A DNA stretch of 41,045 bases from contig NZ_JAIMIA010000035.1 in the NCBI RefSeq assembly GCF_019966495.1, forward strand, positions 1-41,045. The letters are read 5' to 3'. The stretch comes from Tateyamaria pelophila (GTDB lineage Bacteria > Pseudomonadota > Alphaproteobacteria > Rhodobacterales > Rhodobacteraceae). A program made the position numbers and the translations under genes. Below are positions 1 to 41,045 of this stretch, piece after piece (position 1 is the first letter of the stretch; each line of letters opens with the position of its first letter). The notes under the pieces are model-generated. The model searched no databases. It saw only the letters and a program-made list of their open reading frames with translations, and was not told the origin of the DNA.

Positions 1-410
1 TCAGACAGAGCCGCCCGGTTCTCTGCGGTCGCCAGTCCCTCGGTCTCGAACCGGCCCATCTGCGACGTGGATGCGGCATGCGCATCGACGGCACGGCCAC
101 CGACAACCTGGCGCATCACGGGATCGAGCGCGAGACGGTCGGCGTCATTGACGTCCCCGTATCCTGCCAACCGGCCGTAGACCGATTGCCGAAACAGCCC
201 GTCGAGCCGGTGGATCGTGTTCTTGCCACGGCGATTATCGCACAGGGCAGCAGACGCCAGATTGGACAGACCGAGCGCGTCATCAAGCTCGCGCATCACC
301 AGAAGGCCGCCATCCGAACTGAGCTGAGCGCCCCGGAATTCCAGCCGCACGCGAGGGTCAAAATCCACACGATCTGCCCGCTGCAAGCCCGCACCCTCTG
401 GGTGATCCAT
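1..410 (-). CDS. IS1380-family transposase, N-terminal part (runs off window)
   Basis: The frame begins at an ATG at 408-410 preceded by the ribosome site GGAGG and encodes about 136 residues before the window edge. The start of the protein contains FRGAQLSSDGGLLVMREL followed by DDALGLS, which resembles the conserved N-terminus of IS1380-family DDE transposases. These enzymes are usually around 450 residues and move the IS by cut and paste. The catalytic acidic residues lie beyond the window. The sequence is the same as that of the right-hand copy, so the gene is cut by the window edge and is not visibly broken. Confidence 0.8.
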   Translation of the reverse strand, partial: MDHPEGAGLQRADRVDFDPRVRLEFRGAQLSSDGGLLVMRELDDALGLSNLASAALCDNRRGKNTIHRLDGLFRQSVYGRLAGYGDVNDADRLALDPVMRQVVGGRAVDAHAASTSQMGRFETEGLATAENRAALS

Positions 411-439
411 GAAACACATCCTCCGCAGCAACCAACGCC

Positions 440-468
440 ATGATATATATAGAAAATATCACGTTCAA
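440..468 (-). promoter_or_regulatory. Transposase promoter in left IS copy
   Basis: Read on the minus strand, TTGAAC is followed after 17 bases by TATCAT, a reasonable sigma-70 promoter about 30 bases upstream of the transposase ATG. The same sequence is present in the right-hand copy at 40578-40606. Confidence 0.45.
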
Positions 469-505
469 GACAGCGAAATCAGAGAGCTACTTGGGGAATG
501 CGGGT

Positions 506-1309
506 GGAAAGTAAACTTTGCTGACGAATATTGTCGGCGTGGCGCCGGTCCGATTGTTCATTACGATCCAAAGTTACAAGAAATCTGGAGTTAATAAAAA
601 AGTAAGTTGAAGTTTCGTTTTTGTTCAAATCGTCGGACGCCAAAAGCGATTCAAACACGGTCTGATAATACTTTTAAACACTATCCCTGTCCGGATGATG
701 CACGATGTAATCACTATGTTTTTACCTTACAAATTTAGAGGATCGAACGTCGGCTTGTCGTGGTCACTTTTGAGTATCCTATGATATACCCATGTCAAAA
801 CTTGCGTTCGATCCTGCCTCGGAAGGCTCTTCTCAAAAAAACCCAAACCCGAAATTGATGTTTCCAGACCTCTCGTTGTGCTTTGAAAGTAAATGTTGCC
901 CAAAAGAATCCGGTAGCTGTTCCATACTTTAACAGGAGTTCTTGAGCGAAGTGGGTACCCGGCAACGCCGGATCAACGCTGTCTCTGTAGCGTTTCGGAT
1001 TAACTTTGTCCGCCACCGTTACTTACGGCCCGTTGAAGGCTTTCAGCTTTCATCCCCTCCCGTTCAAAGGGAGCATCAAAATGATCGGCAATCTCATCGG
1101 TCGAAAACACCCGAGGAGAACCATCAGAAACATTTCTGACTTCCAAGGCCCGCAGCGTCCGAAGCACCTCATCGGACTTGGCATGAGCGCTCTTCTTGTC
1201 CTTTGCGTTCTTTTCTGGTTCCGTCCATGTTGTCCATCCTCGGCCCATCACGCCTACGCACATTGCTAGCCAACAGAGAGGCCAGGCGTTGCGAACGGCA
1301 GCGTTTGGA
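506..1309. other. Intergenic stretch between IS and lacI, AT-richer
   Basis: About 800 bases without a convincing gene. The part next to the IS (roughly 510-760) is clearly AT-richer than the rest of the window, with runs of A and T, and no open frame there resembles a known protein. A weak minus-strand candidate frame lies at 1000-1248 and is listed separately. The region could be remnant DNA left by IS-associated rearrangement, but no recognisable gene fragment shows this. Confidence 0.6.
1000..1248 (-). CDS. Possible small hypothetical protein downstream of lacI (doubtful)
   Basis: An 82-residue frame on the same strand as lacI begins about 60 bases after the lacI stop. The product would be hydrophilic and charged, starting MGRGWTTWTEPEKNAKDKKS and containing RVFSTDEIADHFDAPFERE, which looks more protein-like than random translation. 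A weak ribosome site (TAGG) lies four bases before the ATG; another in-frame ATG is at 1261-1263. I recognise no family or motif. It may be the remnant of a larger gene or a chance frame. Confidence 0.22.
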   Translation of the reverse strand: MGRGWTTWTEPEKNAKDKKSAHAKSDEVLRTLRALEVRNVSDGSPRVFSTDEIADHFDAPFEREGMKAESLQRAVSNGGGQS

Positions 1310-2389
1310 TCAAGACAGCATCGCCCGTCCGGAAACTGGTGCATACTCTGACGGGGCTGCGGAAGGCAGTTCCTGGGTGACCAAAGCCTGATCGAGAACA
1401 AAACCCGACTCCAACAAGCGAACGTCCGGCGCAGTATCGGGCGTGCCAATGTGTTGCGTCAGCCGTTTCGCCGCTTCGCGTCCCAGCGCAGCGGCCGGAG
1501 TGGTCAAGGTAGCGAAACGATCGACGCAGGCTGCGGGTTCAAGCCAGCATAATCCGTCATCATAGGACACATATGTCATGTCCCTGAGCGCGTTCGACTT
1601 CAGGTGCATCAAGCCTGCGGCTACGCCCACAGCTATTAGCGAACATCCCACAATTAGTGCTGTCGGAGGCGCCCTCATCTGCGACAACGTTTCGACGACT
1701 CGCATTCCGAACGGCAGCGTGCGTGTCCCATTCTGCACCCAGCCCGGCGCCCCTTCGAGCCCCGACGCGCGCATGGCGTTCGAATAGGCGGCGACTTGAG
1801 ATTGCGTCATAACGCTGTCTCTCGGCCCCGTAATCAGCGCAATCCGGCGATGCCCCGCTTCAACCAATGATGCGATGGCGGCCTGCATCGCCAACCCGTG
1901 GTCATAATCCACAGCGCTCACCGGACTGTCGTGGCCACAAAAGTTCCCCTGCACAACGACAGGAAAATCGTGTGCCGCGGTTGCGCAGAAGGCACGATCT
2001 TCGTGCGTGGGCGCCGTCAGGATTGCGCCTTCGAGGTTGTTGTCCCTTGCAAGGCAGGCAATCTGTGAGTCCCCCGGCCGGAGCTTTGGTTGCCGTACAA
2101 CCCAATCGAAGTTGTGCCGTTCCAAAACCTCGGCTGCACCGGACAAAAAGGCGCAGAACAAAGGGTCACGCAATCCCTGCCCATCTCCCTCGGCGGCGAC
2201 AATGGCAACGCGACGCGAGCGTCCGGTCGCCAACGATCGCGCACGACGGTTTGGTTTATATTCATAGGCCTTCGCGGCCCGGAGGATCCTGTCGCGGGTC
2301 TTGACCGAGACCTCCGGGTAGCCATTGAGCGCGCGGCTGACTGTCGTTTGCGAAAGACCAAGCGTCCGCGCGAGCTCTTTGAGGTTCAT
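1310..2389 (-). CDS. LacI-family transcriptional regulator
   Basis: A 359-residue protein with a classic LacI-type helix-turn-helix at residues 1-25 (LKELARTLGLSQTTVSRALN), the hinge region near residues 45-58 (YKPNRRARSLATGRS), and then a periplasmic-binding-protein-like effector domain. The family usually has 330-345 residues, so the C-terminus is slightly long. It is the last gene of the apparent gpsA-phosphatase-ggpS-lacI operon, 57 bases after ggpS. Two matching LacI-type operator sequences flank the -10 box upstream of gpsA, which suggests it controls the operon and hence its own synthesis. The effector is unknown; glucosylglycerol or a related sugar is a guess. Assignment to the family is firm; the target is inference. 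Confidence 0.93.
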   Translation of the reverse strand: MNLKELARTLGLSQTTVSRALNGYPEVSVKTRDRILRAAKAYEYKPNRRARSLATGRSRRVAIVAAEGDGQGLRDPLFCAFLSGAAEVLERHNFDWVVRQPKLRPGDSQIACLARDNNLEGAILTAPTHEDRAFCATAAHDFPVVVQGNFCGHDSPVSAVDYDHGLAMQAAIASLVEAGHRRIALITGPRDSVMTQSQVAAYSNAMRASGLEGAPGWVQNGTRTLPFGMRVVETLSQMRAPPTALIVGCSLIAVGVAAGLMHLKSNALRDMTYVSYDDGLCWLEPAACVDRFATLTTPAAALGREAAKRLTQHIGTPDTAPDVRLLESGFVLDQALVTQELPSAAPSEYAPVSGRAMLS

Positions 2390-2412
2390 CGGTTTACTCT
2401 CCGCACGGCATA

Positions 2413-2435
2413 CCTGCGGAGGGTCAGTCCGCAGG
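2413..2435 (-). other. Intercistronic hairpin between ggpS and lacI
   Basis: CCTGCGGA and TCCGCAGG form a perfect 8-bp stem with a 7-base loop in the gap between the ggpS stop and the lacI start. No run of U follows in the minus-strand transcript, so it is not a standard intrinsic terminator. It could protect the 3' end of the upstream mRNA segment or reduce read-through into lacI. Confidence 0.5.
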
Positions 2436-2446
2436 TGGCTTGGCCG

Positions 2447-3934
2447 TCACTCGGCGGCAAACGTCTTGTCGCCGCCGCGGCGAAAACCGATGGGTTTCCA
2501 CGTCTTGATGTCTGTTTCGACAACAGCCTGCCGCAAGGCTTCCATGCGTCGCCTCCGTTCGTCCTCGGGCATGGCAATGGCCTCTTCGACAGCGCGATCC
2601 ATGGACCGGTTCGAGAATGGGTTTGCAATCACGGCATCGTCCAGCAAAACGGCCGCGCCTGCGAATTCCGACAGCACCAATACGCCGTCCCCATCCGTGC
2701 GGGACGCCACGAATTCCTTGCAGACAAGGTTCATCCCGTCCGCCAAGGGGGTGATCCATGCCACGTCAGCCGCGCGATAATAGGAAATCAATTCGGTGAA
2801 CGGGATCGCGCGTGAAATGAGAGTGACAGGCTGCCATTCCAAAGTCCCGAAGCGCCCGTTGATGCGTCCTGCGATCTGCTCGATTTCGTTCTGGATTTGC
2901 TCATAGGCCGTCATGTTGCGATTGGCCGAGACCGAAACATGCATCAGGCGGATCTTCTCTTTCAGGTCCGGCCGCCGCTCAAGAATACGCTCGAAGCTCA
3001 GAAGCTGTTCGATTCCGCCCTTTGTATAATCGGTGCGCCCGACAGACAGCAGCAGTTTCGTATCCCCAAGCTCCTGGCGGATTTCTTTGGCCTTGGTACG
3101 CGTTTCTTCCGCCGCCGCCAGTTCCTCGATATAGTCGATGTTCACACCGACGGGTGCGACACTGATGTGCGTTTCACGACCTTCATGTTCCAGCATGGTG
3201 GGCTGCACGCGTTCGGTGAGTGCGGTGCCCTCTGAAATCCACTTGTCAGGCACCCTGCCCCGCCCTGTCACCTCGACATCGAACAGGCTGCAGGCCACAG
3301 ATACGAAATTCGCGGCATAACGCGGGATATGAAACCCGACATCATCGCAGGCCAGCAAGCTGGAAACGATCTCTCTCCGCCAGGGCAAGACGTTGAACAC
3401 GTCGGCCGCGGGAAAAGGAGTATGGTGGAAAAATGATATCTTCAGATCGGGCCGCAACTGCCGCAAGTATCCAGGAACCAGCCAGAGGTTGTAGTCATGC
3501 ACCCAGACAACGCCACCCAACGCAGCTTCTTCGGCGGCCGCTTCGGCGAATTTCCAGTTGACGGTGCGGAAGTTGGCCCAGTCCACAGGGTCGTAATTGT
3601 AGCGCTCCTTGAACCCGTGCAAAATTGGCCAGAACGCCTCTTTCGACGTGATATGGTAAAACTCGCGCACCTGTTCGGCAGTGAGCGGCAACCGCGAGAC
3701 CGAGTAGTTACCGTAGTCATCCTCAATCTCGATCCGCTCTTCGAATTCCGGGTTGGCCGGGTCTTCGGCCAACTTCCAAGCGACCCAAGCCCCGTGGGTG
3801 ACCCCGCCAAAGAAGCTTTTCAATGATGGCACGATCCCGTTCGGGCTCTTGTTCTCACGCAGAACGGTCTTCCCGTTTTCCGTGACCTCTTCGTAAGGCT
3901 GGCGATGATAGACGATGACAAGGTCGGATGACAT
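2447..3934 (-). CDS. ggpS: Glucosylglycerol-phosphate synthase (GT20)
   Basis: The 495-residue protein transfers glucose from an NDP-glucose (ADP-glucose in cyanobacteria) to glycerol-3-phosphate, forming glucosylglycerol-phosphate in the cytoplasm. Its N-terminus (LVIVYHRQPYEEVTENGKTV, then SPNGIVPSLKSFF) closely resembles what I remember of cyanobacterial GgpS and differs from OtsA trehalose-phosphate synthases. GT20 landmarks follow: HDYNL at 146-150, HHTPFP at 170-175, GRTDYTKG at 299-306, PLADGMNLVCKEF at 396-408 and LSEFAGAA at 421-428. Length matches the roughly 495-500 residues usual for the family. AAGGAGT lies just before the ATG. It is 11 bases downstream of the phosphatase gene and shares an operon with gpsA, which makes the acceptor substrate. 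This context favours GgpS over trehalose synthesis. Confidence 0.92.
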   Translation of the reverse strand: MSSDLVIVYHRQPYEEVTENGKTVLRENKSPNGIVPSLKSFFGGVTHGAWVAWKLAEDPANPEFEERIEIEDDYGNYSVSRLPLTAEQVREFYHITSKEAFWPILHGFKERYNYDPVDWANFRTVNWKFAEAAAEEAALGGVVWVHDYNLWLVPGYLRQLRPDLKISFFHHTPFPAADVFNVLPWRREIVSSLLACDDVGFHIPRYAANFVSVACSLFDVEVTGRGRVPDKWISEGTALTERVQPTMLEHEGRETHISVAPVGVNIDYIEELAAAEETRTKAKEIRQELGDTKLLLSVGRTDYTKGGIEQLLSFERILERRPDLKEKIRLMHVSVSANRNMTAYEQIQNEIEQIAGRINGRFGTLEWQPVTLISRAIPFTELISYYRAADVAWITPLADGMNLVCKEFVASRTDGDGVLVLSEFAGAAVLLDDAVIANPFSNRSMDRAVEEAIAMPEDERRRRMEALRQAVVETDIKTWKPIGFRRGGDKTFAAE

Positions 3935-3945
3935 GGGAATACTCC

Positions 3946-4722
3946 TTATGCGACGGGAAACATGCGGAAATGCGTTATGGCTTCTGCGATGCCGGTCACA
4001 CCCGGACCATCAGCATGATACACATGATCAATGCCACTGATCCGCTCGACCAGTGCCGCTTCGGAATTGCCGACGGCAACGGCTGGCAGACCAACGGTCA
4101 GCATGGACAGATCGTTCAGCGTGTCACCCGCCGCCAGTGTGCGGCTCTCGTCGACGCCTAAATGATCAAGAAGTCGGCGCAAGGTCGGACCTTTGCTGAT
4201 CCCTTTGGGCAAGACGTCGAAAAAGCGATTGTCGGACACCAGCGCATCCAGCCCCATGTCTTCGATCAGGCTCACCGCACGGGGATCGAAAGCGTTCGGA
4301 TCGAGATCGTAGCTTAGCCGGTATCGAAAACTGGTCGGCTGCAAAGCAAGGCCGGGCATATCGGCCAGCGCATCTCTGACGCGGTCGCCGGCATCACCCC
4401 ACGCCTTGGAGATATGATCTTCAAGCGCAACGATGGGAGTGATCTCGTGATCGTCCGACACCGATGCGATTGTGGTGCCGACGTCGCCCACCAGGTAATC
4501 CGGCCTCGGTACATCGCCGTTTTTACAGAGATCGCGAATGAAGTCCGGATCACGTCCTGTCACAAAGATCAGGCCGACGCGCATCCGATGTGATTCGAGC
4601 CAGCGATAGAAGTCCTGACGTGCGGTTTTGTCACCGCCAAGAAAGGTACCGTCCAGATCGGTGGCGAGCACAAATTCCTTTTTGGAGATATGGGTCGTCG
4701 CGAATGTTTCACGGCGGGTCAT
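3946..4722 (-). CDS. HAD-family phosphatase, probable glucosylglycerol-phosphate phosphatase
   Basis: A 258-residue HAD hydrolase of the sucrose-phosphatase/Cof type. Residues 20-26 (ATDLDGT) carry the nucleophile and general acid Asp22 and Asp24. Thr55-Gly56 in FVTGRD is motif II, Lys173 or Lys177 is motif III, and GDTLND at 199-204 is the metal-binding motif IV. Between genes for G3P supply (gpsA, 4-bp ATGA overlap upstream) and glucosylglycerol-phosphate synthase (11 bp downstream), its most likely job is removal of phosphate from glucosylglycerol-phosphate. Cyanobacterial GgpP (StpA) is longer, at about 420 residues, so this would be a shorter functional equivalent. A mannosyl- or glucosylglycerate-phosphate phosphatase is another possibility for this HAD subgroup, but the neighbouring synthase argues against it. 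Confidence 0.85.
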   Translation of the reverse strand: MTRRETFATTHISKKEFVLATDLDGTFLGGDKTARQDFYRWLESHRMRVGLIFVTGRDPDFIRDLCKNGDVPRPDYLVGDVGTTIASVSDDHEITPIVALEDHISKAWGDAGDRVRDALADMPGLALQPTSFRYRLSYDLDPNAFDPRAVSLIEDMGLDALVSDNRFFDVLPKGISKGPTLRRLLDHLGVDESRTLAAGDTLNDLSMLTVGLPAVAVGNSEAALVERISGIDHVYHADGPGVTGIAEAITHFRMFPVA

Positions 4723-5861
4723 GATATCCTTTCTGCAAGCGTTGCAATATCTTTGTCAGATGAAGGGTGATCGAAGGCGACATCCATGCCGCGCGGTTCT
4801 GCTTCGATCGGTCGTGACCAAAGAGCGGCGAACGCGACACCAATATCGACACCATCGTGCAAAATGGAGCGCACGGTCTCGCAAATCGGCATGGAGATGC
4901 GCAAACGCCGTGCGAGGTCGGTCACGGATTTCGCATTGACCTCACCTTCGACAACGACCGCACGACCTTCGAAACAGTCCGCGCGCGCAAGCCCCTGGCC
5001 CAGTTGCTGACCAAGCGCCATATTGCGGGAGGTTGTGCTGGAACAGGTCAGCGCCAGATCCCCGATTCCCGATAGCCCGGTCACCGTTTCCCGGCGACCT
5101 CCGACAGTCTCCGCCAGCACTTTCATTTCGTCGAGACCGCGCGTAATCAACGCCGCCCGCGTATTTTCGGCAAAGCCTGCGCCCGTCATCATGCCGCAAG
5201 CGATTGCGATCACGTTCTTGACCGCGCCTCCGATTTCGACCCCTACCAGATCATCCGAGACATAGGCCCGGAAACTCTCTGTCGTCAGCGAAAGCGCCAA
5301 CCGGGCCGCGGGGCTCTCCTCAGGGTGCAACCGGTCTGTATAGGCGAACGGAAAGGCCACTGTCGCGGCTGTCGGGTGCCCGAGCGCGGTTTCGCGTGCG
5401 AAGGTCGGGCCGGAGACGCAGCCGATCGGGCGGTCGCCCAGTTCTTCCTTTGCCACCTGCGCCATCAGTAGGCCGGTATCTGCCTCGATTCCCTTGGCGC
5501 AAACTGCGATTGGCATGGCCTCCGGCGCATGTGCAGCGACGAGACGAGAAACGGCGCGCACGCCGCGCGAAGGAACGACGAGCAAGGCGACCTCGGCGTC
5601 TTTCAGAGCTTCGGCCATATCGTGCGAGCCCCGGAGTGTGCCGGGCAGTGCAACATCAGGCAGATGTCGCGTGTTCATCGATTGTGAGTTGATCGCATTG
5701 ATCACGGCAAGGTCGCGCCCCCAGAGTGTGGTCTCGACACCGGCCCGGGCCAAAGTCGCGGCAAGTGCTGTGCCCCAGGACCCGGCACCGATAACGGCCG
5801 CCCGTTGATACCGGCGGGCGCACGCCAGATGAGGATCGCCGGAAAATTGCTCATGCTTCAT
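4719..5861 (-). CDS. gpsA: Glycerol-3-phosphate dehydrogenase [NAD(P)+]
   Basis: Reduces dihydroxyacetone phosphate to sn-glycerol-3-phosphate in the cytoplasm. The N-terminal Rossmann motif is GAGSWGT at residues 25-31, followed by SGPTFA near 150-155, the catalytic lysine in GGAVKN (Lys215) and LSGIGDLALTCSS near 264-276. At 380 residues it is longer than the usual 320-340; about 20 extra residues lie at each end. I chose the ATG at 5859-5861 because GTGAGG lies six bases before it; an in-frame GTG four codons upstream overlaps that ribosome site. Its stop overlaps the phosphatase start by 4 bp. As the first gene of a glucosylglycerol operon it looks like a dedicated paralogue that supplies acceptor. 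A separate gpsA for phospholipid synthesis would be expected elsewhere in the genome. Confidence 0.92.
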   Translation of the reverse strand: MKHEQFSGDPHLACARRYQRAAVIGAGSWGTALAATLARAGVETTLWGRDLAVINAINSQSMNTRHLPDVALPGTLRGSHDMAEALKDAEVALLVVPSRGVRAVSRLVAAHAPEAMPIAVCAKGIEADTGLLMAQVAKEELGDRPIGCVSGPTFARETALGHPTAATVAFPFAYTDRLHPEESPAARLALSLTTESFRAYVSDDLVGVEIGGAVKNVIAIACGMMTGAGFAENTRAALITRGLDEMKVLAETVGGRRETVTGLSGIGDLALTCSSTTSRNMALGQQLGQGLARADCFEGRAVVVEGEVNAKSVTDLARRLRISMPICETVRSILHDGVDIGVAFAALWSRPIEAEPRGMDVAFDHPSSDKDIATLAERIS

Positions 5862-5879
5862 TACTGGCCTCACTGCGCG

Positions 5880-5889
5880 TTAGCGCTTT
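5880..5889. promoter_or_regulatory. LacI-type operator O1, overlapping predicted transcription start
   Basis: On the minus strand this reads AAAGCGCTAA, matching the centre of LacI/CcpA-type operators (AARCGNWW) and containing the palindrome AGCGCT. It lies 5-14 bases downstream of the TATAAT box of the gpsA promoter, so it covers the expected +1 position, where a bound repressor would block initiation. A nearly identical sequence lies 53 bases upstream. Confidence 0.55.
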
Positions 5890-5893
5890 TGAT

Positions 5894-5899
5894 ATTATA
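5894..5899 (-). promoter_or_regulatory. Promoter -10 box of the glucosylglycerol operon
   Basis: A perfect TATAAT on the minus strand, 33 bases before the gpsA ATG. No good -35 hexamer lies 16-18 bases upstream (best ATCATT), so the promoter may be weak without an activator. A TTGACA occurs further upstream on the same strand (near 5974-5979) but has no matching -10 box at the right distance. Confidence 0.5.
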
Positions 5900-5932
5900 C
5901 GCCGAATGCGGATCCGAATGATCTGAACGACT

Positions 5933-5942
5933 TTAGCGTTTT
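5933..5942. promoter_or_regulatory. LacI-type operator O2, upstream of promoter
   Basis: On the minus strand this reads AAAACGCTAA, differing from O1 at one of ten positions. The centre-to-centre distance to O1 is 53 bases, about five turns of the helix, with the promoter between the sites. This arrangement fits repression by a tetramer or by looping. Family of the binding protein is inferred from the sequence pattern and the adjacent lacI gene. Confidence 0.5.
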
Positions 5943-6478
5943 GTCTGCTGTCAGATGTGACCAAGGCGGCACCTGTCAACGCTGCGCGCGCAGAAAACTA
6001 CACTTTTAGGTTATTTTCACAACTTTCGATCCATCTTCTGCACAAATTCGCATCGGTATTGCGTAATAATTAGGCAATATTGCGTCGCATTCAGAATATA
6101 AATATGTCGCATTCAGACCTTTTCTGCAACTGCATTGTGGTTGCTTTGACAGGCATATGCGCGGCTGCGCGCCCCTCTTGCGACCGTGGAAAATTCGCAC
6201 GACTTTTCCTGTCATACATCGATGAAGACGAAATTTAACGCGCTCGAACACAGAATGTTCCGCAGGCACACAAATTGCTTTGGCGACGTCTCTATACGGA
6301 TCGCTTTCTCGGCAACCCGTACCTTTGAAAAGGCGGAATGGTGTATTGGCGTCGCCACATGACCCCATATTTGGCAATAAGCGGTTTACCCGAAAAATGG
6401 TGCGAAGTGACGCAAGCACTTCTACTTGCGCAGACTTGTCAGCTGCTGGAGTACCAATAAAAGAAGCAGACTCCGGCC
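5943..6478. promoter_or_regulatory. Long upstream region of the glucosylglycerol operon
   Basis: About 540 bases between the operator region and the end of uup with no credible gene. It is AT-richer than its surroundings and rich in short repeats: TATTGCGT twice (6057-6064, 6078-6085), the palindrome GCAATATTGC (6074-6083), and the 12-base direct repeats listed separately. The unusual length and repeats suggest further regulator-binding sites for the osmolyte operon. Nothing else was recognised. Confidence 0.4.
6084..6117. repeat. Pair of 12-bp direct repeats, 22 bp apart
   Basis: GTCGCATTCAGA occurs at 6084-6095 and 6106-6117, separated by the ten-base AT-only spacer ATATAAATAT. The 22-base period equals about two helical turns, so both copies face the same side of the DNA, as in binding sites of dimeric response regulators. 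The pair lies about 190 bases upstream of the gpsA -10 box. Confidence 0.5.
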
Positions 6479-8287
6479 CTATGCGCTGGCCTTTTCCTCA
6501 AGCTCGAGCCATTCCAGCTCGGCCGTTTGCAAGCGCTCGTGACGTTCGACCAACGCATCGGTGGCTTTCTGAAACTTGACGGGATGGGACGTAAAAAGGT
6601 CCGGATCGCTCATAAGTTCTTCAAGCTTTGCAATCTCCGCCTCAAGGCGCGCAATCTCGGCTGGCAGGTTTTCCAACCGGTGCTTTTCTGTGAAACTCAG
6701 CGTCTGGCCTTGCTCCGTTTTCCGCTTCTCCTTTGGCGCGGAAGTTTTTGATTTCCCGGTGCTTTCCCATGATTTGTCCGTGCCGCGCTGCGACCTGTAA
6801 TCGCTCCACCCGCCCGCGTAGGCCGTGGCTTTTCCGTCACCTTCCATCGCGATGGTCGTGACCGCGACACGGTCCAGAAAATCCCGGTCGTGGCTGACCA
6901 GCAGCACCGTGCCATCATACTGGCCGATCAAATCCTGAAGCAAATCCAGCGTCTCGACATCCAGATCATTCGTCGGTTCGTCCAGCACCAAAAGGTTGCT
7001 TTGGCGCGCCATGATCTTGGCCAGCAACAGACGCGCCTTTTCGCCTCCCGACAGGGATTTGACCGGGGCACGGGCTTGCGCCTCGTCAAACAGGAATTCC
7101 TTGAGATAACCAACAACATGCTTGGGATTGCCGCGTACCATCACCTGATCCGCCTTGCCGCTCACGCGCATATCCGGATCACCCGTGAGGCTGTCCCAAA
7201 GGCTGATCTCGGGATCAAGCTGGGCGCGGGCCTGATCGAAAATCGCAATCTCCAGATTGGTGCCCAAAGTCACCGTGCCGGTGTCAGGCGCCAACTTGCC
7301 AACCAATATGTTCAGAAGCGTCGTTTTGCCCACACCGTTCGGACCGACAAAGGCAACCCGGTCGCCGCGCTGTACCTTGAGCGAAAACGGCTCAAGGATC
7401 ACCTTCTCGCCAAATTTTTTCGAAATATCGACCGCTTCCATGACCTTGCGGCCCGATTTCGGACCCGCCTCAAAGGCCATGGCCGCAGCACCCTGACGGG
7501 TGATCTGCGACGCACGCTCGGCACGCAAATCCTGCAAGGCCCGCACGCGTCCCTGGTTGCGCTTGCGCCGGGCCGAAATGCCCTCAACTGCCCACCGCGC
7601 CTCCGCCTTGATCTTGCGATTGAGCTTGTGGCGCTGGGTGTCTTCTTCTTCCCATGTGGTATCGCGCCAGGCTTCGAAATTGTCGAAACCCTTTTCCATC
7701 CGACGCACCATTCCCCTGTCAACCCAGAGGGTTGCACGGGTAAGTTCACGCAAAAAAGCACGGTCATGCGAGATCAGGATAAACCCGGCCCGCGTCGTTT
7801 TCAGCTCGCTTTCCAACCAGCCGATCGCTTCGATATCCAGATGGTTGGTCGGCTCATCCAAGAGCATCAGATCAGGCGCTTCGGCCATCAAACGCGCCAG
7901 TGCGGCGCGGCGACGCTCCCCGCCAGATGCGGTTTCGACCGGGCGGGCGGGATCAAACTTCAACCCCTCGCCCGCGCGCTCGACCTTGTACATTTCGGAC
8001 GGCTCAAGGCCATGAACCGCAAAATCCCCCAAGGTCGCGAATCCCGATAAATCGGGATCTTGTTCCATATAGCCAACCGAAACGCCGGGCCCTGCGACGA
8101 TGTCGCCACGGTCCGCGTCCACGAGGCCTGCCATGACCTTCATCAACGTTGACTTGCCCGATCCGTTGCGCCCCACGAGGGCCACACGATCCCCGGGATG
8201 CACGACCAAAGACAGATTATCAAATACCGGGTCTCCCCCGAAAGTGAGGGAAATATCGGAGAGCTGGAGAAGGGGAACACGCGCCAT
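6479..8287 (-). CDS. uup: ABC-F family ATPase, Uup type
   Basis: A 602-residue cytoplasmic ATPase with two ABC modules and no membrane domain. The first has Walker A GRNGSGKST (39-47), signature SGGE (121-124) and Walker B LLDEPTNHLD (142-151). The second has GPNGVGKTT (315-323), SGGEK (413-417) and LDEPTNDLD (435-443). The linker (about 205-265) is basic and helical. The last 60 residues form a charged coiled coil, typical of Uup, which binds branched DNA or ribosomes and affects transposon excision in E. coli. It stands alone, about 100 bases downstream of olsB on the same strand, and is followed by the long control region of the gpsA operon. Confidence 0.9.
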   Translation of the reverse strand: MARVPLLQLSDISLTFGGDPVFDNLSLVVHPGDRVALVGRNGSGKSTLMKVMAGLVDADRGDIVAGPGVSVGYMEQDPDLSGFATLGDFAVHGLEPSEMYKVERAGEGLKFDPARPVETASGGERRRAALARLMAEAPDLMLLDEPTNHLDIEAIGWLESELKTTRAGFILISHDRAFLRELTRATLWVDRGMVRRMEKGFDNFEAWRDTTWEEEDTQRHKLNRKIKAEARWAVEGISARRKRNQGRVRALQDLRAERASQITRQGAAAMAFEAGPKSGRKVMEAVDISKKFGEKVILEPFSLKVQRGDRVAFVGPNGVGKTTLLNILVGKLAPDTGTVTLGTNLEIAIFDQARAQLDPEISLWDSLTGDPDMRVSGKADQVMVRGNPKHVVGYLKEFLFDEAQARAPVKSLSGGEKARLLLAKIMARQSNLLVLDEPTNDLDVETLDLLQDLIGQYDGTVLLVSHDRDFLDRVAVTTIAMEGDGKATAYAGGWSDYRSQRGTDKSWESTGKSKTSAPKEKRKTEQGQTLSFTEKHRLENLPAEIARLEAEIAKLEELMSDPDLFTSHPVKFQKATDALVERHERLQTAELEWLELEEKASA

Positions 8288-8393
8288 GAATGCCAGCTAG
8301 TCGCTCCGGACAAAGGCGTCAACCAGCCGCGTCGCTTCACCGCGCAGGTCAGTCGGCATTCCACGCATTTTCAGCGGATCCTTTATCCGGGAA

Positions 8394-9122
8394 TCATCCG
8401 GCGACAGCACGCAGCAGTCGTTTTCGGGCCGGGGGAATCGCCCTGATCTCAACGCCGGTGAAAACGTGCAGCGTGTTCATCTGCTGATCCACGACGGCGT
8501 GGTCGCTGACCCAGCCCCCCATCATCAGATAGGTGCGCAGCAGTGGCGGCATCCGCAGCATCGCCTTTTTAACATCGGGTTTGCGCCGTAACCGGGCGGC
8601 ATATTTGAAAACAGTGGGGGCTTTGACACGCGGCAACCAGCGCTTGGGGGCCAGATGGTGCGCTTTGAGGATGGCGAAGGCGTCCAGATAATCGGCCGTT
8701 TCCGTCCCGTCGAAGGACGAACAGCCAAACAAAAGCGTCACGGCGTTATCGTCGACATATGCGGCCATCGCCCCCCACGCGATACGGAGCACGTCAGGAT
8801 CGTTCAGATCCGGATCAATGCAGAACCGGCCCATCTCGACCATTTTGCCTTCGTAAGCAGCAAGCGCGCCAAGCTCATAGAATTGCGCGGAATAGCTCTG
8901 CGAAATCTCGGCGCCGGTTAGCGGCATCATTCGAAAACAACAAACCAACGCGTCATCCACGATGGAATGGATCAGAACATGGGTACAGGCTTGGTCATAA
9001 GCGTCGCTATCACCGCCCTGCTCCAGACCAAAGCATCGCGCCCGGAGCTGGCGTGCCGCCTGCATGTCACACGCTGTATGCGCTTGGCGCACAGTGTAGC
9101 GCCCCTTTTGAAAACTGATCAT
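8394..9122 (-). CDS. olsB: Ornithine N-alpha-acyltransferase (OlsB-like)
   Basis: A 242-residue GNAT-fold acyltransferase. It carries features of the OlsB/hemolysin-like group, including RQLRARCF near the N-terminus, VEMGRFCIDP in the centre and GCSSFDGT. OlsB joins a 3-hydroxyacyl chain from acyl carrier protein to ornithine to make lyso-ornithine lipid, a phosphorus-free membrane lipid precursor. I chose the ATG at 9120-9122, which has GAGGGG seven bases upstream; the frame continues six codons further. The second enzyme, OlsA, is not adjacent: the next genes are bamE upstream and uup downstream. OlsB is the best match but a related long-chain N-acyl amino acid synthase cannot be excluded. 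Confidence 0.72.
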   Translation of the reverse strand: MISFQKGRYTVRQAHTACDMQAARQLRARCFGLEQGGDSDAYDQACTHVLIHSIVDDALVCCFRMMPLTGAEISQSYSAQFYELGALAAYEGKMVEMGRFCIDPDLNDPDVLRIAWGAMAAYVDDNAVTLLFGCSSFDGTETADYLDAFAILKAHHLAPKRWLPRVKAPTVFKYAARLRRKPDVKKAMLRMPPLLRTYLMMGGWVSDHAVVDQQMNTLHVFTGVEIRAIPPARKRLLRAVAG

Positions 9123-9191
9123 GTCACGCCCCTCGACCACGCTGCGTGACCGCAGACTAGCACACAGAGGGCTTACGGCTCATGGAACCGA

Positions 9192-9635
9192 TCAACTGCC
9201 AAAGCCGGCCGCCCCGATGTTGCCAATGTTCCCCATCAACTGGCGCAACAGATTGACATCGGACACACCACTGGCCGTCACGCGCCGCGTCAATGGAACC
9301 ACCTGTCCATTTTCGAGCCCGAACCGCTCGATGTTTTCGACGACCCCTCTTGAGTCGAACGTGATCGCAAGGACTTGCCGATCGATCTCCTTGGTTTCGC
9401 GCATGCCGAACGTCCTGGTCCGGCTGCGAACATAGTAAAAATCGCCGTCGCCCACGAGGCTGCTTGATGAAGGCGGCCCAACCGCTTCTTCGACTGTGGC
9501 GCGGGTGTCTCTGCCCACCACAATTTCCTGCAATTCCTCTTCGGGCGGGATGTAGCCGTGATTGCGGAAAGTCGGCGCGCAACCCGCCAGAGCAAGGGCC
9601 GTCATCAGCGTGATCAGTGTGGCGCAGGTCCGCAT
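9192..9635 (-). CDS. bamE: Outer membrane assembly lipoprotein BamE (SmpA/OmlA)
   Basis: A 147-residue lipoprotein with signal peptide MRTCATLITLMTALALAGC; the lipobox LAGC puts the lipidated cysteine at residue 19. The mature part has the BamE pattern of an early GRDTRATVEEAVGPP turn, a YYVRSRTRTFG strand and a later VLAITFDSRGVVENI strand. BamE is a small subunit of the complex that folds beta-barrel proteins into the outer membrane. The start is supported by AAGGGGGG four bases before the ATG at 9633-9635. The gene is divergent from the DUF177 gene. Confidence 0.9.
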   Translation of the reverse strand: MRTCATLITLMTALALAGCAPTFRNHGYIPPEEELQEIVVGRDTRATVEEAVGPPSSSSLVGDGDFYYVRSRTRTFGMRETKEIDRQVLAITFDSRGVVENIERFGLENGQVVPLTRRVTASGVSDVNLLRQLMGNIGNIGAAGFGS

Positions 9636-9739
9636 TTGGCCCCCCTTGGATTTCATCACCTCTTGCTCATCGAGCAATGGGCTTTTATCCCGACTTACTC
9701 AAGGATGGCCCCCGGTTCAAGAAACGAAAGTAAATACCC

Positions 9740-10294
9740 ATGTCCAAGACCCCTCCATCGCGCACGGCATTGCGGGTCGCTGATCTGGCCCAGAACGCGC
9801 CGACGCCGTTTTTTTTGCAGCCGGATGCGGATGTTTTAGCCGCAATGGCCGACACACTTGATCTCAGCGGATTGCGCAAGGTGCGCTTTGTCGGCGCGGT
9901 GCAGGCCGAAGGCGCGCAAGACTGGCTGCTGACCGGCACCCTGGGCGCTACGGTCACCCAGCCCTGCGGCGTCACATTGGCGCCCGTCACCACCCGTATC
10001 GATGTGCCCGTGCGCCGTCTGTATCTGCGCAACTACGAAGAAAGCGATGCGCCCGAGGTTGAAATGCCCGAGGATGACGAGGCGGAACGGTTGGGCCAAT
10101 GGATCGATCCCGAGGCTGTGCTGATCGAAGCTCTCAGCCTTGCTTTGCCGCTTTATCCGCGTGCAGAGGGTGTTGCGCTCGACGAAACCGTTCTGACCGA
10201 ACCCGGTGTGGCCCCTCTGACGGAGCAGGCCATGCGGCCTTTCGCAGGGCTCGCAGCCCTCAAGGACCAGATGAAAGACGACGACGACACCTGA
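9740..10294 (+). CDS. DUF177/YceD family protein, upstream of rpmF
   Basis: A 184-residue acidic cytoplasmic protein. The core LTGTLGATVTQPCGVTLAPV, followed by DVPVRRLYL, and the later IDPEAVLIEALSLALPLYPR are typical of the DUF177 (YceD) family; one cysteine of the usual CxxC is present in QPCGVTL. The family sits next to rpmF in most bacteria, including here, and its plant homologue is linked to 23S rRNA accumulation. It starts the block DUF177-rpmF-plsX-fabH-ihfA. No strong ribosome site precedes the ATG. Its precise role is not established. Confidence 0.88.
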   Translation: MSKTPPSRTALRVADLAQNAPTPFFLQPDADVLAAMADTLDLSGLRKVRFVGAVQAEGAQDWLLTGTLGATVTQPCGVTLAPVTTRIDVPVRRLYLRNYEESDAPEVEMPEDDEAERLGQWIDPEAVLIEALSLALPLYPRAEGVALDETVLTEPGVAPLTEQAMRPFAGLAALKDQMKDDDDT

Positions 10295-10510
10295 TTCACC
10301 CTTGCGCCGGGGACAAAGATGCGTATTTTCGCGCTTTCACGATCTTTTGGGTTGGACATGCGCCGGGGCTTTGCCTAAACGCACGTCACACCGACAAGGT
10401 TGAAAAGAAATGCCCGCTGCCCGGGCACGAAACCGCGCCCGCAGCAGGGCACTCTGAAACACGCATCCGCAAAGTTGCGGCACTGCCCGAAATCCAAAAG
10501 GCCCACCCTA

Positions 10511-10717
10511 ATGGCTGTGCAACAGAATAAAGTGTCCAAATCGCGCCGCAACAATCGTCGCGGCCACGACAGCTTGACACCCGCCAACCCCAACGAATGC
10601 CCAAACTGTGGTGAGCTGAAACGCCCCCACCACATTTGTGCGGCCTGTGGTCACTATGACGACAACGAGATTGTTGCCATGACCGAAGAGGTTGATCTGG
10701 AAGACGACGCAGCCTGA
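10511..10717 (+). CDS. rpmF: 50S ribosomal protein L32
   Basis: A 68-residue basic protein beginning [20 protein letters not shown], the usual start of L32. It has a zinc-ribbon-like pair CPNC and CAAC (near residues 31-34 and 44-47), as in zinc-binding L32 forms. It is a component of the large ribosomal subunit. It lies 216 bases after the DUF177 gene and 35 bases before plsX; the co-location of L32 with fatty acid genes is conserved in many bacteria. The ATG at 10511 is chosen by homology of the N-terminus. Confidence 0.96.
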
Positions 10718-10752
10718 TTGGCGCTGCGGGACAGAAGGCAGGCACCGCCCCC

Positions 10753-11844
10753 ATGACGGCCCCCAAAAACGATCCGGCCGATCAGACTGGGCAGCTTGCC
10801 TTTCCCATCATACTTTCGATTGACGCAATGGGCGGGGACAATGGCCCCGCCGCTGTTGTTGCGGGCTGTGCCATTTCCGCTCAAAAAAACCCGCGCATCG
10901 GATTTATCCTGCACGGGCCCAAGGACGAGTTGCAGCAACTGGTGGCGCGCCGCAAGTCCCTTGAGGGGCGATGCGAGATTCGTGACGCCCGTGGCGTTGT
11001 ATCGATGGAAGACAAGCCCAGCCACGTTGTCCGGACCGGCAAGGACACATCGATGTGGTCGACGGTCGAGGCCGTCCGTTCGGGCGAAGCCACGGTGGCG
11101 GTGAGTTGCGGCAATACCGGCGCGCTGATGGCCGTTTCGATGATCCGGTTGCGCAAGCTTCCCGGCGTGAACCGCCCTGCCATTGCAGTGCTCTGGCCCA
11201 GTCTCAATCCGCAAGGCTTCAACGTGATGCTGGATGTGGGCGCCGATATCCGGGCCGATGCCGATGACCTGCTGCGCTTTGCCCTGATGGGCGCGTCTTA
11301 CGCGCGCAACGGGATGGATGTCGCGCGCCCGCGCATCGGCTTGCTCAACGTCGGCACAGAGGAACACAAGGGCCGCGCTGAGCTCAAGGAAGCCTTTGAT
11401 CTCATCGGCGCGCAAGCCGACGCCGCAGATTTCGATTTCGTAGGCTTTGTCGAAGGTGGCGACATTCCGGGGGACGTGGCGGATGTCATCGTCACCGACG
11501 GCTTCACCGGCAACGTCGCGATCAAGACGGGTGAGGGTACGGCCGGGATGATCGGCACCCTGCTGCGCGAAGCGTTTCGCTTTTCGCCGCTGTCCCGGCT
11601 TGCCTCTTTGCTGGCCTACACATCCTTGCAGCGGCTGAAACAGCGTATCGATCCGCGCCGGGTGAACGGCGGCGTCTTTCTTGGCTTGAATGGAACTGTC
11701 GTAAAGTCACATGGCGGAGCCGACGCGACAGGTGTATCTTCCGCAATCAAGCTGGCAGCGCAACTGGCGGAACTGGGCTTTAACGACAAGTTGGCGGCAC
11801 GAATCGCAAGTGCCACCACGCCCGCAGAGGAGAAAAAGACATGA
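10753..11844 (+). CDS. plsX: Phosphate acyltransferase PlsX
   Basis: A 363-residue enzyme that converts acyl-ACP and phosphate to acyl-phosphate, the first step of the PlsX/PlsY route to phosphatidic acid. Diagnostic sequences are ILSIDAMGGDNGP near residue 21, SCGNTGALMA near 118, NVMLDVGAD near 155, GLLNVGTEEHKG and VIVTDGFTGNVAIKTGEG. The first 18 residues are an extra hydrophilic stretch. Its stop codon overlaps the fabH start by 4 bp (ATGA), so the two lipid genes are translationally coupled. Confidence 0.96.
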   Translation: MTAPKNDPADQTGQLAFPIILSIDAMGGDNGPAAVVAGCAISAQKNPRIGFILHGPKDELQQLVARRKSLEGRCEIRDARGVVSMEDKPSHVVRTGKDTSMWSTVEAVRSGEATVAVSCGNTGALMAVSMIRLRKLPGVNRPAIAVLWPSLNPQGFNVMLDVGADIRADADDLLRFALMGASYARNGMDVARPRIGLLNVGTEEHKGRAELKEAFDLIGAQADAADFDFVGFVEGGDIPGDVADVIVTDGFTGNVAIKTGEGTAGMIGTLLREAFRFSPLSRLASLLAYTSLQRLKQRIDPRRVNGGVFLGLNGTVVKSHGGADATGVSSAIKLAAQLAELGFNDKLAARIASATTPAEEKKT

Positions 11845-12812
11845 CCTTGCGCGCCGTTGTGCGCGGTGTCGGACATTATTTGCCGACCCGCGTCGTGGAA
11901 AACTCCGAGTTCGAGGCCAAGATCGACACCACGGACGAATGGATTCGCTCGCGCTCCGGGATTGAGCGTCGTCACTTCGCATCCGGCCTCGAAACCACGT
12001 CCTCCATGGCCACGTCCGCCGCGCGTGCGGCCCTCAAGGACGCGGGTCTTGAGCCAAATGATCTCGACGCCATCGTTCTGGCAACCTCGACGGCCGATCT
12101 GACATTTCCATCCGCCGCCACCATGGTGCAGCACCAGTTGGGCATGACACGCGGCTTTGCCTTTGATGTGCAGGCGGTCTGCGCCGGGTTCATCTATGCT
12201 TTGGCCAATGCCAACGCGCTGATCGTGTCGGGTCAGGCGAAACGAATCCTGGTGATCGGCGCGGAAACCTTCAGCAAGATCATGGACTGGACGGATCGTT
12301 CGACATCCGTTCTGTTCGGCGATGGCGCAGGTGCGCTCGTGCTGGAAGCGCAAGAGGGGGAAGGCACGGCACAGGATCGCGGTATTCTGTCCACCGATCT
12401 GCATTCCGACGGGCGTCACCGCGACCTGCTGTATGTGGATGGCGGAGTCAGCACCGGTGCCAGCGGATATTTGCGGATGCAGGGCAATCAGGTGTTCCGT
12501 CACGCAGTGGCAAAACTGGCCTCGACGGCGCATACGGCCATGGACCGTGCCGGCGTCACCGCAGACGAAGTGGACTGGATCGTACCCCATCAGGCCAATA
12601 TCCGTATCATTCAGGGCACGGCCAAAAAGATGAACGTCCCGATGGACCGGGTCGTGGTGACCGTGCAGGATCACGGCAACACGTCGGCGGCATCGATTCC
12701 CCTCGCTCTGTCCGTTGGGCGCGATCGGGGCCAGATCAAATTGGGCGATTTGCTCGTCACCGAAGCCATCGGTGGCGGTCTCGCCTGGGGTGCGGTCGTC
12801 CTGCGCTGGTGA
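11841..12812 (+). CDS. fabH: 3-oxoacyl-ACP synthase III (KAS III)
   Basis: A 323-residue condensing enzyme that starts fatty acid synthesis by joining acetyl-CoA to malonyl-ACP. The catalytic triad is visible as Cys114 (AVCAGF), His250 (PHQANIRI) and Asn280 (GNTSAAS). Thiolase-fold landmarks such as TTDEWIRSRSGIERR (30-44) and FGDGAGALVL (159-168) are in place, and the length is typical. It overlaps plsX by 4 bp and is followed by a weak terminator-like hairpin and a separate promoter for ihfA. Confidence 0.96.
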   Translation: MTLRAVVRGVGHYLPTRVVENSEFEAKIDTTDEWIRSRSGIERRHFASGLETTSSMATSAARAALKDAGLEPNDLDAIVLATSTADLTFPSAATMVQHQLGMTRGFAFDVQAVCAGFIYALANANALIVSGQAKRILVIGAETFSKIMDWTDRSTSVLFGDGAGALVLEAQEGEGTAQDRGILSTDLHSDGRHRDLLYVDGGVSTGASGYLRMQGNQVFRHAVAKLASTAHTAMDRAGVTADEVDWIVPHQANIRIIQGTAKKMNVPMDRVVVTVQDHGNTSAASIPLALSVGRDRGQIKLGDLLVTEAIGGGLAWGAVVLRW

Positions 12813-12824
12813 TACCCTCCGTCA

Positions 12825-12848
12825 CGCCCAAAGGGGCGAACAGTTTTT
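12825..12848 (+). terminator. Weak intrinsic terminator after fabH
   Basis: CGCCC and GGGCG form a 5-bp GC stem around a four-base loop, and a run of five T follows six bases after the stem (12844-12848). Its position 12 bases past the fabH stop and ahead of an apparent ihfA promoter supports the call. The gap between stem and T run makes it imperfect. Confidence 0.4.
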
Positions 12849-12879
12849 CGCCTTTTCTGTCTGCTGCAAGCCATTGATA

Positions 12880-12909
12880 TTGACTCGGAATTTGTCCCGG
12901 CCCTATGCT
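12880..12909 (+). promoter_or_regulatory. Putative ihfA promoter
   Basis: TTGACT (12880-12885) and TATGCT (12904-12909) are 18 bases apart and end 20 bases before the ihfA ATG. The ribosome site AAGGGA lies between. The hexamers fit sigma-70 reasonably. Confidence 0.45.
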
Positions 12910-12929
12910 CCGACCAAAAGGGATGGAAA

Positions 12930-13232
12930 ATGGCCGAAAAGACTCTGACGCGTATGGACTTGAGCGAAGCGGTGTTCCGCGAAGTTGGTCTTTCCAGAAA
13001 TGAAAGCGCGCAGCTTGTGGAAAGTGTGCTCGAGCATATGTCTGATGCACTCGTAAAAGGCGAACAGGTCAAGATATCTTCCTTTGGCACATTCTCCGTT
13101 CGGGACAAATCGGCACGCATCGGCCGCAACCCCAAAACCGGCGAAGAGGTTCCGATCAACCCGCGTCGCGTGCTCACATTCCGACCGTCGCACCTGATGA
13201 AAGACCGTGTCGCCTCGGGCAACAAGTCCTGA
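12930..13232 (+). CDS. ihfA: Integration host factor subunit alpha
   Basis: A 100-residue HU/IHF-fold DNA-bending protein. It has [21 protein letters not shown] at the N-terminus, [14 protein letters not shown] in the middle and the DNA-binding arm [20 protein letters not shown], with the conserved proline that inserts into the minor groove. The [10 protein letters not shown] arm and early residues resemble IHF alpha more than IHF beta or HU. IHF bends DNA in promoters, recombination sites and phage integration. The MerR-type gene starts 4 bases after its stop, so the two are probably co-transcribed. Confidence 0.94.
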
Positions 13233-13236
13233 TCTG

Positions 13237-14298
13237 ATGCCAAAATCCGCCGATGCCTTTCGCACTATCTCCGAAGTGGCCGATTGGCTTGGGGTCCAGA
13301 CCCACGTCCTGCGGTTTTGGGAAAGCAAATTCACCCAGATAAAACCCGTCAAACGGGCAGGCGGTCGGCGCTACTACCGGCCTGCCGACATGCTTTTGCT
13401 GGGGGGTATCCGCAAGTTGCTGCACGAAGATGGCATGACCATCAAGGGCGTTCAAAAACTCTTGCGTGAAGAAGGCATGGCCCATGTCGCCGACATGTCA
13501 GCGCCGCTAGATGATGAAACTGCCGCGCAGATTGACGACGATATTGCCCCAGATGCCGATTTTGTCGAAGCGGAATTCGCACATACAACTGCCGAAAATA
13601 CAGTAACGCCCTTCGTCCCAATGGCCAAAGCTGAGCCGGAAGAGACAGTGATTGAACCGGCTGAACCGGCCCAAGCACCCGAACTCGACCCTGAACCCGA
13701 GCCTGAACCTGCCGTCACACATTCAGCGCCGGAACCCGACCTTGCGCCTAACGCATCGCCAAAGCCACCCGAACACACTCCGGTGGCATACGCGACGCAG
13801 GAAGCAGAACCGCAAGCCGCATCGTCCCCCGAAGCAGAGCCCGGTGCGGATGCACCGATCTCCGAAGAACCCGTCTTGGCCGCCTCGAAGCCAATCGAAG
13901 AGTCCAAGCCTGCACCAGAGCCTGTATTCTCCCGAACACCGGACCCTGCCCCGCCAGTGTCATCCGCAGATCTTGCAGACGAAACCGACGAGCCTGCCGA
14001 GTTGCCTGCTTTCCTGACCGGTCGCAGGCGAGAGCCCAGCCCAGCGGACGGACAACAGGCCGACGCAACGCCGCCGATGACCCCGCCCCCGGCAGAACCG
14101 CCCAAACCCAAACCCCGCATTGTCGACGTACCGGATGAACCGGACCCCGCGACAATCTCCGTTACCCCTTCGGCCTTGGGCATGGCGGCCCGGATAACAC
14201 ATCTGCGCCCCGAACAACGTGGTGCGATCCGCCCGCTTCTGGCTCAACTGACCGCTTTGCGCGATCAGATGGCCAGTGCTCGCCAAGACGCCGAATAA
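13237..14298 (+). CDS. MerR-family regulator with long acidic proline-rich linker
   Basis: A 353-residue protein. Residues 8-80 form a MerR-type winged helix ([20 protein letters not shown], then the wing [14 protein letters not shown]). Residues about 88-305 are low-complexity and rich in Glu, Pro, Ala and Asp, with stretches such as DPEPEPEPA, and are almost certainly disordered. The last 40 residues ([20 protein letters not shown] and on) look helical. Location right after ihfA is conserved in many alphaproteobacteria, but those proteins are often much shorter. No metal-binding cysteines are seen, so it is not a typical metal sensor. Target genes are unknown. The ATG at 13237 is chosen because it starts the MerR domain closely; no strong ribosome site is visible. 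Confidence 0.85.
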
Positions 14299-14326
14299 AG
14301 AGTCCCTTCCGCGTGCCACTTCCCCC

Positions 14327-14354
14327 TTGCCCCCGGCTGGAAATCGGGTATGAC
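14327..14354 (+). promoter_or_regulatory. Putative tRNA-Pro promoter
   Basis: TTGCCC and TATGAC are separated by 16 bases, and the -10 box ends 11 bases before the tRNA 5' end. Position and hexamers fit a sigma-70 promoter for the tRNA. Confidence 0.5.
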
Positions 14355-14365
14355 ACGGCTCACGT

Positions 14366-14442
14366 CGGGCTATGGCGCAGCCTGGTAGCGCGTCCGTCTG
14401 GGGGACGGAAGGTCGCAGGTTCGAGTCCTGCTAGCCCGACCA
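14366..14442 (+). tRNA. tRNA-Pro (anticodon GGG)
   Basis: A complete 77-base cloverleaf. The acceptor stem pairs CGGGCTA with TAGCCCG, the anticodon stem pairs TCCGT with ACGGA around the loop CTGGGGG (anticodon GGG), and the T arm contains GGTTCGAGTCC. The CCA end is encoded (14440-14442). It reads the proline codons CCC and CCU. Confidence 0.97.
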
Positions 14443-14515
14443 ATACCACCCGCCCCAGCGCTACGGGGCATCTCACTACCGCCCCTTTGGACATGTATAT
14501 TAACGAGGGGTTGAT

Positions 14516-15592
14516 ATGACCGGCGTTCTTGCAGACACCCAGTTGACCCAAATGATCGCGCGCGCCGAGATTGCGGCCGATCCAGCCGTGATACCTGAAC
14601 AAATCCAACCCGCCAGCCTTGATCTGCGCCTTGGACCGATCGCCTACCGCGTCCGAGCCTCGTTTTTGGCTGGCCACGGTCGTACGGTGGCCGAGCGTCT
14701 GCTGGAATTTGAGATGCACCGCGTGGATCTCAGCGAAGGTGCCGTGCTTGAAAAGGGCTGCGTCTATGTTGTTCCGCTGATGGAACGGCTGGCGCTGCCG
14801 GACGGCATCCAGGCAGTCGCCAATGCCAAAAGCTCGACCGGGCGTCTTGACCTGCTGACCCGGACCATCACGGATGGCGGAACGGAATTCGACCGCATTC
14901 CACCGGGCTATACCGGTCCGCTTTATGCGGAAATCTGTCCACGTTCTTTCTCCGTCCTTGTGCGCCCGGGCATGCGCCTGAACCAGATCCGGTTCCGCTC
15001 CGGTCATGCGGTGCTGAGTGACAGTGAACTGACGGCCCTGCATGCGCAAACCCCGCTCGTAGACGGTGATGATGCGGTGATTGACGAAGGTCTTGGATTT
15101 TCGGTCGATCTGCGTTTGCGCAGTTCAACACTCGTTGGATTTCGCGCCAAGCCGCATACTGGCGTGATCGATCTGGACAGGATCGGCCACTACGACCCGT
15201 CGGAATTCTGGGAAGAAGTGCATAGCACTCAAGGTCACATCATTCTTGATCCCGGCGCCTTCTATATTCTGGTAAGCCGCGAGGCGGTTCATATCCCGCC
15301 GGACTATGCCGCCGAAATGGCCCCCTATCTGGCGATGGTCGGCGAATTCAGGGTTCACTACGCAGGGTTTTTCGACCCCGGCTTTGGTCATGATGCAGCA
15401 GGCGGATCAGGCTCTCGCGGCGTGCTCGAAGTGCGCTGCCACGAAGCCCCCTTTGTGTTGGAGCACGGCCAGATCGTCGGACGGTTGATCTATGAGCGGA
15501 TGGCAGAGCGGCCAGGTCAGCTTTATGGGTCAGGCATTGCTTCGAACTATCAGGGCCAGGGTCTGAAACTGTCGAAACATTTTCGGGTTTGA
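14516..15592 (+). CDS. 2'-deoxycytidine 5'-triphosphate deaminase, double-domain form
   Basis: A 358-residue protein, about twice the length of classical Dcd (around 190). The first half carries IQPASLDLRLG (about 26-36), NAKSSTGRLDL (about 103-113) and PLYAEICPRSFSVLVRPGMRLNQIRF (about 138-163 in outline), typical of Dcd. The second half repeats the dUTPase/Dcd fold with FSVDLRL, FILVSREAVHIPPDYAAEM-like and RGVLEVRCHEAPFVLEHGQ elements. Such tandem forms are known in alphaproteobacteria. The reaction is dCTP to dUTP plus ammonia, feeding dTMP synthesis. The start is clear: AGGGG five bases before the ATG. It follows tRNA-Pro by 73 bases and converges on the membrane-protein gene. Confidence 0.88.
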   Translation: MTGVLADTQLTQMIARAEIAADPAVIPEQIQPASLDLRLGPIAYRVRASFLAGHGRTVAERLLEFEMHRVDLSEGAVLEKGCVYVVPLMERLALPDGIQAVANAKSSTGRLDLLTRTITDGGTEFDRIPPGYTGPLYAEICPRSFSVLVRPGMRLNQIRFRSGHAVLSDSELTALHAQTPLVDGDDAVIDEGLGFSVDLRLRSSTLVGFRAKPHTGVIDLDRIGHYDPSEFWEEVHSTQGHIILDPGAFYILVSREAVHIPPDYAAEMAPYLAMVGEFRVHYAGFFDPGFGHDAAGGSGSRGVLEVRCHEAPFVLEHGQIVGRLIYERMAERPGQLYGSGIASNYQGQGLKLSKHFRV

Positions 15593-15638
15593 TTCTAGCA
15601 GGGTCATCGCCCGCTCCATGAGCGTTCCGAAACCTGGG

Positions 15639-16865
15639 TCACGGGTCCGTCGGAGGCGTCTGCGGGGACGCATTCCCGTTCTCGGCCTTTTCAATTTTGA
15701 AGATTCGTTTTCCCGCCGCCTGGATCGACGCAAAGGCATCTTCGGCCATAAATCCGGACAGGAAAGCGACAAAGGCAACCGTATAGGGGCTCAGTTCCAC
15801 GTCATTTGCCGCGCCACCCCCTTGGGTCAAGGCCAGCATACCCGCCCCTGAAAACAGGAAAATTGCAATTGCGGCGGCGATCCCCTCGCCCACATTCACA
15901 AACAAGCGTGACAGGGTCAGCGTCGAGGACGTCGTGGACGAATAGTATCGCCGTGAAAAGGCGACCACAGTGCCAAGCCCGCCCGCCGCAATGGTCACGA
16001 TCAGCGTGAGAAAGATCGTGGGAAAACCCACCAATCGCATCAGAACGTCCGGCATGAAAGGCATGCTGAGCGACAAGGCCGACAAACGCGCGCGCGCGGA
16101 CGACCCCAGCGGCAGCGTCTCTTGCGACGCTTTGATACTGTCTTCATGACTGTTCCATCGGGTCTGATGTGCCGCAATCCTGTCCTGAATGAGCTTGCGC
16201 CGCGCCTGTGCGTCGTGGGAGGCGGCATTCGCTTCGGCCAGGGCAAGCGACAGCGCATCGAGCATCCCGATCGCGCGCGTGCGCATCGCCTCGAACCTGT
16301 CCTTGGTATCCAGGTCAACATTATCGCCCTCAAATCCCTCGGCGGCTATATTGAGCAACGCGCGGATCCGGAAATCCGGACTCAGGTTACCAACTGTGTC
16401 GGGCTGGATTTGGGCGGTGATATCCATTTGGCTCACGACGGTTTCAAACTTACTGCGCCCGCGCCCGGGCAGATCGAACTGGAACTCGACGAGGTCGGCC
16501 GTCGTCGAATCGACCTGCGCCTGCAAGGCCGCCTTGGCTTGCGCGATATTGGCAAACGACTGTGCGACCTTGGAGTCCCATGAAGATACTTCCGCCCGGA
16601 AGGCCTGCATTTCTTCAGTCAGTCGTTCCTGGCGCGCTTCGAGAATCTGTTCGCGTTTGAGGATGAAGATCAGGTTGTCGATGTCTGAGGCGTCTGCAGG
16701 CGCGACCGACGCTCCATTGGTACTGGTGCTGACCTGCCAGCCGGTCCGGTAGATATAGCTGCCAAAACCGAACGCGACCATGGTGACAAATACCCCGTAG
16801 AGCAAGATCACCGTAATGCCCAAGGAAACGGAGGATACACGGGCTCCCGAAAATTTCTCGGCCAT
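15639..16865 (-). CDS. Unrecognised membrane protein with coiled coil
   Basis: I do not recognise this 408-residue protein. Hydrophobic segments lie at about 14-37, 281-303, 323-345 and 361-378. Between the first two is a long hydrophilic, Ala/Gln/Glu-rich helical part with coiled-coil character at about 62-125 and 185-245. This suggests a large domain outside the bilayer held by one N-terminal anchor and three C-terminal helices. The C-terminus is Pro/Thr-rich. It stands alone, convergent with the dCTP deaminase and downstream of the small 86-residue gene. A signalling, envelope-structure or mechanosensing role is possible but not supported by any motif. Confidence 0.8.
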   Translation of the reverse strand: MAEKFSGARVSSVSLGITVILLYGVFVTMVAFGFGSYIYRTGWQVSTSTNGASVAPADASDIDNLIFILKREQILEARQERLTEEMQAFRAEVSSWDSKVAQSFANIAQAKAALQAQVDSTTADLVEFQFDLPGRGRSKFETVVSQMDITAQIQPDTVGNLSPDFRIRALLNIAAEGFEGDNVDLDTKDRFEAMRTRAIGMLDALSLALAEANAASHDAQARRKLIQDRIAAHQTRWNSHEDSIKASQETLPLGSSARARLSALSLSMPFMPDVLMRLVGFPTIFLTLIVTIAAGGLGTVVAFSRRYYSSTTSSTLTLSRLFVNVGEGIAAAIAIFLFSGAGMLALTQGGGAANDVELSPYTVAFVAFLSGFMAEDAFASIQAAGKRIFKIEKAENGNASPQTPPTDP

Positions 16866-16960
16866 AGCGTACTTCCCTTTGTTGAATGGGGTTTACGCTA
16901 GGTTACTCTTTTTCACGGATCAACGGTGGATTTCCTTACCAGCCGCTCAGGTCTTGCTGA

Positions 16961-17221
16961 TCACTTCCCGTTCTTTGCGACCTGCTGTGCCTGCCGCGCG
17001 GCCCGTCGCGCTTGCCTTTGCTGACGAATTTGCGCTTTTGTCGGCCCGTTTTCGGGGGTGCCCCCGGTGTCGTCACCGTTTTCCAAAGTGACCCGCGAAC
17101 CGCCCTGCGAGCGGCCCCGCGTGGAGCGCGTGGCGCGTTTGACACCCGCATCGATGCCCTTGCTGATGGTTTTACGCATGACGATGCGTAAAACCATATT
17201 CATGAGTTGGTTCGCATTCAT
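16961..17221 (-). CDS. Small basic hypothetical protein downstream of scpB
   Basis: An 86-residue protein with an N-terminal helix (MNANQLMNMVLRIVMRKTIS) and a strongly basic, Gln/Arg/Ala-rich C-terminus (QIRQQRQARRAARQAQQVA). No family is recognised. It starts 70 bases after the scpB stop on the same strand, so it may be the last gene of the argS-nagZ-scpAB transcript. The amphipathic N-terminus might associate with membrane and the tail with nucleic acid or lipid head groups; both ideas rest on composition only. Confidence 0.6.
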   Translation of the reverse strand: MNANQLMNMVLRIVMRKTISKGIDAGVKRATRSTRGRSQGGSRVTLENGDDTGGTPENGPTKAQIRQQRQARRAARQAQQVAKNGK

Positions 17222-17291
17222 GGGTCTGCCCCTTTTCGCCTCATGGCTTCTATATAGAGGGAAATGCGACCGATTTCAGGCCCCGTTGTGG

Positions 17292-17954
17292 TCAATCTTC
17301 GAAAAGCTCGGATTGGCCCTCTGCGCTTTCCTCTTCGTCTTCGCTCTCCGGCCCCGGTATAACGCCGATGGGGGGACGGTTTTCCAACAGCCCGGCGGCG
17401 CGCAATTCCTTGAGGCCCGGCAAATCGCGGGCATTTTCCAGCCCGAAATGATCGAGAAAACTTTGAGTGACCACAAATGTCACCGGCCTGCCCGGCGTCA
17501 TTTTGCGCCGTCCAAAGCGGATCCATTCCAATTCCAGCAATTGATCCACCGTGCCACGACTGACACTGACGCCGCGGATCTCTTCGATCTCGGCACGGGT
17601 GACAGGCTGGTGGTAGGCTATGATCGCCAGCGTTTCGATCGCAGCACGGCTCAGCTTGCGTGTCTCGACCGTTTCCTTTTGCATCAGAAACCCCAGGTCA
17701 GCTGCCGTGCGGATCGCCCACGCATCGCCCACCTTCATGATTTGCACACCGCGCCCCTCGTACCGTTTTCGCAAATAGACCAATGCTTCTGCGGGATCGC
17801 AGCCATGGGGCATCCGTGCTTCCAGTTCGCGCACGGTGATGGGTTCGACGGTGGCAAAAAGGATCGCTTCGATCATGCGTTCCTGTTCCGCCATGGGGGG
17901 CGCTTCGAACAAGCTTTCTTCTTTATCTTCAATCTCTTCCGTCACGGCTCTCAT
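17292..17954 (-). CDS. scpB: Segregation and condensation protein B
   Basis: A 220-residue protein with the tandem winged-helix fold of ScpB: MIEAILFATVEPITVRELEA near the start, LSRAAIETLAIIAYHQPVTRAEIEEIRGV in the second domain, then RPVTFVVTQSFLDHFGL. The C-terminus is acidic (PESEDEEESAEGQ). ScpB forms the SMC-kleisin condensin complex with ScpA. I chose the ATG at 17952-17954, which overlaps the end of scpA by 26 bases. The frame stays open further upstream inside scpA, and an internal ATG before AEQERMIEA is another possibility. Confidence 0.92.
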   Translation of the reverse strand: MRAVTEEIEDKEESLFEAPPMAEQERMIEAILFATVEPITVRELEARMPHGCDPAEALVYLRKRYEGRGVQIMKVGDAWAIRTAADLGFLMQKETVETRKLSRAAIETLAIIAYHQPVTRAEIEEIRGVSVSRGTVDQLLELEWIRFGRRKMTPGRPVTFVVTQSFLDHFGLENARDLPGLKELRAAGLLENRPPIGVIPGPESEDEEESAEGQSELFED

Positions 17955-18735
17955 CTCGTTTGCGCAGCTGTATCGGCGCGAATGCGTCTGACTGGCGAAT
18001 ATCCAAATGCCCTTCCTTGACCAATTCCAAAGAGGCGGCAAACGTGGCGGCGGTGGCCGACCGGCGGCGAACGGGATCAGTCTCCCACCCTTCCGGCAGA
18101 TAGCTCAGGATGTCGGTCCAATCGCCCGCATATCCGATCAATCCGCGCATCCGGTCCAGCGCCTGTTCCATGGTAAAAACTGCATCGCGGTCCATCACGA
18201 AAGGACGGAAATCATCGCGGGTACGAATCCGCGCATACCCCTGCATCAGGTCCAGCAAGGTGGCGGAATAGGTCACTTTGCGCACCCGCGTGACCATTTC
18301 CGACTGCCCCCGTGCAAAGAAATCACGGCCCAGCTGGTCGCGGGCCATCAGGCGCGCGGCGGCATCGCGCATCGCCTGCAGCCGTTCGAGTTGAAAGGCC
18401 AGATGGGCTGCCAGTTCTTCGCCGCTGGGTCCTTCTTCGCTGGGATCGGGCGGCAGCAAGAGACGGGATTTCAGAAAGGCCAGCCAGGCCGCCATCACAA
18501 GGTAATCCGCCGCCAGTTCCAGCCGCAGCGCCTTGGCCTTTTCCACAAAGGCCAGATACTGGCGTGCCAATTGCAGCACCGATATCTTGCGCAAGTCCAC
18601 CTTTTGCGTGCGGCTGAGGGTCAAAAGCAGGTCCAGCGGCCCCTCGTACCCATCGACATCGACAATCAACGCCTCGGCGGCAAGCCGGTCCGCGACGGAC
18701 ATCGTATCTTCCTCGAAATGGGTCTCGTCAGCCAT
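17929..18735 (-). CDS. scpA: Segregation and condensation protein A (kleisin)
   Basis: A 268-residue kleisin. Its N-terminal domain has the diagnostic VDGYEGPLDLLLTLSRTQKV, then LAADYLVMAAWLAFLKSRLLLP, and the C-terminal winged helix ends with FAASLELVKEGHLDIRQSD. It bridges the SMC heads with ScpB and so compacts and segregates the chromosome. It lies 21 bases after nagZ and overlaps scpB, all on one strand. Confidence 0.93.
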   Translation of the reverse strand: MADETHFEEDTMSVADRLAAEALIVDVDGYEGPLDLLLTLSRTQKVDLRKISVLQLARQYLAFVEKAKALRLELAADYLVMAAWLAFLKSRLLLPPDPSEEGPSGEELAAHLAFQLERLQAMRDAAARLMARDQLGRDFFARGQSEMVTRVRKVTYSATLLDLMQGYARIRTRDDFRPFVMDRDAVFTMEQALDRMRGLIGYAGDWTDILSYLPEGWETDPVRRRSATAATFAASLELVKEGHLDIRQSDAFAPIQLRKRDESRDGRD

Positions 18736-18756
18736 GCACCTGCCCGATTGATTGAC

Positions 18757-19746
18757 CTAGGCCAAAAGCGCTTCAAGTTCGGCGTTCAACTCGACAATGT
18801 CAATGTCATCAGGGGTTCGGCGCGCAGCCAAGGCAGCTTCGGCGCGCGCCTGTGCCGCATCACTCATCGGACCGGCGGCATTGGCCGTCTCGATCCGCTC
18901 AGCCAACGGCGCATTGCAATGCAGGATGACATCGCACCCGGCGCTCAACGCACGGGTAGCAATCTGTGCGGGCGTCCCGCTCAGCGCCTTCATACCCGTA
19001 TCATCCGTCATGATCAGCCCGCCAAAGCCGATATCCTCGCGGATCAACTGCATCATCTCGCGTGACAGTGTCGCGGGCACTTCGTCCACTGCCTCATAGA
19101 CCACATGGGCCGTCATTCCCATCGGCAGGTCGTTCAGGGCCCGAAACGGCGCGAAATCCGTTTCGCGCAGCGTATCAAGGCTGACATCCACGTGCGGCAG
19201 ATCGAAATGACTGTCCAGATTGGTGCGCCCGTGACCGGGCATGTGCTTCAGGACAGGCAAGACCCCGCCATCCAGCAAGCCGTCGGCGGCCGCCCGTCCC
19301 AACAGCGCAATGTCGCCCGGCGATGTCCCATAACACCGATTGCGCAGGAATTTATGGGTCTCTTTCACGATAATATCGACCATCGGGGCGCAATTGCTGT
19401 CGATTGTCAGTGCCTTGAGTTCATGCGCGATCAGGCGATGGCGGATATACATGGCACGTTCGGCATCATCGCCCGCGGCTTGCACGAAATCCAGCGGCGG
19501 CAGCCATTCCCGCCACTCCGGACCGCGCAAGCGCTGCACACGCCCGCCCTCCTGATCGATCGTAATGGGCGCGTCCCGCCCCACCGCGTCGCGAAACGCA
19601 GAACACAGGCCATAGACCTGGTCCGGCGTGTCGATATTGCGGGCAAAGAGGATAAAGCCAAACGGATCAGCCTCTCTGAAAAACGCAACCTCGTCCTTGG
19701 TTAGCCGCAACCCATCCGCATCGAGGATGGTTGCGCCAAAACTCAT
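18757..19746 (-). CDS. nagZ: Beta-N-acetylhexosaminidase NagZ (GH3)
   Basis: A 329-residue cytoplasmic glycosidase that removes GlcNAc from 1,6-anhydro-muropeptides in peptidoglycan recycling. Substrate-loop and catalytic landmarks are ITIDQEGGRVQRL (61-73), KHMPGHGRT with His172 as the general acid/base, and the nucleophile Asp248 in LIMTDDTGMKAL. It overlaps the SPOR gene by 4 bp (ATGA) and is followed closely by scpA. The neighbourhood of SPOR, NagZ and condensin genes links wall turnover with the cell cycle. Confidence 0.93.
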   Translation of the reverse strand: MSFGATILDADGLRLTKDEVAFFREADPFGFILFARNIDTPDQVYGLCSAFRDAVGRDAPITIDQEGGRVQRLRGPEWREWLPPLDFVQAAGDDAERAMYIRHRLIAHELKALTIDSNCAPMVDIIVKETHKFLRNRCYGTSPGDIALLGRAAADGLLDGGVLPVLKHMPGHGRTNLDSHFDLPHVDVSLDTLRETDFAPFRALNDLPMGMTAHVVYEAVDEVPATLSREMMQLIREDIGFGGLIMTDDTGMKALSGTPAQIATRALSAGCDVILHCNAPLAERIETANAAGPMSDAAQARAEAALAARRTPDDIDIVELNAELEALLA

Positions 19747-20771
19747 CGTGTGACCACCGGAATACAGTCAGCCCCTTCGGCCACCAGTGCGGAGCAAAAG
19801 CGGCGCGCGTCGGACAAATCGGCAAACCCATGGACCCGCAGACGATAGAATGTCCGGCCGCCGCTTTGGGCCTTTTGGACGACTCTGTCCTTGCCTTCGA
19901 GATATTCACCGTAGCGGGCGAACTTGTTGTCCCATTCGGCGCGCGCGATCTCTTCGCTTTTGTACGCGCCCAACTGCACCAGACGGGTGCCGGAAGGCAA
20001 AGCGCTCGGATCGATTTCCTTGGTTTCGATTGCGGCAGGTGCACTGGCACGCACCACAACCGCTGGCGCCGTGTCGGGGCGCAATTGCGGGCGGCGCGAT
20101 TGCACCGGCCCGGGGCCTGCAACAATGACGGCCGCCGATGCAGCAGGCGGTGTGAAAGACGCTTCGATCGGCGCGAGCGTTGCCTCTGCGTCATCCGCCT
20201 CAATCGTTGGCACACCCGCGGTCAGTTGGTTGACCAGATCTTCGACCGTCCCATCCTGAAACACGGCCGCCACATCCGATGTTTCCGCATCCGCACTTTT
20301 GCCAGAGGACGGCGTGTCCAGACTGCTGGCCACATCAAGTGCTGCCGGCTGTTGCACAGGTGCCACCATCTTGGCCGTCATGGGCTGGTCTTCTTCGCTC
20401 AATTCCGCAGGACGCGGGGCCAGAACGACCCGGTCCACCGGACCTGACGCCTCGCCCGCACCGGCCACTTCGTTGACGGCAAGACCCGTGTTACGCGCAA
20501 GCTGGCCCCCCGGATCTTCGGGTCGGACCCGCATGGCGCTTTCGGCGGCGCGCACGACCGGAATGCCCGATACATCACGGATCACCAGCTTGTAGCCCCA
20601 CACGGCAACCCCAGCCACCAGCGCCAAAGACACCACCGCACCGGTAAAATTTGTCAAGCTTCTTAGGGGGTTACTCACAGGTTGCGAGAATTCCGCATCC
20701 GGAGTGTAGTACCCTTCGGGTGCGGAGTACCCGGCATGACCATTGTCACGGGTATAGTGCATATCTGCCAT
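19743..20771 (-). CDS. SPOR-domain envelope protein
   Basis: A 342-residue protein with a short cytoplasmic N-terminus, one membrane helix at about 43-63, a long Ala/Pro/Val-rich and acidic linker (about 70-255) and a C-terminal SPOR domain (about 262-342: TRLVQLGAYKSEEIARAEWD and then TFYRLRVHGFADLSDARRFC). SPOR domains bind denuded glycan strands at the division site, so the protein is probably a septal factor on the periplasmic side. Two cysteines lie near the C-terminus. It is 79 bases after argS and coupled by ATGA overlap to nagZ. Confidence 0.88.
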   Translation of the reverse strand: MADMHYTRDNGHAGYSAPEGYYTPDAEFSQPVSNPLRSLTNFTGAVVSLALVAGVAVWGYKLVIRDVSGIPVVRAAESAMRVRPEDPGGQLARNTGLAVNEVAGAGEASGPVDRVVLAPRPAELSEEDQPMTAKMVAPVQQPAALDVASSLDTPSSGKSADAETSDVAAVFQDGTVEDLVNQLTAGVPTIEADDAEATLAPIEASFTPPAASAAVIVAGPGPVQSRRPQLRPDTAPAVVVRASAPAAIETKEIDPSALPSGTRLVQLGAYKSEEIARAEWDNKFARYGEYLEGKDRVVQKAQSGGRTFYRLRVHGFADLSDARRFCSALVAEGADCIPVVTR

Positions 20772-20850
20772 ATCTGCCTCGTCGCCCGCACGGATACATG
20801 CCCGCGCAGATCATCTTGATGATTATCGCCTGTACGCCCCTTTGCGGGAC

Positions 20851-22593
20851 CTATCGCAGCTCTTTGGCTGGTTCGACACCGAGAATACCAAGGCCCGCTG
20901 CAATTACAACGGCGCAGGCACGCGCGAGGGCAATTTTTGCCTGGCTGACCTTCGGATCGTCTTGCAGGAAGCGCAGCTCGGACAGGTCGTTGCCCCGGTT
21001 CCACAGCCCGTGAAAGGCTCCTGCAAGGTCATACAAATAGAACGCGACCCGGTGCGGCTCATTTGTCCGGGCGGCTGTTTCGATCAGGCGGGGCCACTCC
21101 GCCAGCTTGGCGGCAAGGGCCAGCTCCGCCTCGTGATCCAGCAGATTGAGATTCGCGGCGGCCAGCGTGGCATCATCCACCGCAACTCCGGCCTCGGTCG
21201 CCTTGTTCAGCACCGAGGTCACCCGCGCAAAGGCATATTGCACATAAAACACCGGGTTGTCGCGGCTTTGCTCAAGCACTTTGTCGAAATCGAAATCAAG
21301 CGGTGCATCGTTCTTGCGTGTCAGCATATGGAACCGCGTGACGCCAGGCCCCACCTGCTCCACCACGTCACGCAGGGTCACGAAGGTCCCTGCCCGCTTC
21401 GACATCTTGAACGGTTCCCCGTTCTTGAAGAGCTTGACCAGCTGCGTCAGCTTGATGTCGAGCGGGACAGTGCCCCCCGACAGCGCCGACACGGCGGCCT
21501 TCATCCGTTTGACATAGCCACCATGATCCGCGCCGAAGATGTCGATCAGCGCATCATAGCCACGCTGCACCTTGTCATAGTGATAGGCGATATCAGGCGC
21601 AAAATAAGTCCAGGACCCATCCGATTTCATGACAGGCCTGTCCACATCGTCGCCATGCTCGGTGGACCTGAACAACGTCTGCTCGCGCGGTTCCCAGTCA
21701 TCGGGCTTTTTGCCCTTTGGCGGCTCCAGCACGCCCTCATAGATCAGGCCCTTGTCCCGCAGATCCGCCAGGGCCGCCTCGATCAAACCGGTGTCGTAGA
21801 GCGATTTTTCGGAGAAAAATCTATCCATTTTCACGCCAAGCGAGGCCAGATCCGCCTCGATCAGCTTCATCATGGCATCCGTTGCAAAATCACGGATATC
21901 CTCCAGCCAGACGTCTTCACTTTGACCGACATAGACGTCACCGACCTTGGCCTTCAGCGCCTCGCCCACCGCGATCAGGTAGTCACCGGGATAGGTTCCG
22001 TCCGGAAAGGCGACCTCCTGCCCGTGCGCTTCCAGATAGCGCAAATAGACGGACCGGGCGAGCACATCGACCTGCGCCCCACCATCATTGATATAGTATT
22101 CCCGCGTGACCTCGTAGCCTGCAAAATCCAACAAGGACGCCAGCGCATCCCCAAACACGGCCCCCCGCGTATGACCTACATGCAGCGGCCCTGTCGGGTT
22201 GGCAGAGACATATTCCACATTGACCGTCTTGCCCTGCCCCATGGTCGACCGACCGTAATCCGTCCCAGTTTCCAGCACCGACGCGACAACGCCCTGCCAT
22301 ACGACCGGCGCAAGCTTCAGGTTCAAGAAACCCGGCCCTGCAACCTCGGCTGAGACGACCCGCGCATCTTCCATCAGCCGTGCGGCCAGTACTTCGGCAA
22401 TGTCGCGCGGCTTCATGCCTGCTGGCTTTGCCAGCACCATCGCCGCATTGGTCGCCATATCCCCATGCGCCGCGTCGCGTGGCGGCTCGACCGTGACATT
22501 GTCGGTGGCCAGCCCGGACGGCAGCACACCGGCTTGGGTCATGGCGGCAAGGTCACTCAGAACGAGGGCGCGAATATCAGCAAAGAGGTTCAT
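20851..22593 (-). CDS. argS: Arginyl-tRNA synthetase
   Basis: A 580-residue class I synthetase. The HIGH-type motif is HVGH at 138-141 within [15 protein letters not shown], and the KMSKS-type motif is KMSKR at 396-400. The N-terminal Add-1-like domain and the C-terminal anticodon-binding helices (to the last residues PAKELR) are complete. Many ArgS proteins lack a canonical KMSKS, but this one keeps KMSKR. It lies 93 bases after dgt on the same strand. Confidence 0.96.
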
Positions 22594-22686
22594 TTCAGGA
22601 GGTCCTGTTACAGGCGTCAGGGTCGTTTACCATGCCCAAGGGCCGGGTCAACCGCCTGGACAGCTTTGGCCTGCCAGGTGCGGCGC

Positions 22687-23826
22687 TTACCCGCCCGCAA
22701 TCAGCCGCGCATGTTCTTGCAGCGCATAGCGATCCGTCATGCCGGAGATGTAATCGCTTACGCTGCGTGCCAGCGCGGTCCGGTCGTGGAGTTCACCGGC
22801 GCGCAGCCATCCCTCGGGCAACAGATCAGGCTGGCCCAGGAAAAGGGGAAACAGGTCATTGACCACAACCGTCACCTCTTCGCGCTTTTTCATCACCGAA
22901 GGCGCGCGGTACATGTTTTGAAACAGGAAACGCCGGATATGCTGCAAATCCGCCCATAGCGCGTCCGAAAACCGGATCACCGGGCGCCCCAGATGGCGGA
23001 TGTCCGCGGCAGAGACGGCGCCGCTTTGTTCCAACGCCACGCGGGAGGTCGCCACCACGTCGCTGACCATCACGCCAAACACTCGGCGCAGCGCCTCGTG
23101 GGTGCGCCGGGACGGCTCCAACCCGGGGTATTTCGCGTCCACTTCGGCATAGGCCGCGCCGACGATGGGCAAATCCACCAGATCGTCCTCGGCAAACACA
23201 CCAGCGCGCAAGCCGTCATGCAGATCGTGATTGTTATAGGCGATATCGTCCGACAAGGCCGCAACTTGCGCCTCTGCGCTGGCGTGGGTGTCCAGTTCCA
23301 GATCATCCTCGGCATTATAGTCAGCCAGTGCATAAGGCAGATCCCCAACAACGGGGCCGTTATGTTTGGCGATCCCTTCCAGACATTCCCACGTCAGATT
23401 CAGCCCGTCAAAATCGGCATAATGACATTCCAGCTTGGTAACGATCTTGATCGCTTGCGCATTATGGTCAAAGCCGCCGTAGGGCGCCATCAACGCCTGC
23501 AGCGCGTCTTCGCCTGTATGACCGAACGGGGGGTGCCCCAGGTCATGGGCCAAAGCCACAGCCTCGGTCAGTTCATCATTCAGCCCCAGGGCCCCCGCGA
23601 TGGTGCGGGCCACCTGCGCCACTTCGATGGAGTGTGTCAGCCGGGTTCGATAATAATCGCCCTCATGTTCCACAAAGACCTGCGTCTTGTGCTTGAGCCG
23701 TCGAAAGGCCGAGGCGTGAATAATCCTGTCCCGATCCCGTTGAAAACAGGACCGGAATGACATCTCGTCTTCAGGCCAGCGCCGTCCCCGGGCGCGGGCA
23801 GGATCGCATGCATAGGGCGCGGACAT
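22687..23826 (-). CDS. dgt: Deoxyguanosinetriphosphate triphosphohydrolase-like protein
   Basis: A 379-residue HD-domain hydrolase. The metal ligands are visible as His65 (RTRLTHSIEVA), His94-Asp95 (ALAHDLGHPPFGH) and an Asp in ALSDDIAYNNHD (about 193). RDRIIHASAFRRLKHKTQV (33-51) is typical of the dNTPase family. It cleaves dNTPs to nucleoside and triphosphate; the exact preference in alphaproteobacteria is not proven. I chose the ATG at 23824-23826, since the family pattern begins soon after; the frame is open further upstream but that stretch is antisense to erpA. Confidence 0.9.
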   Translation of the reverse strand: MSAPYACDPARARGRRWPEDEMSFRSCFQRDRDRIIHASAFRRLKHKTQVFVEHEGDYYRTRLTHSIEVAQVARTIAGALGLNDELTEAVALAHDLGHPPFGHTGEDALQALMAPYGGFDHNAQAIKIVTKLECHYADFDGLNLTWECLEGIAKHNGPVVGDLPYALADYNAEDDLELDTHASAEAQVAALSDDIAYNNHDLHDGLRAGVFAEDDLVDLPIVGAAYAEVDAKYPGLEPSRRTHEALRRVFGVMVSDVVATSRVALEQSGAVSAADIRHLGRPVIRFSDALWADLQHIRRFLFQNMYRAPSVMKKREEVTVVVNDLFPLFLGQPDLLPEGWLRAGELHDRTALARSVSDYISGMTDRYALQEHARLIAGG

Positions 23827-23837
23827 CTGCCTTATCC

Positions 23838-23866
23838 TTGTCGCCTGTTCCAACTGCCCATATATT
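23838..23866 (+). promoter_or_regulatory. Putative erpA promoter
   Basis: TTGTCG and TATATT are separated by exactly 17 bases in the divergent gap between dgt and erpA. The -10 box ends 47 bases before the erpA start, and GGAG lies just ahead of the ATG. Confidence 0.55.
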
Positions 23867-23913
23867 GCACGAACAGCACGAATGAAACCGCTGTCCGTCG
23901 GAGTGACCTCAAG

Positions 23914-24237
23914 ATGCAACTGCCCCCCACCGTGACCCCCCGCGCCTTCGAACGTCTGGCTGAAATTGGTGCCGCCGATCAGGGTCAGGCCCTGCGCGTC
24001 GCCGTCGAAGGCGGCGGATGTTCCGGCTTTCAGTACGAAATTGCGCTGGACGTGCCCAAGGACGACGACCTGGTTCTGGAAGGTGCCGGACAAAAGGTGG
24101 TGGTCGACACCGTTTCCCTGCCCTTTTTGTCCAACGCCGTCATTGACTTTTCCGAAGAGTTGATTGGGGCGCGTTTCGTGATCGAAAACCCGAATGCAAG
24201 CAGTTCGTGCGGCTGCGGCACGTCGTTCTCCATGTAA
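23914..24237 (+). CDS. erpA: A-type iron-sulfur carrier (ErpA/IscA family)
   Basis: A 107-residue HesB/IscA-fold protein with the three cluster-binding cysteines Cys36 (VEGGGCSGFQYE), Cys99 and Cys101 (SSCGCGTSFS). It inserts Fe-S clusters into target enzymes. The sequence and stand-alone position fit ErpA better than IscA or SufA, which usually sit in isc or suf operons, but the paralogues cannot be told apart safely by eye. It is divergent from dgt and convergent with the 350-residue unknown gene. Confidence 0.88.
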   Translation: MQLPPTVTPRAFERLAEIGAADQGQALRVAVEGGGCSGFQYEIALDVPKDDDLVLEGAGQKVVVDTVSLPFLSNAVIDFSEELIGARFVIENPNASSSCGCGTSFSM

Positions 24238-24253
24238 CTACGGCGGCGCAGGC

Positions 24254-25306
24254 TCAGGCCCGCGCAAAGCCTTCGAAAAACGCTTCGAATTGGGGGCTGG
24301 ACCGTTCTGCCGCCTCAAGGATGTCCACCGCATCGGGGCTCAGCAGATCAGTGACGGGGCGGCGCATATGCGTCCAGTCGGCGCGTCGCTCTCCGAGAGA
24401 CAACAAAGCGACGGATATGGCGCGCAAGGCACTTTCACGTGCTGGAGGGCGATGAAACAGACAGCGCTGCCGCGGCACGGCCACCCCACTGTCATCTCGC
24501 CCCATCATCAGCATTGACCAGGTCGACACGAGATACTCATGGTAATCATCGACCAGCGGAGTCTTGTCGTCCACAGATACCTCAAACCCGCTCAGTCCGT
24601 GACGCACGGCATCCTCCCAAATCGGGTGAGGCACCCCGCCACCCTGACGCGTCGCCACGCAAATTTCAGCAAGCAAATCGAGATCTTGATCCAGGAACGC
24701 GACAATTCCTGCAAATTCGAGACTGCGCAAAGCCGTGTCATCCAACTGTGGATCCCGCCGCCCATATTCCGACAGATAAAACACGATATGGGTCAACTCA
24801 TAGGCCGCCTTCTTGTTGGGCAGCGCAAAAGTGGCGGGGCGTCCGATGAAGGCACGCAGGCGGTCGTTCAGGCCTTCATCTGCGGCCTCGTGCCTTACGC
24901 CGCGACGCGCCAGCAAACGACGCGCCTCGGCGCGTTGAAGATCGCTCAACTCCGCATCGGGTAGGCCCGATGACGCCACCCATTCGCAGGCCCGCGCCAT
25001 TGCATCACCCGGCATTCCAAGGTCTTCGAGGTCGAGACCAATGGAAAGCAGTAACCGATAATATTGCGGAAAGAAGCGCAGGCGGTCCACAAGGCTGTCG
25101 TAAAATGCCGCGTGGATTGCAAGGCCTTGTGATGGCACGGTCTGCCCGGAACACTCAAGGATATTGAGAAGTTCCGCATTTTCCTTCAGCCAGTAGACAT
25201 CCTCTTGCGTCCGGCGATTCCCGGCAAAGACCGTCAGCAGATCTCCGATGCGATCCGACAAGCGTTGGCGACGGGCCGGAGCATTCAATGCAATGATGTT
25301 GGACAT
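24254..25306 (-). CDS. Unrecognised 350-residue partner of the repeat protein
   Basis: I cannot assign a family. The 350-residue product begins MSNIIALNAPARRQRLSDRI and is rich in predicted helices, with no signal peptide, no membrane span and no catalytic motif that I can name. Features that might serve as landmarks are FFPQYYRLLLSIGLDLEDLG (about 83-102), ARRLLARRGVRHEA (about 128-141), PHPIWEDAVRHGLSGFEV (about 232-249) and VDDYHEYLVSTWSMLMMG (about 257-274). It follows the repeat-protein gene by 44 bases, with AAAGGA ahead of its ATG, so both are probably one transcript. It could bind, modify or deliver the repeat protein. It converges on erpA. Confidence 0.82.
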   Translation of the reverse strand: MSNIIALNAPARRQRLSDRIGDLLTVFAGNRRTQEDVYWLKENAELLNILECSGQTVPSQGLAIHAAFYDSLVDRLRFFPQYYRLLLSIGLDLEDLGMPGDAMARACEWVASSGLPDAELSDLQRAEARRLLARRGVRHEAADEGLNDRLRAFIGRPATFALPNKKAAYELTHIVFYLSEYGRRDPQLDDTALRSLEFAGIVAFLDQDLDLLAEICVATRQGGGVPHPIWEDAVRHGLSGFEVSVDDKTPLVDDYHEYLVSTWSMLMMGRDDSGVAVPRQRCLFHRPPARESALRAISVALLSLGERRADWTHMRRPVTDLLSPDAVDILEAAERSSPQFEAFFEGFARA

Positions 25307-25350
25307 GCCTGTTTTCCTTTGTCTATGCACTGCGCGCCCCACCCACAGGC

Positions 25351-25629
25351 TCAGGAGCCCGAAGAAAACAAACCGGTGACGTCGCCCGTGATCGACTTGG
25401 CCGCGCGTGACGCAGACCCGGAGGAAAAAAGCCCCGTTGCGTCCCCGGCCCTTATGTCCGATGCGGTTGGCGCCGAGCCCGACGAAAACAACGCCGTCGC
25501 GTCCCCTGTCAGGCAGTCCGATGCGCTTGCGGTGCTCCCGGATGAAAACATGTCGACACATTCGCCGCCATGCATGGCAGCTGCCTCTGTTACATCGACA
25601 CTTGGGCTATATTTGGCTTGGGCAGTCAT
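25351..25629 (-). CDS. Repeat protein with 20-residue GDxTxLFSSGS units
   Basis: A 92-residue protein: a 21-residue leader (MTAQAKYSPSVDVTEAAAMH and a Gly), then three complete units of exactly 20 residues and a final 11-residue unit. Each unit begins G-(D/E), has L or M-F-S-S-G-S at positions 6-11, and ends with a variable tail; the last unit stops at FSSGS. Two cysteines occur in the first unit only. The ribosome site AAGGA precedes the ATG by nine bases. The FSSGS blocks use different synonymous codons in each unit, so the peptide is conserved and the gene is real. No signal peptide or membrane segment is seen. A multi-core precursor peptide, a repeated docking ligand for the downstream protein, or an assembly scaffold are all possible; none is shown. 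Confidence 0.85.
   Translation of the reverse strand: MTAQAKYSPSVDVTEAAAMHGGECVDMFSSGSTASASDCLTGDATALFSSGSAPTASDIRAGDATGLFSSGSASRAAKSITGDVTGLFSSGS
25354..25566 (-). repeat. Coding tandem repeat, 60-bp period, 3.5 units
   Basis: The DNA of the repeat protein has a strict 60-bp period. The four FSSGS segments read TTTTCATCCGGGAGC, TTTTCGTCGGGCTCG, TTTTCCTCCGGGTCT and TTTTCTTCGGGCTCC. The amino acids are the same, while the third positions of most codons differ and one serine uses AGC, so this is an old duplication under protein-level selection and not recent slippage. Confidence 0.85.
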
Positions 25630-25979
25630 ATTCGGAAGTCCTTTTCATCTCAAAGTTGAAGCGCGTAAAGGATTGCCCGCATAGGACGATCATTCCAAGA
25701 AAAATTCTCGAAAAGCGGGAAAGGCAGTGACTTATTCACATTAAGTACGGGCCGGAAGATTCTGTTGAACTTGCATGATCGTCCGGAAAAGGTGAGACGA
25801 AAATCTTTATCTACAGCGTCGTTGGACGTCGTGTATTTCAAATGGCCCTGTCCGGTTATGCAATTTTAAAGCGAATCACTTGGTCATAATATTCTTAACG
25901 TTGTATTTCCGGTATTGCTCTTGTTGCAGCGTTCAGGATCGTTCACACCGTAAAAGCGCAGGCCGAAAAAGGACACCAA
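25630..25979. promoter_or_regulatory. Divergent intergenic region between repeat protein and xthA
   Basis: A 350-base AT-richer gap that must hold the promoters of both divergent genes. No clear -35/-10 pair was found for either. It contains the 10-bp inverted repeat pair listed separately. No gene, tRNA or riboswitch-like structure was recognised. Confidence 0.4.
25684..25784. repeat. Widely spaced 10-bp inverted repeats upstream of repeat protein
   Basis: GGACGATCAT (25684-25693) and ATGATCGTCC (25775-25784) are perfect inverted copies separated by 81 bases. The nearer copy lies 55 bases upstream of the repeat-protein start, near where its promoter should be. They may be two sites for one regulator, acting by looping. 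Confidence 0.45.
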
Positions 25980-26762
25980 ATGAAGATCGCCACCTTCAAT
26001 ATCAACGGGATCAAAGCACGGATCGACGCGCTGCCCCGCTGGTTGGATGCCGCAAATCCGGATGTTGTTCTGCTGCAGGAAATCAAATCCATCGATGAAA
26101 ACTTTCCGGCCGAGCTTTTCGAAGATCGGGGCTACAACGTCGAAACCCACGGGCAGAAATCATTCAATGGCGTTGCGATCCTGTCGAAACTTCCGTTGGA
26201 AGACGTCACACGGGGCTTGCCCGGCGACGAGAGCGACGATCAGGCCCGCTATATCGAGGCGACGGTGATGGGCGAGGCACAGGCCATTCGGCTGTGCGGG
26301 CTGTACCTTCCCAATGGAAACCCGGTCCCAGGCCCGAAATATGATTACAAACTGGCGTGGATGGAACGCCTGCGCGCCCGCGCCCAAACCCTACTGGACG
26401 AAGAGATGCCGTTTCTGATGACAGGCGATTACAACATCATTCCCCAGGCCGAAGACGCCAAACGCCCCGACGCTTGGCGCGCGGATGCGCTGTTTCGGCC
26501 AGAATCGCGCACCGCCTACCGCCGCTTGCTTAATCTCGGGCTGACCGAAGCGTTTCGTGCGCGTACACACGGACCGGGCCACTATTCGTTCTGGGACTAT
26601 CAGGCCGGGGCCTGGAACCGCGATGACGGCATTCGCATCGATCATTTTCTGCTGAGCCCTGCCTGCGCCGACATGTTGCAAGACTGTCAGATCGACAAAT
26701 CCGTGCGCGGCGATGAAAAGCCATCCGACCACGTGCCGGTCTGGGTCGAACTCGCCGCGTAA
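25980..26762 (+). CDS. xthA: Exodeoxyribonuclease III
   Basis: A 260-residue AP endonuclease/3'-5' exonuclease of base excision repair. Active-site residues are in place: Asn7 (TFNINGIK), Glu34 (LLQEIKS), Tyr109 region (LYLPNG), Asp150 and Asn152 (TGDYNIIP), Asp221 (IRIDHF) and Asp250-His251 (SDHVPVW). Length is typical. It is divergent from the repeat-protein operon and convergent with the HNH gene. AlkA, another base-excision enzyme, is encoded 2 kb away but not in the same operon. Confidence 0.95.
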   Translation: MKIATFNINGIKARIDALPRWLDAANPDVVLLQEIKSIDENFPAELFEDRGYNVETHGQKSFNGVAILSKLPLEDVTRGLPGDESDDQARYIEATVMGEAQAIRLCGLYLPNGNPVPGPKYDYKLAWMERLRARAQTLLDEEMPFLMTGDYNIIPQAEDAKRPDAWRADALFRPESRTAYRRLLNLGLTEAFRARTHGPGHYSFWDYQAGAWNRDDGIRIDHFLLSPACADMLQDCQIDKSVRGDEKPSDHVPVWVELAA

Positions 26763-26821
26763 GCGGTCCAAGGGGTGGCGGGCGGGCGCCTTTGCGCAAG
26801 CAAACAGACCGCTACGACACC

Positions 26822-27406
26822 CTAAGCCTCCAGCACCGCATCCCAGTACAAGAAATCCATCCAGCTGTCGTGCAGGTGGTTCGGCGGAAACTTTCGGCCC
26901 ATGTTGCGCAATTCCTCTGCGCCCGGCTGACGTGGCGGTTTGCGCAACGCCAACCCGGTGCGGTGCAGCGGCTTGGACCCTTTGCGCAGGTTGCACGGGC
27001 TGCAAGCCGCCACGACGTTTTGCCAACTGGTCACGCCGCCGCTGGCCCGCGGCACCACGTGGTCAAAGGTCAAATCGCCTTTTGCCCCGCAGTACTGGCA
27101 GCGAAATTCGTCCCTCAGAAATAAATTAAAGCGCGTGAAGGCCACGCGCTTTTGAGGTTTCACATAGTCTTTCAGCACCACCACCGAAGGTATTCGTATC
27201 TCGGTACTCGGCGAGCGGACCACTTCATCATATTCCGCCACGATATCAACCCGATCAAGCCACGCCGCCTTCACCGCTTCCTGCCAGGGCCAAAGCGACA
27301 AAGGATAGTAGCTCAGCGGCCGATAATCCGCATTCAACACCAATGCCGGGTGTTGTTTCAGCCCTGTCGGTCTGCGTACAAATTCCGTTCTGAAATCGCC
27401 GTCCAT
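26822..27406 (-). CDS. HNH endonuclease
   Basis: A 194-residue protein with a central HNH nuclease domain. A zinc knuckle is formed by Cys103-Cys106 (CQYC) and Cys135-Cys138 (CSPC), with the catalytic core LTFDHVVPRASGG (Asp115-His116) and Asn130 in SWQNVV. The N-terminal 95 residues (ALVLNADYRPLSYYPLSLWPW and on) are characteristic of a widespread stand-alone HNH family of unknown role. The start is taken at ATG 27404-27406; an in-frame start 13 codons upstream at 27445 is possible. Nothing nearby suggests a restriction system or a phage. A good promoter lies about 75 bases upstream. Confidence 0.88.
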   Translation of the reverse strand: MDGDFRTEFVRRPTGLKQHPALVLNADYRPLSYYPLSLWPWQEAVKAAWLDRVDIVAEYDEVVRSPSTEIRIPSVVVLKDYVKPQKRVAFTRFNLFLRDEFRCQYCGAKGDLTFDHVVPRASGGVTSWQNVVAACSPCNLRKGSKPLHRTGLALRKPPRQPGAEELRNMGRKFPPNHLHDSWMDFLYWDAVLEA

Positions 27407-27739
27407 CAAAGTGACCCCATCCTCGCCCGGTTTGCCCTTCGGCACCGAAGCGGGAACCCCGCCCCGATATGTTATTCACGACTATATCTTGTGGAAACCG
27501 TCTGACAAGAGGCCAAAGCACCACGAAATGTCGCATCCTGCTTAAGCGGATTGCCTGACAGTTTTGTGACGTCCGTGGATATCGTGCCTTTGAGCAGTAC
27601 CCGTCTACAAAAGGTCAGGAATACCTCACTGGACCATACGGCAATCTAGGCGCAACACTGAGGGTATCAAGATCAGCAACAAACAAGCCGTTCGAGGCAC
27701 CGGCGAAACCACAGCCACGATTATGAAAGTGACAGCACC
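27407..27739. other. Divergent gap between HNH gene and small peptide frame
   Basis: About 330 bases with one good minus-strand promoter (listed separately) and no other gene that I can support. No clear plus-strand promoter was found for the small downstream frame. Confidence 0.5.
27481..27508 (-). promoter_or_regulatory. Promoter of the HNH endonuclease gene
   Basis: On the minus strand TTGTCA is followed after 16 bases by TATAGT, one of the best sigma-70 matches in the window. Transcription would start near 27474, ahead of both possible HNH starts. Confidence 0.6.
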
Positions 27740-27922
27740 ATGACACATTTCACACGACGCAAAATGCCTTCCCTCGTAAAACCGATCCGTGACTTCGTGC
27801 GCCGCTTGGTCGATGGCCCCGACCCATCCGCGCCTTACAGCTGGGCAGGCACCACAACCTGTTCTGACACCGTGAGCGGTGCAAAATGTCAAAAGACAGA
27901 CGGCTATGCCGGAATTTGCTAA
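27740..27922 (+). CDS. Possible 60-residue peptide with Cys/Thr-rich C-terminus
   Basis: A short frame in the gap between the HNH and esterase genes. The product has a basic, amphipathic N-terminal part (RRKMPSLVKPIRDFVRRLVD), then GPDPSAPYSWAG and a tail with three cysteines among Thr and Ser (TTTCSDTVSGAKC and QKTDGYAGIC). Codons from about residue 12 on look like those of the neighbouring genes. No strong ribosome site precedes the ATG. The layout of helix, short linker and Cys/Thr-rich tail recalls ribosomally made peptide precursors, but no modifying enzyme is encoded nearby. It may simply be a small unknown protein or a chance frame. Confidence 0.4.
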   Translation: MTHFTRRKMPSLVKPIRDFVRRLVDGPDPSAPYSWAGTTTCSDTVSGAKCQKTDGYAGIC

Positions 27923-27949
27923 ACAGCGCAGCGCGTTTCGCGCACTGGC

Positions 27950-28615
27950 CTAAAGCCCAAGTTTATCCCGCATAAACGCGAGCGCCACGCTCAGGCCATC
28001 CGGAGCAATCCCGTGGGCTGTCCCTTTCATCACATGGGCATAGACATCCGTCCAACCCGCTTCCTGCAAGGCCTCAGCCGCTTGTGGCAGCGATTGCGGG
28101 GGCACGACATCGTCGGCGTCGCCATGCACCAACAGCACAGGCGGGCGGCTCACGACCTCGTCGGTCAACACTTCAGGGTTTAGCAAACGACCTGAAAACG
28201 CGACAACGCCGGCCATCGGGTCTTCCCGCCGCGGTGCCACCTGCAGTGCCATCATCGTGCCTTGGGAGAAACCGAACAGAACAACCTGTTCCGGCAGCAC
28301 GTCTTCGTCCACCATCAGTGCGTCCAGAAACGCATTCAGGTCGTCCGCTGCCGCCGTCAAGCCGCGCTCGGCTTCTTCTTCGCTGGAGCCATCAATCCAG
28401 GGGATTGGAAACCACTGAAGTCCCGAAGGCATGCCCGGAATCGATTCAGGCGCATCGGGAGCCACGAATAGCGTGTCCGGCAGGTGTTCTCCGAGCGGTT
28501 CGGCGAGGCCCAGCAAATCCGCGCCATTGGCCCCGTACCCGTGCAGGAACACGACAATGGACCGCAACTCCCCCGATTTCGGCTCCACCCGCCCTGCATT
28601 CAATACCCGTGTCAT
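27950..28615 (-). CDS. Phospholipase/carboxylesterase, alpha/beta hydrolase
   Basis: A 221-residue serine hydrolase of the short carboxylesterase family. The oxyanion region is FLHGYGANG (23-31), the nucleophile Ser117 lies in GFSQG (115-119), Asp168 is in HGDADDVVP and His201 in GTAHGI. Family members hydrolyse esters such as lysophospholipids or acylated proteins; the substrate here is unknown. GAGGGG precedes the ATG at 28613-28615, and the start overlaps the end of alkA by 4 bp, so it is the last gene of a coupled cobK-alkA-esterase operon. Confidence 0.9.
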   Translation of the reverse strand: MTRVLNAGRVEPKSGELRSIVVFLHGYGANGADLLGLAEPLGEHLPDTLFVAPDAPESIPGMPSGLQWFPIPWIDGSSEEEAERGLTAAADDLNAFLDALMVDEDVLPEQVVLFGFSQGTMMALQVAPRREDPMAGVVAFSGRLLNPEVLTDEVVSRPPVLLVHGDADDVVPPQSLPQAAEALQEAGWTDVYAHVMKGTAHGIAPDGLSVALAFMRDKLGL

Positions 28616-29244
28616 ATGATCCCCTCTCGGCCCTTTGCAACGCGGTAGTAGGTGAAGAAGAGACGCGCGGCAACCGCCCGCCACGGGCTCCAGTTTTCCG
28701 ACATCTGCCGCAGCTCTTTTTCCCTGGGACGCGCCGGCAGATCATAGATCAATTTCGCGGCCTCTTGCAGCGCCAGATCACCGGGTGCAAAAACATCGCA
28801 GCGTCCCAGCGCGAACATGGCATAGATCTCGGCCGTCCAGACACCGACGCCTTTGACAGCTGTAAGCATTTTGATTACCTCACCGTCCGGCACGCGCCGC
28901 AATGCCTCATAGTCGATCCCGGCTTCGGCCAGGGCCAGCGCGTAAGCGATCTTTTGACGGCTGAGGCCTGCAGCCCGTAACCCGACTTCACCCGCGGCCA
29001 ACACTGGCCCCGGCGCGATGAGCCCCGCCGCCTCCAGACGCGCCCAAATCGCATTGGCCGACGCAGTACTCACCTGCTGGCCGATGATGGCGTTGAAGAC
29101 TGCGGCAAACCCATCCGGCCTGCGGCGCAGCGGCAAAGGCCCCACCAGATCAATCGCGTGCGCGAGTGCAGGATCTTGGCTTGCAAGCCAATCTGCCCCC
29201 TCCGCAATGTCGGCATCGGTTTCGATCGTGCGTATGCCCGTCAT
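28612..29244 (-). CDS. alkA: DNA-3-methyladenine glycosylase II
   Basis: A 210-residue HhH-GPD DNA glycosylase that removes alkylated bases. FNAIIGQQVST (50-60) is typical of the AlkA core, followed by the helix-hairpin-helix VKGVGVWTAEI (130-140) and the catalytic Asp156 in FAPGDLALQ. It lacks the N-terminal domain of E. coli AlkA (282 residues), as do many short bacterial forms. It overlaps cobK upstream and the esterase downstream by 4 bp each. Confidence 0.9.
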   Translation of the reverse strand: MTGIRTIETDADIAEGADWLASQDPALAHAIDLVGPLPLRRRPDGFAAVFNAIIGQQVSTASANAIWARLEAAGLIAPGPVLAAGEVGLRAAGLSRQKIAYALALAEAGIDYEALRRVPDGEVIKMLTAVKGVGVWTAEIYAMFALGRCDVFAPGDLALQEAAKLIYDLPARPREKELRQMSENWSPWRAVAARLFFTYYRVAKGREGII

Positions 29245-29936
29245 AGGGTTGCGATCCAGTTTTCAACATCTGCAAATGAAGAAAGGTGCGGCCCTTCGGG
29301 CACGTCAGGCTGCCGCAGCAGTAGCGCAGACAGTCCCAACTGTCGGGCCGCCATCAGTTTTGGAAAGCTGCCCGCTCCACCGATATTGCGCGCCAGCACC
29401 ACATCAATGTGCAGGCTCTGAAAGAGGGCCACTTCGTCAGCCACCGAAAATGGTGCCGTGCCAAAGACAAACTGCCCTTGGGCCAGCGGCATGGGCAGAT
29501 CATGCCGCGTCAATTGACGCAGGAATACCGGGCCGTCATGATCTGCCAGAGCGTCCAGACTTCCGCGCCCGGTAGCCGCAAAAACACGCGTCCCCGGGGG
29601 CAAAGTCGCCACGGCTTGCGTCAAGGTATCGACTTCTGTCCAATTGTCGCCGTCTGTCGGCACCCAAGGCGGGCGCCCCACACGTGCGTAAGGCAGGTCC
29701 GGCGCATGTATTTTTGCAGCCCTGCGCGTGGCTTCATCAAAGGCATGGCTGACATCTAGAATCGCGTTCGCATCCGCGAGGTCTGCAAACGTTCCCTGCG
29801 CGAACGCGGTCTTTTCCTGGTCGGTGCCCGGCGCCCAAATCACCACGCCCCGCGCTCCGGCCCGCGCCAGCCATTCAACGGCCCGCACGGTTTCACGCGC
29901 GCCCCCCAAAACTGCAATAAATGGCCCGTTCGTCAT
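29241..29936 (-). CDS. cobK: Precorrin-6A/cobalt-precorrin-6A reductase
   Basis: A 231-residue NADPH-dependent reductase of the cobalamin corrin ring. Family features are IAVLGGARETVRAVEWL at the N-terminus, LDVSHAFDEATRRAA (the DxxHPF-like element), RVGRPPWVP, VFAATGRGSLDAL and the C-terminal LARNIGGAGSFPKLMAARQLGL. The GGAGS loop replaces the more usual NSGG sequence. No other cobalamin gene is in the window; instead it heads an operon with alkA and an esterase through 4-bp overlaps. The assignment is good by pattern, but the context is unusual. Confidence 0.85.
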   Translation of the reverse strand: MTNGPFIAVLGGARETVRAVEWLARAGARGVVIWAPGTDQEKTAFAQGTFADLADANAILDVSHAFDEATRRAAKIHAPDLPYARVGRPPWVPTDGDNWTEVDTLTQAVATLPPGTRVFAATGRGSLDALADHDGPVFLRQLTRHDLPMPLAQGQFVFGTAPFSVADEVALFQSLHIDVVLARNIGGAGSFPKLMAARQLGLSALLLRQPDVPEGPHLSSFADVENWIATL

Positions 29937-30037
29937 GGCGCCACACTAGCCTTCCCGCCCGGCCGCGCAACCATCTGTGCATGCGTCGTGCAATTGTCCC
30001 TCTTGTCGACACCCCGCTTTCGGGTTTACTCAGCGAT

Positions 30038-31273
30038 ATGACAGACGACATGACCCAAATCGATGACACCCGCGCCAAGCGCAATGTGGCCGTTCTGGTG
30101 GCTGCACAAGCCTTCCTAGGCTCGCAGATCACCATGATGTTCGTCGTCGCCGGACTGGCCGGGCAACAGATCACGCCTTTCGCCTGTCTCGCCACGCTGC
30201 CGATCTCGCTGATTGTTTTTGGGTCAATGACAACCGCGCCGTGGTTGTCGAACGTGATGCAGCGCTACGGGCGCAAAACCGGATTCATTCTGGGCGCATG
30301 CGGCGGCCTGATCGGGGCGGCCATCGGGGCCTATGCTTTGTCGGTCGGCAGCTTCTGGCTGTTTCTGGTCGGCAGCTACATGACAGGCATCTACATGTCG
30401 GCCCAGGGGTTCTATCGCTTCGCCGCAGCCGACACGGCCTCCGAGGCGTTCCGTCCCAAGGCCATTTCCTATGTCATGGCGGGCGGGTTGCTCTCGGCGA
30501 TCATAGGGCCGCAGGTTGTCGGTTATGTGACAGGGTCCAGCGCAGACGCCACCGTGGCCCGCTATATCCCGATCTATTTCGTGGCGATGGCCTTCAACGT
30601 GGCGGGCATGCTGTTGTTCCTGCTTCTGGATATCCCCAAACCGCCGCCCCCCTCGGCCACTGACGGCCCGGGACGATCAAAGCGCGAATTGCTTGCCGAT
30701 CCACGTATTCGCGTGGCGGTGATCTGTGCCGCCGTCTCCTATGCCTTGATGAATTTGGTGATGACGTCGACGCCGCTGGCCGTTGTGGGCTGCGGTTTTG
30801 GCGAACCGGACGCGGCCAATGTGGTCACGATCCATGTGTTGGCAATGTTCACGCCGTCATTCTTTACCGGCCACCTAATCACGCGCTTCGGCACGGAAAA
30901 AATCATGGGCCTTGGCTTGGCGATCCTCGGTGTGGCGGGCATTGTCGCTCTGCAAGGCGTTGATTTGATGAACTTCTACGCGGCGCTCTTCCTGTTGGGG
31001 ATTGGCTGGAACTTTGGGTTTATCGGGGCGACCACGATGCTGGCGGGCGCGCATACGCCACAGGAACGCGGGCGGATGCAGGGCATGAACGACCTCATCG
31101 TCTTTGGCGGCGTCACGGTTGCCTCGCTCGCCTCCGGTGGCTTGATGAACTGCATTGGCGGCGATCCGGTCGAAGGCTGGGCAGCGGTGAACATCGCGAT
31201 GGTGCCGTTTCTGGTCTTGGCGGGCGGGTCCCTGATCTGGCTGATTATGCGGCCCAAATCCGCGACAGCTTAG
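30038..31273 (+). CDS. Major facilitator superfamily transporter
   Basis: A 411-residue inner-membrane protein with about twelve hydrophobic segments in two sets of six around a hydrophilic loop near residue 205-225 (PPPPSATDGPGRSKRELL). The loop 2-3 signature is present as NVMQRYGRKTGFILGA, and a related motif occurs in the second half (LITRFGTEKIMGLGL). The substrate is unknown. The start is uncertain: ATG at 30038 and 30050 are both possible and no clear ribosome site is seen. Its stop codon overlaps that of the convergent gene. Confidence 0.87.
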   Translation: MTDDMTQIDDTRAKRNVAVLVAAQAFLGSQITMMFVVAGLAGQQITPFACLATLPISLIVFGSMTTAPWLSNVMQRYGRKTGFILGACGGLIGAAIGAYALSVGSFWLFLVGSYMTGIYMSAQGFYRFAAADTASEAFRPKAISYVMAGGLLSAIIGPQVVGYVTGSSADATVARYIPIYFVAMAFNVAGMLLFLLLDIPKPPPPSATDGPGRSKRELLADPRIRVAVICAAVSYALMNLVMTSTPLAVVGCGFGEPDAANVVTIHVLAMFTPSFFTGHLITRFGTEKIMGLGLAILGVAGIVALQGVDLMNFYAALFLLGIGWNFGFIGATTMLAGAHTPQERGRMQGMNDLIVFGGVTVASLASGGLMNCIGGDPVEGWAAVNIAMVPFLVLAGGSLIWLIMRPKSATA

Positions 31274-32028
31274 CGCCCGGTCAAAACCGCCCAACTCAAT
31301 CGCAAAGGCGTCAGGCCAGCCAAAAGCCGACCATCGCCCACGACACTTGGGTCCCGTGTGACCTGATCCAATACCTTATCGACTCCGATGGCGGGCCACA
31401 GCGCCGGGCGTGCCGATTGGGGTATTCTTGGCCGCCTCAACCGACCTCTGGCACGGCGTGCCAGCGCAGCCACCCCGGCATGCGTTCCGTCAAGCAGGGG
31501 AATGCGCCCGGCTTCGGCCAAGGCAGGCACTGCGCGCAAGAACGCAGCACATGCCGCAGCAAAGGCCACATCACGCACGGCCGCCTCGGCCTCGATCGGT
31601 GCGCCAAGCAACTCGGCCGCCGTCCACATCAAATGCCCCGACGTTTGATCGAGATAGGCATCCATATGGGTCTGAACCTCGAATGCGTCCTTGTAGATAT
31701 CCCACCGACGCGCGGCCACGGCCTCATCCAACCGCGCGGCCTGCGCCGGGCTCAACATGCCCGCCAGCGGCGTCGTGACTTCGTGTTTGCGCACCGCGCC
31801 ACCTGCCCCGATTTCTTCCAGCGCATCACGCCACCATTGCAGGCGCATTTCGGCAATCATCGGCTCTTGGGTGACCCAAGGCGCGCGCGCCACTTCGACG
31901 TTGAACGCATAGAGGGGAAACAGGATATGACGCGCTGCCACAGGGGCGGCCATCACGGTACGAAACCGGTCCGGGTCGCCCTGCTCGACCACACGCGCGC
32001 ATCCTGTGATGTCATCTGGCAGGCTCAT
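31270..32028 (-). CDS. Squalene/phytoene synthase family protein
   Basis: A 252-residue protein with similarity to the trans-isoprenyl-diphosphate synthase head-to-head family. Seen are FPLYAFNVEVARAPW (about 37-51), then MRLQWWRDALEEI (about 61-73) and AYLDQTSGHLMWTAAELLG. The canonical aspartate-rich DxxxD pair is not clear, so catalysis of squalene or phytoene formation is doubtful. Related short proteins such as NDUFAF6 act in assembly of respiratory complex I. No carotenoid or hopanoid genes are nearby. It lies 34 bases after cimA. Confidence 0.75.
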   Translation of the reverse strand: MSLPDDITGCARVVEQGDPDRFRTVMAAPVAARHILFPLYAFNVEVARAPWVTQEPMIAEMRLQWWRDALEEIGAGGAVRKHEVTTPLAGMLSPAQAARLDEAVAARRWDIYKDAFEVQTHMDAYLDQTSGHLMWTAAELLGAPIEAEAAVRDVAFAAACAAFLRAVPALAEAGRIPLLDGTHAGVAALARRARGRLRRPRIPQSARPALWPAIGVDKVLDQVTRDPSVVGDGRLLAGLTPLRLSWAVLTGR

Positions 32029-32062
32029 GTCATTGATCCGCTCGCGGCGTGGGTCTTCGGTG

Positions 32063-33673
32063 TCATGCGCCCTCCCGCACCAGTTTCCACCGGATTGCGT
32101 CCAGCAAGGCTTCGAACGAGGCATCGACGATGTTGGCCGACACGCCGACGGTGGACCACCGCCGCCCATGGGCGTCTTCGCTGTCGATGATGACACGGGT
32201 CACGGCTTCGGTTCCACCTTGGGTAATGCGCACCTTGAAATCCACCAGACGAATGTCGTTCACAAAGGCCTGATAGCGGCCCAGATCCTTGGCCAGCGCT
32301 TTGGCGAGCGCATTCACCGGCCCGCGATCCGTGCCCTGTTCATCCATGGATTCCGACACCGAATGCATTTTTTGCCCGTCGACCTTGACGACCACGACCG
32401 CCTCGGAGAGTGACACCATGCGGTCTCGTTTGTTCTTGCGCCGCTCTATGGTCACCCGGTAGCGTTTGACCTCGAAATACTCCGGCAACAGGCCCAGTTC
32501 CTCACGTGCCAAAAGCTCGAAGGACGCTTGGGCCGTGTCATAGCTGTACCCTTCCGCCTCGCGCGCCTTGATCACATCCAATATGCGTGACAAGGCCGGA
32601 TCCTTGGGCGCAACCTTCAGGCCCATATCCGCCAGACGGCGGCGCAGGTTGGATTGCCCGGCCTGATTCGACATTGGGATTATGCGTTCATTTCCAACCA
32701 CATGCGGGTCGATATGTTCATAGGTCGTCGGATCCTTGAGGATCGCGCTGGCATGCAGGCCCGCCTTGTGCGCAAAAGCGGAGGCTCCCACGAATGCGGC
32801 CTGTTTCTGCGGCACCCGGTTCAGGATATCGTCCAGCATGCGGCTGATCCGCGTCAGTCCCTGCAAGGCGTCAAGGCTCACGCCGGTCTCGAACCGGCTG
32901 GCATAGGGCTCTTTCAGCAACAGGATCGGGATCAGCGCTGTCAGATTGGCATTGCCGCAACGTTCGCCGAGACCGTTGAGCGTGCCCTGGATCTGCCGCG
33001 CGCCTGCATCCACCGCCGCCAGCGACCCGGCCACGGCGTTTTCGGTGTCGTTATGGGTGTGGATCGCCACATGGTCTCCCGGAATGCCGGACGCGATGAC
33101 AGCCGCCGTGATCCTGTGGATATCAGCGGGCAGCGTTCCCCCATTTGTGTCGCAGAGCGCCACCCAGCGTACGCCCGCGTCATAGGCCGCATGCACGGCC
33201 TTCAACGCATAATCGGGGTTCGATTTGTAGCCATCAAAGAAATGTTCCGCATCAAAAATTGCTTCGCGTCCCTGCGCCACGATGTGGGAAAAAGATTGAG
33301 CAATATTGGCGGTGTTTTCCTCCAGAGAGATCCCTAGCGCCGTTTTGACGTGAAAATCATGGGTCTTGCCCACCAAACAGACGCACGTCGTGTTCGCGTT
33401 CAGAACGGCGGCCAAAACATCGTCATTGCCGGCGCTGATACCTGCCCGCTTGGTCATGCCAAAGGCGGTGAAGGTCGCGCGGGTTTGGGGTGGCGTATCG
33501 AAGAATGCACTGTCCGTCGGATTGGCACCGGGCCATCCGCCTTCGATGTAATCGATCCCCAGCTTGTCGAGAGCCGCGGCGATCTGATGCTTTTCCTCGG
33601 CGGAGAACTGGACGCCCTGGGTTTGTTGTCCGTCGCGAAGCGTCGTGTCGAAAAGGGAGAGGCGTTCTTTCAT
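32063..33673 (-). CDS. cimA: (R)-citramalate synthase
   Basis: A 536-residue enzyme of the LeuA/CimA group that condenses pyruvate and acetyl-CoA to citramalate, an entry to isoleucine made from pyruvate. The TIM barrel starts with LSLFDTTLRDGQQTQGV (5-21), and the metal-binding HTHND motif is in VAIHTHNDTENAVAG. FAHKAGLHASAI follows, and a C-terminal regulatory domain occupies about residues 390-530. DTTLRDGQQTQGVQF matches the CimA type of this family better than LeuA (DTTLRDGEQ). It is the upstream gene of the pair with the squalene-synthase-like gene, 73 bases after cysS. Confidence 0.92.
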   Translation of the reverse strand: MKERLSLFDTTLRDGQQTQGVQFSAEEKHQIAAALDKLGIDYIEGGWPGANPTDSAFFDTPPQTRATFTAFGMTKRAGISAGNDDVLAAVLNANTTCVCLVGKTHDFHVKTALGISLEENTANIAQSFSHIVAQGREAIFDAEHFFDGYKSNPDYALKAVHAAYDAGVRWVALCDTNGGTLPADIHRITAAVIASGIPGDHVAIHTHNDTENAVAGSLAAVDAGARQIQGTLNGLGERCGNANLTALIPILLLKEPYASRFETGVSLDALQGLTRISRMLDDILNRVPQKQAAFVGASAFAHKAGLHASAILKDPTTYEHIDPHVVGNERIIPMSNQAGQSNLRRRLADMGLKVAPKDPALSRILDVIKAREAEGYSYDTAQASFELLAREELGLLPEYFEVKRYRVTIERRKNKRDRMVSLSEAVVVVKVDGQKMHSVSESMDEQGTDRGPVNALAKALAKDLGRYQAFVNDIRLVDFKVRITQGGTEAVTRVIIDSEDAHGRRWSTVGVSANIVDASFEALLDAIRWKLVREGA

Positions 33674-33746
33674 ACCCTTGCTCCTGAACCGGAATTATCC
33701 AACCGCAAAATGCCAACCGAACGAGGCGCGTGTCCGCAATCAAGGA

Positions 33747-35195
33747 TCATGTCAGACCCTCCAGCTTTGCCGGATCAAAGTCAGGTCCGGGTGCCCATGT
33801 TGCACTGCCCCCGATATCCGTGACCTGTACGCCCGCTGAGTTTAGAAGGTCGCGCAAACGGTCAGCCTCGCCCCAGTTTTTTGCCGCGCGCGCAGCACCG
33901 CGTTCTTCGATCAGGCGGTCAATCACGGCTGGCACCCAATCCGCCATCTTGACGTCTTGCGACGGCGTGAGATCAACAAGACTCCAGTCCGCGACAAGCC
34001 CAAGCAACTCCAACGCATGTGCCAAAGGCACAAGCCCCTCGGCAGTGCGCGCCTTGGCCAACACATGCATACGCGCCAATGCGCCGGGTGTGTTCAAATC
34101 GTTGGACAGTGTTCCCAGCAGTTCGCCATCGCCGGACCATTGTCCCTCAGCCTTCAACTGTTTGACCATTTTTGGCGTATAACCATGCTTTTTGAGCACG
34201 TGCAGCCAGTCCATCAGAGTTTTGCTGCTCTCTTCGCGTTTCTTCTCCGTCCAATCCATCGGCTTGCGGTAATGCGTCGCCAACATCACAAAACGGATCA
34301 CTTCGCCCGGCACGCCGTCTTCCAGCAAGTCGCGCACGGTGAAGAAGTTGCCCAAAGACTTGGACATCTTCTTGCCCTCGACCTGCAACATCTCGTTGTG
34401 CAACCACACATTGGCAAAGCCATGGCCCGCGCATTTCGACTGGGCAATCTCGTTCTCGTGGTGGGGAAACTGCAAATCGTTCCCACCGCCATGGATGTCA
34501 AACCTATCCCCCAGCAATTCATAGGCCATGGCAGAGCATTCGATATGCCAGCCCGGCCGCCCGCGTCCCCACGGACTGTCCCAGCCGGGCAAGTCATCTG
34601 ACGACGGCTTCCACAGGACAAAATCCATCGGGTCTTCTTTGTAGGGTGCCACTTCAACCCGCGCGCCTGCGATCATATCATCGACGGATCGGCCCGACAG
34701 CGCCCCGTATTCCGAATATTTTCTGACCCGAAACAGCACATGACCCTCGTTTTCATAGGCGTACCCATCCTTGATCAACCCGTCGATCATCGCCACCATC
34801 TGCGCGATGTATTCCGTCGCGCGGGGCTCGTGATCGGGTCGCAAGGCCCCCAGTGCATCCATATCCGCATGATACCAGGCGATGGTCTCGTCCGTCCGCT
34901 CCGCCACCAGGTCTTCCAATGTGCCGGGCGCCCCCGCTTGCTGATGGGCCAATGCGGTCGCGTTGATCTTGTCATCCACATCCGTGAAATTGCGCACATA
35001 GGTGACATGATCGGCCCCGTAGGTATGACGCAACAACCGATAGAGCACGTCAAACACCAGAACCGGGCGCGCATTGCCCAGATGCGCCCGGTCATAAACC
35101 GTGGGCCCGCACAGATACATCCGCACATTTGCAGGGTCGATCGGAACGAACGGTTCCTTCTTGCGGGTCAATGTATTGTGCAGGGTAATCGTCAT
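33747..35195 (-). CDS. cysS: Cysteinyl-tRNA synthetase
   Basis: A 482-residue class I synthetase. Zinc ligand Cys29 is in [10 protein letters not shown], the HIGH-type motif is HLGN (38-41), [10 protein letters not shown] holds the second zinc cysteine, and [10 protein letters not shown] is the KMSKS loop. The usual length is about 460-500. The ATG at 35193-35195 gives the standard N-terminus [16 protein letters not shown]. Confidence 0.96.
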
Positions 35196-35393
35196 GGCCG
35201 TACTCGCGCATAGGGGTTGGCGCGGGCCTAGCAATTCTGAGATGTCATGGAAACAAAGAACCGGCCCGCTGAAGAAATCAGCAGATAATGCAGCAGCAAA
35301 TGCAAATGGTCCGTATCATGGCTCAGCAGTAGCGCGCGCGATCCATGGTGGTCAACCCTTGTGTGATTGCGCGGCCCACTGCACGGTGATGCC

Positions 35394-35750
35394 ATGACAC
35401 GCGAGGACGTCGATACGTTCTGCGCCGCCTTGCCCGGTGCGCACTGGGCCAGCCACCACGACGGCGGTCTTGATGCTTGGAAAGTCGGAGGCAAAATGTT
35501 CGCCTGTATCGGCATGAAGGGCGACGGCGTCTCTGTGAAATGCCCGGATGTGGAAACCGCGCAGTTCCTGATCGAGATCGGCGCGGCACACAAAGCACCC
35601 TATTTCCATCGTTCTTGGGTTCGTGTGCCGCTCAAAGGCACAGGATCGCAGGAAATGACGGACCGAATCCATCGATCTTACGGACTCGTCCGGGCCGGCC
35701 TGACGACGAAGGTTCGGTCGACCCTCGGCGCTTGGCTGGACCAGACCTGA
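35394..35750 (+). CDS. MmcQ/YjbR family protein
   Basis: A 118-residue protein with the YjbR fold pattern: MTREDVDTFCAALPGA, then WKVGGKMFACIG, VSVKCPDVETAQFLIE, PYFHRSWVRVPL and a C-terminal helix with YGLVRAGLTTKVR. Members are small cytoplasmic proteins of unresolved role with a CyaY-like, DNA-binding-like fold. It stands alone between cysS and the aminotransferase gene. Confidence 0.85.
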   Translation: MTREDVDTFCAALPGAHWASHHDGGLDAWKVGGKMFACIGMKGDGVSVKCPDVETAQFLIEIGAAHKAPYFHRSWVRVPLKGTGSQEMTDRIHRSYGLVRAGLTTKVRSTLGAWLDQT

Positions 35751-36022
35751 CCCTTTGTGTTCTCAAGCACGTCAAGGCAACATTTCAGTGTCCGAACCGA
35801 CAGCCCCACAGGAGCAAACGATCTAACGGTGTTGCGTTCAAACGTCGTGTTCCAGGCCGTCATCCCCTGCTTCATCTTGCCAGGTAAACTCCGGGGGAGG
35901 CGCGCAAGCGCCGGGGGCAGAGCCCCAATCCCTGTACCGGAAATCCGCTCATCGATTTGGGATGTTGACAAAACAGACGCCCTCTGACCCCTTGGCGAAA
36001 CCATCTGAAGCCGGAGGCACCC
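35751..36022. other. Gap with GNRA-capped hairpin
   Basis: 272 bases without a gene. The stem GGCGC/GCGCC (35899-35912) is closed by the loop GCAA, with G-rich and C-rich flanks (GGGGG and CCCC) that may extend it. Similar GC-rich stem-loops often occur between genes in this group. No terminator T run follows. Confidence 0.35.
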
Positions 36023-37195
36023 ATGGCCCTTTCAAAGCGCATCACGACCCTGACGGCGGGTGGCTCGGACGGTTGGGATGTGTTCATTCGCGCCCGCAAA
36101 ATGATCGCCGCGGGCACACCTGTCACGGAACTGACCATTGGCGAACATGATATTCGTACGGCCGCACCAATCCTGCAGTCCATGCACCAAAGCGCTCTTG
36201 GTGGGCACACAGGGTACGCCATGGTACCGGGCACGGATACGCTGCGCGATACGGTGGCCAAACGCACCATGGAACGCACCGGCGTTCCAACCTCGCGGGA
36301 CAACGTGCTGATTACACCGGGCGGACAATCCGCATTGTTCGCGGCCCATGCAGCGGCGTGCGATGCGGGTGACACGGCGCTCTATCTCGATCCCTATTAC
36401 GCGACCTATCCCGGCACGTTGCGGGGGGTCGGAGCGATTCCACACGCGGTCCAGACACGGGCAGAAGACGCGTTTCAACCGCGCGCCAGCGATATCGAAG
36501 CTGCGGCACAAGGTGCCAAAAGCCTGCTGATCAACTCCCCCAACAACCCAACGGGAACGGTCTATTCGCGTGAAACCCTGCAAGGGATCGCGGAGGTTTG
36601 CCAGCGCCACGATCTGTGGCTGATTTCGGACGAAGTCTATGACAGCCAGGTTTGGGAAGGCGAACACATCAGCCCGCGTAGCTTGCCCGGTATGGCAGAG
36701 CGAACGCTGGTGGTCGGGTCCATGTCCAAAAGCCACGCCATGACAGGCTCTCGCTGCGGCTGGCTGATCGGGCCCGAGGAGGCCATCAACCACCTGATTA
36801 CCTTCGCAACCCACACGACCTATGGCGTGCCCGGCTTTATTCAGGACGCAAGTGTCTTCGGCCTGGAACAGGGCACGTCGTTCGAAGACGCGGTTGGCGC
36901 ACCTTTCCGGCGCAGGCGCGACATCGCGCAAAAGGTACTCGCAGAGCAAAACACTGTCGGCCTGATCCCTGCGCACGGGGCGATGTATCTGATGCTGGAT
37001 GTCCGGGCGACCGGGCTCAGCGGGGACGCCTTTGCCAACGCGCTTCTGGACGCGGAACATATCGCGGTGATGCCCGGCGAAAGCTTTGGCGCGTCGGCTG
37101 CGGGGCACATTCGGGTCGCCATGACCATCGCCGATGATGATTTTGAACGCGCCCTGAGAACGCTGTGTGACTTCGCCGAACGGTATGCAACCTGA
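36023..37195 (+). CDS. Class I/II PLP-dependent aminotransferase
   Basis: A 390-residue fold-type I aminotransferase. The PLP lysine is Lys236 in GSMSKSHAMTGSRCGW, with NSPNNPTG (171-178), Asp203 in ISDEVYD and Arg244. The C-terminal substrate arginine is expected in GHIRVAM. The subfamily resembles aspartate/aromatic-type aminotransferases; the amino acid used cannot be told from sequence. It is upstream of the MttB-family gene on the same strand, but a 356-base gap separates them, so a shared operon is not certain. Confidence 0.9.
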   Translation: MALSKRITTLTAGGSDGWDVFIRARKMIAAGTPVTELTIGEHDIRTAAPILQSMHQSALGGHTGYAMVPGTDTLRDTVAKRTMERTGVPTSRDNVLITPGGQSALFAAHAAACDAGDTALYLDPYYATYPGTLRGVGAIPHAVQTRAEDAFQPRASDIEAAAQGAKSLLINSPNNPTGTVYSRETLQGIAEVCQRHDLWLISDEVYDSQVWEGEHISPRSLPGMAERTLVVGSMSKSHAMTGSRCGWLIGPEEAINHLITFATHTTYGVPGFIQDASVFGLEQGTSFEDAVGAPFRRRRDIAQKVLAEQNTVGLIPAHGAMYLMLDVRATGLSGDAFANALLDAEHIAVMPGESFGASAAGHIRVAMTIADDDFERALRTLCDFAERYAT

Positions 37196-37551
37196 CCCAC
37201 GACCTGCGTAGATTTCGGCCGCGCGTCGGAGGTCGGAACATTCGGAATACAGACCGGCTCTTCAGCCTTCGTCCCTACGAATGCGTATACATCCCGCGCG
37301 GTCGGTCTGCGAAACCACAAATCTGAACATGTCGCAATTGAGACAGACAGGCCCGTTTGCGGCCTGCATCCTCTCGCTCATAAACGGAGCAACGACAGCG
37401 GAGAGGCTCTCGTGCAGGAAAGTCGCAGTAAAATCGCGCTCGTGACCCGAACCATCGGGGCAGACCGCGGTCGGGCCGCCCGCGGACGACCTTGAACGTC
37501 AGTGCGACAACAGTTGATTTCCCAGATGTTCAAACCCCGGATGCCCATGAC
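37196..37551. other. Gap between aminotransferase and MttB-family genes
   Basis: 356 bases without a supported gene. AGGCC and GGCCT (about 37350-37366) can form a small hairpin. No convincing promoter or known riboswitch was recognised. An in-frame TTG at 37492 could extend the downstream gene by 20 residues. Confidence 0.4.
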
Positions 37552-39093
37552 ATGAATGACCAAACCCCCCTGCGCTCTGGTGGTCGCGCCGCGCGCCGTG
37601 CGGCCCGCGCGGCCCCCCTTGCCGACCATTTGCGCCCCATACGTCCCGGTATGTCCGGCGGCACATACAACCCGCTCAGTGAACAGGATGTATTGCGAAT
37701 TCACGTCGCGGCGCTCGATGCGCTGGAAAACATCGGCCTCGCCGACGCTCCCGACAGCGGCGTGGCCTACCTCACGGGTGCCGGCGCAATACAAGGCGAA
37801 GACGGTCGCATCCGGTTTCCGCGCGCGTTGGTCGAAGACACGATCGCCAAGGCGAACCGTAGCCTGACATTGCATGCGCGCAACCCGGTCCATGATCTGG
37901 AACTGTCGGGATCACGGGTCCACTACGGCACGGCGGGCGCTGCGGTACATCTGGTCGAAGCCAACGGACGCGCATACCGCGAATGCGGTGTGCAGGATTT
38001 GCACGACGCCGCTCGGATCTGCGACGTGCTCGACAATATCCATTTCGTCCAGCGCCCAATGGTATGCCGGGACATTTCAGACAATCTCGAAATGGATTAC
38101 AATTCGATCTACGCCTGCGTTTCGGGCACCACCAAACATGTCGGCACCAGTTTTTCAGAACCGCAGCACGTGGCCCGGTCCATGGAATTGCTGCACATGA
38201 TTGCGGGCGGGGAAGACAAATGGCGCGAACGGCCTTTTGTGAGCAACTCGAACTGCTTCGTGGTGCCGCCGATGAAATTCGCCACCGAATCCTGTTTGGT
38301 AATGGAAGAATGTATCAAATACGGCATGCCGGTCTTGCTTCTTTCGGCGGGTATGTCGGGTGCCACGGCCCCGTCTACCATCGCAGGCGCGATCGTGCAG
38401 GCAGTCGCGGAGTGTCTGGCCGGGTTGGTCTACGTCAACGCCGTCAAACCGGGCGCGCCCGCGATCTTTGGCACATGGCCCTTTGGGCTGGACCTGCGCA
38501 CAGGCGCAATGACAGGCGGGTCTGGCGAGCAGGCACTGCTGACCGCCGGCTGCGCCCAGATGCACCGGTTCTATGACCTTCCGGGTGGGGCCGCCGCCGG
38601 GATTGCGGACAGTAAGCTGCCGGATATGCAGGCAGGATGGGAGCAAATGTGTTCGAACGTCATGGCCGGACTGGCCGGGCTGAACATGGTCTATGAAGCA
38701 GCTGGCATGCACGCCTCCCTGTTGGGCTTCTGCCACGAATCCCTGATCATGGGCGACGATATCATCGGTCAGGCCCTGCGCTGCGTGCGCGGCATCGAAG
38801 TGAACGACGAAACGCTGGCGCTGGATCAAATGGCGGACGTGACCATGAATGGCCCCGGCCACTATCTGGGCACGGGTCAAACCCTCAGCCGGATGCAAAC
38901 CGATTGCGTGTATCCCAAGATGGGGGATCGGACTTCCCCCAAGGAGTGGGCGGAACTGGACAAACCCGATCTGGTCGCCAAGGCCACGGCCCGCAAGGAA
39001 GAAATCCTTGCCGACCGCCCTGCAGCCAGCCTCGATCCGTCCCTGGACGCAGCCATTCGGGCCAAGTTCAACATCCACCTGCCACAGCGTTAA
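37552..39093 (+). CDS. Trimethylamine methyltransferase family protein (MttB superfamily, no pyrrolysine)
   Basis: A 513-residue member of the MttB superfamily, with YNPLSEQDVLRIHVAALDALENIG at the N-terminus, QRPMVCRDIS and CLVMEECIKYGMPVLLLSAGMSG-like barrel elements, and a C-terminal GPGHYLGTGQTLSRMQTDCVYP. The frame has no internal stop, so it lacks the amber-encoded pyrrolysine of true trimethylamine methyltransferase. Non-Pyl members demethylate quaternary amines such as glycine betaine, carnitine or proline betaine by passing the methyl group to a corrinoid protein. No corrinoid protein or reactivating enzyme is encoded next to it. The ATG at 37552 is chosen; a ribosome site is weak. 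Confidence 0.88.
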   Translation: MNDQTPLRSGGRAARRAARAAPLADHLRPIRPGMSGGTYNPLSEQDVLRIHVAALDALENIGLADAPDSGVAYLTGAGAIQGEDGRIRFPRALVEDTIAKANRSLTLHARNPVHDLELSGSRVHYGTAGAAVHLVEANGRAYRECGVQDLHDAARICDVLDNIHFVQRPMVCRDISDNLEMDYNSIYACVSGTTKHVGTSFSEPQHVARSMELLHMIAGGEDKWRERPFVSNSNCFVVPPMKFATESCLVMEECIKYGMPVLLLSAGMSGATAPSTIAGAIVQAVAECLAGLVYVNAVKPGAPAIFGTWPFGLDLRTGAMTGGSGEQALLTAGCAQMHRFYDLPGGAAAGIADSKLPDMQAGWEQMCSNVMAGLAGLNMVYEAAGMHASLLGFCHESLIMGDDIIGQALRCVRGIEVNDETLALDQMADVTMNGPGHYLGTGQTLSRMQTDCVYPKMGDRTSPKEWAELDKPDLVAKATARKEEILADRPAASLDPSLDAAIRAKFNIHLPQR

Positions 39094-39101
39094 ACGAAGT
39101 C

Positions 39102-39122
39102 GGCGGAGGATGCCTCCGCCTT
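39102..39122 (+). terminator. Intrinsic terminator after MttB-family gene
   Basis: GGCGGAGG and CCTCCGCC form a perfect 8-bp stem with the loop ATG, starting nine bases after the stop codon. Only two T follow, so it is strong in stem and weak in tail. Confidence 0.6.
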
Positions 39123-39213
39123 ACGACGCCCATGCGTTATTGTCATTGAAAGAGGGGCAACTATCGGGCGCCGTGGCCATATCCTTCGTCGGATTGCGAC
39201 ACAGCGAAAATGC

Positions 39214-39243
39214 AAGGCCCGCTTCTGGGGGGAAACGGGCCTT
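39214..39243. terminator. Second inverted repeat, possible two-way terminator
   Basis: AAGGCCCG (39214-39221) and CGGGCCTT (39236-39243) are perfect inverted copies around a 14-base loop. The pair lies between the convergent MttB-family and EF-hand genes. It may stop transcription from either side; no long T run is present. Confidence 0.4.
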
Positions 39244-39314
39244 ACATACCCACGTTTCGGTCACTTCACTCACCAAGGATGGCAACGTCAGTTTCTGAAA
39301 CGCAGTTTATCGCA

Positions 39315-39563
39315 TCAACCGTCCGTTGCAGGCATCAATCCGGCTTCTTGCGCTGCCGCGACCTCGTCGGCATCCAGCGCACCATCAGCGTTCAGATCCA
39401 TTGCCATAAAGCTGTCAGATGACATTTCAGGAAAGCTGGCCTGAACCTCGTCAATGGTCAGCACACCATCACCGTTCGCATCCAGACTGGATGCGACCTG
39501 GCTCATTGCCAGTGCTGGGATCGACATTGCCACCATAAAGGTCAAAGAGGCGATTTTGGTCAT
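39315..39563 (-). CDS. Exported EF-hand calcium-binding protein
   Basis: An 82-residue protein with a signal peptide (MTKIASLTFMVAMSIPALA) and two EF-hand calcium loops: DANGDGVLTIDE (about 28-39) and DLNADGALDADE (about 55-66). Both loops keep the Asp/Asn ligands and the final Glu. The mature protein is probably a small periplasmic calcium binder or sensor. GGAG precedes the ATG. It is divergent from the sigma-factor gene across a 224-base gap, which suggests shared control. Confidence 0.85.
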   Translation of the reverse strand: MTKIASLTFMVAMSIPALAMSQVASSLDANGDGVLTIDEVQASFPEMSSDSFMAMDLNADGALDADEVAAAQEAGLMPATDG

Positions 39564-39696
39564 AAGTGAACTCCGTTCGTCATTGACATATGAGGGACCG
39601 TGAATGGCCGCCTCATTGTACTTGAGTACGCAAAGCCGGTTCGCATCCGCGCCCTTCTGGAACGCGCGGCAGCCTGCCGACCCCGCAGCCCCCCAT

Positions 39697-39712
39697 GGGC
39701 AAGGCCTTGCCC
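39697..39712. promoter_or_regulatory. 16-bp perfect palindrome between EF-hand and sigma-factor genes
   Basis: GGGCAAGGCCTTGCCC is a perfect palindrome of 16 bases in the divergent gap, about 75 bases before the sigma-factor ATG. It has no loop, so it looks more like a dimer-binding operator than an RNA hairpin. No other copy was noticed. Confidence 0.35.
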
Positions 39713-39787
39713 AAAAAGCGGTGGTTCCCGACATAGGCGAAAACCCCCGGGCTGGTCAGATCACGCTGCGTCCCTCACTTTGGACCC

Positions 39788-40249
39788 ATGTCCGATGTAA
39801 ACCCGCTTATCCCCTTGATCCCCATGCTGACGCGGCGCGCCCGGCGTTTGTCTTCCGACCGAAACGAAGCCGAAGACCTCGTGCAGGACACGTTGCTCAA
39901 GCTGTGCCAAATGCTGCGGCGCGGACGGTCTGTTGATGATCTGGCGGCGTATGCAATGCGGGTTCTGCAAAACGAGGCACGGCGCGGCTGGCGCAGATTG
40001 GCTACGGAGGAACTGCTGGACACAGATGCGATAATACAGCCCGATGCATTGCTGCGGCTGGATTGCGCGGACACACTAGCGGCCGTCGCCGCCCTGCCCC
40101 AGCCGCAAAAGCAGTTGTTGGAGTTGGTCATCGACGGTGAAACATCACCGCGCACCATTGCTGCAAAAACCGGACTGCCGTTGGGGACAGTCATGTCCCG
40201 TCTGGCACGGGCCCGCGCAAAACTGCGCCTTACACTTGCGGACATATGA
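39788..40249 (+). CDS. RNA polymerase sigma factor, ECF type
   Basis: A 153-residue sigma-70-family protein with the region 2 helix AEDLVQDTLLKLCQ (about 28-41) and region 4 helix-turn-helix IAAKTGLPLGTVMSRLARARAKLR (about 124-147). It directs RNA polymerase to a special promoter set. No anti-sigma gene follows: downstream are a hairpin and then the IS. Its divergent neighbour encodes an exported EF-hand protein. An ECF-type -35 motif (GGAAC) occurs on both strands of the gap, but none has a good -10 partner. Confidence 0.88.
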   Translation: MSDVNPLIPLIPMLTRRARRLSSDRNEAEDLVQDTLLKLCQMLRRGRSVDDLAAYAMRVLQNEARRGWRRLATEELLDTDAIIQPDALLRLDCADTLAAVAALPQPQKQLLELVIDGETSPRTIAAKTGLPLGTVMSRLARARAKLRLTLADI

Positions 40250-40280
40250 AGCGTTGTGACTGGGTCGGTGGGTGGGCGCA

Positions 40281-40299
40281 TTTTGCGCACAGCGCAAAA
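40281..40299 (+). terminator. Hairpin downstream of the sigma-factor gene
   Basis: TTTTGCGC and GCGCAAAA form a perfect 8-bp stem around the loop ACA, 32 bases after the stop codon. The T and A tracts are inside the stem, and no T run follows, so termination would be weak. Confidence 0.4.
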
Positions 40300-40540
40300 C
40301 AGACCCGTCCCCGAGCCAGGTTTCTCCGAACCCGTCGCGCCCGGTTGATGAGCGCTCCGGAAATCTCAGCTCGGGACCTATTCAATGTCCAAATTTACAA
40401 TTGAGAGTTTTCCCAAAGCGCTTCCGGTCAGAATCGCGCGTTCGCAGCAGGTGAAATATAAGTGCCGGGAACCTGAAAGCCTCGGATAATTGCGCATCGA
40501 TGGAACCAAATCACCCCCGCTGCGTTTACCAAATATATAA
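40300..40540. other. Short gap between sigma factor and right IS copy
   Basis: About 240 bases with no supported gene or signal. The last stretch (AAATATATAA) directly borders the IS end at 40541. Only one end of the IS is visible here, so no target duplication can be tested. Confidence 0.5.
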
Positions 40541-40577
40541 ACCCGCATTCCCCAAGTAGATCTCTGATTTCGCTGTC

Positions 40578-40606
40578 TTGAACGTGATATTTTCTATATA
40601 TATCAT
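40578..40606 (+). promoter_or_regulatory. Transposase promoter in right IS copy
   Basis: TTGAAC and TATCAT are separated by 17 bases and end 29 bases before the transposase ATG. Same sequence as in the left copy. Confidence 0.45.
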
Positions 40607-40635
40607 GGCGTTGGTTGCTGCGGAGGATGTGTTTC

Positions 40636-41045
40636 ATGGATCACCCAGAGGGTGCGGGCTTGCAGCGGGCAGATCGTGTGGATTTTGACCCTCGCGTGCG
40701 GCTGGAATTCCGGGGCGCTCAGCTCAGTTCGGATGGCGGCCTTCTGGTGATGCGCGAGCTTGATGACGCGCTCGGTCTGTCCAATCTGGCGTCTGCTGCC
40801 CTGTGCGATAATCGCCGTGGCAAGAACACGATCCACCGGCTCGACGGGCTGTTTCGGCAATCGGTCTACGGCCGGTTGGCAGGATACGGGGACGTCAATG
40901 ACGCCGACCGTCTCGCGCTCGATCCCGTGATGCGCCAGGTTGTCGGTGGCCGTGCCGTCGATGCGCATGCCGCATCCACGTCGCAGATGGGCCGGTTCGA
41001 GACCGAGGGACTGGCGACCGCAGAGAACCGGGCGGCTCTGTCTGA
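40636..41045 (+). CDS. IS1380-family transposase, N-terminal part (runs off window)
   Basis: The frame starts at ATG 40636 after GGAGG (40622-40626) and encodes about 136 residues up to the window edge. After MDHPEGAGLQRADRVDFDPR comes the conserved FRGAQLSSDGGLLVMREL region, then CDNRRGKNTIHRLDGLFRQS and YGDVNDADRLALDP. This pattern fits the IS1380 family. The catalytic part is beyond the window. Confidence 0.82.
   Translation, partial: MDHPEGAGLQRADRVDFDPRVRLEFRGAQLSSDGGLLVMRELDDALGLSNLASAALCDNRRGKNTIHRLDGLFRQSVYGRLAGYGDVNDADRLALDPVMRQVVGGRAVDAHAASTSQMGRFETEGLATAENRAALS

What the first reader, a model, noticed from the sequence alone, without database searches (positions are those of the whole stretch)
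24254..25629. Two-gene cassette: 20-residue repeat protein plus an unrecognised 350-residue partner
Seen: a 92-residue protein has a 21-residue leader and 3.5 units of exactly 20 residues, each with G-(D/E)-x3-(L/M)-FSSGS. The four FSSGS blocks use different synonymous codons (Ser as TCA, TCG, TCC, TCT and once AGC; Gly as GGG or GGC), so the peptide is under purifying selection. The next gene starts 44 bases later with a good ribosome site and has no motif I can name. Inference: the repeats are multiple copies of one binding or modification unit recognised by the partner, as in multi-core precursor peptides or docking scaffolds. Nothing in the window names the function.
Basis: partly seen in the sequence, partly recalled or inferred. 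Interest (0 to 1): 0.75.

Follow-up and report, generated by a model that had tools for sequence, protein, structure and literature searches.

The report
Hypervariable multi-core peptide with dedicated enzyme
In marine Rhodobacteraceae bacteria a small protein built of repeats sits next to a gene for a dedicated enzyme-like partner, and the short block inside each repeat is alike within one genome but differs between species, which looks like an unrecognised peptide-making system.

Summary
The 92-residue protein has four G-[DE]-x3-[LM]-FSSGS units at exact 20-residue spacing; the partner is Pfam DUF6902. Of 82 DUF6902 loci read, 79 have a repeat protein upstream on the same strand. A repeat profile hits 75 of 295 family genomes, all DUF6902-positive, and 0 of 213 negatives. 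The frame (G, F, P) is conserved between species; the four residues after F are nearly constant within a protein but turn over between proteins (39 majority 5-mers among 79) while codons keep changing. That is how a multi-core precursor should look. DUF6902 is homologous to DUF6895; one DUF6895 member is a lasso-peptide epimerase (title only), and I find DUF6895 beside short peptides in three phyla (8 of 11 loci). Best reading: a two-gene RiPP system in which DUF6902 modifies, probably epimerises, every core. DnaA-box-like sites stand near -110 and -186 of the precursor gene in many genomes; the window has both, one mismatch each. Chemistry, peptide release and biological role are untested.

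The parts
25351..25629 (-). Repeat protein (92 aa), proposed multi-core precursor: leader residues 1-21 and four 20-residue units (the last one ends with its core)
   Evidence: relatives P0001-P0004
25534..25548 (-). Core 1, FSSGS (residues 28-32)
25474..25488 (-). Core 2, FSSGS (residues 48-52)
25414..25428 (-). Core 3, FSSGS (residues 68-72)
25354..25368 (-). Core 4, FSSGS (residues 88-92, directly before the stop codon)
24254..25306 (-). DUF6902 protein (350 aa), proposed maturase; conserved residues W39, Y169, H173, G182, D210, E214, Y255, H256
   Evidence: Pfam PF21843 490.8 bits and PF21836 80.7 bits; conservation; model
25732..25740 (-). TGTGAATAA, DnaA-box-like site at -111 of the precursor ATG
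   Evidence: one mismatch to TGTGGATAA; position conserved in relatives
25807..25815 (-). TGTAGATAA, second site at -186 of the precursor ATG, 75 bp from the first
   Evidence: one mismatch; position conserved in relatives. In the window alone six matches with up to one mismatch are not above chance (mean 4.5 in shuffles)

Best explanation
The two genes form a minimal RiPP-type system. The 92-aa protein is a precursor with a short leader and four identical cores (FSSGS), each presented by a recognition segment (G-[DE]-x3-[LM] before it, in most relatives x-P after it). DUF6902 is its dedicated maturase. It binds the conserved frame and tolerates change in the four residues after the Phe, so the product can differ between species while the enzyme is conserved. 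By homology to the DUF6895 lasso-peptide epimerase the reaction is most likely an L-to-D epimerisation in each core, using conserved residues such as His173, His256, Tyr169, Asp210 and Glu214. The Phe, or the Ser/Thr two residues later, is the likeliest target, these being the most constant core positions. Shown here: architecture, co-occurrence, conserved frame with a core that is homogenised within and variable between proteins, homology to DUF6895, neighbourhood of DUF6895 and short peptides. Inferred: binding, reaction, catalytic residues, target residue, release by a protease encoded elsewhere.
For: 79 of 82 DUF6902 loci have the repeat gene upstream on the same strand, mostly 30-110 bp away; 75 of 75 repeat-positive genomes are DUF6902-positive and 0 of 213 negatives have the repeat. 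All 80 kept named loci have it (this set overlaps the first). Core positions 2-5 are 97-100% identical within and 33-69% between precursors, whereas Gly -6 and the core Phe are 97% and 89% identical between precursors; codons in the core change while residues mostly stay. DUF6902 matches DUF6895 and shares with it Y, H, G, D and E throughout, W and Y-H nearly so. One DUF6895 member is a lasso-peptide epimerase (title). 8 of 11 DUF6895 loci outside Rhodobacteraceae have a short peptide gene upstream.
Against: No peptide, modification or D-residue has been seen. The epimerase paper was seen by title only. No protease or exporter gene lies in the pair, and the flanking genes are xth and an iscA-like gene. 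The loci L064 and L080 have DUF6902 without a visible repeat gene. No lasso gene was named among the annotated neighbours of the DUF6895 loci that I read, so the link to lasso chemistry is by homology only. The toroid match lies within what the tool calls common for helical proteins.
Confidence: 0.58

Rival explanations
1. Multi-core RiPP pair as above, but DUF6902 performs another reaction on each core (cyclisation, lipidation, Ser/Thr modification). Toroid folds also serve protein prenyltransferases, and lanthionine cyclases (the latter recalled, found by no call).
Confidence: 0.22
2. The repeat protein is a docking scaffold, decoy or inhibitor that binds one DUF6902 per unit, with no covalent change.
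For: Strict pairing, conserved frame, several units.
Against: A fixed docking site should keep its central residues, but core positions 2, 4 and 5 turn over between species while DUF6902 keeps 69 invariant columns in 85 rows that are at least 54% identical to the first.
Confidence: 0.1
3. The repeat protein is a structural or amyloid-like repeat protein and DUF6902 is its chaperone.
For: Regular 20-21-residue units with identical residues in register.
Against: No signal peptide is evident by eye; some species have only two units; unit spacing varies, with 28-30 residues in places; the model is of very low confidence (pLDDT 37.8, five sequences), which neither shows nor excludes order.
Confidence: 0.07

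Closest known systems
DUF6895-family lasso-peptide epimerase (Shi et al., ACS Catal. 2026; title only, in the reference list of PMC13352647)
   Same: Homologous domain (80.7 bits) with shared Y, H, G, D, E, W and Y-H positions; enzyme family beside peptide genes.
   Different: That enzyme acts in a lasso-peptide pathway; here there is a tandem-repeat precursor and no other biosynthetic gene. DUF6902 is a separate Pfam family, in my samples confined to Rhodobacteraceae (7 of 398 in the phylum sample, all in this family).
MslH, metal-dependent lasso-peptide epimerase (PMC10406935; start of abstract and passages seen)
   Same: Cofactor-lean epimerisation of a ribosomal peptide is a known reaction; MslH uses histidines on either side of the C-alpha.
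   Different: MslH has an alpha-beta-beta-alpha architecture; the DUF6902 model is nearly all helical.
KEX2-processed repeat proteins of fungi (PMC7329392, PMC9769878; starts of abstracts seen)
   Same: Precursors with many peptide cores; functions largely unknown.
   Different: Fungal and cut by KEX2; here bacterial, no protease gene in the pair, a dedicated partner gene.

Membership tests
Pfam DUF6902 (PF21843) | Score above the curated cut-off | tested here: met
   490.8 bits against 27, residues 1-350
Pfam DUF6895 (PF21836) superfamily | Score above the curated cut-off | tested here: met
   80.7 bits against 23.8, residues 31-223
Pfam DUF6895 (PF21836) superfamily | Residues conserved across DUF6895 present | tested here: met
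   Y169, H173, G182, D210, E214, Y255, H256, W39 align with invariant or nearly invariant columns (same set in nine DUF6895 rows)
Peptide epimerase | L-to-D conversion of a peptide residue | not testable with these tools
   Inference from homology to a family with one epimerase known by title
RiPP system | Short precursor gene beside its modifying enzyme gene | tested here: met
   79 of 82 loci; that the enzyme modifies is not shown
RiPP system | Conserved recognition segment with variable core | tested here: met
   Frame G/F/P conserved, core positions 2-5 variable between precursors
RiPP system | Covalent modification of the core | not testable with these tools
   Needs mass spectrometry
RiPP system | Protease or exporter in the cluster (common, not universal) | tested here: not met
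   Neighbours are an iscA-like gene and xth; xth in 73 of 74 testable, iscA-like in 70 of 80 named loci
Lasso peptide | Macrolactam synthetase and leader peptidase genes nearby | tested here: not met
   The genes on both sides are an iscA-like gene and xth, the exodeoxyribonuclease III gene
Alpha/alpha-toroid enzyme fold | Fold match well above the helical background | tested here: inconclusive
Functional amyloid or solenoid repeat protein | Ordered repeat model | tested here: inconclusive
   Mean pLDDT 37.8 with five sequences

The most novel reading that the evidence does not exclude
A widespread, undescribed class of bacterial RiPPs: DUF6902 is a helical-toroid peptide epimerase that writes D-residues into tandem short cores. 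The core sequence turns over between species like a code word, and a DnaA-box-like site pair couples production to chromosome replication. DUF6895 relatives run parallel systems with one or two cores in at least three phyla.
Probability: 0.3. Interest if true: 0.9.

Novelty: new variant of a known kind. Interest (0 to 1): 0.76.

Why it matters
82 of 295 sampled Rhodobacteraceae genomes, nearly all from different genera, carry DUF6902, and 79 of the 82 loci read show the repeat gene. The repeat protein of the window has no model in Pfam, NCBIfam, PADLOC or PHROGs, and DUF6902 only an unknown-function entry in Pfam. If DUF6902 modifies every core, one conserved enzyme with many natural core variants would be a ready tool for writing altered residues into peptides. 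The homogenised but species-specific cores suggest signalling or recognition between strains, a question that the pair makes directly testable. My paper searches (open-licence library only) showed no description of it in their listings.

Tried and rejected
Rejected or not supported: a chance repeat (the unit frame recurs in relatives). A named family for the repeat protein: none for the window copy. Ten relatives were scanned: mostly weak hits below cut-off; three exceed a Pfam cut-off (PF04496 39.6 against 25 in L003; PF24900 28.7 against 27 in L011; PF07016 20.4 against 19.8 in L077). They are unrelated families, the first two without a stretch that passes on its own, and I read them as repeat artefacts. 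Defence system: no PADLOC hit. Phage family: no PHROGs hit. DUF6902 on plasmids: none in PLSDB at E <= 0.01. Solved relative: none for A2 and A5; A3 gave only 2i71 at E 0.025. No Rfam match in the cassette. No sigma-70-like site found between 24200 and 26000. The upstream sites belonging to xth: disfavoured, because their distance to the peptide ATG is nearly fixed while the gap to xth varies, and the exact pair was found in 7 of 149 genomes, all seven DUF6902-positive and at the peptide promoter; the reversed control pattern gave one match.

Biases: one search picks units by likeness to the majority core, which raises within-protein identity; the looser register still gives 80-84% at core positions 2-5 against 34-42% at +7 to +12. 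Profile A1 was built from 39 of the same loci, so the telling part is the 0 of 213. The shuffles keep base composition only. The leader shared by the DUF6895 peptides was judged from one alignment, without a statistical test. The counts 79 and 80 rest partly on reading translations by eye. Not looked into: the second DUF6902 fragment of G181, the weak DUF6895 hits of G370 and G381 (L148 fetched, not read), and the remainder of the 336 named relatives (80 kept).

Full report
WHAT IS THERE. ORF 25351-25629 (-) encodes 92 residues: a 21-residue leader and four G-[DE]-x3-[LM]-FSSGS units with Phe at 28, 48, 68 and 88. ORF 24254-25306 (-), 350 residues, begins 44 bases later. It is Pfam DUF6902 (490.8 bits, cut-off 27) and also matches DUF6895 (80.7 bits, cut-off 23.8). 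The neighbours are an IscA/ErpA-like gene, convergent, and xth, exodeoxyribonuclease III, divergent. In 80 named loci the same frame recurs: xth in 73 of 74 testable, the iscA-like gene in 70 of 80.

CO-OCCURRENCE. Of 295 Rhodobacteraceae genomes, nearly all from different genera, 82 have DUF6902. I read one locus in each of the 82. In 79 a repeat protein lies upstream on the same strand, mostly 30-110 bp away (about 340 bp in L011 and 490 bp in L076). The exceptions are L064, the distant L080 (129 bits), and L081, which starts inside the gene and cannot be tested. In the reverse direction a 31-position profile of two neighbouring units (A1, 39 rows) hit 75 of 295 genomes; all 75 are among the 82, and none of the 213 DUF6902-negative genomes was hit (Fisher p 1.7e-62). 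The seven misses are G039, G041, G099, G139, G264, G283 and G288; four of them (G041, G099, G264, G283) have divergent units visible by eye (YIAGL, MMCCS, MMSCS, LSPSC). A scan of named genomes gave 336 relatives, of which 80 were kept. All 80 have repeats: 78 by pattern, L230 by reading, and one locus that is partly withheld but, as its twin in the first set, shows units. Their titles name Rhodobacteraceae, genera that I know to belong there (Paracoccaceae in some titles), or unclassified Alphaproteobacteria. The two sets overlap. In 398 genomes across the phylum DUF6902 occurs in 7, all of this family.

THE CORE. Across 79 loci there are 39 majority 5-mers: FSSGS (16), FTSWS (10), FTSGS (5), FTSGL (4), then FVSWS, FSSGA, FTTSM, FTTSC, FITSC, FSSCS, FCSAS and others. 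Within a precursor, core positions 2-5 are 99, 100, 97 and 98% identical; between precursors 33, 69, 33 and 41% (set 1, 72 precursors). Gly at -6 (97%), the core Phe (89%) and Pro at +6 (72%) are the most constant positions between precursors. Choosing units by likeness to the core inflates the first figures; the looser register (143 of 154 precursors) gives 80-84% for the core and 34-42% at linker positions +7 to +12. In that call codons at core positions 2-5 differ in 54-65% of unit pairs, but only 27-37% of those differences change the residue, against 77-82% at the linker positions. In the window 20 of 24 core comparisons differ in codon and none in residue. Unit number ranges from 2 to about 20. 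Some precursors carry two core types (L186, L208, L241 and several Tateyamaria). On a DUF6902 tree the 5-mer needs 51 changes (300 shuffles: minimum 55, mean 59) and presence of Trp 6 (minimum 12, mean 16), so cores follow descent but have switched many times. A constant frame around a core that is alike within a protein and different between species is what I expect of a multi-core precursor, and less of a docking motif.

DUF6895 AND PEPTIDES. [quoted passage not shown] the only paper among four family names searched). The paper itself is not held. I read 11 DUF6895 loci outside Rhodobacteraceae: three in Pseudomonadota genomes and eight in plasmid records. Eight of the 11 have a short peptide gene (62-143 aa) upstream. 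In seven of these the peptide has the motif L-x-x-[SA]-[GN]-[IL]-[IVL]-[DN] near its start and an aromatic-rich stretch later, such as GPWFVLAG, GPWYAYH or GYVLAWDKYVLV: Rhizobium (G398; named through P0125), two further Pseudomonadota, Kitasatospora, two Streptomyces and Pseudalkalibacillus. L154 (Streptomyces fungicidicus) has another short peptide, two DUF6895 genes in tandem and a P450 gene. In L152, L153 and L155 I recognised none (L152 and L155 carry no gene table). G474 and G635 carry the motif and the aromatic stretch twice in one gene. The superfamily thus often stands beside short peptides, which supports a maturase role.

REGULATION. TGTGNATAA or its complement (a DnaA-box consensus, recalled) occurs within 350 bp upstream of the precursor ATG in 42 of 68 usable loci of the first set of 82 (mononucleotide shuffles: mean 0.7, largest 4) and in 53 of 65 usable loci of the 80 named ones. 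It stands near -110 and -186, mostly 75-77 bp apart (27 pairs), else 52-53 bp (8 pairs) or 22 bp (4 pairs); the distal copy is inverted in some loci. An exact genome-wide search for the pair hit 7 of 149 family genomes, each once, at the peptide promoter; 38 other DUF6902-positive genomes of that draw lack the exact pair. The window has both sites with one mismatch each, at -111 and -186; by number alone such matches are not above chance in the window, and it is the conserved place that speaks. Whether DnaA or another protein binds is unknown.

MECHANISM. Shown: architecture, pairing, selection pattern, homology, predicted helical fold, conserved upstream sites. Inferred: DUF6902 binds the G-x5-F frame, modifies each core (epimerisation likeliest), and a protease encoded elsewhere frees the peptides. 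I put the precursor-maturase reading at about 0.8 and the full best explanation, epimerisation included, at 0.58.

NOVELTY. None of my paper searches listed a description of this pair; the library holds open-licence papers only. Multi-core RiPPs and peptide epimerases are known kinds, so I call this a new variant of a known kind, its chemistry unknown.

Noticed in passing
25732-25740 and 25807-25815 (window); near -110 and -186 of the precursor ATG in relatives: DnaA-box-like site pair upstream of the repeat gene: 42 of 68 and 53 of 65 usable loci have at least one site; exact pair in 7 of 149 genomes, each at this promoter.
   Followed up: partly
L145, L146, L147, L149, L150, L151, L156: DUF6895 genes in Actinomycetota, Bacillota and Pseudomonadota stand beside short peptides with a similar leader motif and an aromatic-rich tail; the peptides scanned match no Pfam or NCBIfam family above cut-off. 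Possibly a larger unrecognised peptide class.
   Followed up: partly
L154:4833-7603: Streptomyces fungicidicus plasmid p1: a 62-aa peptide gene, a further gene and two DUF6895 genes in tandem, next to a P450 gene.
   Followed up: no
1-505 and 40541-41045: Both window ends are one perfect 505-base inverted repeat; the contig probably ends in copies of a repeated element.
   Followed up: no
38602-38701: Rfam PYLIS_3 (pyrrolysine insertion sequence of mttB, 45.1 bits) inside an uninterrupted 533-codon ORF (37492-39093), so probably a sense-codon relative of mttB.
   Followed up: no
L008:2624-3286 and L014:875-1435: Some precursors insert an extra 8-9-residue mini-unit (VELFSSCS, VQMFTSGL), giving two cores in quick succession.
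   Followed up: no
L099:7461-8108: Genome G242 of the same family lacks DUF6902 but has a short DUF6895-like ORF (215 aa, 39.9 bits), perhaps a remnant.
   Followed up: no
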